From: Phyllobacterium endophyticum
GTDB taxonomy: Bacteria; Pseudomonadota; Alphaproteobacteria; Rhizobiales; Rhizobiaceae
Direction of reading: 5' to 3'
DNA length: 64,000 nt
Assembly: GCF_003010935.1 (NCBI RefSeq)
Contig: NZ_PGGN01000001.1
Span: 682,001-746,000, forward strand
The translations under genes were made by a program, and so were the position numbers. A model generated the notes under the pieces. That model ran no database searches. It saw only the letters and a list, made by a program, of their open reading frames with translations, and was not told the origin of the DNA. This document shows positions 1 to 64,000 of the stretch, in pieces (the stretch's first letter is position 1; each line of letters starts with the position of its first letter).

Positions 1-916
1 ATGCAGCGCCGACCGACTTGAATAGCGTGATTTCGCTGGGGGATCGGCGACCCTCGACTGTCCCGCGCGTAAGACCAAACAGATCACCGATCACGTGGCT
101 TTCGCTGATGACGCCCGCTTTGATCGGCTGCACAATATCACCGCCCTCTTTCAACGCACCGTCGAGAGTGTCGACAAAAACCCGAGCCCGTTTGACACAT
201 TCGTCGTCGCTCTCGCGCATCTCAGGGGTGAAAGCTCCGATCAAATCCACGTGGGTGCCAGGCTCCAAGTGCTTGCCAAGGATCAGGGGTTCGCTCGACA
301 GGGTCCCGGCAGACACGATATCGGCCTCTGCGATAGCCGCATCCTTGTCTTTTACCGCTCTGGCGTTGAAGCCGTCTGCAACGAGTTCGCGAACGATCTT
401 TTCCGCACCTGCGAAATTGCGGTTCCAGACCGAGATTTGCGTGATGGGACGGACAGCACTGTGCGCGCGTGCGAGAAAACCCGAAAGCGCGCCTGCGCCA
501 AGTACGACAAGCCTTGATGCATCCTCCCGCGCCAGATACCGTGCGGCGAGGGCAGATGCACCGGCGGTGCGCCACAAAGTGAGCCTTTGCCCGTCAATCA
601 GCGCTTTTGGCTCTCCGGTTTTGCCGTCCATGAGAAGGTAAACTCCCATGACAGCAGGCTTCGCGACTGCGCCATTATCCGGAGAAACGGTTACGATCTT
701 GACGCCCATGTAACCCTTGGAAGAATCGCCGAGAGCGTCGAAGTCAGACCAGGCAGGCATCAACAGCAGCGTTGAGGGCGCTCCGTCGGGACGGTTGACC
801 GTATGGTGATGACGCACAGGCTGAACTACGCCTTGACGGAAGGCATTGTTGATTGCCTCGATCATGTCCGGCCAGTTCAAGAGCCCGTCGACCTCAGCCG
901 GGGAGATCAATTTCAT
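1..916 (-). CDS. Ornithine cyclodeaminase / mu-crystallin family protein, 3' end cut by window edge
   Basis: The minus-strand frame opens with ATG at 916 (MKLISPAEV) and stays open to base 1, giving 305 residues. Family members are usually 310-350 residues, so only a short C-terminal piece is missing. A nucleotide-binding glycine motif (LGAGALSGFLARAH) lies in the middle and is followed by a typical Rossmann segment; the upstream half contains GYMGVKIVTVSP and the MDGKTGEPKALIDGQRLT signature typical of ornithine cyclodeaminase and related NAD(P)-dependent imine or amino-acid dehydrogenases. Known family members convert ornithine to proline plus ammonia, or reduce cyclic imino acids. The exact substrate cannot be read from sequence. 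It starts 19 bases after the lapA-like gene on the same strand and may be co-transcribed with it. Confidence 0.85.
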   Translation of the reverse strand, partial: MKLISPAEVDGLLNWPDMIEAINNAFRQGVVQPVRHHHTVNRPDGAPSTLLLMPAWSDFDALGDSSKGYMGVKIVTVSPDNGAVAKPAVMGVYLLMDGKTGEPKALIDGQRLTLWRTAGASALAARYLAREDASRLVVLGAGALSGFLARAHSAVRPITQISVWNRNFAGAEKIVRELVADGFNARAVKDKDAAIAEADIVSAGTLSSEPLILGKHLEPGTHVDLIGAFTPEMRESDDECVKRARVFVDTLDGALKEGGDIVQPIKAGVISESHVIGDLFGLTRGTVEGRRSPSEITLFKSVGAA

Positions 917-935
917 TTCATTTCCTTGAATTGCT

Positions 936-1268
936 TCAATGCAGTGACGGCAGATTCGGCGTAGACGTCGATTCGGCCGAAGACTTTCTGGCTTCCTTGC
1001 GCAGCAATTCCGCTTCAAGTTTGCGTTGGCGAGCGAGTTTGCGATGTTTGCCCTGATTGTACCAGGTCGCGAAGCTTCCGAGCATCAAACCGAGTATCAG
1101 AGCGGCAAATAGCCAGACAAACAGCGGCGCAGAATACGAAAGATCGGGGTTTCCTGGATTGAACGGATCGATGGTGAACGATATGGCCTGGCGGTTCGCT
1201 ACTGACAAGGCGATCAGGATCACAGCGAGGGGAACAAGAATGAGGACAATGACGATACGACTGATCAT
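936..1268 (-). CDS. LapA-domain (DUF1049) small inner-membrane protein
   Basis: 110 residues. Two hydrophobic segments are visible: residues 1-23, followed by the ANR turn seen in this family, and residues about 48-68, ending in a GLMLGSFATW turn. They are followed by a basic, probably cytoplasmic helix (KHRKLARQRKLEAELLRKEARK). This is the LapA/YciS architecture (lipopolysaccharide assembly protein A domain), in which E. coli LapA/LapB tune LpxC turnover. The gene lies 39 bases downstream of ihfB, a conserved pairing in Hyphomicrobiales. A role in envelope or LPS homeostasis here is inferred from the family, not shown. Confidence 0.8.
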   Translation of the reverse strand: MISRIVIVLILVPLAVILIALSVANRQAISFTIDPFNPGNPDLSYSAPLFVWLFAALILGLMLGSFATWYNQGKHRKLARQRKLEAELLRKEARKSSAESTSTPNLPSLH

Positions 1269-1307
1269 GATATTCTCCGGCTGCGCTCCACACGCTGTTC
1301 GATGGCA

Positions 1308-1592
1308 CTAGCCGTTGGCGTTCAGCCTGTCGCGAAGTTCCTTGCCCGTCTTGAAGAACGGTACCCATTTCTCTTCGACATCCACGCTTTCACCGGTGCG
1401 TGGGTTGCGGCCGTTGCGAGCAGGGCGGTTCTTGACGGAGAATGCTCCGAAGCCACGGAGTTCCACCCGATTGCCTTCGGCCAGCGCATCGGTAATCTCG
1501 TCAAAGATGGCGCCGACGATGTTTTCCACATCACGCTGAAACAAATGCGGGTTGCGGTTAGCAATGATCTGCACGAGCTCTGATTTGATCAC
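1308..1592 (-). CDS. ihfB: Integration host factor subunit beta
   Basis: 94 residues, the normal size for IhfB. It begins [11 protein letters not shown] and carries the HU/IHF dimerisation helices, then the beta-arm region [22 protein letters not shown] that contains the conserved Pro which intercalates into bent DNA. The [14 protein letters not shown] core is diagnostic. IHF is a nucleoid protein that bends DNA at specific sites, and in this group it assists RpoN-dependent promoters and replication control. It follows sppA by 92 bases on the same strand. Confidence 0.96.
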
Positions 1593-1684
1593 AGCGAAAT
1601 CCCTTCCGGTTCAAGATCAGGAGGACAAGGGTCTAAAGGCACCAACGTGGAGACTATGTCACTGATCTTGTGAGTTTAATAGGC

Positions 1685-2671
1685 TTATTGCGCCCCAACG
1701 GGCTTGCCGTCAACGTGCCAAACAGAAACGAGTCCGTCAAGGAACATCCGATCACCTGTCAATTCGCGCAGAATTCCCGCACTCTCTTCAGGGATGCCGA
1801 GATACTTCGCCAGCATTTTCACGGCAGAATGGGAGAAAAACATCCCAAGTGACGATTTTTCGACGGGTTTCCATTCAAGGACGGGAAGCTTGTCATCGAC
1901 TCCCTTGGTCTTGAGCCAGCCGAGGGCTTTTTCTTCGCCGCCAAGTTCATCGATGAGCTTGTTGGCGACTGCCTGCCGGCCGGTGAAGACTGATCCGTCT
2001 GCCAGTGCCAGCGCCTGTTCATGCGTGAACTTACGCCGCTCCTGAACAAGGCCGACAAACCAGTCGTATGAATCGATGATCATCCGGTGGATCATGGCCT
2101 TGGCTTCTTCGCTGGCGGGATTGAAGAAATTTGGTTCTGCCTTGAGCGGACTGGATTTTATGGTTTCGACCTTTACGCCGAGTTTGCCAAGCAGCTGAGA
2201 AATGTCCGGATACTGAAAGAGAACGCCAATAGAGCCAATGATGGATGACTGGCGGGCAACGATGTGATCGCTTGCACTTGCAATCATGTATCCGGCCGAA
2301 GCAGCCAGGGTTCCGACTTGGGAAACGACAGGTTTCTTCATTGCAAGTTTGCGCACAGCCTCATAGATCGCTTCTCCGCCTGCCGTCGTCCCGCCGGGTG
2401 AATCGACCGAAAGGATCACACCTTTGACTGCATCGGAATCCTCCACGTCCTTCAAGCGTTTTAGCAGTTCATCATTTTCGAAGATTGTGCCTTCCACGCG
2501 TACCTTGGCAATATGCGGCGCGGACTTGCTCGATAAGCCGTCCGAGCCGGTGTTGAAGAAATAAAGGCCGAACATTGCAACTGCGAGGATTGCGAAGGCC
2601 AATACCCGCCAGAAAGTCAATTTTCTGCGGAGCCGTCGTCTGTCGATAATTGCGTCAGCAGTATTTGCCAT
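1685..2671 (-). CDS. sppA: Signal peptide peptidase SppA, short (36K) type
   Basis: 328 residues, matching the short single-domain SppA form. A cytoplasmic basic leader (RRRLRRK) is followed by one membrane anchor (about residues 18-40) and then a periplasmic ClpP-like S49 domain. Visible motifs are SVDSPGGT, the nucleophile region GTLAASAGYMIASAS with the catalytic Ser, and SSPLKAEPN with the probable general-base Lys. SppA degrades cleaved signal peptides in the inner membrane. It heads a leftward cluster with ihfB and the lapA-like gene, and its start faces lptC across a 239-base divergent intergenic region. Confidence 0.93.
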   Translation of the reverse strand: MANTADAIIDRRRLRRKLTFWRVLAFAILAVAMFGLYFFNTGSDGLSSKSAPHIAKVRVEGTIFENDELLKRLKDVEDSDAVKGVILSVDSPGGTTAGGEAIYEAVRKLAMKKPVVSQVGTLAASAGYMIASASDHIVARQSSIIGSIGVLFQYPDISQLLGKLGVKVETIKSSPLKAEPNFFNPASEEAKAMIHRMIIDSYDWFVGLVQERRKFTHEQALALADGSVFTGRQAVANKLIDELGGEEKALGWLKTKGVDDKLPVLEWKPVEKSSLGMFFSHSAVKMLAKYLGIPEESAGILRELTGDRMFLDGLVSVWHVDGKPVGAQ

Positions 2672-2800
2672 CGTTCCGTCCGTTCATTTTTGCAGTTCAG
2701 TTCACGTCTCTTCTGCGGCATGATCCCATCGGAGTCCATACTGGTTGTCTGGCTCGATCCGAAGTTTGGACCTTGTATCTGGTCAACCGACGGCATACTT

Positions 2801-2817
2801 GTTGCACCGAGTGCAAC
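2801..2817. promoter_or_regulatory. 17-bp perfect inverted repeat between sppA and lptC
   Basis: GTTGCAC at 2801-2807 and GTGCAAC at 2811-2817 are exact reverse complements around a 3-base centre. Further TGCAA/TGCA half-motifs follow within the next 20 bases. The site sits in the divergent region between sppA and the lpt operon, where a dimeric regulator could bind. I do not recognise the regulator, and a chance palindrome cannot be excluded. Confidence 0.35.
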
Positions 2818-2910
2818 TTGTGCAAAATGGTGCATGTCCATTTCATCGAAAAATAACCATACTGGCGTCAGATAGCCATTATATTGCAATCGGTAAACAC
2901 AGCTAGACCT

Positions 2911-3648
2911 ATGTCCATCGAACCAGACGACATGCATGCGGGGCGCGACGCCACCGCCGTTGCAGACCATCATGCAGAGGTCGCGCGGCAGTTTGCTGGC
3001 TCTGTCAAAGATTCCATGGTGTTCCGAGCTGCGGAGCGCCATTCGCGCCGCGTGCGCTTTCTCAAGTTCGCGCTACCTGCAGCGGCTCTCGCCGGCGCTG
3101 CCGTCTTTTCCTGGTTCACCTTCTTTTCGACGTCAAGTGTACCGAGCAATATCTCGCTCGACAATGTCGGAATCGAAAACGGCATGCGCGTCATGACCAA
3201 TCCGAATCTTGATGGATTCACCAAAGACAATCTTCCATACAAGGTGAGTGCCGTCAGAGCCCTTCAGGAGGTCGGCAATAACAATGTTATCTCGCTTGAA
3301 GGAATCAATGCCAAGATCCCGCTCGGCAAGGAATTGCGCGCCGAGGTCACGACAAAATCGGGTGTGTACGACAACGCCAATCAGCAATTGAAGCTCGATA
3401 GCGCCATAACCCTGACAACATCCGACGGCATTACGGCTTTGCTGCAGTCCGCTACTATTGATATGGCTGGTAACGCGATGTCGACCGATGATCCGGTCAG
3501 CATCAAAAATGGCAGGTCGAGTATTGCCGCTGACAGTATGCGAATTACCGAAAGCGGGAAGGTTATAACCTTCGAGAAGCGTGTGAGGCTTGTCATTCAG
3601 CCTGCAAAGCTGCAAGAAGGTGAGAAGGAAATGCAATCGCCGGAGTAG
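2911..3648 (+). CDS. lptC: LPS export system periplasmic/inner-membrane protein LptC
   Basis: 245 residues from the ATG at 2911; a TTG nine codons upstream is also open. After a roughly 55-residue cytoplasmic leader there is a single transmembrane helix (FLKFALPAAALAGAAVFSWF), and the rest is a periplasmic beta-jellyroll of the LptC/OstA type (GVYDNANQQLKLDSAITLTTSDG). LptC bridges the LptB2FG ATP-binding complex to LptA in the LPS transport chain. The leader is longer than in E. coli LptC, as is usual in Rhizobiales. It is followed by lptA and lptB in the same direction, which supports the call. Confidence 0.9.
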   Translation: MSIEPDDMHAGRDATAVADHHAEVARQFAGSVKDSMVFRAAERHSRRVRFLKFALPAAALAGAAVFSWFTFFSTSSVPSNISLDNVGIENGMRVMTNPNLDGFTKDNLPYKVSAVRALQEVGNNNVISLEGINAKIPLGKELRAEVTTKSGVYDNANQQLKLDSAITLTTSDGITALLQSATIDMAGNAMSTDDPVSIKNGRSSIAADSMRITESGKVITFEKRVRLVIQPAKLQEGEKEMQSPE

Positions 3649-3704
3649 CATCCGGGGATCATTGCTGGTTTCGAGGGAATATCCCGGATTTAGGAGAGAA
3701 GACG

Positions 3705-4310
3705 ATGTCGCGCGGGGCAAAACTGATCAGCATATCGACCATTGCGTTTGGGCTATTGGCGACGCCCTTGACTGCTCCCGCCTTCGCTCAGGAAGCTGCT
3801 ACGGCCACGACCGGTATCAAGTTGTCTGGCGACCAGCCGATCCAGATCGACTCGGACAAGGTGGATGTCCGTGACAACGATGGAACGGCTACCTTCACCG
3901 GGAATGTGACGGTTGTCCAGGGCGCGACGCTTCTGAAAGCCGGTTCGATGATAGTCTACTACATCAAACCCAAGAAAGACGCAGGTGGGACGACAACCGA
4001 CGCCCCGAAACCCGCCGGAATAACTGGTGCCAGCTCTCAGGATATCGACCACATCGAGGTCAATGACAAGGTTTACGTCAAATCCCAGGATCAGGTCGCC
4101 ACTGGCGATCACGGCACTTTCGATATGAAAACGGAAGTACTGGTTCTGACCGGCAGCAAGGTTGTTCTTTCGCAAGGAGACAATGTTGCGGTCGGCTGCA
4201 AGCTGACTGCGCAGTTAAAAACAGGTCAAGCCCAGCTCGAGAGCTGCAAGAGTGGACAGACAGGGCGCGTTTCTATCATCGTAGCCCCCAAAAACGCTCC
4301 GAAGAACTGA
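3705..4310 (+). CDS. lptA: LPS transport periplasmic protein LptA (OstA-like)
   Basis: 201 residues. An AGGAGAG ribosome site precedes ATG 3705. An N-terminal signal peptide (about residues 1-28, ending APAFAQ) is followed by the OstA fold: QPIQIDSDKVDVRDNDGTATFTGNVTVVQGATLLKAG is the classic LptA opening. LptA oligomerises to carry LPS from LptC across the periplasm. An extra loop rich in Lys, Gly and Thr (KPKKDAGGTTTDAPKPAG) interrupts the first half. The gene lies 56 bases after lptC and 7 bases before lptB. Confidence 0.93.
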   Translation: MSRGAKLISISTIAFGLLATPLTAPAFAQEAATATTGIKLSGDQPIQIDSDKVDVRDNDGTATFTGNVTVVQGATLLKAGSMIVYYIKPKKDAGGTTTDAPKPAGITGASSQDIDHIEVNDKVYVKSQDQVATGDHGTFDMKTEVLVLTGSKVVLSQGDNVAVGCKLTAQLKTGQAQLESCKSGQTGRVSIIVAPKNAPKN

Positions 4311-4317
4311 GACCGTA

Positions 4318-5145
4318 GTGTCATTGTTTTCGCGTCCCTCTTCCAGCAAGCTTTCCGCGCGGCTTGACTCGACTGTTTCTCAGGAAATGCGTCCTGCTGA
4401 CCCAAAGGCTGCTGATGAGAAAAAAGGTACGCTTATCGCACGTGGCATCACCAAGAGCTACAATGGCCGCCAGGTCGTCAACGGCGTCACGTTTGGAGTT
4501 CGCGCCGGCGAAGCTGTTGGTATTCTGGGTCCGAATGGTGCGGGCAAGACCACATGTTTTTATATGGTCACTGGCCTCGTCCCGGTCGACAAAGGCACGA
4601 TAGAAATTGACGGCTTCGATGTAACGACCATGCCAATGTACCGCCGTTCGAGGCTCGGTATAGGGTATTTGCCGCAAGAAGCGTCGATTTTTCGCGGGCT
4701 GTCAGTGGAAAATAACATCAAGGCGGTCCTTGAGGTCGTAGAAAAGGATCGTAGTAAGCGCGCTCAAGAACTGGACGCGCTTCTCGAAGAGTTCCACATC
4801 GCTCACCTGCGCAAGGCCCCCGCGCTATCGTTATCAGGCGGGGAGCGTCGGCGGCTGGAAATCGCACGCGCCTTGGCATCGAGTCCCAATTTCATGCTTC
4901 TGGACGAACCATTTGCAGGTGTGGATCCGATTGCTGTAGCAGACATTCAACAATTGGTGCGCCACCTGACCGACCGCGGTATCGGCGTTCTGATTACGGA
5001 CCATAATGTGCGCGAGACGCTGAAGCTGATCAACAGGGCCTATATTATACATGCCGGGCAGGTACTCACGCATGGACCTCCAAATGACATCATTGCCAAT
5101 GAGGACGTACGACGGCTTTACCTCGGAGATCAGTTCAAGCTCTGA
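4318..5145 (+). CDS. lptB: LPS export ABC transporter ATP-binding protein LptB
   Basis: 275 residues from GTG 4318. An internal ATG at 4387 would give a length closer to the usual 240-250, so the start is uncertain. ABC ATPase motifs appear in order: Walker A GPNGAGKTT, Q-loop GYLPQEASIFRGL, signature LSGGERRRLEIARAL, Walker B FMLLDEPFAGVDP, switch His in LITDHNVRETL. The EASIFRGLSVENN segment is typical of LptB and separates it from amino-acid ABC ATPases. It powers LPS extraction from the inner membrane with LptF and LptG, which are not in this window. It is followed by rpoN, the common alphaproteobacterial arrangement. Confidence 0.96.
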   Translation: MSLFSRPSSSKLSARLDSTVSQEMRPADPKAADEKKGTLIARGITKSYNGRQVVNGVTFGVRAGEAVGILGPNGAGKTTCFYMVTGLVPVDKGTIEIDGFDVTTMPMYRRSRLGIGYLPQEASIFRGLSVENNIKAVLEVVEKDRSKRAQELDALLEEFHIAHLRKAPALSLSGGERRRLEIARALASSPNFMLLDEPFAGVDPIAVADIQQLVRHLTDRGIGVLITDHNVRETLKLINRAYIIHAGQVLTHGPPNDIIANEDVRRLYLGDQFKL

Positions 5146-5311
5146 TTTTGCGATTCAACCTGAGATTTCTACAAGAATTGTCGTTTTCTCTACGTCTTTA
5201 GATTGAAAATTGCCGCAGCAAGGCCTTTTTCATGCCCTTGCGATTGACAAGCAAGGATTGGGCCAGTTCTGTACGACAGCAAGAATTCGTATGGGAGTAT
5301 CGGCGTTCACC

Positions 5312-6955
5312 ATGGCTCTGTCGGCAAAGCTGGATCTCAGGCAAACCCAGGCATTGGTGATGACGCCCCTGCTCATGCAGTCCATTCGACTGCTGCAGTT
5401 GACGCATGTCGAACTCGACCAGTTTATCGAGCAGGAGATCGAAAAAAACCCCCTGCTGGAACGCGATGAGACAACTAACAGCGATTTTTACACGTCTGAC
5501 AAGCGCGATTTTCAAAGCGACAGGAGCTTGGGCGATGAACATGAGTTTGGCCGAGCCAGCGACGATGAGCCGGGGGAAGACCAACCCTTGGATGGGGGGA
5601 CCGATCACTGGCTGGTAAGCGGAGAGTCGACAAGTGCCGGCTCCATGTCCGACACGTTCGACAGCTCGCTGGAGAATATCTTTCCGGATGATCCTGGAAC
5701 ACACGATCTCATCGCCGGTGACCTGGCTTCGACATGGAAATCCTCATCCGGCGACGGTTATATCTCAACCGGGGGTGAGGGTTTCGACCTTGAGCAGGTG
5801 ACCGCCGCTCCCCTGACCCTCCGCGGTCATGTTGCCGAGCAGAGCATCTTTGCCTTCGCTTCAGCGGGAGACCGCCTGGTCGCCGCTGAACTCGCCGACC
5901 ACCTCGACGAAATGGGCTACCTGCGCGCGGATATCGAAGAGCTTGCGGACAGGCTCGGGGTCTCTGTTCAACACATCGAAAGCCTGATCAAAGTCCTGCA
6001 GACCTTCGAGCCTGCCGGGATTTTCGCGCGCAATCTCGCAGAGTGCCTGTCTCTGCAGCTTCAGGCAAGAAATCGCTTGAGCCCGGCAATGAGAACGCTT
6101 CTGCAGAATCTTGAGCTTCTGGCAAAACGCGATTTCCAAAGCTTGAAGAAGCTTTGCCGGGTGGGGGACGCCGAGATTTTGGCTATGTTACAGGACATTC
6201 AGCGTCTTGACCCCAAGCCGGGCACCGCTTTTTCCTCGGGGGTCGCAGACAGTATCGTACCGGACGTGCAAGTGGATCTGGCGCCGGACGGCACGTGGCG
6301 GATAGAGCTCAACCCCGATGCCTTGCCGCGTGTGTTGGTAAACAACAGCTATTACGCCACGGTCGCAAAATCGAAGACTACATCGGCCGAGAAAACATTT
6401 TTGAGCGAGTGCCTGCAAAACGCCAGCTGGCTTACCCGTAGCCTTGATCAACGAGCACAAACGATCCTCAAAGTGGCAAGCGAAATCGTTCGACAGCAGG
6501 AACAATTTCTTCGCCATGGTGTTGCCCACCTCAGGCCGCTCAACCTGCGAAATGTCGCGGATGCCATAGGCATGCACGAGTCCACGGTCAGCCGGGTAAC
6601 GGCCAACAAATATATGCTGACCCGGCGCGGCGTGTTCGAACTGCGTTACTTTTTCAACGCTGCAATCGCGGCAACTGAAGGTGGCGACCAGCACTCATCG
6701 CAATCTGTGCGCCACCAGATCAAGCGTCTTATCGACTTGGAGACGCCAGAGGGCGTGCTGTCGGATGATACGATCGTAGATTTGTTGAAGGAGCAAGGAG
6801 TCGATATTGCTCGCCGGACCGTTGCTAAATACCGGGAGGGGATGAACATCGCTTCGTCCGTGCAACGCAGACGCGAAAAGAAAGCTCAGCTATCTGTGTG
6901 CGCGGGCGATGGAAAGTCTGGATTCATCCGCCGAGCGGGTGTAGAATCTCTGTGA
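5312..6955 (+). CDS. rpoN: RNA polymerase sigma-54 factor
   Basis: 547 residues from ATG 5312 (MALSAKLDLRQTQ), chosen because it matches the family N-terminus; ATG 5291 and TTG 5210 are also in frame. Region I (LRQTQALVMTPLLMQSIRLLQL, the activator-interacting part) is followed by an acidic region II, the core-binding region, the helix-turn-helix around LRNVADAIGMHESTVSRV, and the RpoN box ARRTVAKYREG near the C-terminus. Sigma-54 directs nitrogen, C4-dicarboxylate and other enhancer-dependent promoters. About 35 residues follow the RpoN box, more than in many homologues. Downstream hpf and ptsN form the usual rpoN neighbourhood. Confidence 0.96.
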   Translation: MALSAKLDLRQTQALVMTPLLMQSIRLLQLTHVELDQFIEQEIEKNPLLERDETTNSDFYTSDKRDFQSDRSLGDEHEFGRASDDEPGEDQPLDGGTDHWLVSGESTSAGSMSDTFDSSLENIFPDDPGTHDLIAGDLASTWKSSSGDGYISTGGEGFDLEQVTAAPLTLRGHVAEQSIFAFASAGDRLVAAELADHLDEMGYLRADIEELADRLGVSVQHIESLIKVLQTFEPAGIFARNLAECLSLQLQARNRLSPAMRTLLQNLELLAKRDFQSLKKLCRVGDAEILAMLQDIQRLDPKPGTAFSSGVADSIVPDVQVDLAPDGTWRIELNPDALPRVLVNNSYYATVAKSKTTSAEKTFLSECLQNASWLTRSLDQRAQTILKVASEIVRQQEQFLRHGVAHLRPLNLRNVADAIGMHESTVSRVTANKYMLTRRGVFELRYFFNAAIAATEGGDQHSSQSVRHQIKRLIDLETPEGVLSDDTIVDLLKEQGVDIARRTVAKYREGMNIASSVQRRREKKAQLSVCAGDGKSGFIRRAGVESL

Positions 6956-7167
6956 GTGGGTAAACGAACCGGACCAAAGAAGTCCGGATGGGAGGCAGGC
7001 GCCGGTAATTTGCTACAATTGAAAGTGAAAGCGCACCTTTTAGATGAAGAATCAGCAAGTGAAATGTGATGAAACGCCCGCACTGGTTGTGTGGGATGTC
7101 TTTGCTCGCCTCTCAACAACAGTGTAGGTTGTTGGGGCGATGAAGATCACAATGAAGGTGAGGTATC

Positions 7168-7761
7168 ATGAGTCTGCGTGTATCTGGGAAACATATGGAC
7201 ATTGGGGACGCTTTCCGCATCCGAATTGAAGAGCGGATAGGCGAGATGGTCTCCAAATATTTCGATGGTGGATATACCGGCCACGTCACGGTGGAAAAGC
7301 AGGGCTCGCGATTTATTGCCGACTGTCTCATCCGGCTCGACACCGGTACCGTGCTTCAGGCGGCGGGCGAGGCCCAGGACCCCGTACTGGCATTTGATGC
7401 CGCGGGCGAACGCGTTGACAAAAGGCTCCGCCGCTATAAGAGGCGTCTCAAATCGCACCAGGCACCAGGCTCAAACGGTGTGTTCGACGATATTTCCTAC
7501 ACGGTCATGGCACCCGTACCGGATGATGAGGAGGATATGCCGGAGGACTATGCGCCGACCATAGTTGCCGAAACGTCGATGGCGCTCAGAAGCATGAGCG
7601 TTGCTTCAGCGGTCGTGGAGCTTGACTTGAAAGATAGCCCGGTGGTTGTTTTTCGAAACGCTGGCAGTACGCAGGTAAATATCGTATATCGCCGCGCCGA
7701 TGGAAATATTGGCTGGATCGATCCATCGACAGTGGCGGGTGAAAACGTCGCTCGGACGTAA
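7168..7761 (+). CDS. hpf: Ribosome hibernation promoting factor, long form
   Basis: 197 residues, the long HPF type. The N-terminal S30AE domain (MSLRVSGKHMDIGDAFRIRIEERI, then basic RRYKRRLKSH at about 90-100) binds the 30S decoding region. A linker leads to the C-terminal dimerisation domain (about 140-190; VVFRNAGSTQVNIVYRRADGNIGWIDP) that joins two 30S subunits into 100S dimers. A ribosome site (GGTGAGGT) precedes ATG 7168. It lies 212 bases after rpoN, long enough for its own promoter, and 79 bases before ptsN. Confidence 0.94.
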   Translation: MSLRVSGKHMDIGDAFRIRIEERIGEMVSKYFDGGYTGHVTVEKQGSRFIADCLIRLDTGTVLQAAGEAQDPVLAFDAAGERVDKRLRRYKRRLKSHQAPGSNGVFDDISYTVMAPVPDDEEDMPEDYAPTIVAETSMALRSMSVASAVVELDLKDSPVVVFRNAGSTQVNIVYRRADGNIGWIDPSTVAGENVART

Positions 7762-7790
7762 CGACGCGGATTCATAGCGAAATCGAACCC

Positions 7791-7820
7791 CCGTCCGCGC
7801 AAGGGAAAGCGCGCGGACGG
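7791..7820 (+). terminator. Strong GC hairpin between hpf and ptsN
   Basis: CCGTCCGCGC (7791-7800) pairs perfectly with GCGCGGACGG (7811-7820) around a 10-base loop. No T-run follows, so it may attenuate or stabilise the hpf end rather than stop transcription fully. It lies 20 bases upstream of the ptsN start. Confidence 0.45.
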
Positions 7821-7840
7821 AACTGGAAGGAAGAGAGATA

Positions 7841-8305
7841 ATGGATCTGGGTGATCTCATTCAGCCCGACGCTGTCCTGCCCGCGTTGAAAGTCAATTCC
7901 AAGAAGCAGCTTTTGCAGATCATGTCGGAAAAGGCTGCCGCCCTCACCGGATTAAGCGAGCGGGCGGTATTCGATACGATTTTGCAGCGTGAGCGTCTCG
8001 GGTCCACCGGTGTTGGCAACGGCATTGCAATCCCGCATGGCAAAATCAACAGCGTGAAGCGGATAGCCGGCGTTTTTGCTCAGCTCGAAACGCCAATTGA
8101 TTTCGAATCATTGGATGACCAGCCTGTTGATATCGTATTCCTGCTTTTGGCGCCGGAAAATGCCGGGGCGGACCATTTGAAGGCATTGTCACGCATTGCG
8201 CGCATGCTGCGCGATCCCGACCGTATTGCGAAACTTCGTACCGCCCACGACGCAAGCCTGATTTACGAGCTGCTAACGTCGCAGCCGGCGTCTACCGCCG
8301 CCTGA
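7841..8305 (+). CDS. ptsN: PTS IIA-like nitrogen regulatory protein (EIIA-Ntr)
   Basis: 154 residues, full length for the family. The phosphorylation site GNGIAIPHGK has its histidine at about residue 66, and the PTS EIIA type-2 fold continues to LLTSQPAS. EIIA-Ntr is the terminal phosphoacceptor of the nitrogen PTS (PtsP-PtsO-PtsN) and regulates potassium transport, ABC transporters and carbon/nitrogen balance. The rpoN-hpf-ptsN order is conserved in proteobacteria. ATG 7841 follows an AAGAGAGA ribosome site. Confidence 0.95.
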   Translation: MDLGDLIQPDAVLPALKVNSKKQLLQIMSEKAAALTGLSERAVFDTILQRERLGSTGVGNGIAIPHGKINSVKRIAGVFAQLETPIDFESLDDQPVDIVFLLLAPENAGADHLKALSRIARMLRDPDRIAKLRTAHDASLIYELLTSQPASTAA

Positions 8306-8324
8306 ATATGTCGTCCTGACTCGC

Positions 8325-8350
8325 TGAAGGCCGACCCTAGCGGCCCTTCA
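8325..8350. terminator. Imperfect hairpin between convergent ptsN and Fur-family gene
   Basis: TGAAGGCCG (8325-8333) pairs with CGGCCCTTCA (8341-8350) with one bulged base around a 7-base loop. It lies between the convergent 3' ends and overlaps the Fur-family stop codon. There is no clear T-run on either strand, so a terminator role is tentative. Confidence 0.35.
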
Positions 8351-8770
8351 AGAGGATCGGTCGGTCTTCCGGCCATAGAGTTCCAGCCGGTGGTGAACGA
8401 TATCATAGCCCAGAGACCGCGCGATCTCCTCCTGCAACTTCTCGATCTTGCCTGACTGAAACTCAATCACGGCACCCGTATCGATATCTATCAGGTGATC
8501 GTGATGCTCGCCGCGCGCCTGTTCGAACCTGGATGGCCCGCCGTTAAAGGCATGTCGATGAATCGCACCCATTTCCTCGAGCAGGTTCATGGTTCGATAG
8601 ACCGTCGAAAGAGAAATGCTGTCATCGATCTCGATAGCACGATGAAAAATCTTCATCGCATCAGGGTGGTCTTCAGTCGAAGTGAGGATATCTATGATGA
8701 TACGTCGCGGACGGGTGATGCGCACACCCGCCTTGCGCAATTCCTTTTCATAATCCGGCTTCTGATTCAT
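8348..8770 (-). CDS. Fur-family transcriptional regulator (Fur/Mur type)
   Basis: 140 residues from ATG 8770 ([15 protein letters not shown]). Upstream in-frame ATGs at 8782 and 8818 look less likely. The winged helix is at about residues 10-85 ([26 protein letters not shown], then [16 protein letters not shown]), and the metal site GEHHDHLID is followed by the dimerisation domain. No CxxC zinc motif is present. In Rhizobiales, homologues of this shape act as manganese- or iron-responsive repressors (Mur/Fur), while Irr has a different N-terminus, so I favour Fur/Mur without choosing the metal. It lies downstream of the glucan synthase on the same strand, 137 bases away. Confidence 0.88.
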
Positions 8771-8870
8771 TGCTTGTCTCATGCTGCGGATTATGCGCCA
8801 GATTGGCGTCAGTTGCAAAGATTCTCAACTGGAATGCTGGTGATCAATCTTTCTGGCAAAGAGGGTTAGA

Positions 8871-8900
8871 CCGCCGCTTGCCGAAAAATACAAGCGGCGG
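8871..8900 (-). terminator. Perfect 10-bp hairpin after the cyclic glucan synthase
   Basis: CCGCCGCTTG (8871-8880) is the exact reverse complement of CAAGCGGCGG (8891-8900), with a 10-base A/T-rich loop. It begins 7 bases beyond the glucan synthase stop, reading leftward. The tail after the stem is only weakly T-rich, so it may be a partial terminator or mRNA stabiliser. Confidence 0.55.
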
Positions 8901-8907
8901 GAGTCCT

Positions 8908-11900
8908 TTATGCGATGACAGGAACTCTGACAGGGATTTCCACGATAACCTTGTGCTCGCCGGTTGCCTCCAATGGAATGCCGCCTTCCAGTTTGGCAAG
9001 TTTCTTGCCATTGACGGTGACCCTGCGGTCCTCCTTTGTCGATGGCCTGACTTCCACATTGTAGCGGGCATCGCCATTCCGCAACACGAAGCTGAAACTG
9101 GCCCATTCCGACGGGAATGCCGGATCGACGAACAATCGGTCATTGCGGCGGCTGATACCTAGAATCCCTTCCGTCGCAACCCGGTAGAGCCAACCCGCCG
9201 AGCCGGTATACCAAGTCCACCCACCGCGTCCACGCATGGGGTCGACCGAGTAAACATCGGCAGCCACGACGTAAGGTTCGACGCGGTAAGACTCGGCTTG
9301 TTCGGACGACAGCGAATGGTTGACCGGGTTGAGCTTCTTGAACCATCGGTACGCCTCGTCGGCATCGCCCAATTTGGCCATGGCGAGGACTGCCCAAGTT
9401 GCAGCATGCGTATATTGCCCGCCGTTTTCGCGCACGCCGACCGGATAGCTCTTGATATAGCCCGGATCGTGCCGCGTCTTGTTGAATGGAGGCGTGAACA
9501 GTTTGATGATATCAACTTCTTCATCGACGAGATGCGTTGCGACAGACCGCATTGCCTGCTTGGCCCTGTCAGGATCGCCATAGCCGGAGATGACACTCCA
9601 GGACTGAGCGATGGAGTCGATCTTGCACTCGTCGCTCTTCTTCGATCCGAGCGGAGCCCCGTCGTCGAAATAGCCGCGGCGGTACCATTCACCATCCCAA
9701 CCATCCTTCTCGAGAGCGATTTTCAGGCTCTCGATATGCTGTTCCCAACGTTCTATGCGCTCCTTGTCCTTGAAATGCCTCGCGATCGGCAAGACATCGC
9801 GCAGTGTACTGATGAGAAACCAGCCAAGCCAGATGCTTTCACCCTTGCCGTCTTCGCCCACCCGGTTCATGCCGTCGTTCCAGTCGCCAGTGAGCATGAG
9901 TGGAAGGCCGTGCGGACCGGTGCGGGCAATTGCAAGGTCCAGCGCCCGCGCGGCATGCTCGTATACGCTGACCTCCTCGCCGGAGATCGAAGGCTGGTAA
10001 AAGGCGTCATGTTCACCGTTTTCGAGTGCCCGCCCTTCGATAAAGGGAATCTTCTCGTCAAGTATGCTCATGTCGCCAGTGACTGAGGTGTAGTGAGCGA
10101 TGGCATAGCCAAGCCAGACTACATCGTCGGAAATCTTCGTTCTGACGCCGGCCCCCGTTGTCGGGAGCCACCAATGCTGGACATCCCCTTCCTTGAACTG
10201 CCGGGCCGAAACATTCAGGATTTGTTTGCGTGCAAGAGACGGGTCGAGGATCAGCATGGACAGCGTATCCTGCAACTGATCGCGGAAGCCAAATGCGCCA
10301 CTCGCCTGGTAGAATGCCGATCGAGCCCAGATGCGGCAGGCAAGGCTCTGGTAAGGAAGCCATCTATTGACCATGACATTGAACGCATCGTCCGGAGTGT
10401 CGATCTGCAATCCGTCAAGGAAGTTCGCCCAGACCGATTTGGAGGCCAGAAGCGTTTCGTCGAACGGCCGTTTGCTGTGGTCTGCAAGAATACGTCGCGC
10501 TTCGTCTTGGCTGCCCGCGTCGCCCATGTAAAAGATGAGTTCCTGCGTTTCGCCGGCTGCGATGCTTATATCGACTGCGAGTGCGGCACAGGGATCACCA
10601 CCAGCCTCCACGAGGTTCGATAACGTCCTTGCCTGCAGCACCGCGTCAGGGCGGTCAACCGACCCGAGACTGCCGAAGAACTCTGCCCTATCGGCAGTAT
10701 AGGACTGTGGCTTGGTATTGGCGGCAAAGAAAGCCACGCGTTCACGGCGATCTATACCGTATGGATTGCGGGCAAACAGCACCCCCGTTTCCGCATCGCA
10801 GGACGGGACGATGAAGGGCGACGTTTTTGCGCGGGCATTGCCCAGCATCCATTCGACAAAACCGTAGACCCGCAATTGCTTGGCCGTACCACCGCTATTG
10901 GTGACCTTTAGGCGCGAAACCCGCACAGGCTGCTGAGGGTCTATAGTGTGCGTCAGCTCAAGTCCTATATTGCCATGCCGCGCTGCGAAGATGGAGTAGC
11001 CTTGACCATGTCTCGTTTCGTATTGGGCAGTGGGGTCGCGCAAGACCGATGCGGTAGGAGAGAATGCGGTGTTCTTGTCCAGGTCTACGACGTAGATCGC
11101 TTCACCAGAGCGGTTGATGACAGGGTCGTTCGACCATTGTGTCAGCTGGTAGTCGCGGCTGTTGCCGGACCAGGTGAAGCCGGCGCCTTCAGCCGAGACA
11201 TGGAAGCCGAATCCCGAATTCGAAATAACGTTGATCCAGGGTTGAGGTGTACTGACCATACCGCCAAGCCGGACAACGTATTCGCCGCTCTTCATGTCAA
11301 AGCCACCGAAGCCATTCCAGAACGCGAGGTCGTCGCCGGATATTTTCGGGCGGCGCTTGCTCATGAGCTGTGTTGGGGCGGGAGCGGCTCCACGCAGGTC
11401 ATCGTTTCCAATGTCACCGGCTATGAGGGTTTTCCCCCGCGTCTCGGTGACAGGAACGAGGTCCGCAGTCAGGCCTGCCATACGTTTCAGCTGTTCGGAG
11501 AGCGACCCGTTCTGCGCATGCATCACGATACGGGCGGAAGCCAGCAGCGTATTATAGCTGGCATCGCTCGTCTGGTCCTTTCTGACAGTGAAGATGTGGA
11601 CACGCGGTCCAAGTTGGGCGCCGCGGGCACGGCTGTTTTCGCAGATCGCTTCCAGTCCGCGCTGGAAATCCTGCGCATATGAGAAGGAACGTTCATTGAT
11701 GACTACGACATCGACGACAAGGCCCTTGGCACGCCAATATTCATGCGCCTTCAGCAGATTCTTCAAAGTTTCCATGTCCGCTTCATCGTCGATGCGCAGA
11801 GCCAGAATTGGAAAATCTCCTGAGATCGACATGGGCCAAAGCTCGGACTGGCTGCCAAGTCCGCTTGCAATGCTCTCCGATGGCATTCGCAGCGCCTTAT

Positions 11901-14900
11901 CCGGATAAATCAGGCTGGTGGCAACGCGCTGGAATTCGGCCGCCTCATCAGGGTTGATGCCAATGTGGTGGAGGCGGACCTGCGAACTCGTCCAAGACAA
12001 TGAAAATTCCCGGGCGAAACAATCGGGATGACGGAAGCGGGCGACGACGTCTTCAAGCTCCTGCCGGTTTGGACGCACCAGCGTCCAGAAAACCAGCGTA
12101 ACCTTCTTGTGCGCGGGAACGCGCACGCGGCAACGCAGTGCGGCGATGGGGTCGAGAACGAAGCCATGACTTCCGCTCAATGTGGCACCATCGTCGAAAG
12201 CCACCGGATCGCGCAACGACCGGCCCCGGCCGATAAAGTTGCGGCGGTCGGTCTCGGCCTGGATTTCCCGCATTGTGCCCGAGCTGTCGCTCACGACATG
12301 CGCCAGATGTATATCGGGGTCGTCACTGCCGCGCTTGCGGCGAGTGGCGTATATTGCATCACCCCGCTGATCGATTTCCGTTTCCACGAACATCTTGGCA
12401 AAAGCCGGATGAGCGGTGTCGGTGTCCTCATTCGTCAGGACGAGTTCGGCATAGGACGTAACCTCGATGATGCGGTCCTTGCTGCCGGTATTGGTGATGA
12501 TGATACGACGACCCTCACCATCGGAATCGGAAGCGACTATGGTTTCCACTGTTGAGTGGATTGTTCCGTTCTCCTTGACGAATTCTGCCTTGTAATCGGC
12601 AAAGATGGTCATGCTTTTTTCGCCCGAAACCCTTACCGGGTCGCCAGTTGCTGACCACCACTCCCCATTCTCGAGGTCCCGGAGGAACAGGAACGTTCCA
12701 TAGCCGCTCTCGAGCGGGTCCGGTTGGAAGCGCGTAATGGCGAGGCCATTCCAGCGGCTGTAGCCACCGCCATTGGCCGTGACCATCACCGAGTAATGTC
12801 CATTCGACATGATCTGCGTTGCGTTGGGTGCGCTCAATGGATTCTGAATGAAGCGAATAGACGCCGTTTCTTCGGAGCTTTCGACGGCTTTCCGCATCGG
12901 GTTCTCGGCCTTGGCTTGCAATACCGGGATTTCGCGCGGCGCCTTTTCCTGCAGCAGGAGCTCGGCGGCTTCAATCACTGGATCCGCATGGAACCTGTCG
13001 CGCATCCGGCCCTCGAACACCACATTGTTGACAGCGACGATCGACATGCCGTGGTGGTGGGCCATGTAGTTGCGAACCACCGCATATTCCTCGTCTTCGC
13101 GCACACGCGATTTGGTGAAATCAACGGCATCATAGAAGCCATATTGGCCAAGCGCGCCCATTGAACGCAGGCGCTGCAAATTCTTGACGGCTGCCGCCGG
13201 CTGGTACTGGCTCGCCATGATGCTTGCATAGGGAGCTACAACGTAGTTTTTGGAGAGGCCGCGCTTGAGACCGAGGGTTGGAACGCCGAAGTTCGTGTAT
13301 TGATAGTTCATTTCCGGGTCGCGGGCGTTGTAGGCCGCTTCAGAAATGCCCCATGGCAAGCCTTTGGACTCGCCATATTCGATCTGGCGCTGCACGATCA
13401 ATTTATTGGTTTGATCCAGCATGCTGCCCAGTGGTTCAATCATGACCAGAGGCGGCATGAGATATTCGAACATCGAACCCGACCAGGAAACGAGCGCACC
13501 GCGCCAGCCCACAGGCACAAGCAGGCGCCCGAGCTTGAACCAATGATCGACCGGAATATCTCCTTTCGCAATGGCGAACAGGCTGGCCAGACGCGCTTCT
13601 GACGCAAGAAGATCGTAGCAGCTGGCGTCCAGTTCGTTGGTTTCCACGCGGAATCCGATCGACAACAGACGCCGCTCCTTGCGTTCCAGGAACGTAAAGT
13701 CAGTGTCGAAAGCTAGCTGCCGCGCCCGTGTCGCGAGTGTTCCCAATCGCTCACGCAAGACGTCCGTGCTCTCGTGGCTGCCAATGGCATCGTCTGTGTG
13801 ACCTTGGCAGGTCTTGACGAGCAGAAGCGCCCATTCGTTGGCCGTGGCGCTGATGAAGGTTTCAAGCTCGCTGTGCAATTCTTCAGTCAGACGCTGGATA
13901 TCGCCCGCAAACAAGGCGAGGTTGATGGTTCGAAGCGACGCCGTTTCCGGCTCCTCCTTGATAGTGGTGATTGCCCGGCGGAAATTGGACACCCGCTCCT
14001 CCAGGCGGCGGCGCAGGGGGCGTAGAACGCGGCGATCATCGGGGATGTCGCTGATCGCTTCTTCCAGGATATCGCCGACATCCAGAATGCCGTCGAGATC
14101 GCTCTGCAGATAGACCGACGGCGCTTCTGCCCATTTCTCCAACGCTGAAGACAAGGCTACAAGATGCCCCGCCAGATTTCCGCTATCCACCGCGGAAACG
14201 TAAAGTGGAAGAAGGGGACTGAGCGTGGTCGTTTCGTACCAGTTATAGAGGTGGCCCCGATACTTCTCCATCTTCTCAAGCGTTTCAAGGGTCTGGTCGA
14301 TACGCGTCAGGGTCTCATTGAAGCTTATCCATCCGAAGTCGCGCGCCGCGACCGTCGAAAGCAGATACATTCCGATATTGGTAGGAGAAGTGCGCGTCGC
14401 GATGACCGGATGCGGATCTTCCTGAAAATTGTCGGGTGGGATGAAGTTTTGCTCTTTTGTGACGAACGTATCGTAATAATGCCAGGTGCGGCGGGCGAAA
14501 CGCCGCAGTTCACCCTTGTCAGACGAGCGAACGTTGAGGTCGTCCAGCGGTTTGGCAGAACGGCTTACCAGCCATGCGATCATTGGCGACAAGAACCAGA
14601 TGAAGGCGAATGGCACGGCCAGGTACCAGGCGGGACTTTGGATCGCCAGTGGTAAACCGATGGCGATCAGAGCGACGATCAAGGCCGGCCACATCAACTG
14701 CAGATAATAACTCAGTGTATCGGGAGAACTGGTTTTCGCCTGTGCCGCGGCGCGCCATTCGAGAAGGTGCTTGCGTGAAATGAAGAGACGATAGAGCGTG
14801 CGAACGATCGCGTCCGTCATCAGGCACGCCATATTGGCGATGAAGGTGATGCGCAGGGCAATGTCTGCGGCACCGGCAAATATATCCGTCAGAATTGCCT

Positions 14901-17523
14901 GGAAGTGGCCCTTGAGAGACAGGTTCATGTCTGTCGGGACAAGATTTGTAAACAGGATCATCGTAGGCACGATGAACATGCTGAAGATCATGAAACATTG
15001 CCACAGCGTCGCCAGTCCGGGAGGAAGCAATGTCCAGCCGGCAATCGAGGCAAGAATCCAGAATATCGGTGTCAGCGATCGGCGAAGATTGTCGACCATC
15101 TTCCAGCGCGTGACGGCGGTGACGCCCGGTCGTGTGCTGAAAAGATAAGGCAGGAGCTGCCAGTCGCCGCGCGTCCAGCGATGATGGCGGGAAATATCGA
15201 CGTTGTAGCCGGTGGGGTAATCCTCGACCACTTCGACATCGCTGACAAGCGCACTGCGCGCATAACCCCCTTCGAGCAGGTCGTGGCTGAGGACAGTGTT
15301 CTCCCCGATCTTGCCATCAAGGGCGGCCTCGAAGAAGTCGATGTCATAAAGGCCCTTGCCGGTGAATGTGCCTTCCCCCAGCACGTCCTGATAAACATCG
15401 GAAACTGCAAAGACATAGGGGTCGATGCCGCGGTTGACCGAAAAGACGCGCTGCAGGAACGAGGCGTCGTCGCCCGTGGTCAGCGAGGGGGTAACACGCG
15501 GCTGCAAGATGGCGTAGCCACTGACGACGCGTCCCGCTTTCGCGCTATAGATGGGCCGATTGAGCGGGTGGATGAGCTTGCCCGCGAGACGGTTCACGGA
15601 GTCTGGGGTCAGACGCGTGTCGGAGTCCAGCGTCATGACGAATTTGATGTCGGCCGGTATTTCCTCGTTCGAGGGAAAATAGGTCGTATCCTTGTCGCCG
15701 CGCAGCAGCAAATTAAGCTCGTGCAGCTTGCCGCGCTTGCGCTCCCAGCCCATCCAGCGGTTTTCTTGGGCGTTGAACAGGCGCTTGCGATGCAGAAGGA
15801 AAAAGCGGGGATTGTTCTGGGTGTAATGTTCATTGAGCGCCGTGATCTTTTCCCGCGCATAATCGAAAACGTCGAGGTCGTCGTCGGTCTGTTCGAACTT
15901 GCTGTCGGCCCAGTCCGTCAGAAGAGCAAAATAAACCTCGCCGCGCGGGTTGGTCAGATAATGCACTTCGAGATTGCGGATGTGCTCATCAACGGAATCG
16001 CGCGAGGTGATGAGAGTTGGCACTGCGACAAGCGTCTTCGCTTCCGGAGGCAGGCCGTTCTTGTATTCAAACCCGATCAGCCGCGTCGGTGGCATGAACA
16101 TCGGTATGATCCAGTTGACGAACCCGTTCGCTGTTTCCATCGTTGGAAACACCGCCAGCAGGGTAAAAAGAAGGTTCATACCGTCGGACAGTCCGGCACG
16201 ATCCAGAACAAAATGGATCAACACCAAAATAGCGATTGAGAAGAATGATGCAGGAGCCCAAAGCCCTGCCAGTCCCAATTTCCGGTAAAAACGCACCCAA
16301 CGTAGCAGAGGCGTTGGCGTATACCCGCACGCATCCTCGAGTTCGGGACGGCCTTCGCCAGCCAGATAGTAGCCGACATCGCGTCTGCGCTGCTCTGTCA
16401 CGCCGCCTTCGCCGCCAGTCTCCTCGGCGCTCTTGCGGGCGAGCTCCAACGCGGCCTGTGTAATATCGTGTTCGCTCTTACCGGACCGGCGTGCAATTTT
16501 TTCGATGCTCACGCGGTATGCATTGCGAGAATGGAAGTCGAGCGCATCGAAGTTCGAGTTTTCGCGTAGCACCGCGTCGACGCCGCTTACTGTCTCGAAC
16601 CAAGTGATCCAGTCGACGTCATCGATCGATTTCAGGCTGCGGATAAGGTTGCCCATGCTCACGCCGCCGGTCGATTGGCGCGTGTGTTCCTGAATGATAG
16701 CGTCCTCGGAGTCGCTGCCATTCTTTTCGAGTTCTTCCTCCAGCCATGCAACTGCAGCGCCCGAGTGAGCCGTGCCGCCACGCAGGCGATAGAGCAAATG
16801 CGTTGCGAAAGTGCTGTCTTTGGCGGCCGTCGTATACTGGGCGAGGAGCTGGGGTAGATTATCCTTGTCGGCGTTCAGCGTGATTTCGTCTGCGACGCTA
16901 TTGGCGAATGCACGCATCCTGCGCGCCCGCTCGACGCGTAACGACAAACGCCGGGCGTTCTCGATAAGGATAAAGCGAACGGCAGATGGAAGCGCCCATA
17001 GCTCACCGATATGCAGCGGTTCGACCGCCTGGAAACCTTCAACGATTGCGCTCAGGCTGTTGAGGGAAAACTGGCTGTCTGTGTGGGCGACGTAAAGCCA
17101 GGCAAGTGCCATGACCCGCGGGATGCTGGGTTGGCTTACAAGCGAAGGCAACTGCCGGAAGAATTTCTTCGGCAGATCACGCTCTACCTGCTGTATGTTC
17201 TGATCGACCAGATAATAATTATCGAGGAGCCACTGGGCCGCCGGCGTAATGGTTTCTCCATTGCGTGCTGCCGCATCGGATGAGCGGTAGGAGTGCAGGA
17301 TCAGCCGTGCATTCTCTACGGTCCGCTGCTCGAAGACGATCGGTTCATAATCCGGCAAGCGGACATCTTCGCCCCTCGCCACCCTCGTCCCGAGGTCCCT
17401 TAGATCGTCGATAGATTTATAGTGAGCCCGTATGGGGTTTGGCTGAACAGCAAAGCTCTGTCCAACAGTCTTCTTCTGTGATGCGAACGCTTGAAAAAAG
17501 CTCAATACGGGCATTGGTTTCAT
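8908..17523 (-). CDS. ndvB: Cyclic beta-1,2-glucan synthase (NdvB/ChvB/Cgs)
   Basis: 2871 residues, the full length expected for this very large inner-membrane enzyme. Order: N-terminal cytoplasmic region; transmembrane helices at about 415-480; GT84 glycosyltransferase domain with the acidic motif DSDTRLTPDS near residue 630 and HHRWTRGDWQLLPY near 780; more membrane helices at about 815-1010; a glucoamylase-like domain with the histidine cluster MAHHHGMS near 1490; carbohydrate-binding repeats; and a C-terminal GH94 phosphorylase domain with DWNDGMN near 2550. Known homologues use UDP-glucose to initiate on themselves, elongate, trim chain length by phosphorolysis and cyclise, making the periplasmic glucan needed for osmotic adaptation and for infection of plant or animal hosts. 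It is preceded by 310 bases without a gene. The start lacks a good ribosome site, so it could lie slightly downstream. Confidence 0.97.
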   Translation of the reverse strand: MKPMPVLSFFQAFASQKKTVGQSFAVQPNPIRAHYKSIDDLRDLGTRVARGEDVRLPDYEPIVFEQRTVENARLILHSYRSSDAAARNGETITPAAQWLLDNYYLVDQNIQQVERDLPKKFFRQLPSLVSQPSIPRVMALAWLYVAHTDSQFSLNSLSAIVEGFQAVEPLHIGELWALPSAVRFILIENARRLSLRVERARRMRAFANSVADEITLNADKDNLPQLLAQYTTAAKDSTFATHLLYRLRGGTAHSGAAVAWLEEELEKNGSDSEDAIIQEHTRQSTGGVSMGNLIRSLKSIDDVDWITWFETVSGVDAVLRENSNFDALDFHSRNAYRVSIEKIARRSGKSEHDITQAALELARKSAEETGGEGGVTEQRRRDVGYYLAGEGRPELEDACGYTPTPLLRWVRFYRKLGLAGLWAPASFFSIAILVLIHFVLDRAGLSDGMNLLFTLLAVFPTMETANGFVNWIIPMFMPPTRLIGFEYKNGLPPEAKTLVAVPTLITSRDSVDEHIRNLEVHYLTNPRGEVYFALLTDWADSKFEQTDDDLDVFDYAREKITALNEHYTQNNPRFFLLHRKRLFNAQENRWMGWERKRGKLHELNLLLRGDKDTTYFPSNEEIPADIKFVMTLDSDTRLTPDSVNRLAGKLIHPLNRPIYSAKAGRVVSGYAILQPRVTPSLTTGDDASFLQRVFSVNRGIDPYVFAVSDVYQDVLGEGTFTGKGLYDIDFFEAALDGKIGENTVLSHDLLEGGYARSALVSDVEVVEDYPTGYNVDISRHHRWTRGDWQLLPYLFSTRPGVTAVTRWKMVDNLRRSLTPIFWILASIAGWTLLPPGLATLWQCFMIFSMFIVPTMILFTNLVPTDMNLSLKGHFQAILTDIFAGAADIALRITFIANMACLMTDAIVRTLYRLFISRKHLLEWRAAAQAKTSSPDTLSYYLQLMWPALIVALIAIGLPLAIQSPAWYLAVPFAFIWFLSPMIAWLVSRSAKPLDDLNVRSSDKGELRRFARRTWHYYDTFVTKEQNFIPPDNFQEDPHPVIATRTSPTNIGMYLLSTVAARDFGWISFNETLTRIDQTLETLEKMEKYRGHLYNWYETTTLSPLLPLYVSAVDSGNLAGHLVALSSALEKWAEAPSVYLQSDLDGILDVGDILEEAISDIPDDRRVLRPLRRRLEERVSNFRRAITTIKEEPETASLRTINLALFAGDIQRLTEELHSELETFISATANEWALLLVKTCQGHTDDAIGSHESTDVLRERLGTLATRARQLAFDTDFTFLERKERRLLSIGFRVETNELDASCYDLLASEARLASLFAIAKGDIPVDHWFKLGRLLVPVGWRGALVSWSGSMFEYLMPPLVMIEPLGSMLDQTNKLIVQRQIEYGESKGLPWGISEAAYNARDPEMNYQYTNFGVPTLGLKRGLSKNYVVAPYASIMASQYQPAAAVKNLQRLRSMGALGQYGFYDAVDFTKSRVREDEEYAVVRNYMAHHHGMSIVAVNNVVFEGRMRDRFHADPVIEAAELLLQEKAPREIPVLQAKAENPMRKAVESSEETASIRFIQNPLSAPNATQIMSNGHYSVMVTANGGGYSRWNGLAITRFQPDPLESGYGTFLFLRDLENGEWWSATGDPVRVSGEKSMTIFADYKAEFVKENGTIHSTVETIVASDSDGEGRRIIITNTGSKDRIIEVTSYAELVLTNEDTDTAHPAFAKMFVETEIDQRGDAIYATRRKRGSDDPDIHLAHVVSDSSGTMREIQAETDRRNFIGRGRSLRDPVAFDDGATLSGSHGFVLDPIAALRCRVRVPAHKKVTLVFWTLVRPNRQELEDVVARFRHPDCFAREFSLSWTSSQVRLHHIGINPDEAAEFQRVATSLIYPDKALRMPSESIASGLGSQSELWPMSISGDFPILALRIDDEADMETLKNLLKAHEYWRAKGLVVDVVVINERSFSYAQDFQRGLEAICENSRARGAQLGPRVHIFTVRKDQTSDASYNTLLASARIVMHAQNGSLSEQLKRMAGLTADLVPVTETRGKTLIAGDIGNDDLRGAAPAPTQLMSKRRPKISGDDLAFWNGFGGFDMKSGEYVVRLGGMVSTPQPWINVISNSGFGFHVSAEGAGFTWSGNSRDYQLTQWSNDPVINRSGEAIYVVDLDKNTAFSPTASVLRDPTAQYETRHGQGYSIFAARHGNIGLELTHTIDPQQPVRVSRLKVTNSGGTAKQLRVYGFVEWMLGNARAKTSPFIVPSCDAETGVLFARNPYGIDRRERVAFFAANTKPQSYTADRAEFFGSLGSVDRPDAVLQARTLSNLVEAGGDPCAALAVDISIAAGETQELIFYMGDAGSQDEARRILADHSKRPFDETLLASKSVWANFLDGLQIDTPDDAFNVMVNRWLPYQSLACRIWARSAFYQASGAFGFRDQLQDTLSMLILDPSLARKQILNVSARQFKEGDVQHWWLPTTGAGVRTKISDDVVWLGYAIAHYTSVTGDMSILDEKIPFIEGRALENGEHDAFYQPSISGEEVSVYEHAARALDLAIARTGPHGLPLMLTGDWNDGMNRVGEDGKGESIWLGWFLISTLRDVLPIARHFKDKERIERWEQHIESLKIALEKDGWDGEWYRRGYFDDGAPLGSKKSDECKIDSIAQSWSVISGYGDPDRAKQAMRSVATHLVDEEVDIIKLFTPPFNKTRHDPGYIKSYPVGVRENGGQYTHAATWAVLAMAKLGDADEAYRWFKKLNPVNHSLSSEQAESYRVEPYVVAADVYSVDPMRGRGGWTWYTGSAGWLYRVATEGILGISRRNDRLFVDPAFPSEWASFSFVLRNGDARYNVEVRPSTKEDRRVTVNGKKLAKLEGGIPLEATGEHKVIVEIPVRVPVIA

Positions 17524-17833
17524 TTCAGTTTGGAAGAACGATTCTTCGGGATTGCAGCACTTGGGCGGTCAGGGACCGATCACCCAACGTTCAGTTTACG
17601 GTCTAATCAGGTCATGGCAATTAAGCTATCACCACTTTTAGCGTTAGCGATCAGTTTTGATGAAAATGAGTCAGATTTCTATTGGTCTTTGTGCGTAATT
17701 TCAGCGTTTCCGCACAGGAGAAAAGCCGCGGCAGCGGCGCTCGTAGCTGAATAGCGCGAGAAGTGCGAGCCTCATGATGGCGCGGAGAGACCCTGGCACC
17801 CTCGATCCCCGGCTTCTCTATCACGCAGTCTTG
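17524..17833. other. 310-bp intergenic region upstream of ndvB
   Basis: No credible gene is present on either strand. The half near ndvB is A/T-rich (17590-17700) and presumably carries the ndvB promoter on the minus strand. The half near cysA is GC-rich with no clear hairpin plus T-run. Confidence 0.6.
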
Positions 17834-18871
17834 CTAGTTTTTCGGAAACACGCGCCAATGTTTGGGCCGAAAAGCGATCAGGCTGGTTTCCCTGGCTGGA
17901 TGATCAGCAGGGATTTCAATCTCCACCCGGCCTTTCGCACCATTGATTTCAAGTTCCACTCGCCGAGTGGCACCAACACGGCGGCTGGCGATGATCTTTC
18001 CTGCAATACGCGCGCCGGAATCGTCGACGAGCTCGACATCATGCGGCCTGAAATAAAGCTGCGCTTCTCCATCAGGCAGGTCGCTCCTCATGCCGAGGGC
18101 CTGGTCACCGAGCCACAATTCACTTTTGTCGACATTGACATCCAGTGCGCTTGATTCGCCGATAAAGCTATAAACAAACGGCGAGTTCGGCCGGTCATAG
18201 ACCTCATCGGGGCTGCCGATCTGCTCAATCCTGCCTTGACTCATGACTACCACGCGGTCGGCCAGTTCCAGTGCTTCATCCTGATCGTGCGTCACGAAAA
18301 CAGTGGTGTGCTTGGTTTTATCGTGGATTTCGCGAAGCCAGCGCCGCAATTCTTTGCGCACTTTGGCATCGAGCGCGCCAAAAGGCTCATCCAGCAGGAG
18401 CACGCGGGGCTCGATAGCCATGGCACGCGCGAGCGCGACGCGTTGGCGCTGACCACCCGAGAGCTGCGCTGGATACCGCTTCTCAAGACCGGAAAGCTGG
18501 ACGAAGTCCAGGAGTTCTGCCGAACGCCGACGAATTTCGTCCTTGCTGGGGCGGCTGGAATTGGGGCGGACCTTGAGTCCGAATCCGACATTGTCGATAA
18601 CTGTCATATGGCGAAACAGCGCGTAGTGCTGGAAGACGAAACCGACATTACGCTCCTGCACCGACTTCAGCGAGGCGTCCTCATCTCCAAAGAAAACCTT
18701 GCCCTCGGTGGGTGTTTCAAGTCCGGCGATAAGGCGCAGCAGGGTGGTCTTGCCCGATCCCGATGGCCCCAGCAGAGCAATAAGCTCGCCTGAATTTATA
18801 TCGAGCGATACGTCATGCAGCGCCGGGAAACGATCGAATTCCTTGCGTACACCACTTACACGAACGTCCAT
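17834..18871 (-). CDS. cysA: Sulfate/thiosulfate ABC transporter ATP-binding protein CysA
   Basis: 345 residues. ABC motifs: Walker [11 protein letters not shown]-loop [14 protein letters not shown], signature [15 protein letters not shown], Walker [13 protein letters not shown], switch His in [10 protein letters not shown]. The C-terminal TOBE-like domain (about 240-345, ending [12 protein letters not shown]) is typical of CysA. It energises sulfate and thiosulfate import through CysT and CysW. It is the last gene of the leftward sbp-cysT-cysW-cysA operon, 15 bases after cysW. Confidence 0.96.
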
Positions 18872-18886
18872 CTAGCCTGTTCCCCT

Positions 18887-19774
18887 TCAATGCCCGCCGA
18901 CGGCGCGAAGCTCCGCCCCGTATCTCAATTCCAGTAAGGTCTTGAGAACGAGTGTCACCAGCGCCAATAGCGCGAGCAGCGAAGCCACAGCAAATGCCGC
19001 GACAAAATTATATTCGTTGTAAAGAATCTCGACGTGCAGCGGCATCGTGTTTGTGAGGCCCCTTATGTGACCCGAAACGACTGAGACCGCCCCAAATTCT
19101 CCCATTGCCCGGGCGTTGCATAGAAGCACGCCATAGAGCAAGCCCCATTTGATGTTGGGAAGCGTGACATGCCAGAACGTCTGCCATCCATTGGCCCCGA
19201 GCGACAATGCGGCTTCCTCGTCGGTCGTGCCCTGTTCCTGCATCAGGGGGATGAGCTCGCGCGCAACGAATGGGAAGGTGACAAAAATCGTCGCCAGGAC
19301 TATTCCGGGAACGGCGAACAAGACTTCGATACCGTGCGATTTGAGCCAGGGTCCGAGCACAGTTTGCGAACTGAACAGCAGCACATATACGAGGCCGGAA
19401 ATAACCGGAGAAACTGAAAACGGCAGATCAATCAAAGTTGTTAGGAAGGCTTTGCCCTTGAACTCGAACTTGGCGATAGACCAGGCGGCTATGACGCCGA
19501 AGATGACATTGAGCGGGACCGCAATGGCGGCGACAAGCAATGTCAGGCGAATTGCCGCCTGTGCATCCGGCTCGGCAAAGGCTGCAATATACTCGGCAGG
19601 GCCTTTGCGGAATGCTTCGACGAAAACCGCCACCAGCGGAAGCAAAAGGAACAAACCCAGGAAAACCAGTGCGATACCGGTAAGGATGAAACGCGACGTG
19701 CGCCGTTCCGTGGTGGCATGACGGGCAGTGGACGATGGGTCCGTTGTATGGACAGGGTCATGCGCCATAGCCAT
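18887..19774 (-). CDS. cysW: Sulfate ABC transporter permease CysW
   Basis: 295 residues with six hydrophobic segments of the binding-protein-dependent permease type. The EAA loop (RELIPLMQEQGTTDEEAALSLGANGWQTFWHVTLP) docks the ATPase. The NARAMGEFGAVSVVSGHIRG segment is strongly characteristic of CysW. A roughly 30-residue soluble leader precedes the first helix. Its start overlaps the end of cysT by 17 bases, consistent with translational coupling. Confidence 0.95.
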   Translation of the reverse strand: MAMAHDPVHTTDPSSTARHATTERRTSRFILTGIALVFLGLFLLLPLVAVFVEAFRKGPAEYIAAFAEPDAQAAIRLTLLVAAIAVPLNVIFGVIAAWSIAKFEFKGKAFLTTLIDLPFSVSPVISGLVYVLLFSSQTVLGPWLKSHGIEVLFAVPGIVLATIFVTFPFVARELIPLMQEQGTTDEEAALSLGANGWQTFWHVTLPNIKWGLLYGVLLCNARAMGEFGAVSVVSGHIRGLTNTMPLHVEILYNEYNFVAAFAVASLLALLALVTLVLKTLLELRYGAELRAVGGH

Positions 19775-20618
19775 ACCTCCTCCGGCTCCACGCCTGGATG
19801 AGATTGATTACGAAGAGCATGAAAAATGAAATGAGGAGCATGATCGTTGCGATTGCGGTTGCTCCGGCATAATCGAATTCCTCCAGGCGGATGACGATCA
19901 ACAATGGTGCGATTTCGGAGACATAGGGCAAGTTCCCGGCGATGAATATCACGGATCCATATTCACCGACGGCCCGGGCGAATGCCAGGGCGAACCCGGT
20001 CAGTATGGCAGGCTGCAGTCCTGGAAGCAGCACACGTGTGATCGTTTGGAAGCGATTGGCGCCGAGTGTCGCGGCCGCCTCCTCGACCTCTTTGCGAATT
20101 TCTTCCATCACCGGCTGGACTGTACGAACGACAAAGGGAAGACCGATAAAGATCAATGCAATGGTGATGCCGATCGGTGTGTAGGCGACTTTGATGCCGA
20201 TCACGTCCAGCCACTGACCGATCCAACCGTTTTTGGAATAAAGTGCAGTCAGCGCGATACCGGCTACCGCCGTTGGCAGCGCGAAGGGCAAGTCAACGAT
20301 CGCATCCACGATACGCCGGCCAGGAAACCGGTAGCGCACCAGCACCCACGCGACGATGACGCCGAAGAAGACATTGACCAATGCGGCCACGAGTGACGTG
20401 CCAAAACTGATTTTCAGAGCATTGACTGTACGGGGATCGGTTGCAACGTGCCAAAATCCTGAAAAACCAAGGGATGCCGAGCGAAAAACAAGGCCGGTTA
20501 AAGGGATGAGTACAATGAGGGCGAGGTAGGCAAGAGTGAAGCCGAGTGTCAGGCCGAAACCTGGTATGACACTCGGCTGCTTAAACCGCCAACCCGCTTT
20601 CGCGAGGTTGGAAATCAT
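19758..20618 (-). CDS. cysT: Sulfate ABC transporter permease CysT
   Basis: 286 residues from ATG 20618 (MISNLAKAGWRFK). A longer open frame begins inside sbp and is unlikely to be used. Six transmembrane helices and the EAA loop (EEIRKEVEEAAATLGANRFQTITRVLLPGL) are present, and LAFARAVGEYGSVIFIAGN is typical of CysT/CysU. It starts 4 bases after the sbp stop and overlaps cysW by 17 bases, so the operon is tightly packed. Confidence 0.95.
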   Translation of the reverse strand: MISNLAKAGWRFKQPSVIPGFGLTLGFTLAYLALIVLIPLTGLVFRSASLGFSGFWHVATDPRTVNALKISFGTSLVAALVNVFFGVIVAWVLVRYRFPGRRIVDAIVDLPFALPTAVAGIALTALYSKNGWIGQWLDVIGIKVAYTPIGITIALIFIGLPFVVRTVQPVMEEIRKEVEEAAATLGANRFQTITRVLLPGLQPAILTGFALAFARAVGEYGSVIFIAGNLPYVSEIAPLLIVIRLEEFDYAGATAIATIMLLISFFMLFVINLIQAWSRRRYGYGA

Positions 20619-20622
20619 GCTG

Positions 20623-21654
20623 TTACTGTTTTGGCTTGTAGATCTGGTCAAACGTTCCGCCATCTCCGAAGTGATAGGGCTGTGCCTTTGCCCATCCGCC
20701 GAAGATAGGATCATCGATCGTCACCAGTTTCAACTCCGGTAATTTCTTCAAGAGTTCCGGTGCCACCAGTTCGGGCTCCGAGGGACGATAGAAATGCTTG
20801 GCTGCGATCGTCTGGCCTTCCTTTGAATAGAGATATTCGAGATAGGCTTCAGCCACTTTGCGCGTGCCCTTTGCATCGACATTCGCATCTACGACTGCAA
20901 CTGACGGCTGAGCGAGTATCGAGGAGGGTGGCACGACAATATCAAACTTGTCATCGCCGAATTCCTTGGACGCGAGATAAGCCTCGTTTTCCCAGGCAAG
21001 AAGTACGTCACCGAGTTCGCGCTGCGCAAATGTATTCGTAGCGCCGCGCGCGCCGGAATCCAGCACCGGAACGTGCTGGAAAAGGGTCCCGATATATTCC
21101 TTGATCTTGGTCTCGTCTCCTGCGTACTGCGTGTTGGCCCAAGCCCAGGCCGCAAGATAGTTCCACCGCGCACCGCCGGACGTCTTGGGATTCGGGGTGA
21201 TGACTTCCACCCCATCCTTCACCAGATCACTCCAATCCTTGATACCTTTTGGATTGCCCTTGCGTACCAGGAAGACGATCGTCGATGTGTAAGGAGCCGA
21301 GTTGTGCGGATACTTTGCGCGCCAGTCGGGGCTGATTTTTTTCGTTTTAGTGGCAATCGCGGTTATGTCGCTTTCGAGCGCCAGAGTCACAACGTCGGCG
21401 TCCAGGCCATCGATGACCGAACGCGCTTGTGCACCGGAACCGCCATGGGACGTCTGTATGGTCACCGTCTCGCCTGAGTCGCCCTTCCACTTGGCTGCGA
21501 ACGCCGCATTGAAATCCTTGTAGAGTTCACGGGTCGGGTCATAGGACACGTTCAAGAGGGTGGTGTCTGCGTAGGAGGCAGACATCGGCTGAATGGCGAC
21601 AGTTGCTGTGAGCAATAGTGCTGCCAAATTTAGGGAAAGTCGGGAATGTTTCAT
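20623..21654 (-). CDS. Periplasmic sulfate-binding protein
   Basis: 343 residues from ATG 21654. The signal peptide ([29 protein letters not shown]) is followed by the mature start [20 protein letters not shown], the hallmark of the Sbp/CysP family. Ligand-loop motifs [24 protein letters not shown] and [16 protein letters not shown] are present. It captures sulfate (or thiosulfate) for CysTWA. Sbp and CysP cannot be separated safely by eye. It heads the operon, and the 260 bases upstream contain the candidate control sites listed separately. Confidence 0.94.
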
Positions 21655-21740
21655 GCCTGCCTCCATATGATGAGAACCGAAGCGTAGCAGAGCGGCTCTC
21701 AATAGGGGCGTTAGAAAGAATTCCTTTTGCAGCGCATAAT

Positions 21741-21786
21741 TAGAATATTCTACCAGATGAACATAGTCTACTGAAATGGTAGTCTA
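21741..21786. promoter_or_regulatory. Palindromes and direct repeats upstream of the sulfate operon
   Basis: TAGAATATTCTA (21741-21752) is a perfect 12-bp palindrome. CTACCA (21750-21755) and TGGTAG (21777-21782) form an inverted repeat with 21 bases between. TAGTCTA occurs at 21764-21770 and 21780-21786 with starts 16 bases apart. The cluster lies 87-132 bases upstream of the sbp start, where a CysB-like LysR regulator could bind. That assignment is inference. Confidence 0.4.
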
Positions 21787-21914
21787 TTAACGGGAGGCAC
21801 ACGATTCCCTTAAACTTTAGCCTCAGAGCCCGCTTCGGCAAATTCAGAAAGCAATGGCGCTCTTTCCTGGAAAATGCGACTGCCTGGGAATGATATTCCC
21901 TGGGTAAGCAGATA

Positions 21915-22091
21915 CTATTTCTCGATCAACGCCTTTCCGGGCGTCGCATCGGCAAGCCATGTATAGCCGTCCGGATTTGACCGGGTGTCGTGATAAGCCC
22001 GTGTGGCAACCGGGATGATGAGCGTTGCAGCCGTCAACAAGGCGGTAGCGGCTATGGAAAGGCGCCGCTCCATACGCGAACTGATGATCAT
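21915..22091 (-). CDS. Small protein with one N-terminal hydrophobic segment, unknown function
   Basis: 58 residues from ATG 22091 (MIISSRMERRLSIAATALL). Basic residues precede a hydrophobic stretch (about 10-28) that could be a signal peptide or anchor. The rest is short and polar (AYHDTRSNPDGYTWLADATPGKALIEK). A GAGAGGGAGA ribosome-site region lies just upstream. It starts 13 bases after the cysteine-rich gene and probably shares its transcript. I do not recognise a family. Confidence 0.55.
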   Translation of the reverse strand: MIISSRMERRLSIAATALLTAATLIIPVATRAYHDTRSNPDGYTWLADATPGKALIEK

Positions 22092-22104
22092 GCTCTCTCC
22101 CTTC

Positions 22105-22608
22105 TCAATGGTACTTCGCCCGCAATGGGCGGGAAATAATGTCGTCGATCGCGGATTGTGGGATCGGCAGGAGCATCTGGTCCATCTCGGCCAGGGTCTT
22201 GGCGAAATCAGTTGCTGCGTGCTCCACTTCTTCCCGGCGAGATGGACATGCCATGGCATTGAGGCAGGTTCGTGCCGCAACCATGTCGCAATTTTGAATC
22301 CCTGCAATGAGACCCAAGGTCATGCATTCTTCGCGGCAGACATGATGCGAACCGAAGGGAAAGGTCTTCAGCGGACATAGCGCACAATGCCGGAGAGTTC
22401 TGATGAACAAAGAAAGCTCCGAGAGTGCCCGGTTGCCGTCACGCGTGCCCAGGAGCTCGCTATAAAGGCCAAACGCCATTTCCCAGGCAATGACAGAACC
22501 GGTTTCGAAACCAGCTGTCCAGCGGCGGTAACCCTCGAGCACCAGCTTTTCCGGCGTGCGGTCGAAGTAGCAACTCGTACTGCCGATTTCAGATGTGCGC
22601 GGATACAT
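22105..22608 (-). CDS. Cysteine-rich cytoplasmic protein, unknown function
   Basis: 167 residues. An AGGAG site lies 6-7 bases before ATG 22608. The N-terminal half is Trp/Tyr-rich and helical (RRWTAGFETGSVIAWEMAFGLYSELLG). The C-terminal half has clustered cysteines: CALC, CREEC, NCDM, RTC and AC, plus one near residue 13. The spacing suggests an iron-sulfur or zinc site, but I see no known ferredoxin pattern and no signal peptide. It lies between the sulfate importer and the copper operon and reads with the 58-residue gene. Function unknown; a sulfur or metal link is only suggested by position. Confidence 0.7.
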   Translation of the reverse strand: MYPRTSEIGSTSCYFDRTPEKLVLEGYRRWTAGFETGSVIAWEMAFGLYSELLGTRDGNRALSELSLFIRTLRHCALCPLKTFPFGSHHVCREECMTLGLIAGIQNCDMVAARTCLNAMACPSRREEVEHAATDFAKTLAEMDQMLLPIPQSAIDDIISRPLRAKYH

Positions 22609-22771
22609 CGCCGCTCCTGTCCAATTCGCTGTTGCGGATCAGGGCGAGGGGAGCACTGCGGCAAATTCGGGCAACTGGCTGAATCGGCCTGTTCCGGTGG
22701 ACGGAACGAGCGTGATGCGAGCGACACAACAATGAAACCACGCGCTGGCGTGGCAGAAAAAGACCTATCAT
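22589..22771 (-). CDS. Possible small upstream ORF with strong ribosome site
   Basis: 60 residues from ATG 22771, preceded by GGAGGA with a 4-base spacer, the best Shine-Dalgarno sequence in this neighbourhood. The product begins MIGLFLPRQRVVSLLCRSHHARS and is basic with two cysteines. Its end overlaps the start of the cysteine-rich gene by 20 bases, so it could be a leader that couples translation. The sequence looks unlike a folded protein and no family is recognised. Confidence 0.3.
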   Translation of the reverse strand: MIGLFLPRQRVVSLLCRSHHARSVHRNRPIQPVARICRSAPLALIRNSELDRSGDVSAHI

Positions 22772-22835
22772 AGGGTCCTCCAATCGAAAGGGTTCAAGGC
22801 CCAGACATCAAAGGGATGTGCATTTGCACTTCTGG

Positions 22836-22865
22836 CATAAAGGCGACTATTAATAAGTTTGTCAA
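22836..22865 (-). promoter_or_regulatory. Sigma-70-like promoter upstream of the cysteine-rich gene
   Basis: On the minus strand TTGACA (22865-22860) is followed after 17-18 bases by CTTTAT/TTTATG (22842-22836). It lies in the A/T-rich stretch 22840-22930 and points toward the small ORF and the cysteine-rich gene. The 402-base region 22609-23010 otherwise holds only the small ORF and a hairpin. Confidence 0.4.
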
Positions 22866-22968
22866 ACGCTAATTGTGGGAAAAACGCTAAAAATCAATAA
22901 CTTAGAACAATTCCAAAAAACATGAGTGTTCTGGTAGACAAATGTACCGGTTCCCCCGGTTGCGTAGT

Positions 22969-22998
22969 GATTTCTCCCGGCAAGCTCCGGGAGAAATC
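22969..22998 (-). terminator. Perfect 12-bp hairpin downstream of the SCO1 gene
   Basis: GATTTCTCCCGG (22969-22980) and CCGGGAGAAATC (22987-22998) are exact reverse complements around a 6-base loop, 13 bases past the SCO1 stop. There is no T-run after the stem, but its strength suggests transcript end or 3' protection for the copper operon. Confidence 0.55.
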
Positions 22999-23010
22999 GT
23001 GGTTGCTCCA

Positions 23011-23604
23011 TTACCCCGCGAGCAGCAATCGAAGCTTCTTCAACGCAACATCCGGGCTTTCCTTGTAATCGATCGTGCTTTTCAGACGGCCATCACGATC
23101 AAGCAGTATCACCGAAGCGGTATGATCCATGGTGTAGTCGCCGTTGTCCGTCGGCACTTTCTTCGCGTATACTCGCCATGCTTTCAGGACCTTCTCGACT
23201 TCTTGCGGATTGCCGGTGATCCCGGTGATCCTGTCCGTGAAGGCTGACGTATAGCCCTTCATCACTTCTGGCGTGTCGCGCTCCGGATCGACGGAAATGA
23301 AGAAGACGCGCAGATCTTTGCCTTCATCCCCAAGTGTCTTCAGCCAGCCCGCCATTTCGAAGAGGGTAGTCGGGCATACTTCGGGGCAGTGGGTAAAGCC
23401 AAAAAAAAGTACTGTCGGATGACCCTTGAATGCCGCTTCCGTGATGGGAGCGCCATTGTGATCGGTAAGGTTGAACGGAACGCCGAGTTGCGCGGCCTGA
23501 GGATTGCTGCCGTTGCGCGTATTGACATAGGTGAAAGCCAATAAGCCGCACAGAATGGCCACCAGACCCCATAATGTGTAGCGCAGGAGACGGAAATTCA
23601 TCAA
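23011..23604 (-). CDS. SCO1/SenC family copper-dependent assembly protein
   Basis: 197 residues. An N-terminal membrane anchor (about 5-27) is followed by a thioredoxin-like domain with the copper motif CPEVCP in GFTHCPEVCPTT, and the distal copper-binding His in the DHTASV region. SCO proteins load or reduce the CuA centre of cytochrome c oxidase. It overlaps the PCuAC gene by 4 bases, so copper chaperone and SCO protein are translationally coupled. Last gene of the DUF2946-PepSY-PCuAC-SCO1 operon. Confidence 0.93.
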   Translation of the reverse strand: MMNFRLLRYTLWGLVAILCGLLAFTYVNTRNGSNPQAAQLGVPFNLTDHNGAPITEAAFKGHPTVLFFGFTHCPEVCPTTLFEMAGWLKTLGDEGKDLRVFFISVDPERDTPEVMKGYTSAFTDRITGITGNPQEVEKVLKAWRVYAKKVPTDNGDYTMDHTASVILLDRDGRLKSTIDYKESPDVALKKLRLLLAG

Positions 23605-24131
23605 TGATGCTCCATGCTCTTCGCGCCAGCTGGTGCGACCATGAACCGGACGTCTACTTTGCCGGCTTTCGCAAAATCGAGAGTAACAGGCACCATGTCA
23701 CCTTCCCTGAGGGGCGACGTGAGATCGATCAGCATCAGATGCGCGCCGCCCGGTGAGAGTTCGGCGCTTCCGCCAGCGGGAATTTCAAGACCATCCTTCA
23801 GCTGGCGCATTTTCATGATACTGCCATCCATCTTCATTTCGTGAACCTCGATCCTGGCAGCAGCCGGGCTGGAACCGCCAACGAGGCGGTCCGGTTCATT
23901 CGATCCGTTGTCGATCTTTAGATAACCGCCGCCGACCTTCGCACCCGGTAGGGTCGCGCGTGCGAAGGCGCCGCTCAAGGTCAAATCGCCCGCTTTGACA
24001 GGCTCCATCGAAGCGTTGTCGCCCGTGGCGGCGGCGCCGCCCTGCATCATCTTGGAATGGTCATGCGCTTGCGCATTCGCAATCGACGTCAACAGCAGCA
24101 TGGCGGCGGCGCATCTGATTAAATGTTTCAT
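23601..24131 (-). CDS. Periplasmic copper chaperone PCu(A)C
   Basis: 176 residues from ATG 24131. The signal peptide (MKHLIRCAAAMLLLTSIANAQA) is followed by a His/Met-rich segment (HDHSKMMQGG) and the PCu(A)C domain with motif H(M)x10Mx21HxM: EVHEMKMDGSIMKMRQ and GAHLMLIDL. The C-terminus ends MEHH. PCu(A)C hands Cu(I) to SCO proteins and cytochrome oxidase. It follows the PepSY gene by 25 bases and overlaps the SCO1 gene. Confidence 0.93.
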   Translation of the reverse strand: MKHLIRCAAAMLLLTSIANAQAHDHSKMMQGGAAATGDNASMEPVKAGDLTLSGAFARATLPGAKVGGGYLKIDNGSNEPDRLVGGSSPAAARIEVHEMKMDGSIMKMRQLKDGLEIPAGGSAELSPGGAHLMLIDLTSPLREGDMVPVTLDFAKAGKVDVRFMVAPAGAKSMEHH

Positions 24132-24156
24132 GAGGAGCGTCTCCAATCAAGGTTTC

Positions 24157-25515
24157 TTATGAGAATACACGTTGTAATGGCGAAGGGATGCGGGTGATCA
24201 ACTGGTCGAGAACGAGCATGGCCAGGATTGCAAATCCCGTGAGCGGAAAGACGATTCCGAAAGCGAGGATGATCAGCGTGAGACAAGCAAACACGCTTTG
24301 TTGCTGCGGCATGGGTGGCACCCCCAGTCGTCCCGAAGGTCGCCGTTTCCACCACATGATCACGGCGGAGACGGAGGCGAGAATGATGGCGAGGCACGTC
24401 GCCAGCATCGCAAGCTGGTTGGCGAGGCCCCAGTACTGACCCTGATGTAGGCTGATGCCGAGTTCAACTGCCTTAGCTCCGGTACCGTAGTCAGAAAACT
24501 TGATATCGATCAATGGCTTGCCGCTGTATTGATCAAAATGAATCGTTCGCTGCTGCATGGTGTCGCCGGGGAAAACCGCGGCGGTATAGACGCCGCCTTT
24601 GCAGGAAGGCAGCGATACTTCAAAGCCGGGCGCCATCCCAAGGGCATTGGCCGAGGCGACGATCTGGTCCAGCCCGACGGGTGTTCCGGCCGCTTGCGAT
24701 ACCGGCACGGAGGCATTTTCGACAGTCCATCCGGAGATGCCAAGCACTTGTTTTGTCTGAAGTTTCGACAAGGGAACGTTATCCCAGAGCTGCGCCGGAT
24801 AGCCAAGTCCATTAGTGGCCAGCGTCGTGTTCAGCTTGTCGCCCCAGTAGCCGGACCAGGGCATGCCTGATATGGCGAGGAAGAAGATCAACGCGCCAGC
24901 TCCCGCGCCGGTTACCGCGTGCAGGTCGCGCCAGAACACGCGCCTGTCTGGAGTTCCCCGAACGCTGATGACGCCGCCAGTCTGTTTGCGCGGCCACCAT
25001 AGATAAATCCCAGTAATAACAAGAACTAACGCGAGACCGCCCACCGCCTCGACGATGCGGTTGAACGCCAGACCGAAATATTCCAGGCTATGGATTTTTC
25101 TGACCACCCAGTTGAATTCTTCCTGCTCGCCGACCTTGTCGAGAACAGCGCCGCTATAGGGATCGACGAAAACCACGACATTGCCGGCGGGGGTGCCAAC
25201 GGTCACTCTCGCGGACTGCGTTTTAACGCCAGGTGATTGATATCGCAAAGCTTTTGAGCCCGGTACTGCTGCCATAGCATTGCCGGTCAATAGCGATGGG
25301 GCCAATGTTCCGCCGCGCGGCTGAACCACATTGCGATAGGCGAAGATCGTATTGCCGATCTCGTCCTTGAACAGGTAAAGACTGCCGGTGACGGCGAGAT
25401 TGAGCATGAAAGGAATGACCAGGAGGCCAGCGAAGAAGTGCCAGCGCCAGACGGCGCGGTAGAGCGATAGTCTGAGAAAATCGGGCTTGCCGGAAGCCAT
25501 GCTTGAGACGGTCAT
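24157..25515 (-). CDS. PepSY-domain inner-membrane protein
   Basis: 452 residues from ATG 25515 (MTVSSMASGKPDF). PepSY-associated transmembrane helices are visible: LYRAVWRWHFFAGLLVIPFMLNLAVTGSLYLFKDE near the N-terminus, WVVRKIHSLEYFGLAFNRIVEAVGGLALVLVITGIYLWWPR near 150, two or more later, and ISLHQGQYWGLANQLAMLATCLAIILASVSAVIMWWKRRP near 370. The wHrw and His-containing helices resemble di-heme or metalloreductase-like PepSY membrane proteins found beside metal uptake genes. In the copper operon it may reduce metal at the membrane; that is inference. Confidence 0.88.
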   Translation of the reverse strand: MTVSSMASGKPDFLRLSLYRAVWRWHFFAGLLVIPFMLNLAVTGSLYLFKDEIGNTIFAYRNVVQPRGGTLAPSLLTGNAMAAVPGSKALRYQSPGVKTQSARVTVGTPAGNVVVFVDPYSGAVLDKVGEQEEFNWVVRKIHSLEYFGLAFNRIVEAVGGLALVLVITGIYLWWPRKQTGGVISVRGTPDRRVFWRDLHAVTGAGAGALIFFLAISGMPWSGYWGDKLNTTLATNGLGYPAQLWDNVPLSKLQTKQVLGISGWTVENASVPVSQAAGTPVGLDQIVASANALGMAPGFEVSLPSCKGGVYTAAVFPGDTMQQRTIHFDQYSGKPLIDIKFSDYGTGAKAVELGISLHQGQYWGLANQLAMLATCLAIILASVSAVIMWWKRRPSGRLGVPPMPQQQSVFACLTLIILAFGIVFPLTGFAILAMLVLDQLITRIPSPLQRVFS

Positions 25516-25587
25516 ATATGTTCCAGTCGTCTGATAGCGAGGGTGACGACCCTGCATTCGCAAGGCCGACGCGGTGCGCATTTTAGA

Positions 25588-25974
25588 TCAGACGAGTGGT
25601 GGAGCTTGCGGCGGGGCCGATGGCGGGAAGAGGCTGCGCGCGATCCGAATTGCCTCTCGCTGAACCACAAGCGATTGAACAGGCTCAATTTTCCGGCTTG
25701 ATGCACGCGGCGGAACAGGCAGAATTACAGAAGCCGACAGTCGGCATGCCTCGCAGCCATTGCCGTGCCAGGATGACTTGTGCGGTCCCTGGTCGACTTC
25801 GCCGTCAAGGCAAAGAACAGGCACTGACCCGTCCGGCAAGGTATAGGCGGCAAGGTCGATGGCGCTCGCCGGAGAGGCGGAAACGGGTTGGTGCGCAAAG
25901 GCGACGAATACGAGCGCCAATGCGCAAAGCATGCGCACCGCCAATCGCCAGTCGTTCCAAATATTCCGCATCAA
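25588..25974 (-). CDS. DUF2946-like secreted protein, first gene of the copper operon
   Basis: 128 residues. A leader with a hydrophobic segment (MLCALALVFVAFAHQPVSA) suggests export. The exported part has CLDGEV and a WHGNGCEACRLS motif typical of DUF2946-type proteins, then a Pro-rich tail. His and Cys pairs could bind copper. It begins the leftward operon with PepSY, PCuAC and SCO1 genes. The 219 bases upstream to hutC are A/T-rich and hold no other gene I can support. Confidence 0.75.
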   Translation of the reverse strand: MMRNIWNDWRLAVRMLCALALVFVAFAHQPVSASPASAIDLAAYTLPDGSVPVLCLDGEVDQGPHKSSWHGNGCEACRLSASVILPVPPRASSRKIEPVQSLVVQREAIRIARSLFPPSAPPQAPPLV

Positions 25975-26193
25975 TGCCTCATTTTCCGGACCGCACTAGT
26001 AACGCACAGGACGACCGAAATCCATGCGGCAAAGAGGATTGAAACCGAGCACACCAAAACTTCTCGTGATGGTAGAAATTTTGGCGTGAAAATCCCTTGT
26101 TTTCGTTTGAAGCCGGATGATTTTCGATTCAAACTATTCCTTTTGCACGTAAACCAGCGCAGGCAACGACCAAATCCCTGCCGGAATTTTATC

Positions 26194-26958
26194 CTATGCA
26201 GGCTCGCGACGCGGAACATCACCCTTCGGACTGAAATGAGCGATGAGCCGGTATGTTTCACCCGGGTAAAACATGCGCACGGCGGTGATCGGCCGTTTGC
26301 CTCGCCACGTCGATCTCTCGACCTGCAGACAGGCCGAGCCTTGCTTCACGCCGAGACGATCCGCCAGTGAGGCATCGGCGTTGAGCGCACTGATGCGGTT
26401 TTCTGCTTCCGACCAAGGCACGTGACCGCGCAGCCATGTTCCCGGCGGTTCGTCGGCGAAGGCGATCTCGGCAGCGTCGGGGACGCTGACGAGATCGATC
26501 AGGCGGTCCTCGAAGGCATGGACGCGAAGGCCGGCGAAGTGGCGGCAATGAACCGCAAGCACCTGCCGCGGCGATTGCACATTGAGGCGTTCCATGTCGG
26601 CGCGCGTCGACCGGCGTTGCTGGCGCGAGATCACCTCGAGTCGATAGGCCTGACCGATGGCTTCGACTTCGGCACGCACGTCCGGAATTTCGATGACTGC
26701 CGATTGCGACAGCGGTTGCGAAACGAAGCTTCCCGCTTTCCTGCGGCGCTCGATGAGGCCGGACGCTGCCAGCGCCGACAGCGCCTTGTTGACTGTCATC
26801 CGCGCACAACCATAGGTTTCCATCAGTTCGCGCTCCATGGGAATGCGAAACCCGGGAGCCCATTCGCCGAGAAGGATGCGCTGCTCGATGTCCCGGCGGA
26901 TGCGGGCGGAAAGCTGGCCTTTCGGCGTTTCGCTGAGCGGGTTGTCCAACTGATCCAC
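26194..26958 (-). CDS. hutC: Histidine utilization repressor HutC (GntR family)
   Basis: 254 residues. N-terminal GntR winged helix (about 20-85; RIRRDIEQRILLGEWAPGFRIPMERELMETYGCARMTVNKALSALAASGLIERRRKAGSFV) and C-terminal UTRA effector domain (about 110-245; HCRHFAGLRVHAFEDRLI). HutC represses hut genes until urocanate binds. It is the last gene of the hutIHGUDC operon, 9 bases after hutD, so it should repress its own transcript through the palindrome at 33100-33113. Confidence 0.95.
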   Translation of the reverse strand: MDQLDNPLSETPKGQLSARIRRDIEQRILLGEWAPGFRIPMERELMETYGCARMTVNKALSALAASGLIERRRKAGSFVSQPLSQSAVIEIPDVRAEVEAIGQAYRLEVISRQQRRSTRADMERLNVQSPRQVLAVHCRHFAGLRVHAFEDRLIDLVSVPDAAEIAFADEPPGTWLRGHVPWSEAENRISALNADASLADRLGVKQGSACLQVERSTWRGKRPITAVRMFYPGETYRLIAHFSPKGDVPRREPA

Positions 26959-26967
26959 GATACCCTC

Positions 26968-27537
26968 TTATCCCGCCGGAATTTCAAACAAGCGGATGAC
27001 GAGTGCCTCTCCCGATCCGGCGACGGAGACCTCTGCCGACGCTTCGATGAACGCAGTATCATGTGCGGCAAGAGCCGACGAACGATCCAAAACGAGTTCG
27101 CCGCTACGGCAGAAGACGACAACAAGGCCCGCAACGACGCTCAGGGAACGTGTCCCATCTATCCGAAGATCTTCGACGCTATGCGACCAGCGTCCTCGCC
27201 GCGTCATGACGTTGAAATCGGTGATGGGTCCTGCGATAAGACGCGCCGATGTTGGCACATCGCCCGGGAATGCGAACGGCTTGTCCGTCGGGGTCAATCG
27301 CTCCGGTGCTTCCCCATCGACGTCGAGCATCAAGCCTGCGCCGCTCAAGACAGTCAGCGTCCGATCGATCCCGTCAAAGCACGAAAATGGCCCATCGGAA
27401 GCAACGGATGCCATGCTGATGCGCCAGCCGAAATCGCCAATGGAGGAGGCGGCCGGAGAAACGGCGATCTCGGTGGTAACACCGCCGCCATTCTTCCATG
27501 GCATCTGCCGGTAGCCGATGGCGCGCAGAATGTTCAT
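26968..27537 (-). CDS. hutD: HutD family protein
   Basis: 189 residues of the HutD cupin-like family, opening with the diagnostic YRQMPWKNGGGVTTEIAVSP and continuing GDFGWRISMASVASDGPFSCFDGIDRTLTVLSG. In Pseudomonas HutD has been proposed to set an upper limit on hut expression, but no enzyme activity is established. It sits between hutU and hutC in the operon. Confidence 0.93.
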   Translation of the reverse strand: MNILRAIGYRQMPWKNGGGVTTEIAVSPAASSIGDFGWRISMASVASDGPFSCFDGIDRTLTVLSGAGLMLDVDGEAPERLTPTDKPFAFPGDVPTSARLIAGPITDFNVMTRRGRWSHSVEDLRIDGTRSLSVVAGLVVVFCRSGELVLDRSSALAAHDTAFIEASAEVSVAGSGEALVIRLFEIPAG

Positions 27538-27573
27538 GAGACGTAGCCTTTCCGGGCCTCCGGCAGCGCAGCC

Positions 27574-29259
27574 CTATTCAGCCAAGGAAGGCCCCAGAAT
27601 TGCCGGCAGGTTAAGACCTTTTTCCCTCGCGCATTCAATCGCAATCTCGTAGCCCGCATCGGCGTGGCGCATGACGCCGGTTGCCGGATCGTTCCAGAGA
27701 ACGCGCTTGATACGCTCCGCCGCATCGTCGGTACCGTCGCAGCAGATGACCATGCCGGAATGCTGGGAAAAGCCCATGCCGACACCGCCGCCATGATGCA
27801 GGGAAACCCAGGTCGCACCGGAGGCGGTGTTGAGCAGCGCATTCAAGAGCGGCCAATCGGAAACCGCATCTGAACCATCTTTCATGGCTTCTGTTTCGCG
27901 GTTCGGCGAGGCGACCGAGCCTGAATCGAGATGATCGCGGCCGATCACGATCGGTGCCTTCAACTCGCCGCTGCGCACCATCTCGTTGAAGGCGAGACCT
28001 AGCCGGTCGCGGTCGCCGAGCCCGACCCAGCAGATGCGGGCGGGCAGGCCCTGGAATGCAATGCGCTCACGCGCCATGTCCAGCCAATTATGCAGGTGCG
28101 TGTTGCCAGGTGTCAGTTCCTTCACCTTGGCATCGGTCTTGTAGATATCTTCCGGATCGCCCGAAAGGGCCGCCCAGCGGAACGGGCCGATGCCCCGGCA
28201 GAAAAGCGGACGGATATAGGCGGGCACGAAGCCGGGGAAGGCGAAGGCGTTCTCAAGACCTTCATCCTTGGCGACCTGCCTGATATTATTGCCGTAGTCG
28301 AGCGTCGGAATGCCTCGTTCCCAGAAGGCGATCATGGCTTCGACATGTTCGCGCATGGAGGCGCGGGCAGCTTTCTCCACGGCTTTCGGATCGCTTTCGC
28401 GCTTCTGGCGCCATTCGGCCAGGGTCCAGCCTTTCGGCAGATAGCCGTTGATCGGATCATGCGCCGAGGTCTGGTCAGTAACGATATCCGGGCGCACGTT
28501 GCGGCGCACGAGTTCAGGCAGCACATCTGCTGCATTGCCAAGAAGCCCGACGGATTTGGCTTCGCCTGCCTTGGTCCAGCGCTCGATCATTTCAAGCGCC
28601 TCATCAAGCGTTTCCGCCTTGGCGTCGACATAGCGGGTGCGCAGGCGAAAATCGATCGAATCCGGGTTGCACTCGACAGCGAGACAGCAGGCACCGGCCA
28701 TGACGGCAGCCAGCGGTTGGGCGCCACCCATGCCGCCCAGGCCTCCGGTGAGTATCCACTTGCCCCTGAGATTGCCGTTATAATGCTGGCGGCCAGCTTC
28801 CACAAAGGTCTCATACGTACCCTGAACGATACCCTGGGTGCCGATATAAATCCACGAACCCGCGGTCATCTGGCCGTACATGGCGAGACCCTTCTTGTCG
28901 AGCTCGTTGAAATGATCCCAGGTTGCCCAATGCGGCACGAGATTGGAATTGGCGATCAGAACGCGCGGCGCATTGGCATGGGTCTTGAACACGCCGACAG
29001 GCTTGCCCGACTGGACGAGCAGCGTCTCATCCTCGTTCAAGGTTTTCAGGGTGGATACGATCCTGTCGAAATCGTCCCACGTGCGCGCCGCCCTGCCAAT
29101 GCCGCCATAGACCACAAGTTCATTGGGGTTTTCGGCCACATCAGGATCGAGATTGTTCATCAGCATCCGCAAGGGCGCTTCCGTCATCCAGGATTTGGTA
29201 TTTAGCTGATCGCCGCGCGGAGCGCGCACTTCGCGGATATTGTGGCGCGGACTGTTCAT
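27574..29259 (-). CDS. hutU: Urocanate hydratase
   Basis: 561 residues, full length. Visible features: [16 protein letters not shown] near the N-terminus, the NAD-binding [35 protein letters not shown], and the active-site region [15 protein letters not shown]. It hydrates urocanate to imidazolone propionate using tightly bound NAD+ as electrophile. Its start overlaps the hutG stop by 4 bases. Confidence 0.97.
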
Positions 29260-30062
29260 TGTTTGCTCCCCAGTTTGACGGCCGTCAGTTTAATGATTTC
29301 GAGAACATCTTTGAGATGCTTGCGCAGTTTTTCCGCCTTGACCTCGTCATAGGCGAAGGGCGGCGCCTCCGTCTTCAGATGCGAGGATTGCGTCAGTTCC
29401 ATCTGGATGGCGTGAACCCCAAGCTGGGGTTGTCCATAATGGCGCGTCGTCCAACCACCCTTGAACCGGCCGTTGATAACGGCATCATATCCGCGAGCGG
29501 CAAAGACGATGCGGCCGACCGCCGAGGCGATTTCGGGTGAACAACTGTTGCCCTCGTTGGTGCCGATATTAAAATCCGGAAGTTTGCCTTCGAAGAGGAA
29601 TGGAATATGCGAACGGATCGAATGGCAGTCATAGAGGATGGCGAGGCCATGTTCGGCTCGCACACGCTCGATCTCCCGGGCAAGCGCCACGTGATAAGGA
29701 CTGTGAAACCGTTTCAGCCTCGTCTCGATATCTGCCGCCGTCGGCTTCTCGCCATCGCGCCAGATCGGCTTGCCGTCAAAATCGGTTTCGGGGACAAGGC
29801 CAGTCGTGTTCTGGCCCGGATACAGGCTGACGCCTGCGGGATCGCGGTTGGCGTCGATCACATAGCGGTGGAAGGTAGCACGAACAGTCGTCACCTCAGG
29901 GAGAAGGCCGTCATAAAGCCGGTCGATGTGCCAGTCCGTATCGGCAAGCAATCGCCCGTTTTCATTTAGCCGGGCGAGAATGTCGTCGGGCACATCCGTT
30001 CCCGTGTGCGGAAAGCCGAGGATGATCGGGGACGAACCCTGCGTGACGTCAACGGGGTTCAT
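29256..30062 (-). CDS. hutG: N-formylglutamate deformylase
   Basis: 268 residues from ATG 30062 ([15 protein letters not shown]). A longer open frame to 30149 runs into the palindromic repeat and is unlikely. The N-formylglutamate amidohydrolase fold shows [32 protein letters not shown] and ELTQSSHL. It splits N-formylglutamate into glutamate and formate, the last step of the five-step pathway that also needs HutF. It is separated from hutH by 259 bases occupied by a repeat element, unlike the tight spacing elsewhere in the operon. Confidence 0.95.
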
Positions 30063-30131
30063 AGTTGCGTTTCCAGGAAATTGTCGATGGCTGAACTTGT
30101 GGTGTTCGGCAGTTCGCCGACTTGAAACGAG

Positions 30132-30269
30132 CGTTGCCGTTCTTGCCATCCCCCTTGTGGGGAGGGTGGCTGCAATGCAGCCGGGAGGGGACTTCCTTCA
30201 TCTAGAAGAACCTCGCCCCGTCGCTTCGCTCCGTCCCTCCCCACAAGGGGGAGGGTAAGGACGGCAACG
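30132..30269. repeat. 138-bp imperfect palindromic intergenic element within the hut operon
   Basis: The outer arms 30132-30166 and 30235-30269 are reverse complements over 35 bases with three mismatches. Each carries the CCCCCTTGTGGGGAGGG-type core. The inner 68 bases contain GC-rich sequence including GGCTGCAATGCAGCC. Size, palindromic arms and position between genes fit the RIME/Bru-RS class of small non-coding mosaic elements of Rhizobiales, though I cannot match it to a named family. It lies between hutH and hutG, and its transcript would form a very strong stem. Confidence 0.85.
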
Positions 30270-30321
30270 TTTGCGTCAGGTAAAGCAGAAAAGGTCGCAG
30301 GAATGCTGTGCATCACCGACA

Positions 30322-31860
30322 TCATTCAACACCCAGAACCGGCAGTATATCGGGAGAAATCGCCGCATTGAGAGCGCCCGAAGCAACGAGATCGGAGACA
30401 GCTTTCAAGTCGGGTGCCATGTAACGGTCCTCGTCAAGCGTTGGCACTGCTGCACGAATAACGTTGCGCGCGCGGGTCAGTTCCGGGCTGGTCTGCAGCG
30501 GCTCACGCAGATCCAGACCCTGCGCTGCGGTCAATGCCTCGATGCCGATGATCGAGAACAGGTTGTCCGTCATCTGCAACAGGCGGCGCGCGCCGTGGCA
30601 GGCCATGGATACATGATCTTCCTGATTGGCAGAGGTCGGCGTTGAATCGACGGACGCCGGGTGTGACATCTGCTTGTTTTCCGACATCAGCGCTGCCGAT
30701 GTGACTTCGGCGATCATCAATCCGGAATTCAGCCCTGGCTTCCTGGCGAGGAAGGCGGGCAGGCCATAGCTCAAGGCGGGATCGACCAGCAGCGCAATGC
30801 GCCGCTGGGCTATCGCGCCGATTTCGCAGATCGCGAGCGCGATCTGGTCGGCGGCAAAGGCCACCGGCTCCGCATGGAAATTGCCGCCCGAGACGACGGA
30901 GCCATCGCTCAGGACAAGCGGGTTGTCAGTAACGGCATTGGCTTCGATCTCCAGCGTTCGCGCCGCCATGCGCAAGAGATCGAGGCACGCGCCATCCACC
31001 TGCGGCTGGCAACGGATGCAATAAGGGTCCTGCACGCGTTCGTCCCCCTCGATATGGCTCATCCGTATCGGCGAATTCTCCAGGAGCTTGCGCAAGGCCG
31101 CGCCCGTATCGATCTGGCCGCGATGGCCTCGCAGGGCATGAATGTCCGGGTGGAAAGGCGCCGAAGACCCCATGGCCGCATCGGTGGAAAGTGCGCCCGT
31201 TATCAAGGCTGACTGCCCGGCACGATGCGCCCGGAAGAGGCCGGCAAGAGCAAGGGCGGTGGAGACCTGCGTGCCGTTGATGAGAGCGAGGCCCTCCTTG
31301 GCAGCGAGGACGACAGGTTTCAGGCCTGCCTGGGCGAGGCCTTCGCCCGCAGGCATCTGCTTGCCGCCAAGCACGACATCGCCTTCACCGATCATCGCGG
31401 CAGCCATATGGGCGAGCGGCGCGAGATCGCCGGAAGCGCCGACGGAGCCCTTTTCCGGAATGACCGGAATGACGCCTTTTTCCAGCATGGCTTCAATCAG
31501 GCTGATGAGTTCGAAGCGGACGCCCGAAGCACCTCGCCCGAGCGAGATCAGCTTCAAAGCCATGATGAGCCGGACGATGTTTTCCGGCAGGGCGTTTCCA
31601 ACGCCGCAGCAATGGGAGAGGATGAGATTGCGCTGCAACGTTCCCACATCGGCGGCATCGATCCTGATGGAGGCGAGTTTGCCGAAGCCGGTATTGATGC
31701 CATAGACAGGCGCGTTTCCCGCCGCGATTTCGCCGATCCGTTTTGCAGCAGAGATGATCCCCGGATGGAAGGACGTATCGAGTTTTGCCGGCGTACCGTG
31801 CCAGTAGAGGGACTCAAGCGTGGCAAGCGGCACAGCGCCGGGGTGCAGGATGATTGTCAT
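30322..31860 (-). CDS. hutH: Histidine ammonia-lyase
   Basis: 512 residues, the normal length. The Ala-Ser-Gly that self-cyclises to the MIO electrophile is in [15 protein letters not shown] (residues 142-144). [11 protein letters not shown] near residue 53 and the [24 protein letters not shown] C-terminal region are also typical. It removes ammonia from histidine to give urocanate. It starts 1 base after hutI. Confidence 0.97.
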
Positions 31861-31861
31861 T

Positions 31862-33055
31862 TTACGCTTTCAGAACGAGCTGGTGGAGCGGATTGAAGCC
31901 GATGCGATAGCAGAGTTCCGCTGGCTGCTCTGCGTTCCAGATGGCGATTTCAGCGCGCTTGCCGGGTGCGATGGTGCCGGTTTCCTCGTGCAATCCAAGT
32001 GCCCTTGCTGCCTCGCGCGTCACGCCGGCCAGCGCCTCTTCGACTGTCAGCCGGAAAAAAGTGCAAGCCATGTTCATCGTCAGGAGCAGCGAAGTGAGAG
32101 GCGATGTGCCGGGATTGCAATCGGTGGCGACGGCCATGCGGACGCCGGCGTCGCGCAATAAACCAACGGGCGGAGCGCGCTCTTCGCGCAGGGCATAAAA
32201 AGCGCCGGGCAGGAGCACCGCGACTGTCCCTGCGGAGGCCATGGCCCTCGCACCTTCCTCATCGAGATATTCGAGGTGGTCCGCCGACAGCGCACCATAG
32301 GATGCGGCAAGCTTCGCACCGCCAAGATTGGAGAGTTGCTCCGCGTGGAGTTTCAACGGCAGGCCAAGCGCTTTTGCCCTGTCGAAAACGCGGGCGATCT
32401 GGCCGGGTGAAAAGGCGATGCCTTCGCAAAAGCCATCCACAGCATCCGCAAGGCCTTCCGCATGCGCGGCTTCAAGACCGGGGAGCACGACTTCGGTTAT
32501 ATAGTCATCGGGCCGGCCCTTGTATGCCGGCGGCGTCGCATGGGCAGCGAGATAGCTCGTCCGGACCCGAACCGGACGCATGGTGCCAAGGCGACGGGCA
32601 GCGCGGAGCATCTTCAACTCGGCCTCGATGTTGAGGCCATAGCCGGATTTGATCTCGACGGTCGAGACGCCCTCCGCAAGCAGCGCGTCGAGACGCGGCA
32701 GGCTCTGCGCCACAAGTTCGTCTTCGCTCAGGGCATTCGTCGACTTGACCGAGGAAACAATGCCGCCACCCGCACGCGCGATCTCCTCATATGTCGCGCC
32801 TTCAAGCCGCATCTCGAACTCGCGAGCCCGATTGCCGCCGAAGACGAGATGCGTATGGCAATCGATGAGGGCAGGGGTGGCGAGCCTGCCGCCGAAATCC
32901 TCGCGTTCGACGCCATTCCAGCCGCTGGGGATAGTCTGTCCCACCCAGGCGATTCGCTCGCCATCGATGCCGATGGCGCCATCTTCCATGAGGCCGTGGG
33001 CTACGCCGCCATCCTCAAGCGTAGCTATCCTCAATCCGGACAGAATTTTCCTCAT
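31862..33055 (-). CDS. hutI: Imidazolonepropionase
   Basis: 397 residues of the amidohydrolase superfamily. The metal-binding HxH is in [16 protein letters not shown], and further ligands are in [11 protein letters not shown] and [10 protein letters not shown]. It opens imidazolone propionate to formiminoglutamate. It is the first gene of the leftward hut operon and is divergent from hutF. Confidence 0.97.
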
Positions 33056-33099
33056 CGGCCGCAGCCTGCTCCCGTTTTAAACCTTGCCCGCAACGTTAA

Positions 33100-33113
33100 T
33101 ATGTATATACATA
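33100..33113. promoter_or_regulatory. Candidate HutC operator in the hutI/hutF divergent region
   Basis: TATGTATATACATA is a perfect 14-bp palindrome centred in the 84-base gap between hutI and hutF. It contains the TGTA-N2-TACA core reported for HutC-type GntR repressors. It lies 27 bases upstream of the hutF start and 45 bases upstream of hutI, so a single bound repressor could shut both directions. Confidence 0.8.
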
Positions 33114-33139
33114 ACATGTCAATTGGGAGGCGGGAAGAA

Positions 33140-34522
33140 ATGAAACAGGCCATGAAAACGGTGTTTGCCCGGCGCGCTCTCACGCCAAATGGCTGGGAGG
33201 ACAACGTCCTCGTGGAGATCGACGCGTCGGGGCGCATTGCGTCCGTAGTGCCGGGCAGTGCGATTGAACCCAACGCCCTTGCGGTCGATATCTTGCTGCC
33301 GGCGCAAGCCAATCTTCACTCTCATACATTCCAGCGAGCGATGGCAGGGCTTTCCGAGGCACGCAGCCCGGCGGGGCGCGACAGTTTCTGGACGTGGCGC
33401 GAGATCATGTACCGGTTCCTCGACATTCTCGAGCCTGAGGACATAGAGGCGATCGCAGCCTTCGCCTTTGTCGAAATGCTGGAGTCCGGCTATTCGAGCG
33501 TCGCGGAATTCCACTATGTGCACCACCAGCCGGGCGGGCAGCCCTACAGCAACCCCGGCGAACTGTCGGAACGGATCGCGGCCGCGGCGGACGCCACAGG
33601 GGTCGGCCTGACGCTGTTGCCGGTCGCCTATATGCGGGGCGGCGTCGACGGGCGACCGCTTGCAGGTGGTCAACTGCGCTTCGGCAATGATTTCGATCAA
33701 TTCGTGAACCTGGCAGAAACAGCGGAGAAAGCCGCAAGATCGGTCAGCGCCGACGTGGGATTTGGTGTCGCGCCGCACTCGATCCGTGCCGTCAGCGAGG
33801 CGGATCTCCAAGCGCTGGAGCAGCAATTTCGCGCCGTACCGTTTCACATCCACATCGCCGAGCAGATACCGGAGATCGAGGAAGTGCAGGCGGCCTATGG
33901 CCAGAGACCGATGAGCTGGCTGCTCGATCATCTGCCCGTCGATGAGCGCTGGTGCCTGATCCATTCGACGCATATGACAGGTGAAGAAACGTTGCGGGTC
34001 GCACAGACCGGCGCCGTGGCGGGTCTCTGTCCGATCACCGAAGCAAACCTCGGCGACGGCATATTCGACGGGGTGAACTATTTCGGCGCTGGCGGGCGTT
34101 TCGGCACGGGATCGGACTCCAACATCCGCATCTCGCCATCGGAAGAACTGCGCCAGCTCGAATATAGCCAGCGGTTGCGCGATGTGTCGCGCGTGACGCT
34201 GTCGGTCGAGGGCAAGAGCTGCGGGCGAACGCTTTATGATACGGCGCTCGCCGGAGGGGCGCAGGCGCTCGGGCGCGACGCGGGCGGCCTTGCCCCTGGC
34301 AAATGGGCGGACATGATTGCGCTCGACGCTGAAAATCCGGCATTGCTGGGGCTTTGCGGCGACAGGCTGCTCGACGGCTGGATATTCGCGGGCGACCGCC
34401 ACGCGGTCAGCGATGTCTGGTCGGCCGGGCGGCACGTGGTGCATGAGGGCAGCCACCGCGATCGCGATGCGATATTCAAGGCGTACAGGACGCGCCTCGC
34501 AGCGATCCTTGCAAAGCTTTGA
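33140..34522 (+). CDS. hutF: Formimidoylglutamate deiminase
   Basis: 460 residues from ATG 33140; an upstream open extension runs antisense to hutI and is rejected. A GGGAGGCGGGAAG ribosome site precedes the start. Amidohydrolase motifs: QANLHSHTFQRAMAGL (metal HxH), FHIHIAEQ, and GSDSNIRISPSEELRQLEYSQRLR, which is diagnostic for HutF. It converts formiminoglutamate to formylglutamate plus ammonia, feeding HutG. Confidence 0.96.
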   Translation: MKQAMKTVFARRALTPNGWEDNVLVEIDASGRIASVVPGSAIEPNALAVDILLPAQANLHSHTFQRAMAGLSEARSPAGRDSFWTWREIMYRFLDILEPEDIEAIAAFAFVEMLESGYSSVAEFHYVHHQPGGQPYSNPGELSERIAAAADATGVGLTLLPVAYMRGGVDGRPLAGGQLRFGNDFDQFVNLAETAEKAARSVSADVGFGVAPHSIRAVSEADLQALEQQFRAVPFHIHIAEQIPEIEEVQAAYGQRPMSWLLDHLPVDERWCLIHSTHMTGEETLRVAQTGAVAGLCPITEANLGDGIFDGVNYFGAGGRFGTGSDSNIRISPSEELRQLEYSQRLRDVSRVTLSVEGKSCGRTLYDTALAGGAQALGRDAGGLAPGKWADMIALDAENPALLGLCGDRLLDGWIFAGDRHAVSDVWSAGRHVVHEGSHRDRDAIFKAYRTRLAAILAKL

Positions 34523-34610
34523 GCCGCTCGACTTGCGCGGATAATCACCATTGGCGTTTGGCTCCGACTGCACTATTTGAGTGGCACGAACGACAGGGAT
34601 GGAAATTGCA

Positions 34611-35828
34611 ATGGCAGGCGTGACCAAGGAGCAGGTGCTCGAGCAATTGAAGACGGTGACTGGTCCCGACTTCAACAGCAACATTGTCGAACTCGGTCTG
34701 GTTTCCGACATTTTCATCGCGGACAACAAAGTGTTCTTCTCGATCACCGTGCCAGCTGCGCGGGCACAGGAGCTAGAACCCCTGCGCTCCGCCGCCGAGC
34801 GCGTCGTCAAGGCGATGCCAGGTGTGACCGGCGCCATCGTTGCGCTGACTGCGGAGAAGAAAGGCGGACCGACGAGCGATGACGCGCCGCCGCGTCCCGC
34901 CCCGGCAGCACGTCCGGCGCAACGCCCGGCTCCGGCGGGCGCAGTTCCGCCCCAGCGCGTTGCCGCACAACCGGCGGCCCAGCCGCACTCGCATGGCCAT
35001 GCGGCAGCTCCGGTCAAATCCGGCGTGCCCGGTGTCGGCGCGATCATCGCGGTTGCTTCCGGCAAGGGCGGTGTCGGCAAGTCGACGACGGCCGTCAATC
35101 TCGCTCTTGGCCTGAAAGCCAACGGCCATCGCGTCGGCATTCTCGATGCGGATATTTACGGGCCTTCGATGCCGCGCCTGCTCGGCCTTCGCGGCAAACC
35201 GGAGGTGGTCTCCGGCCGGGTGTTGAAGCCGATGGAAGGCTATGGGATCAAAGTCATGTCGATCGGGTTTCTCGTCGAGGAGGAAACGCCGATGATCTGG
35301 CGCGGCCCGATGGTCATGTCGGCGCTGACGCAGATGCTGCGGGAGGTGCAATGGGGCGACCTGGATGTGCTCGTGGTCGATATGCCGCCCGGCACCGGCG
35401 ACGCGCAATTGACGATGGCGCAGCAGGTGCCGTTGGCCGGCGCCGTCATCGTTTCGACGCCGCAGGACCTCGCGCTGATCGATGCGCGCAAGGGCTTGAA
35501 CATGTTCAGGAAAGTAGACGTGCCGCTGCTCGGCATCGTTGAGAACATGAGCTATTTCATCGCCCCGGATACGGGTGCGCGCTATGACATTTTCGGCCAT
35601 GGCGGCGCACGCAAGGAAGCGGAACGCCTTGGCGTGCCGTTCCTCGGCGAGGTGCCACTCGTAATGGAAATTCGCGAAACGTCCGATGCCGGAACGCCTG
35701 TCGTCGTCAGCAATCCCGAAGGCCCGCAGGCGCGGGCCTATCGTGAGATCGCCGCGCAAGTATGGAACGAGCTCGCAGCTGCAAAGGCAAATCCCGGACG
35801 GAGCGCTCCCGCGATCGTGTTCGAGTAG
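34611..35828 (+). CDS. Mrp/ApbC/NBP35-family iron-sulfur carrier ATPase
   Basis: 405 residues from ATG 34611 (MAGVTKEQVLEQLKTV); GTG 34581 and ATG 34599 are alternatives. An N-terminal MIP18/DUF59 domain (about 5-75) and a Pro/Ala-rich linker (about 85-140) precede the P-loop domain, with the deviant Walker A SGKGGVGKST near 147. DMPPGTGDAQLT and ENMSYF are typical Mrp motifs. The CxxC that bridges a cluster in E. coli Mrp/ApbC is replaced here (MSYFIAPDTGARYDIFG), so cluster binding may differ. It follows hutF by 88 bases and is probably transcribed separately. Confidence 0.93.
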   Translation: MAGVTKEQVLEQLKTVTGPDFNSNIVELGLVSDIFIADNKVFFSITVPAARAQELEPLRSAAERVVKAMPGVTGAIVALTAEKKGGPTSDDAPPRPAPAARPAQRPAPAGAVPPQRVAAQPAAQPHSHGHAAAPVKSGVPGVGAIIAVASGKGGVGKSTTAVNLALGLKANGHRVGILDADIYGPSMPRLLGLRGKPEVVSGRVLKPMEGYGIKVMSIGFLVEEETPMIWRGPMVMSALTQMLREVQWGDLDVLVVDMPPGTGDAQLTMAQQVPLAGAVIVSTPQDLALIDARKGLNMFRKVDVPLLGIVENMSYFIAPDTGARYDIFGHGGARKEAERLGVPFLGEVPLVMEIRETSDAGTPVVVSNPEGPQARAYREIAAQVWNELAAAKANPGRSAPAIVFE

Positions 35829-36032
35829 CGGCTGGCTGAATCGCCACGGCTGGCTGTACAACCGCAAACGAGTGGGGTGGGGCCTGGCGTCTTGTGAAGG
35901 GGTCGAGGCTGGCGTCAGGCCCCAGTCGAAAAGACTTGCCTTTCGACGCATGCACTAACTGCGCATTGCTCAAAACGTTCCGGAAAAACGGGGCTTGGAT
36001 ACCTGTTGTCGGCGTACTCCCGCGTCCACGCA

Positions 36033-36311
36033 CTAGACAAGCTGTCCCCATGCAGGATTCCACAAGCGCTCGTCTTCCAAGACCACCACAATTTCGCGAA
36101 AACCGTAATTTTCCTTGACGTCCAGCGCCCGCTCCAATGCCAGGGGCACATAGGTTGCGTAAAAATAGTCTCCCTCGCCGGTCAGGCCATTCTCGGGCCA
36201 TTCGACCTCTGCGACCACCTCGCCCTGTTCCACGATTAATCGTATGCGTACGGCGTCAATGGGTGTACTATCTCCACCTAGTAGCCTGCGATATTTGGCA
36301 TTACGATCCAT
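36033..36311 (-). CDS. Small protein with C-terminal WNPAWGQL motif, unknown function
   Basis: 92 residues with an AAGGG ribosome site. It is soluble and acidic, with an alternating strand/helix pattern (RIRLIVEQGEVVAEVEWPENG, then ALERALDVKENYGFREIVVVLEDERLWNPAWGQLV). Its C-terminal third matches the 89-residue protein at 37551-37820 (see findings). It is divergent from the Crp-family gene. The 204 bases between it and mrp hold no gene I can support. Confidence 0.65.
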   Translation of the reverse strand: MDRNAKYRRLLGGDSTPIDAVRIRLIVEQGEVVAEVEWPENGLTGEGDYFYATYVPLALERALDVKENYGFREIVVVLEDERLWNPAWGQLV

Positions 36312-36479
36312 CGTACCCTTGAGCGCCGCAGGCTTTTCCTAACCCGACATCTTTCGAATAGATTATTTTCGCGGATTGTCCACTGGAGGACATGCCATTG
36401 TTCTTACATCCTAAATCGATATTTATGGTCTTTGAGAAAGCGCTGGATCGTCACTTTGTTCCTCGCGGAGAGGAGCAAA

Positions 36480-37199
36480 ATGGACCTTGTCCAATCTTCC
36501 GTTCAAAACCGACTCCTTAGGCTGTTATCGTCCGATGATTTTCAGCTTCTTGCTCCGGATCTCGATTTTAGAACGTTTTCCTTAAGAGACCAAATCGAAA
36601 AACCTGGTGTAAGTATCACCGAAGCGATGTTCCTGGAGGACGGGATCGCTTCCATTGTGGCGAAAAGTCCATTGGGCCGGGACATTGAAATCGGCTTGTC
36701 GGGCTTTGAAGGAATGACCGGTACGTCTTTGATATTGGGGTCGCAGACGACTCCACTAGCCATTTACATTCAGCTCGCGGGTTCTGGATATGGCATCAAC
36801 GCAGACAAATTGCAGGCTGCGGCGGAGAAAAGCCGCTCACTCCAGCGCATGCTGCTCAAATATACCCAGTCGCTGATCGTACAGACTGCCACGACAGCTC
36901 TCGTCAACGGCCAGGCAAACGCGGAGACACGCATGGCGCGATGGCTCCTGATGGTGCACGACCGGACTTTAGGCAATGAGCTGCAACTTACGCACGAGTT
37001 CATGTCGGTGATGCTCGGCGTGAGGCGGCCATGGGTCACGGAAACGCTGCACTCGCTTGAAGGCAAGGGTTATATCCGCTCAACCCGCGGCAAAGTCAGG
37101 ATTCAGGATCGTGCGGGATTGATCGCCGACGCCGAGGGATATTACGGCACGGCTGAGCAGGAATACGAGAAACTGCTGGGCACGCGCCTGTCGAAATAA
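36480..37199 (+). CDS. Crp/Fnr-family transcriptional regulator
   Basis: 239 residues from ATG 36480, preceded by GAGAGGAG; an upstream in-frame start exists at 36432. A cyclic-nucleotide-binding-like beta-barrel (about 15-120) and a long dimer helix precede a Crp-type winged helix (about 150-220; ETRMARWLLMVHDR, LTHEFMSVMLGVRRPWVTETLHSLEGKGYI). No Fnr-type N-terminal cysteines are seen, and the cAMP phosphate-cassette motif is not evident, so the signal is unknown. Proteins of this shape are common in Rhizobiales next to stress genes. Confidence 0.88.
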   Translation: MDLVQSSVQNRLLRLLSSDDFQLLAPDLDFRTFSLRDQIEKPGVSITEAMFLEDGIASIVAKSPLGRDIEIGLSGFEGMTGTSLILGSQTTPLAIYIQLAGSGYGINADKLQAAAEKSRSLQRMLLKYTQSLIVQTATTALVNGQANAETRMARWLLMVHDRTLGNELQLTHEFMSVMLGVRRPWVTETLHSLEGKGYIRSTRGKVRIQDRAGLIADAEGYYGTAEQEYEKLLGTRLSK

Positions 37200-37281
37200 C
37201 GGCACCGCCATATTGCGCAAACCGCCTTATGGTACGCGCCATCCGACATCATCCACTTCCAAAGCGCTTGAAAGCCGAACG

Positions 37282-37306
37282 GGAACTTCTCCGGTAGATG
37301 TGCGTT
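37282..37306 (+). promoter_or_regulatory. EcfG-type general stress promoter, perfect consensus
   Basis: GGAAC (37282-37286), 16 bases, CGTT (37303-37306) matches the alphaproteobacterial EcfG consensus GGAAC-N16/17-CGTT exactly. It ends 34 bases before the ATG of the 59-residue membrane protein. Confidence 0.85.
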
Positions 37307-37340
37307 GGGCATTGTTTTTCCTGGTATCGGAGATGCGACG

Positions 37341-37520
37341 ATGGACCAAGTGCTTTTGCTCCTATTGCTGCCGATTGCGCACCCTGTCGCCTGCGGTATC
37401 GCCGGACTGGCAATAGCGCTGTGGCGAAGGTTTCGTGCTGCCAGAAAGGGTGCCGAAAACCGCAATCATGAACGGGACAGGGTCTCTCATGGCGGCCGCA
37501 ATGCACGACTGGTGAGGTGA
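37341..37520 (+). CDS. Small single-span membrane protein under a predicted EcfG promoter
   Basis: 59 residues from ATG 37341, with GGAG 8 bases upstream. One hydrophobic helix (VLLLLLLPIAHPVACGIAGLAIALW) is followed by a basic, polar tail (RRFRAARKGAENRNHERDRVSH). On length alone this would be doubtful, but the perfect EcfG-type promoter 34 bases upstream and a good ribosome site support a real stress-induced membrane peptide. Family unknown. Confidence 0.55.
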   Translation: MDQVLLLLLLPIAHPVACGIAGLAIALWRRFRAARKGAENRNHERDRVSHGGRNARLVR

Positions 37521-37550
37521 AATGCCGTAACTGAGTGACGGGATGATCCT

Positions 37551-37820
37551 TCAGATCAACTTGCCCCAGGCCGGGTGCCACTCAACACCTTCTGCAAGTT
37601 CGACAAAGACGGGTTTCGACTCGCCATCCGCCTTGTGATTTTCAGCCACGCGAAACGCTTGTTCCGGCTCCATTTCCTCGCCGGGGAAGATGACATCATC
37701 GCTTCCGGGCCTCGCGATCTGCCGAATATATGACCTGATATTTCCGTCGGATCGATAGAGTTTGATGACCAGTGAACCCGGCTCCACAAGACTTTGCCGA
37801 AAATGATGATAGGTTCGCAT
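37551..37820 (-). CDS. Small protein with C-terminal WHPAWGKL motif, unknown function
   Basis: 89 residues, soluble. The C-terminal part (EQAFRVAENHKADGE, then VFVELAEGVEWHPAWGKLI) resembles the 92-residue protein at 36033-36311. It starts 28 bases after the phosphoesterase gene on the same strand and is therefore probably the third gene of the operon driven by the promoter at 39419-39443. Confidence 0.7.
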   Translation of the reverse strand: MRTYHHFRQSLVEPGSLVIKLYRSDGNIRSYIRQIARPGSDDVIFPGEEMEPEQAFRVAENHKADGESKPVFVELAEGVEWHPAWGKLI

Positions 37821-37848
37821 TGGTGTCTTTCATTGCGCCATGCGCAGG

Positions 37849-38571
37849 TCAGATTTCCAGAATGGCATATGGCCTTCCGGTCGGTTTCTCGATATGCGCC
37901 GCGACATTGAACACAGGCGCGCCGCCGGGCGTGACGCCTTCATAGACACCTCTATGTGCATGACCATGAACGACGGCATTGACCTTGAAACGGTCAATGG
38001 TCTCGGCGAGGCGTGACGAGCCGAGGAAGGGGTAAATCTCCGGCGGTTCTCCCGCGACGGTCGCCGCGATCGGAGCATAGTGGAGAACGACGACGGCGCG
38101 CTCGGTGTTTACCTTGCGCAGCGCATTTTCAAGACGCATCGCTTCGGCGACGCTCTCGGATACCATCGCCTTTATGGCGGGTTCGCCGAATGAACCCAGC
38201 ATGTGCCTGCCAAAGCCGCCGGCGAAACCCTTTGCGCCGACGAAGCCGACACCATTGATTTCCACCATTTGCCCATCGAGAAGATGGACGCCTGACTGAA
38301 TGAGGATCGACGAGATTTCCGTGACGGCATCGCATTGGTAATCGTGGTTTCCGAGCACCGCCACCACCGGGAGGGTGCAACCTTTCAGGTCGGCAGCCAG
38401 GGACTGCGCTTCCTGGGGCTTTCCAAGGTCGGTGAGATCGCCGGCGATGACCAGCACGTCGGCGACGTCCGAGATCTCCTTGAAAAGGTCCCTGTAGGTG
38501 ACCGACCCGTCTTCCTTGACGTGAAGGTCGGCAACTGCGGCGACCCTCATCTTGCCGTTCGATTTGCTCAT
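37849..38571 (-). CDS. Calcineurin-like metallophosphoesterase
   Basis: 240 residues from ATG 38571, with GGAGGT upstream. Dimetal phosphoesterase motifs appear in order: AVADLHVKEDG (DxH), VIAGDLTDLG (GDxxD), AVLGNHDYQCD (GNHD), VLHYAPIAAT and VVHGHAHRG (GHxH). The substrate, a nucleotide, protein or phospholipid phosphate, cannot be read. It lies 13 bases after the nucleotidyltransferase gene and shares its predicted general-stress promoter. Confidence 0.92.
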   Translation of the reverse strand: MSKSNGKMRVAAVADLHVKEDGSVTYRDLFKEISDVADVLVIAGDLTDLGKPQEAQSLAADLKGCTLPVVAVLGNHDYQCDAVTEISSILIQSGVHLLDGQMVEINGVGFVGAKGFAGGFGRHMLGSFGEPAIKAMVSESVAEAMRLENALRKVNTERAVVVLHYAPIAATVAGEPPEIYPFLGSSRLAETIDRFKVNAVVHGHAHRGVYEGVTPGGAPVFNVAAHIEKPTGRPYAILEI

Positions 38572-38584
38572 TCTGTCACCTCCG

Positions 38585-39379
38585 TCAGTCGCGCATTTCG
38601 CCTTCTCCACCAACGTCGGCGAAACCCCATTCCTTGATATCGATCTCGAAATCGGCACGCGAATACATCCTGCCCCGGCAAATCTTCATCTGGGGCAGAG
38701 GTAGATTTCTCTGTGCCGAAAGTCTGTCCAGGAGTTCATCCATGAGCCAGAGCGGAACCTTGTCGCGCTCGGAAGGATATATCCATCTGAAATTGAGCAG
38801 ATGGATCAGCAGGACCTCCCAGTGCACTTCCATGTAGCCGAGCAGCTTTTCCCAATCGATCCGGTCATGCGCCTTCAAGATGACATGTGCGACGTCGGGT
38901 CCATCATATCTGTGGCGAAGCTGGATGAAGGCTTTCGACCAGATCAGTTCCGTGGGCGCGAGGATGGCGACGGGAAGGTCATTCATCCGGACCTGCATCG
39001 CATTCTCGAACCATTGCTCGCCGACGGGCATGGTTCCATTGGATGATGCAAAGATCACGTCGAAGAAGTGCCGTCCCTTGTAGACCTTACCGAGCCAGCG
39101 ATCGTCCTCGATTTCGATGGCATATCCGCAAGATTTGAAGTGCGAAAGGATGCGTGGATAGTCGCCGGCCTTGCAGAAGATGTCGAAATCCTTGGTCGGC
39201 CTCGAAATGCCGGTATAGGCGCTCACGGCAAAAGTGCCGGCGACGAGGAAAGGGATGTTGGACCTGACCAACTCGGCAATGGCTTCGCTGACAAAGGCTT
39301 CCGCTTCCTCGTCCACCAACTGCGGCAGCGCCAGCGGCGCTTCTGGTGCATTTTCATGTGGGGCGGCGGGCCTTGGCAT
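38585..39379 (-). CDS. Nucleotidyltransferase-fold protein
   Basis: 264 residues from ATG 39379 (MPRPAAPHENAP), with AGGAGAG upstream. Pol-beta-like nucleotidyltransferase signature: FLVAGTFAVSAYTGISRPTKDFDIFCKAGD, with the DxD in KDFDIF. The domain continues through about residue 150 (APTELIWSKAFIQ), and the C-terminal 100 residues are unassigned. The substrate is unknown; related folds include aminoglycoside and AbiEii-like enzymes. It is first in an operon with the phosphoesterase and the 89-residue gene. Confidence 0.85.
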   Translation of the reverse strand: MPRPAAPHENAPEAPLALPQLVDEEAEAFVSEAIAELVRSNIPFLVAGTFAVSAYTGISRPTKDFDIFCKAGDYPRILSHFKSCGYAIEIEDDRWLGKVYKGRHFFDVIFASSNGTMPVGEQWFENAMQVRMNDLPVAILAPTELIWSKAFIQLRHRYDGPDVAHVILKAHDRIDWEKLLGYMEVHWEVLLIHLLNFRWIYPSERDKVPLWLMDELLDRLSAQRNLPLPQMKICRGRMYSRADFEIDIKEWGFADVGGEGEMRD

Positions 39380-39418
39380 GCAAACTCTCCTGAACCGTTG
39401 GTTAGTTGTTGAAGGAAC

Positions 39419-39443
39419 AACACCCGACGGAACCTGAGGTTCC
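39419..39443 (-). promoter_or_regulatory. EcfG-type promoter for the nucleotidyltransferase operon
   Basis: On the minus strand GGAAC (39443-39439), 16 bases, TGTT (39422-39419). The -10 element ends 39 bases before ATG 39379. The -35 also lies in a perfect inverted repeat CGGAACC-TGA-GGTTCCG (39428-39444). The rest of 39444-39579 holds no gene I can support. Confidence 0.8.
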
Positions 39444-39579
39444 GCCGTGGCCGAGGCCGCTGCGTCTGCGTGACACCGATGCCGAGGAGCCCGCAACCGG
39501 GGATAGGCTGCCGAGAACGTGATTGTTCGAGACAGTCGAAGTGACGGCGACTATGCGGGATAGCGTTTAGTCGCCAGGT

Positions 39580-39825
39580 TCAATCATCGGCGCGCGGCTT
39601 GTTGTGGCTGCTCTCCTGATTGAGGCCGCGAACGTCGGGACGATCGCCACTCGTGGCCTCGTCGGCTTCGGGAGCGCGAAGGTTTCCTCCCTTCCGGTAA
39701 GCCTCTCGGAGTTCCTTGGATTGTTTCAGATCGCGCTCCGCGACATCGGGCTTTACCTCGTCCTTCGGGTTCAACCCGCCTTCGATGATTTCGATCTGCC
39801 TCTCGTGGGTTTTCCTTCCAACCAT
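39580..39825 (-). CDS. Small hydrophilic, probably disordered protein
   Basis: 81 residues, strongly charged and low in hydrophobic residues (MVGRKTHERQIEIIEGGLNPKDEV at the start, NKPRADD at the end). GAAGGA lies 9 bases before the ATG. Its 5' end overlaps the 3' end of the NTF2-like gene by 55 bases in another frame. It is the last gene of a leftward series of small stress-type genes. No known domain. Confidence 0.6.
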   Translation of the reverse strand: MVGRKTHERQIEIIEGGLNPKDEVKPDVAERDLKQSKELREAYRKGGNLRAPEADEATSGDRPDVRGLNQESSHNKPRADD

Positions 39826-40283
39826 TGTTCTGATCCTTCGGGTTTGTTCGCTGTTTCAGGGCGAACCGCCAGTGGCGTTTGCTGGTGGTGCACAAGCAGC
39901 CACTGCGAATTCGCATGCGTGTATATGGAACTGCAGAGAGCCTCGTATGCCGGTTCGCTGCCCCGCTGCGCCGTTGCGCGATAGGTCAGCACGGCTACAT
40001 GCGGGTCCAGCGATACGAGGCTCTGGTTCTGCATCTCGATCTTGTTCCAGCGAGGTGCTTTGTCCAGTGCCGCAATGATCTCGTCGCCAACGAGAACGCC
40101 AGGCGGCTCGGGAAACACCATGATGCAATCGGGCGCAAGAAACGTGGTGTAATAGGCGGCGTCGCTGAGCCAGAAGCCACGTTCCATTTCCCAAAGCGCG
40201 ACGTCGCTGGAGCTGTCAGATACCACGGAGGACCTGACGAAGAACGGCAACAGCTCCGATATGCTGGAGCCAAAAAAGTTCAT
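39771..40283 (-). CDS. NTF2/SnoaL-like (DUF4440-type) protein
   Basis: 170 residues. The cone-shaped NTF2-like fold is suggested by ALWEMERGFWLSDAAYYTTFLAPDCIMVFPEPPGVLVGDEIIAAL, then VAVLTYRATAQRGSEPAYEALCSSIYTHANSQWLLVHHQQTPL. A charged tail follows (about 145-170). Such proteins may be small-ligand enzymes or binding proteins, and no catalytic residue is identified. It lies 21 bases after the 72-residue gene on the same strand. Confidence 0.8.
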   Translation of the reverse strand: MNFFGSSISELLPFFVRSSVVSDSSSDVALWEMERGFWLSDAAYYTTFLAPDCIMVFPEPPGVLVGDEIIAALDKAPRWNKIEMQNQSLVSLDPHVAVLTYRATAQRGSEPAYEALCSSIYTHANSQWLLVHHQQTPLAVRPETANKPEGSEQWLEGKPTRGRSKSSKAG

Positions 40284-40304
40284 GTCCTTACGCCTTTCCT
40301 TGGC

Positions 40305-40523
40305 TCAATCGTCGTTGAGGCGGTTAGCGGCATGATCGTGGTATTGCTCGGTCTGAATCTGTTTGCCGTCCGCGCCGCGCTCACGCGAATGTTGCGCCTT
40401 GTCCCTGTTGGAAAGAACCATGTTCTCGGGGATCGTATCTTCGGGAACCTCGGTCATCGCACCTTCACCCGAGCCTTTTCCCTGTGAACCCTTGCCGAAA
40501 TGTTTCTTGCTGGCCTGTGCCAT
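40305..40523 (-). CDS. Small hydrophilic protein, Gly/Lys-rich N-terminus
   Basis: 72 residues (MAQASKKHFGKGSQGKGSG at the start). It is polar throughout, with no hydrophobic core, signal or membrane segment, and resembles the many short hydrophilic stress proteins of Rhizobiales. It lies 32 bases after the 65-residue gene and 21 before the NTF2-like gene, in the operon driven by the promoter at 40972-40996. Confidence 0.65.
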   Translation of the reverse strand: MAQASKKHFGKGSQGKGSGEGAMTEVPEDTIPENMVLSNRDKAQHSRERGADGKQIQTEQYHDHAANRLNDD

Positions 40524-40555
40524 GGGGATTTTCCTTTCACGTCATAGGTAAGCGA

Positions 40556-40753
40556 TTACTTACCCGCCTTCTGGCGCGGGTCGTGCGTGTGATGACTGTC
40601 TCGCTCTCCGCCGCCGCCGGACACCTTGCTCCTGGAGCGCTGATCAGACTCGGCCGGCGGCTTGTCGATCTTCAGCGGTGTCTTGGCATTTTCATGCGAG
40701 GCTCCCGGGCCTCCCTGACGGATACTGGCTGGTGTCTTGGTTGATGTTGACAT
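40556..40753 (-). CDS. Small hydrophilic protein, unknown function
   Basis: 65 residues from ATG 40753 (MSTSTKTPASIRQGG); an ATG four codons upstream overlaps the previous gene. It is rich in Lys, Ser, Gly and His (GGGGERDSHHTHDPRQKAGK at the end) and probably disordered. It starts 8 bases after the preceding small gene. Confidence 0.6.
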   Translation of the reverse strand: MSTSTKTPASIRQGGPGASHENAKTPLKIDKPPAESDQRSRSKVSGGGGERDSHHTHDPRQKAGK

Positions 40754-40761
40754 GATGTACC

Positions 40762-40947
40762 TCAACGATCCTGCTGATAACCCTGGTGAGTCGTGTTGAG
40801 TTTCGTATTGCCCGTCTGGCCGCGCTTGTCCGGATTATCCGTGGCATTCGCGTGCTGGACTTCCTGTTTTTCCGCAGGTTTTGCGGCATCGCCCGGGCCT
40901 TTGGGCGAGCGATTTTCCTCGGGGACGGGGGGTGGTTTCGAAGTCAT
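40762..40947 (-). CDS. Small hydrophilic protein, first gene of a predicted EcfG operon
   Basis: 61 residues from ATG 40947 (MTSKPPPVPEENRSPKG), with AAGGAGGAA upstream. The composition is Pro, Lys, Asn, Gln and Thr rich with no hydrophobic segment, probably disordered. It is the first gene after the promoter at 40972-40996, and four or five same-strand genes follow at short spacing. Confidence 0.65.
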   Translation of the reverse strand: MTSKPPPVPEENRSPKGPGDAAKPAEKQEVQHANATDNPDKRGQTGNTKLNTTHQGYQQDR

Positions 40948-40971
40948 GATAATTCCTCCTTCTCGTTTCAA

Positions 40972-40996
40972 AACCAATCAATCCACCGAATGTTCC
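40972..40996 (-). promoter_or_regulatory. EcfG-type promoter for the small-protein operon
   Basis: On the minus strand GGAAC (40996-40992), 16 bases, GGTT (40975-40972). The -10 ends 24 bases before ATG 40947. The fourth -10 position varies from C to G, which is tolerated in this promoter class. Confidence 0.75.
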
Positions 40997-41031
40997 ATCC
41001 AAATGGGCGGCTTCGCCGGACCGGAATCGCT

Positions 41032-41056
41032 GGAACATTCGGCCGGCATCATTGTT
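41032..41056 (+). promoter_or_regulatory. EcfG-type promoter for the MBL-fold gene
   Basis: GGAAC (41032-41036), 16 bases, TGTT (41053-41056), facing right, back-to-back with the site at 40972-40996. It lies 102 bases upstream of GTG 41159. Confidence 0.75.
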
Positions 41057-41158
41057 TCACAGCGACCGGGCAAGTGGCGCAGATGAAGCGCGCCCGAGGC
41101 TCATGGATGAACCCTTCCAAGCGCCGCAACAGGGACATTCACCAGGAGGAGCACAGCA

Positions 41159-41992
41159 GTGAGCAAGCAGATACCCATGCCGGATTCCGCCGTTGCCGAG
41201 ACGTTCAAGGATGAGGCGGGCGCAATCGAAGTCCGCAACGACCTGACATACCTGACGACGGGCATCGTCAACGTGGCGTTCATTGGCTTCCCGAAGAACG
41301 ACTGGGTGCTTGTCGACGCCGGTCTTTCAACCTATGCCGGAACAATAATCGAAGCGGCGGATCAGCGCTTTGGCAGCCTCGCGACGCCGCGTTGCATCAT
41401 CCTCACGCATGGTCATTTCGACCATATAGGATCGCTGGAGGCGCTTCTGGAACGATGGGACGTTCCCGTCTATGCGCATCCAGCGGAGTTCCCCTACCTG
41501 GACGGAAGCCAATCCTATCCGCCGCCGGATCCGTCCGCCGGTGGCGGGGCAATGACGCTGCTTTCCCCGCTCTTTCCCCGCGGCCCGATCGACATATCGC
41601 GCTGGCTGAGGGAGCTTCCGGGGGACGGCACGGTGCCGGGGCTGGAGGGCTGGAGGTGGTTACATACGCCCGGTCACACGCAAGGGCATATCTCGCTATG
41701 GCGGGAGGCGGACAGGACGCTTGTGGCGGGCGACGCATTCATCACGACGCGGCAGGAGTCCGCCTATCACGCTCTTGCGCAGACGCCGGAACTGCATGGC
41801 CCGCCGCGCTACTTCACCCCCGACTGGAACGCTGCGGAGGCATCTGTCCGCAAGCTTGCGGATCTGGAGCCGGAGCTTGTCGTGACCGGCCACGGCAAGG
41901 CGATGGCGGGGCCGGAACTGCAGGCGGGCCTGCACCGCCTGGCAGACAATTTCGGCTCGATCGCGGTGCCTCATTCCCGGACCCGACCATAA
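41159..41992 (+). CDS. MBL-fold metallo-hydrolase
   Basis: 277 residues from GTG 41159, chosen because AGGAGGAGC precedes it and the frame matches. Metallo-beta-lactamase motifs: IILTHGHFDHIGSL (HxHxDH), LHTPGHTQGHISLW, LVAGDAF and VVTGHGKAM. This is the generic hydrolase group (glyoxalase II-like, lactonase-like), not a beta-lactamase. It has a predicted general-stress promoter. Confidence 0.92.
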   Translation: MSKQIPMPDSAVAETFKDEAGAIEVRNDLTYLTTGIVNVAFIGFPKNDWVLVDAGLSTYAGTIIEAADQRFGSLATPRCIILTHGHFDHIGSLEALLERWDVPVYAHPAEFPYLDGSQSYPPPDPSAGGGAMTLLSPLFPRGPIDISRWLRELPGDGTVPGLEGWRWLHTPGHTQGHISLWREADRTLVAGDAFITTRQESAYHALAQTPELHGPPRYFTPDWNAAEASVRKLADLEPELVVTGHGKAMAGPELQAGLHRLADNFGSIAVPHSRTRP

Positions 41993-42014
41993 AAGGCTGG
42001 TGCCCTCCTTGCGG

Positions 42015-42039
42015 GGAACAATCTCAAGTTCCTGGTGTT
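42015..42039 (+). promoter_or_regulatory. EcfG-type promoter for the ferritin-like gene
   Basis: GGAAC (42015-42019), 16 bases, TGTT (42036-42039), ending 32 bases before ATG 42072. Confidence 0.8.
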
Positions 42040-42071
42040 GGAGGGCGATGATGAAAAAAGAGGAGAGTGAT

Positions 42072-42581
42072 ATGACTGCTGCAGACACAGCACTGAACAA
42101 CTGGCTGCGTGACGCTCACGCCATGGAAGAACAGGCGCTTACGATGCTGAAAGGCCAGGAGAGCCGTCTCGAAAGTTATCCCGAGTTGCGCGCGCGTATT
42201 TCCCAGCACATCAGGGAGACGGAGCGCCAGGCGCAAATGGTTCGCGGATGCCTGGAGCGGCGCAACACCGATACGTCCGGCCTCAAGGACGCGGGCGCCA
42301 AGCTGACAGCTCTCGGCCAGTCGCTGAGCGGGATCTTCGTCAGCGACGAAGTGATGAAGGGCTCACTCGCCAGCTACACTTTCGAACATATGGAAATTGC
42401 GAGTTACCGCATGCTGGCGGAAGCTGCCTCTTTCGTAGGCGACAGCGAAACCCAGCGCGTCTGCGAGGAGATAATGCGCGAGGAGGAAGCCATGGCACAG
42501 TGGCTTGCCGAGCACGCAGGCGAGGTTACCCGCACCTACCTCGCGCGGGAAGAGACGGATTCGGACAGAGCCAAGCGTTGA
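42072..42581 (+). CDS. Ferritin-like DUF892 (YciE/YciF family) protein
   Basis: 169 residues from ATG 42072, with AGGAG upstream. A four-helix ferritin-like bundle is indicated by LRDAHAMEEQALTMLKGQ, ARISQHIRETERQAQMVRGCLE, YTFEHMEIASYRMLAEAA and CEEIMREEEAMAQWLAEH, each carrying Glu/His metal-ligand-like residues. YciF-type proteins are stress-induced, and in other Rhizobiales they are frequent EcfG targets, consistent with the promoter just upstream. Confidence 0.9.
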   Translation: MTAADTALNNWLRDAHAMEEQALTMLKGQESRLESYPELRARISQHIRETERQAQMVRGCLERRNTDTSGLKDAGAKLTALGQSLSGIFVSDEVMKGSLASYTFEHMEIASYRMLAEAASFVGDSETQRVCEEIMREEEAMAQWLAEHAGEVTRTYLAREETDSDRAKR

Positions 42582-42669
42582 CCCCTGAAAACGGCACGCC
42601 TTCAAAGACGCCGCTTCTGTTGGGCCCCGATATCGGCTAGTTTGCCCTGACGGGATATCGGGGGGACAG

Positions 42670-43308
42670 ATGAGTAAAGTCGAGGAGCCGGCAGCGCGCC
42701 GGCCTATTGCAGCGCGGTCGTCGTCTTGGGCGATCGGACTGAGCAAATATCTCGTCAGGACTGGTGTTACGGCCAATGGCATCTCGGTGCTCTCCGTCTT
42801 TTTTGCCGCCGCTGGCGGGGCGCTTACAGGATTTGGCAATCAACACCCGGTTGCATGGATCGCAGCGGCGGCCTGCGTGCAGATGAGGCTGGTCTGCAAT
42901 CTTCTCGACGGAATGGTGGCGATCGAAGGCGGGAAGAAGACCCCGAACGGACCGCTTTATAACGAATTTCCCGACAGGATCGCCGATAGTCTCCTATTGG
43001 TTCCGGTCGGCTATGCGACAGGTCTGCCATGGCTCGGCTGGCTGTGTGCACTCCTGGCGGCGCTGACCGCCTATATAAGGGTATTTGGCGGGTCATTGGG
43101 TCTGCCCCAGGACTTCAGCGGTATCATGGCGAAGCAGCGCCGCATGGCAGCGCTGACGGTTGGCCTTGTGGCGCAAACAATCGAGACCGTGGTCTTTGGT
43201 ACCGTCTGGTCGCTTGGCGTCACGTTGGCGGCCATCACCGCCGGCAGCCTCGTAACTTGCATAACCCGGACGATCTCCCTGACCGGCAGTCTCGAAGGCC
43301 GCCAATAA
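42670..43308 (+). CDS. CDP-alcohol phosphatidyltransferase family protein with altered metal site
   Basis: 212 residues, about five or six membrane helices. The CDP-OH-P motif DxxDGxxARx8Gx3Dx3D is recognisable but changed: N77-L-L-D80-G81, then A84-I85 instead of AR, G94, N98, D102. Two of the four metal-coordinating Asp are Asn. The family attaches alcohols to CDP-diacylglycerol. This may be a different catalytic subset or an inactive form. A GGGGGACAG ribosome site precedes ATG 42670. Confidence 0.85.
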   Translation: MSKVEEPAARRPIAARSSSWAIGLSKYLVRTGVTANGISVLSVFFAAAGGALTGFGNQHPVAWIAAAACVQMRLVCNLLDGMVAIEGGKKTPNGPLYNEFPDRIADSLLLVPVGYATGLPWLGWLCALLAALTAYIRVFGGSLGLPQDFSGIMAKQRRMAALTVGLVAQTIETVVFGTVWSLGVTLAAITAGSLVTCITRTISLTGSLEGRQ

Positions 43309-43330
43309 GCATCGCTCGGGGCGAACCCGT

Positions 43331-44092
43331 TCAGCTTTCGCCCTCATTCTCGATGTGGACGATGGCTCCGCAATCCTTGCAATGCACTGCATCCGCGTCA
43401 TGCCGGCTGAGCCCGCAATTGGAGCATACGTAGCGGACCTTGTTCGGCCTGAACAACACCTGTGCGAGGCGCAGGAACAGCGTCACGCCGAAGATCATGA
43501 TCGACACGGATATCAACCGGCCCGTCGTGCCCTCAAGCGTAATATCTCCGAAACCCGTGGTCGTGAGCGCCGTGACGGTAAAATACAGCGCATCGGCATA
43601 ATTGGCGATTTCCGCGTTTGTCCGGTGCTGCGTCTCATAGACCAGCCCGGTCATGATAAACAGAAAGACCAGGAGGTTGATGACAGCGATCAACGCATCT
43701 TCATGCTGGCGCACGAATGGGAAATCGATGCGCAGGCGGGCGAGAACCTGATAGGTGTGCAGGAGCCGGACGGTGCGAAGTATCCGCAGAAAACCGAAAC
43801 CTTCCCCGGAGAGGGGGGCAAGAAACGAGAAAATGGCGACGAGATCCGCGATTGTGGATGGCCGAAAGAACGAACGCATCGTCATTTCGCCTATGGAAAA
43901 ACGAGCCAGAACGTCGAGCAGGATAATCAGTCCGATGCCCGCGTCCACCCACTCGACGACTTGTGACCGTGGCAGAAATGACGTGCCGATAACGAACAAT
44001 ATGGTGATTATATCAAAGACCAGCAGGACGTACCGGAACAGGTGGGCCCTGTCGGTATTTCCCTCGTACAATTCTGATAACAACTTTCTCAC
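43331..44092 (-). CDS. Voltage-gated-like potassium channel protein with C-terminal zinc ribbon
   Basis: 253 residues. S1-S4-like segments (VLLVFDIITILFVIGTSFLP; VDAGIGLIILLDVLARF; IADLVAIFSFLAPL; Arg-bearing RILRTVRLLHTYQVLARLR) are followed by a pore helix with selectivity filter TTTGFGD and S6. The C-terminal tail carries CSNCG and CKDCG, a zinc-ribbon pair typical of rubredoxin-like tails. It probably passes K+ or other monovalent cations. The tail is unusual and may sense metal or redox. Confidence 0.9.
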   Translation of the reverse strand: MRKLLSELYEGNTDRAHLFRYVLLVFDIITILFVIGTSFLPRSQVVEWVDAGIGLIILLDVLARFSIGEMTMRSFFRPSTIADLVAIFSFLAPLSGEGFGFLRILRTVRLLHTYQVLARLRIDFPFVRQHEDALIAVINLLVFLFIMTGLVYETQHRTNAEIANYADALYFTVTALTTTGFGDITLEGTTGRLISVSIMIFGVTLFLRLAQVLFRPNKVRYVCSNCGLSRHDADAVHCKDCGAIVHIENEGES

Positions 44093-44170
44093 TACGATCC
44101 TGTCGCTGCATCAACGGCAGCCCGCAAGGCGGATATGATTGGCCATGATATCGAATAATCAGGACTTGCT

Positions 44171-45403
44171 CTAGCTGCGCTCCGCCCAGATCCTTGCAAG
44201 TTCCACGAGCGTCCTGACGCCCCGTTCCATATCCTGCCGGCTGACCCATTCCAGCGGCGAGTGAAACGCGTGACCGCCTGCAAAGAGGTTGGCGCAGGGC
44301 AGTCCCATGAATGACAGCCGTGAGCCATCGGTGCCGCCGCGAATGCTGCCGCGCACCGGCGCCGTGCCCGCGCGCCGGATCGCCTCCATGGCGTAGTCGA
44401 CGATCTGCGGGTGGCGGTCGAGGATCGCCTTCATGTTGCGGTATTGCTGAATGATCTCGAACGCATGGGAAGAGCCAGGATAAGCGGCCATCACGTCCTT
44501 GACGACACTCTCCAGCAGGGCCTCCTTTGAAGCGAGCCCATCCTCTGAAAAGTCCCGGACAATGAGGCTGATTGTGGCCTTCTCCATCGAACCGGTGACG
44601 CCCGTTGGATGGATGAACCCCTCCCGGTCCGATGTTGTCTCCGGTGCGGCTTCCATTGGCAGGCGATCGATGATGGCGCCGGCAATCCTTACGGCGTTCT
44701 CCATCTTGCCCTTGGCGAAGCCCGGATGAATGGCGACGCCCTGAATGGCGATTTCGACACCATCGGCAGAGAATGTCTCGTCTTCGATGTGACCGGCGGT
44801 TTCGCCGTCGACCGTATAGGCAAACTGCGCGCCGAGTTTGGCAAGATCGACCTTGTCGGCTCCGCGTCCGACCTCCTCGTCCGGCGTGAACAGAAGCTTG
44901 ATCGTTCCATGCTCGATGCCGGGATTATCGACGAGGAACTGTGCCGCAGTCATGATCTCGGCAAGCCCGGCCTTGTCATCGGCCCCGAGCAACGTGGTGC
45001 CATCTGTGGTTATGATATCGTTGCCGATCTGGTCGCGCAGTGCCGGATTGTCGCTGACGCGGATAATTCGCTGCGGATCGCCCGGAAGCTGTATGTCGCC
45101 CCCTGTATAATTGCGCACGATTTGCGGCTTTACATCCGTTCCGGTGAAGTCAGGCGCGGTATCCATATGCGAGCAGAAGCAGATGACGGGCACCTGCCTG
45201 TCCGTATTGGACGGAATGGTCGCATAGACATAACCGTGCTCATCGAGATGCGCATCCGAAATGCCCATCGCCAGGAGTTCCTCCACGAGCAGGTGCCCGA
45301 GAACCTTCTGCTTTTCAGTAGAAGGCTGTGAGCGGGACGTGGGGTCCGATTGCGTGTCTATAACGACATAGCGGAGAAAACGGTCGGTAACAGTGTCGGT
45401 CAT
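44171..45403 (-). CDS. pepT: Peptidase T (tripeptide aminopeptidase)
   Basis: 410 residues, full length for M20B PepT. Motifs: FCSHMDTAPDFTG (metal His), TTLLGADDKAGLAEI (bridging Asp), LFTPDEEVGRGADKVDLAKLGAQFAYTVDGE (catalytic Glu-Glu) and RGGTDGSRLSFMGLPCANLFAGG. It removes the N-terminal residue of tripeptides in the cytoplasm. It reads in the same direction as pgm, 67 bases after it. Confidence 0.96.
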   Translation of the reverse strand: MTDTVTDRFLRYVVIDTQSDPTSRSQPSTEKQKVLGHLLVEELLAMGISDAHLDEHGYVYATIPSNTDRQVPVICFCSHMDTAPDFTGTDVKPQIVRNYTGGDIQLPGDPQRIIRVSDNPALRDQIGNDIITTDGTTLLGADDKAGLAEIMTAAQFLVDNPGIEHGTIKLLFTPDEEVGRGADKVDLAKLGAQFAYTVDGETAGHIEDETFSADGVEIAIQGVAIHPGFAKGKMENAVRIAGAIIDRLPMEAAPETTSDREGFIHPTGVTGSMEKATISLIVRDFSEDGLASKEALLESVVKDVMAAYPGSSHAFEIIQQYRNMKAILDRHPQIVDYAMEAIRRAGTAPVRGSIRGGTDGSRLSFMGLPCANLFAGGHAFHSPLEWVSRQDMERGVRTLVELARIWAERS

Positions 45404-45470
45404 GGGGCGCGTGGTCCACGGTTCTCGTCGGCGAAAGACAGTTTGTACTGCCGGGTTGCATCTGGTCCGA

Positions 45471-47102
<1,632 letters not shown>

Positions 47103-47219
47103 TCATTCCAGTCTCTGCTACGTTTCTGCGTCAATCTATGAGCCGGTCGTGTATCAGGTCAACACGACAGAATTCCGAAGGCATGATGCAATGAGCGCAA
47201 CTTGATCCCATCGGCCAAA

Positions 47220-47237
47220 TGTAGCAACGTAGCTACA
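47220..47237. promoter_or_regulatory. Inverted repeat upstream of the toxin-antitoxin operon
   Basis: TGTAGC (47220-47225) and GCTACA (47232-47237) are inverted around AACGTA; GTAGCTAC inside is a further palindrome. It lies 16 bases before the antitoxin ATG, the usual place for autoregulation by a Phd-type antitoxin. Confidence 0.6.
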
Positions 47238-47252
47238 GTCATAGGAGGCGTC

Positions 47253-47513
47253 ATGGGTATCACCACAATCTCCAGTAGACAGTTCAATCAGTATGCCAGC
47301 GAGGCCAAAAAAGCAGCGAAGGATGGACCTGTGTTCATCACCGATCGCGGCAGACCTGCGCATGTGCTTTTGAGCATCGAGGAGTACAGAAAGCTGACGG
47401 GCCGTGGAAAAAGCCTTTTGGAAGCGTTAGCGCAGCCGGGAGGACCGGAGTATGATTTTGACGTGGAGTTTCCCCGTATTGACTTCAAACTGAAGCCTGC
47501 CGATTTTTCCTGA
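47253..47513 (+). CDS. Phd/YefM-family antitoxin
   Basis: 86 residues from ATG 47253, with ATAGGAGG upstream. Phd-type N-terminus: TTISSRQFNQYASEAKKAAKDGPVFITDRGRPAHVLLSIEEYRKL. The C-terminal region (DFDVEFPRIDFKLKPADFS) is probably the toxin-binding tail. Its stop overlaps the toxin ATG by 1 base (TGATG). Confidence 0.93.
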   Translation: MGITTISSRQFNQYASEAKKAAKDGPVFITDRGRPAHVLLSIEEYRKLTGRGKSLLEALAQPGGPEYDFDVEFPRIDFKLKPADFS

Positions 47514-47923
47514 TGTTCATTCTGGATACGAACGTTGTTTCAGAGTTGCGCCGCCCAGCGAAAGCTGATCCAAACGTTGCAAAATGGGCATCGACACATG
47601 GACAGGCCAGTTTCTTCCTGTCTTCAATAACCATTATGGAACTTGAGATAAGTGTCCTGCTCACAGAAAGACGTGATATCATGCGAGGCGCCATGTTGCG
47701 GGCATGGTTGGAGACGATCGTTCTGCCGGATTTTGCCGAAAGAATTCTTGTATTCGACGCGGCAGTCGCCGTTTGTTGTGCGGGTCTGCACGTGCCCAAT
47801 CCGAAATCCGAGCGCGACGCATTTATTGCCGCGACGGCCCTTGTCCATGGCATGACCGTCGTCACCCGGAACGTCGCCGATTTCAAATCGGCAGGCGTTG
47901 AAGTCTTTAACCCCTGGAACTAA
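47513..47923 (+). CDS. PIN-domain VapC/FitB-like ribonuclease toxin
   Basis: 136 residues. The PIN acidic residues are in MFILDTNVVSELRRP (Asp5), TIMELEISV (Glu) and PNPKSERDAFIAATALVHGMTVVTRNVADF (two Asp). FitB-like variants of VapC share this shape. It cleaves RNA unless bound by the antitoxin. It is coupled to the antitoxin by a 1-base overlap and followed by a strong terminator. Confidence 0.93.
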   Translation: MFILDTNVVSELRRPAKADPNVAKWASTHGQASFFLSSITIMELEISVLLTERRDIMRGAMLRAWLETIVLPDFAERILVFDAAVAVCCAGLHVPNPKSERDAFIAATALVHGMTVVTRNVADFKSAGVEVFNPWN

Positions 47924-47927
47924 TAAA

Positions 47928-47950
47928 GGCCGCTTGAGGGCGGCCTTTTT
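47928..47950 (+). terminator. Rho-independent terminator after the toxin gene
   Basis: GGCCGC (47928-47933), loop TTGAGG, GCGGCC (47940-47945), then five T. The AAA on the other side means it could also end the convergent L,D-transpeptidase transcript. Confidence 0.85.
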
Positions 47951-47974
47951 GCTACTTGTTACTGAGCCAGCGAA

Positions 47975-48592
47975 TTACCTGACAATGACCTTCGTGCCCA
48001 CTTCGGCACGGTTGTATAGGTCCATGATATCCTGGTTCATCAGTCGGATGCACCCCGACGACATGGCCTTGCCGATCGACCACCATTCCGGTGTGCCATG
48101 CAGACGATAGCCCGTGTCGCCGCCCTTGTTGAAAAGGTAAAGCGCACGCGCGCCGAGCGGATTGGTGATGCCAGGATCCATGCCATTGCGGAACTCGGCA
48201 AGTTCAGGCCGACGCTGGATCATTTCCTTCGGCGGGGTCCAGGTTGGCCACTCGCGCTTCAGGGCGATGCGCGCGGTTCCGTTCCATTCGAAGCCCTCTT
48301 TGCCGACACCGATGCCATAGCGCATCGCCTTGCCGCCGCCGAGGACGTAGTAGAGGTATTTCGCACCCGTATCGACGATGATCGTTCCGGGCTGCTCAGT
48401 GCCATCGTAGCGGACTTCCTGGCGCAGGAACTGGGGCGGGATCTTGGAGCGTGGAACTGCAGGAATGACATAGCCCGCATCAACGACCGAAGAATAGGAG
48501 GCGGTGGAGTAGCTGAATCCTATCGTGGAACAGCCGGTCAGGGCAGTTGTGGCCATCAGCCCAACTGCGAGGACGATAGTCTTTAATTGCAT
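47975..48592 (-). CDS. L,D-transpeptidase (YkuD family) lipoprotein
   Basis: 205 residues from ATG 48592. The lipoprotein signal ends ALTGC (Cys21). The YkuD catalytic motif is YRLHGTPEWWSIGKAMSSGCIRLMNQD, with the HGT and SxGCIRL elements and catalytic Cys. PLGARALYL is also typical. It forms 3-3 peptidoglycan cross-links or attaches proteins to the wall. It is divergent from mmcB, with a CtrA-type box between them. Confidence 0.94.
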   Translation of the reverse strand: MQLKTIVLAVGLMATTALTGCSTIGFSYSTASYSSVVDAGYVIPAVPRSKIPPQFLRQEVRYDGTEQPGTIIVDTGAKYLYYVLGGGKAMRYGIGVGKEGFEWNGTARIALKREWPTWTPPKEMIQRRPELAEFRNGMDPGITNPLGARALYLFNKGGDTGYRLHGTPEWWSIGKAMSSGCIRLMNQDIMDLYNRAEVGTKVIVR

Positions 48593-48658
48593 GGTCACCC
48601 CAAATATCAAGCGAATCTAAGTGCGTTTTCTTGGCTTGCCTCTCTACCGCCATTATTG

Positions 48659-48674
48659 TTAATGCGGGATTAAC
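48659..48674. promoter_or_regulatory. CtrA-type box between the L,D-transpeptidase and mmcB genes
   Basis: TTAA (48659-48662), 7 bases, TTAAC (48670-48674) matches the full CtrA consensus TTAA-N7-TTAAC. A second half-site region (GTTAACCTGTTAA) lies 20 bases further on at about 48692-48706. It is 66 bases upstream of the transpeptidase start and 92 upstream of mmcB. Confidence 0.65.
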
Positions 48675-48766
48675 CGTAAAGTGAAGTTTTTCGTTAACCT
48701 GTTAATCCTCAACCGCGCCGTGTACTTTTTTGTGCATGGTTGCAAATTTGCCGATAGTTTCGGGTC

Positions 48767-49261
48767 ATGCCTCTCATAAGCCTGGATCAGACAAGTCCGC
48801 TCGCAGATGGGCGACAATCGGAAAACGCCATGCTGGTGCGACGTGGCGTGCAGCGGTTGTTCCTCGAAATGGGCCTGGCCGTCGTACCGGAATTGCCCCT
48901 GGCATCCGGCCGCCGCGCCGATCTTGTCGCTCTCACTCGAACCGGCGAGGTCTGGATCGTCGAGATCAAATCATCCATCGAGGATTTCAGGGTCGATCGC
49001 AAATGGCCGATCTATCGCGCGCACTGCGACAGGTTGTTCTTCGCAACCCATCCGGGCGTTCCGGCAGATATTTTCCCCGAGGACTGCGGTTTCATCCTTT
49101 CGGATGGCTACGGTGCCGAGATAATACGCGATGCGCCGGAACACAAATTGGCTGGGGCAACACGCAAGGCGGTGACGCTGCGCTTTGCAAGGATCAGCGC
49201 CGCGCGCATGACGCTGGCGGAACTTTCGGGTCTGGACTTGCCTGAAACGGATGTGGAATAG
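48767..49261 (+). CDS. mmcB: MmcB family DNA repair protein
   Basis: 164 residues. The N-terminal half has a helix rich in Arg and Leu (AMLVRRGVQRLFLEMG), then a PD-(D/E)xK-like nuclease core: LASGRRADLVALTRTGEVWIVEIKSSIEDFRVDRKW (D, then ExK), continuing FFATHPGVPADIFPEDCGFILSDGYG. MmcB is linked to mitomycin C resistance in Caulobacter. I see no clear GTTC-N7-GTTC SOS box upstream. A CtrA-type box is present instead. Confidence 0.88.
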   Translation: MPLISLDQTSPLADGRQSENAMLVRRGVQRLFLEMGLAVVPELPLASGRRADLVALTRTGEVWIVEIKSSIEDFRVDRKWPIYRAHCDRLFFATHPGVPADIFPEDCGFILSDGYGAEIIRDAPEHKLAGATRKAVTLRFARISAARMTLAELSGLDLPETDVE

Positions 49262-49279
49262 GCTCCGCGCCAGATGCCT

Positions 49280-49420
49280 GCTATCTCTCCCGTTGTGGTA
49301 GAGAAATCCAAGTGAGTGGGTAGTTCGTGAAGCAAATCCCCTCTCTTGCGATTTCTAGTATTTAGCGAAGAGGCTAACGTGCTGAAATCGCGTTCTCCCC
49401 CACAATGGGGGGAGATAAGC
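49280..49420. repeat. Degenerate palindromic intergenic element between mmcB and regA
   Basis: The outer arms at 49280-49305 and 49393-49420 are related as reverse complements with several mismatches and share the TCTCCC/TTGTGG theme of the hut element. Inside, GCGATTTC (49348-49355) pairs with GAAATCGC (49384-49391) and TTAGC (49362-49366) with GCTAA (49373-49377), giving nested stems. No gene is present here. Confidence 0.7.
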
Positions 49421-49421
49421 T

Positions 49422-49985
49422 CTAGCGCGGCGCTCGCTTTGCCAGGATACGCTGCAACGTGCGGCGATGCATGTTGAGGCGACGCGCCGTCTCGGAAACA
49501 TTGCGGTCGCACATTTCATAGACGCGCTGGATATGTTCCCAGCGGACCCTGTCGGCGGACATGGGATTTTCCGGCGGGGCGACCTTCTCGCCCGAGCGTC
49601 GCGTCAGCGCCGCGAATACTTCGTCCGCATCTGCGGGCTTCGACAGGTAATCTATGGCGCCGAGTTTGACCGCATTGACTGCCGTGGCGATATTGCCATA
49701 TCCGGTCAGGATCACAGCGCGCGTATCCTCGCGCCGGGCGCGAATGGCCTCGATGATATCGAGGCCGTTGCCGTCGCCGAGCCGCATGTCGACGACCGCA
49801 TAGGCCGGTGCATGAGTCTTGACACTGGCAAGGCCAGCTTCGACTGAATCTGCGATGGCGACTGTGAAGCCTCGCGTTTCCATTGCGCGCGCAAGGCGTT
49901 GCAAGAAGGGCTTGTCATCGTCGACAAGAAGAAGTGTCGGATCGCCGCCAATGGCCGCAACATCGTCCTGATCCGTGGTTTCCAT
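49422..49985 (-). CDS. regA: Redox response regulator RegA/ActR
   Basis: 187 residues. The receiver domain has the acidic pocket LLLVDDDKPF, phospho-acceptor Asp66 in VVDMRLGDGNGL, T in ILTGYG, and K in LSKPAD. A Pro-rich hinge leads to the Fis-type helix-turn-helix (RVRWEHIQRVYEMCDRNVSETARRLNMHRRTLQRILAKR), the near-invariant RegA/ActR/PrrA C-terminus. It controls respiration, CO2/N2 fixation and acid tolerance genes. It lies 68 bases after regB. Confidence 0.95.
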   Translation of the reverse strand: METTDQDDVAAIGGDPTLLLVDDDKPFLQRLARAMETRGFTVAIADSVEAGLASVKTHAPAYAVVDMRLGDGNGLDIIEAIRARREDTRAVILTGYGNIATAVNAVKLGAIDYLSKPADADEVFAALTRRSGEKVAPPENPMSADRVRWEHIQRVYEMCDRNVSETARRLNMHRRTLQRILAKRAPR

Positions 49986-50053
49986 CAGGGTTTCCTGCTC
50001 ATTTTCTATTATTATTTGCTTTTAATGGTTCGCAATGAAGAAAAAGTCAAAGA

Positions 50054-51355
50054 TTATTGATCTGCAACGAGTTGATTGCGGGGCCAGATGACGACGACCT
50101 CCGCGCCTTGCCCCGGATCGTTGCGATTCCGGAAGGTAATGGTCGCCCCCGAACGCTCGAGCAGCGTCTTGGCAATGAAAAGCCCGAGCCCGAGCCCTCC
50201 CCCATGTTCGTTGATTTCCCGGTCCCGCCCGGTCGTATAGGGCTCGCCTATGCGATCCAGAATCTCGGCGGCAAATCCTTCGCCATCGTCACTGATGATG
50301 ATCTCGACCGTCTTGTCGGACCAACCCCAGCTGACATCCACCGTTGCCCTGGCGAAATCGATCGCATTCTCGACGAGATTGCCGAGACCATAGATGATGC
50401 CGGGGTTGCGGCGGATGACCGGTTCCACGCCTTCGCCGCGCAACTTCTTCACCTCGATATTGATGCCGAAATCACGATTTGGCTCGATGACTTCCTCGAT
50501 CAGGGAAGAAATCTTCAGCCGTGACATATGCTCCTCGCTCGTCGAGGACAGGCTCGTCAGGCGCTTGAGGATTTCACGGCAACGATCCGCCTGTGAGCGC
50601 AGAAGCTCGATGTCTTCGGCAAAACGATCATCCTTGGCCAGCGCCCGTTCCATCTCCTTGGCAACGAGCGCGATCGTGGCGAGCGGCGTACCAAGCTCAT
50701 GCGCTGCAGCAGCGGCAAGCCCGTCGAGCGCCGACAAATGCTGCTCGCGCTGAAGGATCAGTTCGGTTGCAGTCAGAGCGTCGGCGAGCAGCCGCGCCTC
50801 TTCGGCGACACGGTAGGCATAGACCGCGGTGAAGGCGAGTGCCGAGACGACCGAGCACCAGACGCCGGCGATGAGGACGAATGGCAGTTGCATCGTCTCG
50901 CCCTCGTACCAGGGGAGAGGCAGGTAGATAATGGCCAGTACCGTCGCGCAGATGGTGACGAGAACGCCGAGCGCTATGGTCGAATAGGCCGGGAGCGACG
51001 TGGCGGAGATGATCACGGGAACGATCATCAGCACGGCGAAAGGATTTTGCAGTCCGCCGGTCATGTAAAGCAGCCCGGCCACCTGCAGGATATCGAATGC
51101 GAGGACCGTGACCGCCGCGCGCGGCTCCAGGCGGTGATTGATCGGGTAGCGGAACGACATCAGGAGGTTCAGCCATGCCGAGCAGGCAATGAGCGCGAAA
51201 CAGATGCTGACCGGGAAGGGGAACTTGAGGTAGAGCGCAACGAAAAGCACCGCGATACTTTGCCCGGCAACCGCCAGCCAGCGCAGACGGATGAGCGTCG
51301 TCAGCCTGAGACGGCGCGACAGATAAGATGAGCGAATACCGAAATCCTGAACCAT
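50054..51355 (-). CDS. regB: Redox sensor histidine kinase RegB/ActS
   Basis: 433 residues from ATG 51355 (MVQDFGIRSSYLSRRLRL); an upstream open extension is out of keeping with the family. Six membrane helices (about 25-180) include the quinone-sensing loop GGLQNPF at residues 100-106. The phosphorylated His219 is in AAHELGTPLATI, and Cys259 follows it by exactly 40 residues, the spacing of the redox-active Cys265 after His225 in Rhodobacter capsulatus RegB. ATPase boxes NLVENAIDFA, DDGEGF and GGGLGLGLFIAKTLLERSGA follow. Unlike in Rhodobacter, no senC gene lies between regB and regA. Confidence 0.95.
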   Translation of the reverse strand: MVQDFGIRSSYLSRRLRLTTLIRLRWLAVAGQSIAVLFVALYLKFPFPVSICFALIACSAWLNLLMSFRYPINHRLEPRAAVTVLAFDILQVAGLLYMTGGLQNPFAVLMIVPVIISATSLPAYSTIALGVLVTICATVLAIIYLPLPWYEGETMQLPFVLIAGVWCSVVSALAFTAVYAYRVAEEARLLADALTATELILQREQHLSALDGLAAAAAHELGTPLATIALVAKEMERALAKDDRFAEDIELLRSQADRCREILKRLTSLSSTSEEHMSRLKISSLIEEVIEPNRDFGINIEVKKLRGEGVEPVIRRNPGIIYGLGNLVENAIDFARATVDVSWGWSDKTVEIIISDDGEGFAAEILDRIGEPYTTGRDREINEHGGGLGLGLFIAKTLLERSGATITFRNRNDPGQGAEVVVIWPRNQLVADQ

Positions 51356-51428
51356 GGCCGGAGCTTTAGAACAAACGGAGTATAAAGGGAATTGGAGAGT
51401 TTGGCGGAGGGTAAAGGGCAGTGCTAAC

Positions 51429-53996
51429 TCACGTTCCCCTCGGCTTGGCGCGGCTCGTCGGCACGGCACTGGCCGGATCTTCCGGCCAGAAGTGCCGTGG
51501 ATAGCGGCCGCGCATGTCGCTGCGCACGTCCGCCCAGGAGCCTTTCCAAAAGCCGGGCAGGTCGCGCGTGATCTGTATCGGACGGTGTGCGGGCGACAGG
51601 AGCTCCAGGAGGAGCGGGATGGTACCATTCGCGATGGCGGGATGGGCGGCGAGCCCGAAGAGTTCTTGCACGCGCACGCTCAGCACCGGCTCCGCTTCCT
51701 CGTAGCGGATCGGAATATTGGAGCCGGTCGGTACCTCGAAATGCGTGGGCGCAAGGCTGTCGATCTTGCGCTGCAGGTCGTATGGAACGAGGGAGCGCAG
51801 CCCGTCGATCAGCACATGTGCCGGGATCCGGTCGAGCTGTGACGTGCCGTTGAGGAAGGGCAGCAGCCACTCGCCGAGTGCCGTGGTCAAGTCTGCATCA
51901 TCCATGGCGGGCCATGGAGCACCGAGCCCCCGATGCAGCCAGGCGAGCCGGCGGCGCAGGATCGTGGCTTCTTTCGACCATGGCAGGATATCGAGGCCAT
52001 GGGCGCGGACCGCGGCGATGACGCCAAGGTTGGCTTCCTCGCCGGCGGGCGCTGCCAGCGTCTTTTCCGATAGGGAGATCGCGCCGATCCGGGTGGCATC
52101 GCGAGCTTGCAAGGCATTGCGGCTGACGTCGTAAGTGACCTGTCTCCCGCTGATGATACGATCGCTCAGGGCGTCGCGAATCTCGGCTTCAGTCACCTCG
52201 GCGGCGGCGAGAATGCGGGCGCGCCCGGCACGGCCCGAGAGATCGGCCACCACCAGCCATGGCGACTTGGCCAGCGATGTGGCGGGCTCGATCTCGCCGC
52301 CGCGTCCGTTTGCCAGCGTGAATTGTCCGTTGCCGCGCGCCTTGGCGATGCGATCGGGATAAGCGCCGAGGAGCAGGCGGCCGGCGCTTTCGGGTTCCGT
52401 TGAAGAGAATTCCCCGGCCAGGCGCTCGGCAAGCGATCGCGCTCGCATTGCGCGCTCCCCCCGCTCTCGCTGGAAGCGGGAGAGGCGCACATCGAGATCG
52501 GTGTCGTTGCCGCCAAGGCCGCGTTCGGTGAGGAGCACGGCGAGTTCCGCCGCGCGCAATGCCTGGCCACGTTCGCGGGCGGTCAAGACCATGTGGGCGA
52601 GGCGGGCAGGCAGAGCCAACTTCCGCATCGCATTGCCCATCGGGGTGATGCGATGGTCCTTGCCGAGCGCGCCGAGGCTTTCGAGCAGGCTCTTCGCCTC
52701 CTTGACCGCTGGCGCTGGCGGCGGATCAAGAAAGGCGAGGCTGGCGGGATCGGCAACGCCCCACGCGGCGCAATCGAGTACGAGGCCGGTAAGGTCGGCC
52801 TCAAGGATTTCCGGCGGGGCGAAGGCTTCGAGCGCGGCGCTCTGTTCGGCCCGCCACAGCCGCACCGCTATACCGGGCCCGGTGCGTCCGGCCCGGCCCG
52901 CGCGCTGGTCTATAGCCGCGCGCGACGCACGAACTGTCTCGAGCCGGGTGAGACCGGTAGCGGGCTCGAACTTCGGCAGGCGGGCAAGACCGCTATCGAT
53001 GACGACGCGTACACCATCGATGGTGATCGACGTTTCGGCGATCGAGGTGGCAAGCACGACCTTGCGCATGCCGGCAGGCGCGGGCTTGATCGCTGCGTCC
53101 TGATCGCGGCCTTCCAGAGCGCCATAAAGCGGGACGACGAGCACGCCAGCCGCGACACGTCCTTGCAGCGCCTCGGCCGTGCGTTCGATCTCGCGCTGGC
53201 CGGGAAGGAAGGCGAGAACGCTGCCGGTCTCATCGGCGAGCGTATCGCGGATGGCCCTGACCATGGCGTCTTCGATCCGTTCGTCCGGACTGCGGGGCCT
53301 GTACCGAACATCGACGGGAAAGGCGCGGCCCTTGCTTTCCAGCACCGGCGCATCGCCCAGAAGTTTGGCAACGCGCGCACCGTCTAGCGTTGCCGACATC
53401 ACCAGCAATTTCAAGTCCGGGCGCAGGGCGCCCTGTACATCGAGCGCCAGGGCAAGGCCGAAATCCGCGTCGAGGCTGCGCTCGTGGAACTCATCGAAAA
53501 GCACGGCGGCGATGCCGTTCAAATCGGGATCGTCAAGAATCATCCGGGCGAAAACGCCTTCGGTGACGACGAGAATGCGGGTCTTGGCCGAGACCTTGTT
53601 CTCAAGGCGCATGCGATAGCCGACCGTTTCGCCGACGGCTTCGCCCATCAGGTTGGCCATGCGGCTGGCGGCGGCGCGGGCAGCAAGGCGGCGCGGCTCG
53701 AGCAGTATGATGGTGCGTTCCCCGCGCCAGGCTGCATCCAGAAGATGCAGCGGCACGAGCGTTGTCTTGCCAGCGCCCGGCGGCGCCACCAGCACGGCGG
53801 CATCGCCCTCGTCAAGCGCCTTATCAAGCGCAGGCAGGATCCCAGTGACAGGGAGCGCAGGCAGATCTTTCAAAGGGGCATCCGCAAATGGTTGAAGCGG
53901 CGTTTTGACAAGGTTTGGAGCGTCAAGTCCAGCAGGATCTGGCTTTTGGCAGCAATGCCAACGGGCAAGCAGCAGTTTTGCCGAACTAACGTGCAA
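51429..53996 (-). CDS. hrpB: ATP-dependent RNA helicase HrpB
   Basis: 855 residues from TTG 53996; no ATG is available in the first 110 codons, and TTG 53873 is an alternative start. DExH helicase motifs: APPGAGKTTLVPLHLL (I), LEPRRLAARAAA (Ia), VLFDEFHERSLD (DEFH, II), VMSATLDG (III), AFLPGQREI (IV), TSIAETSITIDGV (V), IDQRAGRAGRTGPG (VI), then the HA2/HrpB C-terminal region. Its function in bacteria is poorly known. It lies 73 bases upstream of regB. Its 5' end is duplicated at 56632-56892. Confidence 0.94.
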   Translation of the reverse strand: MHVSSAKLLLARWHCCQKPDPAGLDAPNLVKTPLQPFADAPLKDLPALPVTGILPALDKALDEGDAAVLVAPPGAGKTTLVPLHLLDAAWRGERTIILLEPRRLAARAAASRMANLMGEAVGETVGYRMRLENKVSAKTRILVVTEGVFARMILDDPDLNGIAAVLFDEFHERSLDADFGLALALDVQGALRPDLKLLVMSATLDGARVAKLLGDAPVLESKGRAFPVDVRYRPRSPDERIEDAMVRAIRDTLADETGSVLAFLPGQREIERTAEALQGRVAAGVLVVPLYGALEGRDQDAAIKPAPAGMRKVVLATSIAETSITIDGVRVVIDSGLARLPKFEPATGLTRLETVRASRAAIDQRAGRAGRTGPGIAVRLWRAEQSAALEAFAPPEILEADLTGLVLDCAAWGVADPASLAFLDPPPAPAVKEAKSLLESLGALGKDHRITPMGNAMRKLALPARLAHMVLTARERGQALRAAELAVLLTERGLGGNDTDLDVRLSRFQRERGERAMRARSLAERLAGEFSSTEPESAGRLLLGAYPDRIAKARGNGQFTLANGRGGEIEPATSLAKSPWLVVADLSGRAGRARILAAAEVTEAEIRDALSDRIISGRQVTYDVSRNALQARDATRIGAISLSEKTLAAPAGEEANLGVIAAVRAHGLDILPWSKEATILRRRLAWLHRGLGAPWPAMDDADLTTALGEWLLPFLNGTSQLDRIPAHVLIDGLRSLVPYDLQRKIDSLAPTHFEVPTGSNIPIRYEEAEPVLSVRVQELFGLAAHPAIANGTIPLLLELLSPAHRPIQITRDLPGFWKGSWADVRSDMRGRYPRHFWPEDPASAVPTSRAKPRGT

Positions 53997-54084
53997 AATT
54001 TTCGCCAGATTAAACTTTAGGCGAATTGTTTGGCCGGGCTTTTCTTGGCAATGATCGGTTTTTCCAACCAGGATTTTTCACCCA

Positions 54085-56103
54085 ATGAATTTCAGATATC
54101 TGCTGCTTTTCGCGGCGCTTGGTCTCAGCGCCTGCAACGGCTCCAATTCTTCTCAAAACGCAGATGAAGGAACTTTTGATAAAAAGAACATCGTTGACAC
54201 AAAAGATGGTGGCGGGGAGACGAAAGACACCGGCGACACGGGCGGCAAGTTCGTCGAATTGCCTACGCCGGAGCAAATAGCCCGGCTGAAGGCAGCTGAC
54301 CTCAAAGCGCTAGGGAAACTCGATGAGGCAGCACTGGCTTTGAAAGGAGCAGGCCTGGACGAGGAAGCCTACAAGCTCTATGCGCCGGAAGACTTCGTGT
54401 TGAGCGACCCTACCAGATATGATGACGCGGAAACTGCGTCGCTCGATCCGAAGGGTGTCGATGAGAAGCCGGCAGTCAAACGGCACAAAATGACGCTAAA
54501 TGGTAAAACCGTCTGGTTTACCGCCAGTACCGGTCATCTCGTCGCCTACTCCGCGAATGATAAAAAGGATGCGCAAGCCTCCATCTTCTATACGGCCTAT
54601 ACGCGCGATGATTTGCCGAGGGAAAAACGCCCCGTCACCTTCTTCTTCAATGGCGGACCGGGTGCGGCTTCGATCTGGCTTCATTTGGGCGGCTGGGGAC
54701 CAAAACGCATTGAGACGAATAGTCCAGCGGTTACCGCGGATGCTGCCGAGAAGCAGCCGGAGGACATGCCTCTGGTCGACAACGCGGAATCTCTGCTCGA
54801 TGAAAGCGATCTGGTCTTCGTCGATCCGCCCGGAACCGGCTATTCCGAGGCTATCGCGCCCCATACGAACAAGGATTTTTGGGGTGTCCAGGTGGATGCG
54901 GATGTCTTGTTTCAATATATCAAACGTTACGTCAATCTCAACCAGCGGCAATCCTCGCCCAAATATCTCTATGGCGAATCCTATGGCGGCGGCATCCGCG
55001 TGCCCATCCTGTCGCGACTGATGACGGAGGCTGGTACCCTGGCCTATGATCCGGACCCATCCGGCAAAACACCGATTGCCCTGAGCGGGTCGATCTTTCA
55101 CTCTCCTGTTTTCGATATGGGTTCAATGTGCAGCATACATGTCGAGCAGCAGTGCTGGACACTTTTCCCAACCTACGCCATGACTAACGAGGCCTATGCG
55201 GCGACGCAGTGGGGTAAAGACAAGGACCTTAAATCCTACCTCAAAGACCTACGGAAATTCACGAATGAACAGCATTACCAAGCGGCCTTCCAGTCTACAA
55301 ATGAGAGGGGGTATCCTAGATGGAACAACTACGCAGAAAGCGACGACGGGAAAGCCTATCTCAGCCAAGCAGAAACTTACACTGGCGTTGCCGCTGCCGA
55401 ATGGAAACGCGCGCCGGCAATGCCGTTCATGACGATTCCTGCCGAGGAATTCGCGAAGCTTTCGGCGGATTTCTTCGAGGATTTTCCCTGGATTGTTCGA
55501 AAATCATTCGTCGAAGCATTCAAGCCAGAATACCGGCTCAATATCTATGACAGCCGGATGCATATAAAGGGCGATGCAACGAGGCGTATCAGCCCCAAGC
55601 CCTACGATTTCGATTTTTACGAGCATAAGGCATTTCACAATGTCTTTACGCGGTACATGCCGGAGTACCTGAATTATACAAATGGATCCTACTACCAACA
55701 GCTAAAGCTCGAGGGAGGTATCAACGCCAAATGGGTATGGAAAGATGGCACGACTAACAGGGCCATGACCACCACAATTCCTGACATCATCGGCGCGCTG
55801 GAGGCTGATCCTTCGGTCAAATATCTCGCCGTGCATGGCTATTACGATACGGTCACCCCGTTCTACACCACCGAGATGAACCTTGCACGGGGCGGGTTGA
55901 AGTATCGCATTCCGGTCAACAACTACCATGGCGGCCACATGATCTATTATTCCAACGATGCGCGTGTAGCCTTGAAAAAAGATGTCGCGGCCTTCTATCG
56001 GGCTCCGCCCGTTTTCGCAGCGTCCGAGGCGAGTGCAACGGCCGCGCCGGTAGCATCCGTTAAACAACGCGCTGCCGCAGCGCCAGCCTTGCCGCTGCAT
56101 TGA
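54085..56103 (+). CDS. S10 family serine carboxypeptidase-like lipoprotein, copy 1
   Basis: 672 residues. The lipobox LSAC (Cys17) predicts lipid anchoring after export. A low-complexity Asp/Gly/Thr linker (about 25-55) leads to the alpha/beta-hydrolase domain: oxyanion FFFNGGPGAASIWLH, DPPGTGYSEA, nucleophile GESYGG (Ser299), Asp588 in GYYDTVTPFY and His618 in NYHGGHM, giving a complete triad. S10 enzymes trim C-terminal residues at acidic pH; bacterial relatives are little studied. The EF-hand gene starts 11 bases downstream. Confidence 0.9.
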   Translation: MNFRYLLLFAALGLSACNGSNSSQNADEGTFDKKNIVDTKDGGGETKDTGDTGGKFVELPTPEQIARLKAADLKALGKLDEAALALKGAGLDEEAYKLYAPEDFVLSDPTRYDDAETASLDPKGVDEKPAVKRHKMTLNGKTVWFTASTGHLVAYSANDKKDAQASIFYTAYTRDDLPREKRPVTFFFNGGPGAASIWLHLGGWGPKRIETNSPAVTADAAEKQPEDMPLVDNAESLLDESDLVFVDPPGTGYSEAIAPHTNKDFWGVQVDADVLFQYIKRYVNLNQRQSSPKYLYGESYGGGIRVPILSRLMTEAGTLAYDPDPSGKTPIALSGSIFHSPVFDMGSMCSIHVEQQCWTLFPTYAMTNEAYAATQWGKDKDLKSYLKDLRKFTNEQHYQAAFQSTNERGYPRWNNYAESDDGKAYLSQAETYTGVAAAEWKRAPAMPFMTIPAEEFAKLSADFFEDFPWIVRKSFVEAFKPEYRLNIYDSRMHIKGDATRRISPKPYDFDFYEHKAFHNVFTRYMPEYLNYTNGSYYQQLKLEGGINAKWVWKDGTTNRAMTTTIPDIIGALEADPSVKYLAVHGYYDTVTPFYTTEMNLARGGLKYRIPVNNYHGGHMIYYSNDARVALKKDVAAFYRAPPVFAASEASATAAPVASVKQRAAAAPALPLH

Positions 56104-56113
56104 GGATAAGCCT

Positions 56114-56539
56114 ATGAAAAACCTGTCAATACTTGCGACCGCCATCATAGTTCTCGGCTCGATGTCTGCAATGGCCATGCCCCTTGATACCGGCACCTTG
56201 CATCCCGGACAGTCCATGATCGTAAAAATCGCCGATGGTTTCTTTATGCCGCCGGCTGATCCGAACGCGCCGCCCTTGAATGAGGAAACTGTGCAGGCGG
56301 CAGTCGACCAGAAGCTGCAAAGGAAATTCGATGATGCGGTGCGAACCACCAATAATCATTTGACTGTGCAGGGCGCCAAGGATGCCGGCTGGGGTGTCAT
56401 CGTCGATCACTACGCCGAGATCGACCGCGACAGCGACGGCTATCTGACCTTCGATGAGGTCCAGACATTCTTCGATGCGCGCTCGCCCTTGCCTGCCGCA
56501 AGAGCGAGGGCCGCGGCGGAAGTGCAGGTGGTGGAATAA
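56114..56539 (+). CDS. Secreted EF-hand protein, copy 1
   Basis: 141 residues. The signal peptide (MKNLSILATAIIVLGSMSAMA) is followed by a linker and one canonical EF-hand near the C-terminus: DRDSDGYLTFDE, with D1, D3, D5, G6 and E12 in calcium-binding positions. A tail (RARAAAEVQVVE) follows. It is 11 bases after the peptidase gene, so co-expressed. A role as calcium-dependent partner or activator of the peptidase is inference. Confidence 0.88.
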   Translation: MKNLSILATAIIVLGSMSAMAMPLDTGTLHPGQSMIVKIADGFFMPPADPNAPPLNEETVQAAVDQKLQRKFDDAVRTTNNHLTVQGAKDAGWGVIVDHYAEIDRDSDGYLTFDEVQTFFDARSPLPAARARAAAEVQVVE

Positions 56540-56631
56540 GAAGTGACCGACCGCAAAGGGCAAAGGGGCGCGTCATGCTCATAGTACAGCTGCATTCTTC
56601 GTGTTGCCGATGCGCCACGGTGCTCACGTAA

Positions 56632-56892
56632 CCTGGTGCGCCGAGCAGGTGCAGCGGCACGAGCGTTGTCTTGCCTGCGCCCGGCGGCGCCCACCAGCAC
56701 GGCGGCATTGCCCTCGTCAAGCGCCTTATCAAGCGCAGGCAGGATTTCGGTGACAGGGAGGGCAGGCAGAACTTTCAAAGGGGCATCCGCAAATGGTTGA
56801 AGCGGCGTTTTGATAAGGTTTGGAGCGTCAAGTCCAGCAGGATCTGGCTTTTGCCAGCAATGCCAGCGGGCACAAGCAGCAGTTTTGCTCAA
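56632..56892 (-). pseudogene. hrpB 5' fragment left by tandem duplication
   Basis: Reading leftward from about 56892, the first 70 or so codons match the start of hrpB (ARWHCxQKPDPAGLDAPNL onward), including a TTG start. One extra C at about 56691 breaks the frame just before the GAGKTT motif. Homology ends near 56632 at the VPLHLL segment, and the sequence beyond (56540-56632) matches neither unit. The stub cannot make a helicase. The stretch 56540-56993 contains nothing else but this and the upstream region of copy 2. Confidence 0.9.
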
Positions 56893-56993
56893 GCAATATG
56901 CAATGTTGTCGCCGGATTAAACTTTAGGCGAATTGTTTGGCCGGGCTTTTCTTGGCAATGATCGGTTTTTTACCAATCAGGATTTTTCACCCG

Positions 56994-59543
56994 ATGAATT
57001 TCAGATTTCTGCTGCTTTTCGCAGTGCTTGGTCTCAGCGCCTGCAACGGCTCCAATTCTTCCAGCAATGACAATGCGGGCACGTTCGATGCCGATATGCT
57101 CGCCGCACAGGCCAAGCTTGATGGTCTCAATAGCCAGATATCGCAGAAGACTGCGGCATTGACGGCCGCCGGCGCCAAGCTCACCGCCACCGAACAGGCA
57201 GATGCGGCGCTGGGCGCAAAAATCAAGGAGGGTGAAGACACACTGGCGCGGCTGCTCGACGAAGCGAGGATCAAGACGAAGGACGTCGAGACCGCCAGCA
57301 CGAAGGTGCAGAGCCTGAACCAGGAACGTGCCGATCTTGAAGGGCCGGATGGCAAGATAGAAAAAGCCAAGGCCGTACTGGCCGATTACGAAGGCGCAGG
57401 CGCAACCCCCGGCAAGATCGCCAAGGCAAAGACAGAGCTTGCAGGTCTCGAAGCGAGGCTGGTCAAGCTGAAGGGCGATAAGACGATTAAAGACCAGAAG
57501 GATCCGAACCATATCGGCTCCATCAAGCTGGCAGAAAACGAGCGCGCGGCTCATACAGCGGAACTCACGTCCCTGATCGGGGACGCGAAGAACCCCGGCA
57601 AGATCAAGCTGGCGATGGATGAACTCGCCAGATATGTGGGCGAGAACGGATTGATCGAGACGGCCAAGGCTGAATTGACACGCATCGACAAGCTGAAGAC
57701 CGCTGCGATCGCCGATACCGAAGCGGCAAAGCTCGAGGCAGCGCGTATCCGCAGCAATGCCTTGATCGAGACCGGACAATTTGCCGAAGCGGCAAAGATC
57801 CTCGATGGCGCTGGTCTGACGGCGGAAGGCGCATCGCTTCGCACCGTTACGGCTTTCGTCAAGGAGGGCAAGACCGCAGAAGCGGCGGGCGAATTGACGA
57901 AGATCGCGCCAGTCAAGGCGGTGGCGGCGCTCTATACCCGCGGCGGCCTCGACGAGGAAGCCTACAAGCTCTACGCGCCGGCGGACTTCAAACTGGAAGA
58001 CACGACAACATATGATGGTTCTGCGGGCGCACAGCTCGCGGCAGCCGTCGATGAGAAGCCATCGGTCAAGCGGCACAAGATGACGCTGGACGGCAAGGCA
58101 TTCTGGTACACCGCCTCGGCCGGCCATCTTACCGCTTTTGCCAGGAACCCGCAGAAGGAAGACCCGCAGGCTTCGATCTTCTATACCGCCTATACGCGCG
58201 ATGATCTGCCGAAGGCGGATCGCCCCGTCACCTTCTTTTTCAACGGCGGGCCGGGTGCGTCATCGATCTATCTGCATCTCGCATCCTGGGCGCCGAAACG
58301 CGCTTTTCTTGACGGACCGAAGTCCAAGCCCGAATGGGTCGACAACCCGCCCGATTCATTTGACATGATTGAAGACGCCGAGTCCATGATTGACAAGAGT
58401 GACCTGGTCTTCGTCGATGTCGTTCCTGGCACCGGCTATTCGCAGGCAATTGCGCCGAAGAAGAACCACGACTTTTGGGGGGTCACCGTCGACGTAGAAT
58501 TATCGCGACAGTTCATCACTCGCTATGTCAATGCCCATAAACGGCAGGCCTCACCCAAGTACCTTTATGGCGAGTCTTACGGGGGCGGTATCCGCGTCCC
58601 TAAACTTGCGCGGGCACTGCTGGAAGCGGGTACGAGCGGATATGAGAAGGAAGCTTCCGGAGTAAAGCCGGACGTTCTCACCGGCGTCGTCTTCCACTCT
58701 CCCGCCTTTGATTATTCCGCCTCCGATTCTGAGGCCATGCTGCCTACAACTGCGCTGGGAGCCGATTACTTTAATATGACACAAGAACGCGGTGACAGAA
58801 GCATCGATGAATATGCTCAAGTGTTGCGCGACTTTATGGTGAAGGAATACCTGCCTGCGCTTAAAGCGGGAAAAACAATAGATGTCTCCAAGTACTCAGG
58901 TCCTGCACGACCCGCCGAATTCATTCACAATTCTTACGACTACCGAATGTATTTGCGTCTCGAAACAGTGCCGGTAACTTTTATGGGCTTGACCGGGTTA
59001 ATGCCGGTGCCGTTAGACTACGAATTCGACTTCGTCGAGGAGCGTGCTTTCAACAACGTGATTACGGATTATCTCCCCCGCCACGTTAACTATAAGACGG
59101 CGTCGCCCTATATCAATGCTTCATGGAAGGATTGGTTTCACCCGGCCGAGGGTGCCTTTGAGAGCTGGAATTTTGAGTTCCCTGCCTCAGGCCTGCCGGA
59201 TATTGTTGCAGCAATTGGCATTGACCCTACGATCAAGCTTCTCACCGTTCATGGCTATTATGATACCGTGACCCCTTTCTACCGATCTGAGCTCAGTCTC
59301 AAAGGTGTCGAGATTGATCCTGTGAAGAAAACCACCCTTTTGGACCGTATACCGGTGAAGAATTTCGCCGGCGGCCACATGATGTACTATTCGGAGGAGG
59401 CGCGTGCGCCGATGAAAAAGACCCTCGACGAATTCTACGATGCGCCGCCTTATGGCACGGGTCCCACCGTGATCAAAGCCCAGGGTCTTGTCGCGGCAGC
59501 ACCTATGCAGCGCGCACCTGTCCCCGCCCAAGCCCTGCACTAG
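56994..59543 (+). CDS. S10 family serine carboxypeptidase-like lipoprotein, copy 2 with coiled-coil insertion
   Basis: 849 residues from ATG 56994. The lipobox LSAC (Cys17) and signal are almost identical to copy 1. Residues about 35-310 form a Lys/Glu/Ala-rich heptad region (MLAAQAKLDGLNSQISQKTAAL onward) absent from copy 1, predicted as a long coiled coil. The catalytic domain then matches: NGGPGASSIYLH, GESYGG (Ser528), Asp757 in GYYDTVTPFY, His795 in FAGGHM. The triad is complete. Central parts have diverged from copy 1 (about residues 560-720). The coiled coil may project the enzyme from the membrane or dimerise it. Confidence 0.9.
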   Translation: MNFRFLLLFAVLGLSACNGSNSSSNDNAGTFDADMLAAQAKLDGLNSQISQKTAALTAAGAKLTATEQADAALGAKIKEGEDTLARLLDEARIKTKDVETASTKVQSLNQERADLEGPDGKIEKAKAVLADYEGAGATPGKIAKAKTELAGLEARLVKLKGDKTIKDQKDPNHIGSIKLAENERAAHTAELTSLIGDAKNPGKIKLAMDELARYVGENGLIETAKAELTRIDKLKTAAIADTEAAKLEAARIRSNALIETGQFAEAAKILDGAGLTAEGASLRTVTAFVKEGKTAEAAGELTKIAPVKAVAALYTRGGLDEEAYKLYAPADFKLEDTTTYDGSAGAQLAAAVDEKPSVKRHKMTLDGKAFWYTASAGHLTAFARNPQKEDPQASIFYTAYTRDDLPKADRPVTFFFNGGPGASSIYLHLASWAPKRAFLDGPKSKPEWVDNPPDSFDMIEDAESMIDKSDLVFVDVVPGTGYSQAIAPKKNHDFWGVTVDVELSRQFITRYVNAHKRQASPKYLYGESYGGGIRVPKLARALLEAGTSGYEKEASGVKPDVLTGVVFHSPAFDYSASDSEAMLPTTALGADYFNMTQERGDRSIDEYAQVLRDFMVKEYLPALKAGKTIDVSKYSGPARPAEFIHNSYDYRMYLRLETVPVTFMGLTGLMPVPLDYEFDFVEERAFNNVITDYLPRHVNYKTASPYINASWKDWFHPAEGAFESWNFEFPASGLPDIVAAIGIDPTIKLLTVHGYYDTVTPFYRSELSLKGVEIDPVKKTTLLDRIPVKNFAGGHMMYYSEEARAPMKKTLDEFYDAPPYGTGPTVIKAQGLVAAAPMQRAPVPAQALH

Positions 59544-59554
59544 GAGAGCGATCC

Positions 59555-59926
59555 ATGGCCATTTCACGCACAATCATCATCGCGCTGCTCTTCACCGTAA
59601 CGGCCGGGTATGGCCATGCCGGCGACCGCGTTTGGGACCCGGAACCAGGAGCCAAAACACAAAAGCAGGATGCGGCTTCGATCCAGAAGCTGCTTGACAA
59701 GGAGCTGCGGGCCAAGTTCGACGCCGCTGCAAAGTCCAATCACCTACTTACGGCGAAGGGCGCCAAGGATGCCGGCTGGGGTGTCATCGTTGATCACTAC
59801 GACGAGATCGACCGCGACAGCGACGGCTATCTCACCTTCGATGAGGTCCAGACATTCTTCGATGCGCGCTCGCCCTTGGCAACGGCGAGAGCCCGCGCTG
59901 CTGCGAAAGTGCAGGTGGTGGAATAG
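59555..59926 (+). CDS. Secreted EF-hand protein, copy 2
   Basis: 123 residues. The signal peptide (MAISRTIIIALLFTVTAGYGHA) and linker differ from copy 1, but the last 60 residues, including the EF-hand DRDSDGYLTFDE and the VQVVE end, are almost identical. It begins 11 bases after the copy 2 peptidase gene, repeating the pair. Confidence 0.88.
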   Translation: MAISRTIIIALLFTVTAGYGHAGDRVWDPEPGAKTQKQDAASIQKLLDKELRAKFDAAAKSNHLLTAKGAKDAGWGVIVDHYDEIDRDSDGYLTFDEVQTFFDARSPLATARARAAAKVQVVE

Positions 59927-60083
59927 GGAGCCGGGCTGTTTTGCCGCGCAGGCGCGCGGCAAGGAGGCGCGCCATTCCCGGTAAGAAATGTCGTTCATTC
60001 GATTGACGATCCCGCGCGCGATCCTGATAGTGCAACCATCAAATCACTGAGTTGCATTGCTTGAGACGCATGGGAGAGACATC

Positions 60084-61196
60084 ATGAAATCGCGCGCCGC
60101 CGTTGCCTGGGAAGCCAATAAGCCACTGACGATCGAGACAATCGAGATTGGCGGCCCAAAGCCCGGCGAGGTTCTGGTCGAGGTGATGGCGACGGGCGTT
60201 TGCCATACGGACGCCTATACCCTGTCGGGCCTCGATTCCGAAGGAAAGTTCCCGGCTATTCTCGGCCATGAAGGTGCGGGCATTGTGCGGGAGATCGGCG
60301 CCGGCGTCAGCTCGCTGAAGGTCGGCGACCACGTCATCCCGCTCTACACGCCGGAATGCCGCCAGTGCAAAACCTGCCTGTCCCAGCGTTCGAACCTGTG
60401 CACCTCGATCCGCGCCACGCAGGGGCAGGGCGTCATGCCGGACGGCACCAGCCGCTTCTCCTGCGATGGCGGCGAGGTGTTCCATTATATGGGCTGCTCG
60501 ACGTTTTCGAATTTCACGGTGCTGCCGGAAATCGCCCTGGCGAAGGTGCGTGAAGACGCGCCCTTCGACAAGATCTGCTATATCGGCTGCGGCGTCACGA
60601 CGGGTATCGGTGCGGTCATCTATACGGGCAAGGTTTGGCCTGGCGCCAATGTCGTGGTGTTCGGTCTCGGCGGTATCGGCCTCAACGTCATCCAGGGCGC
60701 ACGCATGGTTGGCGCCGACAAGATCATCGGCGTCGATCTCAACCCCGGCAAGGTGGCGATGGCGAAGAAATTCGGCATGACCCATTTCGTCAATCCCAAC
60801 GAGGTCGGCAATGACAAGGTAGTGTCGGCTATCCAGGACCTGACGGATGGCGGCGCGGATTTTTCCTTTGATGCAACCGGCAACACCAATGTCATGCGCC
60901 AGGCACTGGAATGCTGCCATCGCGGCTGGGGCACCAGCATCGTGATCGGCGTGGCGGAGGCCGGCAAGGAAATCTCGACCCGGCCGTTCCAGCTCGTCAC
61001 AGGGCGCAACTGGCGCGGCACGGCATTCGGTGGCGCGCGCGGACGCACGGATGTGCCGAAGATCGTCGACTGGTACATGGAAGGCAAGATCGACATCGAC
61101 AGCCTCATTACGCACACTATGCCGCTCGATGAGATCAACACGGCTTTCGACCTGATGCATGAGGGCAAATCGATCCGCAGCGTCGTGACATTCTGA
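60084..61196 (+). CDS. frmA: S-(hydroxymethyl)glutathione dehydrogenase / class III alcohol dehydrogenase
   Basis: 370 residues from ATG 60084, with GGGAGAG upstream. Zinc-dependent ADH motifs: TGVCHTDAYTLSG, GHEGAGIVREIGAGV, structural zinc CRQCKTCLSQRSNLC, coenzyme site GLGGIGLNVIQGARMVGADKIIGVDLN, class III QVTEGG-region equivalents. It oxidises S-(hydroxymethyl)glutathione formed from formaldehyde. It overlaps the next gene by 1 base and acts with FghA at 62413. Confidence 0.96.
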   Translation: MKSRAAVAWEANKPLTIETIEIGGPKPGEVLVEVMATGVCHTDAYTLSGLDSEGKFPAILGHEGAGIVREIGAGVSSLKVGDHVIPLYTPECRQCKTCLSQRSNLCTSIRATQGQGVMPDGTSRFSCDGGEVFHYMGCSTFSNFTVLPEIALAKVREDAPFDKICYIGCGVTTGIGAVIYTGKVWPGANVVVFGLGGIGLNVIQGARMVGADKIIGVDLNPGKVAMAKKFGMTHFVNPNEVGNDKVVSAIQDLTDGGADFSFDATGNTNVMRQALECCHRGWGTSIVIGVAEAGKEISTRPFQLVTGRNWRGTAFGGARGRTDVPKIVDWYMEGKIDIDSLITHTMPLDEINTAFDLMHEGKSIRSVVTF

Positions 61197-61669
61197 TGCA
61201 GGAAAATGCATTGAAGGTGGCGTTTACAGGGCTTGACGAGCTGAGCCCGCGCGACCTTTATGCCATGCTGAAACTGCGTGTGGACGTATTCGTCGTCGAG
61301 CAGAAATGCCCCTATCCGGAACTCGATGGCAAGGATGCGGATGCCCTGCATCTGCGCCTTCTCGCCGGAAACGAACTCGTGGGGAGTGCGCGGATCAGAA
61401 GACCTTCAAGGAGCGACCCGGCGGCGCGCATCGGCCGGGTCGTCGTCTCGCCCGATCACCGCGGCAAGAAGCTTGGCGAAAGGCTGATGGTCGAGGCCAT
61501 AGCGCAATGTGAGCGGCTCTATGCGGAAAGCCCGATCAAACTGTCGGCTCAAAGCCAATTGCAGCGCTTTTATGAATCCTTCGGCTTCGTGCCGGTCTCG
61601 GAGGAATATCTCGAGGATGGGATTGCGCATGTGGACATGCAGCGGCCCGCAGCGGTCACGACGGAGTAG
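61196..61669 (+). CDS. ElaA-like GNAT family acetyltransferase
   Basis: 157 residues. Its ATG overlaps the frmA stop (TGATG). ElaA-type opening: LDELSPRDLYAMLKLRVDVFVVEQKCPYPELDGKD, then GNAT motif A RIGRVVVSPDHRGKKLGERLMVEAI with the acetyl-CoA R/Q-x-x-G-x-G/A region, and FYESFGFVPVSEEYLEDGI. The substrate is unknown. Position suggests co-expression with formaldehyde detoxification. Confidence 0.92.
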   Translation: MQENALKVAFTGLDELSPRDLYAMLKLRVDVFVVEQKCPYPELDGKDADALHLRLLAGNELVGSARIRRPSRSDPAARIGRVVVSPDHRGKKLGERLMVEAIAQCERLYAESPIKLSAQSQLQRFYESFGFVPVSEEYLEDGIAHVDMQRPAAVTTE

Positions 61670-61674
61670 CGGTT

Positions 61675-62325
61675 TTGTGGAAGCGGCATAATCCGTTTTT
61701 CATTGCCGCTATCGCCGGCCTCGCCGCGCTGGCATTGTCCCTGGCTCTCGCACCGCATGTCGCCTCCGCCGCCGCCGCCAACATTTTTTTCGTGGTCTAC
61801 CTCGCGCTCTCGGCGCTCAAGATCCGCAAGCTGACCCCGCAATATTTGCGCAAGAATGCGGCGCGGTCCGACGAGCCGGTGTGGATAATCTTCGCCGTCA
61901 CGCTTGGTACGGTGGTCGTCGCTCTCGGTTCGCTCTTCATTTTGCTCAATTCCGGCGAGAATCCTCAACCACTGGATCTTTCGCTTGGCCTGGCGGCAGT
62001 CTTTCTCGGCTGGATGACCATCCACATGATGGCAGCAATCCATTACGCTCACCTTTACTGGCAACCGGACGATGATGCATCAGGGTCGAAAGACCGGCAG
62101 CACAAACATGTCGGAGGGCTCGATTTCCCGGGCGGCAAGGATCCGGGGGGAATCGAGTTCCTGTACTTTTCCTATGTCATCGGCATGACGGCACAGACTT
62201 CCGACACTGCCGTCACCAGTACAGGCATGCGCAAGATCAATCTGGTACATGCGATCGTATCGTTCTTTTTCAACACGGTGCTTGTTGCCGCTGCGGTGAA
62301 TGTCGCCGTCTCGCTCGGCCAGTAG
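61675..62325 (+). CDS. DUF1345 family membrane protein
   Basis: 216 residues from TTG 61675; no ATG is close. About five membrane helices, including FFIAAIAGLAALALSLALAPHVA and VWIIFAVTLGTVVVALGSLFILL. The family motif GLDFPGGKDPGGIEFLYFSYVIGMTAQTSDTAVTSTGMRKINLVHAIVSFFFNTVLVA is clear. Function unknown. It lies between the GNAT and fghA genes. Confidence 0.9.
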   Translation: MWKRHNPFFIAAIAGLAALALSLALAPHVASAAAANIFFVVYLALSALKIRKLTPQYLRKNAARSDEPVWIIFAVTLGTVVVALGSLFILLNSGENPQPLDLSLGLAAVFLGWMTIHMMAAIHYAHLYWQPDDDASGSKDRQHKHVGGLDFPGGKDPGGIEFLYFSYVIGMTAQTSDTAVTSTGMRKINLVHAIVSFFFNTVLVAAAVNVAVSLGQ

Positions 62326-62412
62326 GGATGACATGGCCAGTACCCCGGAAATCCGAGACAGGTGCCTTGCCGCCGCAAACATTCAAAACAGATTCGAGAA
62401 GGGAGTTTTTTC

Positions 62413-63246
62413 ATGGAAACATTATCGATTGCCAAAAGCTTTGAGGGTACCCAGGGCGTCTATCGTCACCGGAGCGATGCCTGCCAATGCGACATGACAT
62501 TCGCGGTTTTCCTGCCGCCGCAGGCAAGAGAAAGGCCTGTGCCGCTGCTGTGGTACCTTTCGGGGCTCACCTGTACGCACCAGAATGTCATGGACAAGGG
62601 CGAATATCGTAAAGCTGCCGCGGAGCTGGGCGTTGCGATCATCTGCCCCGATACCAGCCCGCGCGGGGATGATATCCCGGATGAGAAGGACAATTGGCAG
62701 TTCGGCAGTGGCGCAGGATTCTACCTGGATGCGACCGAGGTGCCCTGGTCGGCGAACTATCGCATGGCGACCTATGTCGGTGAAGAACTGCCGGAACTGG
62801 TCGCAGCGAATTTTCCTGTCGATATGAACCGCCAGAGCATTTTCGGTCACTCGATGGGCGGCCACGGCGCGTTGACGCTGGCCTTGAAAAATCCGGGACG
62901 GTTCAAGTCCGTTTCGGCCTTCGCGCCGATAAGCCGGCCGATGGTGGCGGGCTGGTCGCGCCCCGCCTTCGAAAAATATCTTGGAGCGGATGAGGCTGCC
63001 TGGCGCGCCTATGACAGTGTCGCGCTGATCGAAGACGGGCACCGCGTGCCGGAACTGCTGGTCGACCAGGGAAAGGCCGATGGTTTTCTCGACGACGGGT
63101 TGCGGCCCTGGCTGCTTGAAGAGGCATGCGAGAAGGCCGGGATTCCACTAACGCTGAACATGCGCGACGGTTATGACCACTCGTATTTCTTCATCTCCAC
63201 ATTCATGGCCGACCATATCAAATGGCATGCGGAGAGATTGTCTTGA
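62413..63246 (+). CDS. fghA: S-formylglutathione hydrolase
   Basis: 277 residues from ATG 62413 (METLSIAKSFEGTQG). Esterase D family: WYLSGLTCTHQNVMDKGEYRKAAAELG, nucleophile Ser in FGHSMGGHGALTLAL, Asp in LLVDQGKADGFLD, and His in DGYDHSYFFISTF. It completes formaldehyde detoxification started by FrmA, giving formate and glutathione. HutG also releases formate. Confidence 0.96.
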   Translation: METLSIAKSFEGTQGVYRHRSDACQCDMTFAVFLPPQARERPVPLLWYLSGLTCTHQNVMDKGEYRKAAAELGVAIICPDTSPRGDDIPDEKDNWQFGSGAGFYLDATEVPWSANYRMATYVGEELPELVAANFPVDMNRQSIFGHSMGGHGALTLALKNPGRFKSVSAFAPISRPMVAGWSRPAFEKYLGADEAAWRAYDSVALIEDGHRVPELLVDQGKADGFLDDGLRPWLLEEACEKAGIPLTLNMRDGYDHSYFFISTFMADHIKWHAERLS

Positions 63247-63254
63247 GGCTGCGT

Positions 63255-64000
63255 CTAGGTTGCGGCATTCTCCGCCAGCCGGGGGTCTTTGGAGAAGGTC
63301 TGGCGGCTGAATCCGAGCCCCACGTCCGCTTGGTCGCAGATTGCCTTGACGCCGTAGCTGGAGAAATGCAGCCGCCACGTTGTCATCCGAACCGGGCGTG
63401 GCAGGGCAAAGCAGGTGCAGGATAAAAGCGCCAGATTGGCGCCGCCTTCCGGATCGCGCACGGATTGATAGCGGATGAGCTCGATGCCTGCCTCAAGCGC
63501 CCGATCGGCGAGGTCGAGACAGGCGGAATAGTCGGTCAGCCGGGCCCAGAGTTGAGTCTGATCGAGGAAAGGCGGAGCCATGAGATCAAGCGCCTGGGTC
63601 GTGGCATAGCGCGCTTGGAAGGCGGTGAATTCCAGTGCATTTCGCGGCCAGGGCAAGCCGGGGCTCTCGTTGAAAAACAACAGCCTGTAGAAAGCCGTTT
63701 CCGCCACCGCCGTTTCGACATTCTCGCTGGCATAGAACACACCGGGCGAATAACCCTCCCGCCTGAACCGCGAATTGCCGGGGTACCGGCCATAGCGGAA
63801 CGGCGTCGCCAGCAGGTAATCGAGATGCGCGCATGCTGGCGGAAGCGGGGGCTTGGTGGCTTCCAGTTCATCTTCGAGCAGGGCCTGCTCATCAAGCGTA
63901 TCGACCAGCTTCATGGTGGAAACGCGGTGCTGCGCTTCGACCAGACGCCAGCAGGCGCCGTGCAGGGATCGCGATTCAGATCGGAGCGCGGCGGGCGTCC
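63255..64000 (-). CDS. RES-domain protein (probable RES-Xre toxin), 5' end cut by window edge
   Basis: The minus-strand frame is open from base 64000 to the stop at 63255. An internal ATG at 63914 could be mistaken for the start, but the upstream codons read SRSLHGACWRLVEAQHRVST, which is the conserved RES opening, so the real start lies to the right of the window. The RES fold continues FRYGRYPGNSRFRREGYSPGVFYASENVETAVAETAFYR with the Arg, Tyr and Glu of the NAD-degrading site. RES toxins deplete NAD+; the partner Xre antitoxin, if present, would be beyond the right edge. Confidence 0.85.
   Translation of the reverse strand, partial: TPAALRSESRSLHGACWRLVEAQHRVSTMKLVDTLDEQALLEDELEATKPPLPPACAHLDYLLATPFRYGRYPGNSRFRREGYSPGVFYASENVETAVAETAFYRLLFFNESPGLPWPRNALEFTAFQARYATTQALDLMAPPFLDQTQLWARLTDYSACLDLADRALEAGIELIRYQSVRDPEGGANLALLSCTCFALPRPVRMTTWRLHFSSYGVKAICDQADVGLGFSRQTFSKDPRLAENAAT

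What the first reader, a model, noticed from the sequence alone, without database searches (positions are those of the whole stretch)
37282..42581. General stress response island with five EcfG-type promoters
Five sites match GGAAC-N16-NGTT within 5 kb, all with 16-base spacing, all intergenic, all facing the next gene and ending 24-102 bases from a start codon: 37282-37306 (+), 39419-39443 (-), 40972-40996 (-), 41032-41056 (+), 42015-42039 (+). The pattern fixes eight bases, so about 0.2 chance matches are expected in both strands of 5-6 kb. The genes served (a small membrane protein, NTase/phosphoesterase operon, small hydrophilic proteins, MBL hydrolase, YciF-like ferritin) fit a stress regulon. 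A dense cluster of separate EcfG units is unusual because the regulon is normally scattered.
Basis: partly seen in the sequence, partly recalled or inferred. Interest (0 to 1): 0.72.

Follow-up and report, generated by a model that had tools for sequence, protein, structure and literature searches.

The report
Stress-response gene cluster, five EcfG promoters
A stretch of a soil bacterium's genome carries five separate switches for the cell's general stress response; comparison with related bacteria indicates that four of them are genuine, and the same genome holds about eight such clusters, so this one is typical rather than exceptional.

Summary
The genome has a phyR-nepR-ecfG locus with two HWE/HisKA2-type kinases. 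Upstream of orthologs in relatives the motif recurs for NTase 6/6, YciF 13/17, MBL 4/6 and the small-protein operon 6/9, essentially only at spacing 17 or 18; distant MBL homologs have it in 0/23. Of 80 further NTase-phosphoesterase loci, 72 have it within 350 nt and 8 have it before one extra co-directional ORF. The site before the small membrane protein (37282) has no comparative support. So four are very probably real EcfG promoters. The claim of unusual density fails: of 228 places genome-wide, 83 have two others within 5 kb (random mean 14.7), one 5-kb stretch is denser and one equals this. In relatives the modules mostly lie apart, each with its own promoter, yet NTase loci are often site-rich (3.65 versus 0.65 per 10 kb). 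Best reading: one of about eight general-stress clusters in a probable Phyllobacterium, built from portable promoter-plus-gene modules. No in vivo test was possible.

The parts
37282..37306 (+). P1, EcfG-type promoter GGAAC-N17-GTT before a 59-aa membrane protein gene
   Evidence: exact match; 34 nt to ATG; no comparative support: homologs in 1 of 148 other genomes, none with an upstream site
37341..37520 (+). small membrane protein, 59 aa (smTM59)
   Evidence: ORF; no Pfam or NCBIfam hit
37551..37820 (-). 89-aa protein, possibly third gene of the NTase operon
   Evidence: ORF 28 bases after MPE; no Pfam hit; near NTase in 2 of 80 other loci; 35% identical over 37 aa to the product of 36033-36311
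37849..38571 (-). calcineurin-like metallophosphoesterase (MPE), second gene of operon
   Evidence: Pfam Metallophos 7.3e-16; within 400 nt downstream of NTase in 79 of 80 loci
38585..39379 (-). polymerase-beta-type nucleotidyltransferase (NTase), first gene of operon
   Evidence: NTP_transf_5 below cut-off; AF2 model pLDDT 78.6 matches MenT1, ANT(2'')-Ia, LnuA, JHP933
39419..39443 (-). P2, EcfG-type promoter of NTase-MPE
   Evidence: 6 of 6 orthologs; 72 of 80 within 350 nt, 8 of 80 before an extra ORF
39580..39825 (-). 81-aa hydrophilic protein, last gene of small-protein operon
   Evidence: ORF; same order in L103 and L104
39771..40283 (-). DUF4440 protein
   Evidence: Pfam 1.7e-08; same order in L103, L104
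40305..40523 (-). 72-aa hydrophilic protein (p72)
   Evidence: no family; homologs in 15 of 148 other genomes
40556..40753 (-). 65-aa hydrophilic protein
   Evidence: no family; conserved order in L103, L104
40762..40947 (-). 61-aa hydrophilic protein (p61), first gene of operon
   Evidence: no family; homologs in 9 of 148 other genomes
40972..40996 (-). P3, EcfG-type promoter of small-protein operon
   Evidence: upstream of 6 of 9 p61 orthologs; the same 25-mer in L103 and one base different in L104, two congeners
41032..41056 (+). P4, EcfG-type promoter of MBL hydrolase, divergent from P3
   Evidence: upstream of 4 of 6 orthologs, 0 of 23 distant homologs
41159..41992 (+). metallo-beta-lactamase-fold hydrolase
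   Evidence: Pfam Lactamase_B 5.6e-41; none of 19 NCBIfam hits reaches its cut-off
42015..42039 (+). P5, EcfG-type promoter of YciF-like gene
   Evidence: upstream of 13 of 17 orthologs
42072..42581 (+). DUF892 / YciF-like ferritin-fold protein
   Evidence: Pfam DUF892 7.6e-44
42670..43308 (+). CDP-alcohol phosphatidyltransferase-like protein, possibly read through from P5
   Evidence: Pfam hit below cut-off; 88 bases after YciF, no site of its own; membership uncertain

Best explanation
The locus is one of about eight general-stress-response (GSR) clusters in the genome of a probable Phyllobacterium. Phosphorylated PhyR would bind NepR and free EcfG, which starts transcription at five separate promoters: a small membrane protein (P1), an NTase-phosphoesterase operon, perhaps with an 89-aa gene (P2), a five-gene operon of four small hydrophilic proteins and a DUF4440 protein (P3), an MBL-fold hydrolase (P4) and a YciF-like ferritin-fold protein (P5). 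Each promoter travels with its gene or operon: in relatives the modules keep their EcfG site but mostly lie at other places. Shown here: site positions, motif conservation for P2-P5, separation of modules, core regulator genes, clustering of the motif. Inferred: EcfG dependence in vivo, operon limits, protein functions, and assembly of the cluster by accretion.
For: Exact sites. Ortholog footprinting with spacing control: spacing 17 in 26 of 54 upstreams, 18 in 7, every other spacing 8-28 in 0-2. NTase: 72 of 80 within 350 nt; the other 8 have a site 424-784 nt upstream with a co-directional ORF in between. Weak MBL homologs 0 of 23. An ECF sigma gene next to nepR and phyR, with HWE/HisKA2-type kinases. 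Modules elsewhere in relatives. Clustering genome-wide; spacing 18, by which the regions were not chosen, is also raised in the other cluster regions, 24 against 5-19 at other spacings. GGAAC-N16-CGTT is the EcfG1 motif of R. etli (PMC3892343, passages seen).
Against: No transcript data. P1 has no comparative support. The motif is missing at 3 of 9 p61, 2 of 6 MBL and 4 of 17 YciF orthologs. p72, an internal operon gene here, has a site at only 4 of 16. Weak YciF homologs have it as often (9 of 13), so the YciF result is not confined to close orthologs. In five more distant NTase loci a strict site lies within 300 nt in 2. Genome-wide the pattern is not above its reversed control (241 against 332), so many of the 241 matches must be chance. 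Some modules do occur near each other elsewhere: YciF and p72 within 0.5 kb in L105, YciF with p72 in L109 and with MBL in L110, 15 kb apart.
Confidence: 0.88

Rival explanations
1. The sites are real EcfG promoters but the cluster is an ordinary product of accessory DNA: stress genes land in permissive regions and their nearness has no regulatory meaning.
For: Partner genes differ between genomes: of 80 NTase loci (flanks up to 6 kb) 1 has YciF and none the small-protein, DUF4440 or MBL genes at E <= 1e-4. Cluster regions C5:360-400 kb and C6:205-245 kb share duplicated segments. In five of the six NTase loci of the first set only 0-3 places besides the own promoter lie in 20 kb.
Against: The 80 NTase loci, chosen without regard to flanking sites, carry 3.65 places per 10 kb against 0.65 for control spacings, and 58 of 80 have at least 3 per 10 kb. 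This shows clustering, not a function of clustering.
Confidence: 0.5
2. The whole stretch is one horizontally acquired mobile island.
For: NTase is absent from all 19 congeners searched; GC dips to 0.54 at 36-38 kb.
Against: Modules mostly occur apart in relatives; GC of most of the cluster (0.57-0.62) is like its flanks; no tRNA in the window. An empty site could not be compared because the flank is not syntenic; integrases were not searched for.
Confidence: 0.1
3. The GGAAC sites serve another ECF sigma factor or a regulator that binds the dyad.
For: P2 and P5 contain palindromes around GGAAC; spacing 8 is raised upstream of NTase, 10 of 80. In S. meliloti 27 of 40 RpoE6 targets overlap the RpoE2 regulon (PMC6180224, passages).
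Against: -35 GGAAC and -10 GTT at spacing 17-18 is the EcfG signature in print; P1, P3 and P4 show no such palindrome. The phyR-nepR-ecfG locus of this genome carries the same pattern before phyR.
Confidence: 0.05
4. Chance cluster of motif matches.
For: The whole-genome count is below the reversed-pattern control.
Against: Spacing-specific conservation at orthologs and position before start codons.
Confidence: 0.02

Closest known systems
Sinorhizobium meliloti RpoE2 (sigma E2) regulon
   Same: GSR sigma factor of group ECF15, same promoter type, most targets of unknown function (PMC6180224, passages). S. meliloti RCAM1115 plasmid p_2 has NTase-MPE behind such a site, with further sites nearby; the annotated NTase start lies upstream of that site, so I take a later start.
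   Different: Its neighbours there are other genes. The word cluster has 0 occurrences in the main texts of PMC3616915 and PMC6180224.
Rhizobium etli EcfG1/EcfG2 regulons
   Same: GGAAC-N16-CGTT motif (PMC3892343, passages). R. etli CIAT 652 plasmid pC has 10 matches at spacing 17 or 18 in the 12.7 kb around NTase-MPE.
   Different: Other genes; the base before GTT in P1-P5 is C, T, G, T and T.
Phyllobacterium zundukense plasmid p_unnamed1 cluster (NZ_CP104972.1, 329-349 kb)
   Same: DUF892 gene with the same promoter type, a Crp/Fnr regulator, a ferritin-like protein, 11 matches at spacing 17 or 18 in 20 kb.
   Different: Plasmid-borne, carries a sigma-70 family gene, no NTase, MBL or small-protein operon.
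MenT1 / ANT(2'')-Ia / LnuA / JHP933 nucleotidyltransferases
   Same: Predicted fold of the NTase.
   Different: 13-16% identity in those matches; target unknown; partner here is a phosphoesterase.

Membership tests
EcfG (ECF15) general-stress promoter | -35 GGAAC and -10 (C)GTT, 16-17 nt apart | tested here: met
   all five GGAAC-N17-GTT; C before GTT in 1 of 5
EcfG (ECF15) general-stress promoter | lies shortly upstream of and faces a gene | tested here: met
   24-102 nt
EcfG (ECF15) general-stress promoter | conserved upstream of orthologs (P2-P5) | tested here: met
EcfG (ECF15) general-stress promoter | conserved upstream of orthologs (P1) | tested here: not met
   two hits in one other genome and one own paralog, none with an upstream site
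EcfG (ECF15) general-stress promoter | genome encodes EcfG, NepR, PhyR | tested here: met
   EcfG assigned by sigma-70 domains and position next to nepR and phyR
EcfG (ECF15) general-stress promoter | transcription lost in ecfG or phyR mutant | not testable with these tools
   needs RNA work
Mobile genomic island | inherited as one block next to tRNA or integrase | tested here: inconclusive
   no tRNA; modules mostly separate in relatives; integrase not searched, empty site not found
Polymerase-beta nucleotidyltransferase | NTase fold with GT...DxD motif | tested here: met
   fold match; G48, T49, D64, D66, D107 invariant in 19 sequences; the motif is recalled
Polymerase-beta nucleotidyltransferase | nucleotidyl transfer activity | not testable with these tools
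   needs assay

The most novel reading that the evidence does not exclude
In Rhizobiaceae and relatives the EcfG regulon is built from portable cassettes, each a gene or operon with its own EcfG promoter, that repeatedly and independently gather into stress-response clusters on chromosomes and plasmids. Among them is a tightly paired, EcfG-driven NTase-phosphoesterase operon found in several alphaproteobacterial orders that may modify and de-modify an RNA, protein or metabolite during stress.
Probability: 0.35. Interest if true: 0.65.

Novelty: new member of a known kind. Interest (0 to 1): 0.45.

Why it matters
The alphaproteobacterial general stress response is known mainly through its regulators; most of its targets are genes of unknown function. 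If the targets gather in clusters, motif density becomes a way to find GSR genes without mutants, and why the cassettes gather becomes a question that can be tested. The NTase-phosphoesterase operon, with an EcfG-type site before the gene or before a preceding ORF in 80 of 80 loci examined, is a well-defined candidate effector for biochemistry.

Tried and rejected
Uniqueness of the cluster: rejected by the whole-genome scan. One mobile island: not supported; no tRNA; the search for an empty site anchored on the neighbouring channel gene gave no synteny in 5 of 5 congener regions. smTM59 as a conserved target: two hits in one other genome plus a paralog on own contig C9 with a stop inside, none with an upstream site. 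p72 as an independent unit: 4 of 16. Direct link to S. meliloti RpoE2 promoters: the first 18 bases of six promoter strings shown in PMC6180224 were sought in the loci then held (only one S. meliloti stretch among them), none matched, so no experimental link was made; supplements were not open to me. Literature: searches showed in their listings no paper on clustered EcfG targets or on this NTase pair; only passages of four papers were read. MPE had no PDB sequence hit at E <= 0.01.

Limits of the numbers: relatives' loci are the best-ranked ones handed out (at most 30 per search, own included), not all matches; one YciF locus (L045) gave no row. YciF 13 of 17 includes two second copies (L110, L114) added by hand; without them 11 of 15. 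On the opposite strand the same upstreams have spacing 17 in 8 and 18 in 3 of 54, which divergent promoters would give. The 80 NTase loci are the best 80 of 489 and in part closely related. The regions were chosen by spacing-17 density, so only the spacing-18 count is free of that choice. The random placements ignore gene layout. 'About eight clusters' counts separate regions holding at least 4 places in 5 kb: 11 windows in 8 regions. Genus Phyllobacterium is inferred: same-genus genome G013 has contig lengths equal to two P. zundukense records. The PhyR-NepR partner switch is general knowledge, in line with passages.

Full report
Observation. The five sites are exact, intergenic, and face genes at 34, 39, 24, 102 and 32 nt. 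The window has 8 matches against 1.54 expected; 5 of 8 fall here. No site of spacing 18 exists in 36000-43500.

Genes. Pfam gives a Crp-type HTH protein (36432), a metallophosphoesterase, NTP_transf_5 below its cut-off, DUF4440, an MBL-fold hydrolase, DUF892, and a CDP-alcohol phosphatidyltransferase hit below its cut-off. The small hydrophilic proteins and the 59-aa membrane protein have no family. Gene spacing suggests five units: P1 smTM59; P2 NTase-MPE, perhaps with the 89-aa gene; P3 p61-p65-p72-DUF4440-p81; P4 MBL; P5 YciF, possibly with the CDP-alcohol transferase. Operon limits are inferred.

Regulator. The genome has one NepR match. The fetched locus encodes a sigma-70 family factor next to NepR and PhyR, taken as EcfG, and two kinases with HWE/HisKA_2 domains. 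It carries the pattern 59 nt before phyR and 22 nt before one kinase.

Conservation. I searched 149 genomes, the own one included, for NTase (7 with a match), YciF (55), MBL (128, mostly distant), p72 (16), p61 (10) and smTM59 (2). In the 300 nt upstream of orthologs (at least 40% identity and 70% cover; best-ranked loci only) the motif stood at NTase 6/6, YciF 13/17, MBL 4/6, p61 6/9, p72 4/16; distant MBL homologs 0/23; weaker YciF homologs 9/13. Pooled, spacing 17 occurs in 26 of 54 and 18 in 7 of 54; other spacings 8-28 in 0-2. A scan of genome contigs found 489 stretches encoding NTase relatives, of which 80 were kept. In 72 of 80 a site of spacing 17 or 18 lies within 350 nt before the match (40 with spacing 17, 32 with 18); other spacings 9-29 occur in 0-2, but spacing 8 in 10. 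The other 8 have a site 424-784 nt upstream (nearest one), and in all 8 a co-directional ORF lies between: in most a small hydrophilic protein ending NADN(Q/P)E or like it, in L183 an ECF-type sigma factor by its look. MPE follows in 79 of 80. The 127 plasmid records with an NTase match, one of them a 14% fragment, come from seven genera, all alphaproteobacterial to my knowledge. Of five more distant examples, MPE is adjacent in 5 of 5. A strict site lies within 300 nt of the annotated start in the two Sphingobium records and at 340 nt in Bradyrhizobium; Bradyrhizobium and Skermanella have GGAAC-N17-ATT at 50 and 57 nt; Azospirillum has none within 1 kb.

Modularity. Around the NTase in six relatives none of the other modules of this window is found in 20 kb, apart from a marginal hit for YciF inside MPE in one. 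In two congeners the P3 operon keeps gene order and a promoter that is identical (L103) or one base different (L104), but NTase, MBL and YciF are not in the 20 kb. YciF occurs elsewhere with its own site. Exceptions: YciF and p72 are 0.5 kb apart in L105; YciF and p72 (L109) and YciF and MBL (L110) are about 15 kb apart.

Density. The full list of 241 matches (79+66+96) gives 228 distinct places. In 5-kb windows the best are C5:685965-690259 (6), C6:216758-219440 (5) and this locus (5); eight more have 4; these 11 windows fall in 8 separate regions, one of them the phyR-nepR-ecfG locus. In 25 kb, C6:216758-238062 has 14 and C9:242516-267242 has 13, against a maximum of 10 in 2000 random placements. 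83 of 228 places have two others within 5 kb (random mean 14.7, maximum 35). So the motif is clustered here and this locus is one of about eight clusters. Against this, the pattern as a whole is rarer than its reversed control, so position and conservation, not count, carry the case.

Generality. The 80 NTase loci were chosen without regard to flanking sites. With the 350 nt before NTase masked they hold 3.65 places per 10 kb against 0.65 for control spacing pairs; 58 of 80 reach 3 per 10 kb. Means are 3.89 in Rhizobium (25 loci), 4.58 in Microvirga (13), 2.59 in Neorhizobium (12), 3.62 in Sinorhizobium (11); the single Mesorhizobium locus shows no excess (0.78 against 1.12). The first six NTase loci are mixed: one has 6 places in 20 kb, the others 1-4, own promoter included. 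Flanks of YciF, MBL and p61 orthologs show 1.98, 1.42 and 1.54 per 10 kb (9, 3 and 4 places) against 0.47, 0.61 and 0.50; weak MBL homologs 0.59 against 0.57. Six 50-kb background stretches of three plasmids gave 0.4-1.8 per 10 kb, while the stretches chosen around NTase or YciF on the same plasmids gave 5.5-7.9.

NTase. AlphaFold2 on 19 sequences gave pLDDT 78.6, poor at both ends; Foldseek's best PDB matches are MenT1, ANT(2'')-Ia, LnuA, TM1012 and JHP933. A stress-induced transferase paired with a phosphoesterase suggests a modify/de-modify pair; this is inference.

Literature. R. etli EcfG1 recognises GGAAC-N16-CGTT, and 19 of 56 units lowered in the mutant carry it (PMC3892343, passages); S. 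melonis EcfG uses GGAAC-N17-20-GTT (PMC6599016, passages); in S. meliloti 76 and, by a later cut-off, 93 RpoE2-dependent genes have a mapped start behind the motif (PMC3616915, PMC6180224, passages). Nothing in the passages and listings I saw describes clustering of the targets.

Verdict. Observation confirmed; the EcfG reading very likely for four sites and plausible for the fifth; uniqueness not supported. The interest lies in recurrent clustering and in the NTase-phosphoesterase operon.

Noticed in passing
G000:C5:360001-400000 and G000:C6:205001-245000 (L133, L134, L129, L130): Two larger EcfG-site clusters share duplicated segments (up to about 90% identical) and repeated promoter-plus-gene units encoding a ~62-aa protein that begins MADDK(T/N)KRGARDRSTV.
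   Followed up: partly
39425-39447 and 42015-42032: P2 lies on an inverted repeat with a 10-pair stem and P5 contains GGAAC-N8-GTTCC; spacing 8 is also raised upstream of NTase, 10 of 80. Meaning unknown.
   Followed up: no
36033-36311 and 37551-37820 (-): Two small unnamed proteins near each other are 35% identical over their last 37 residues or so.
   Followed up: no
L228 (NZ_CP104972.1 329000-348900): Plasmid cluster in P. zundukense with 11 matches at spacing 17 or 18, DUF892, Crp/Fnr, KGG, nutrient-deprivation protein and its own sigma-70 family gene.
   Followed up: partly
L183, upstream of 6001: In a Rhizobium tropici genome the NTase follows a 200-aa ORF that looks like an ECF sigma factor, itself behind an EcfG-type site.
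   Followed up: no
35957-35981 (-): A further GGAAC-N17-GTT between mrp and the 92-aa ORF, facing only an ORF antisense to mrp.
   Followed up: no
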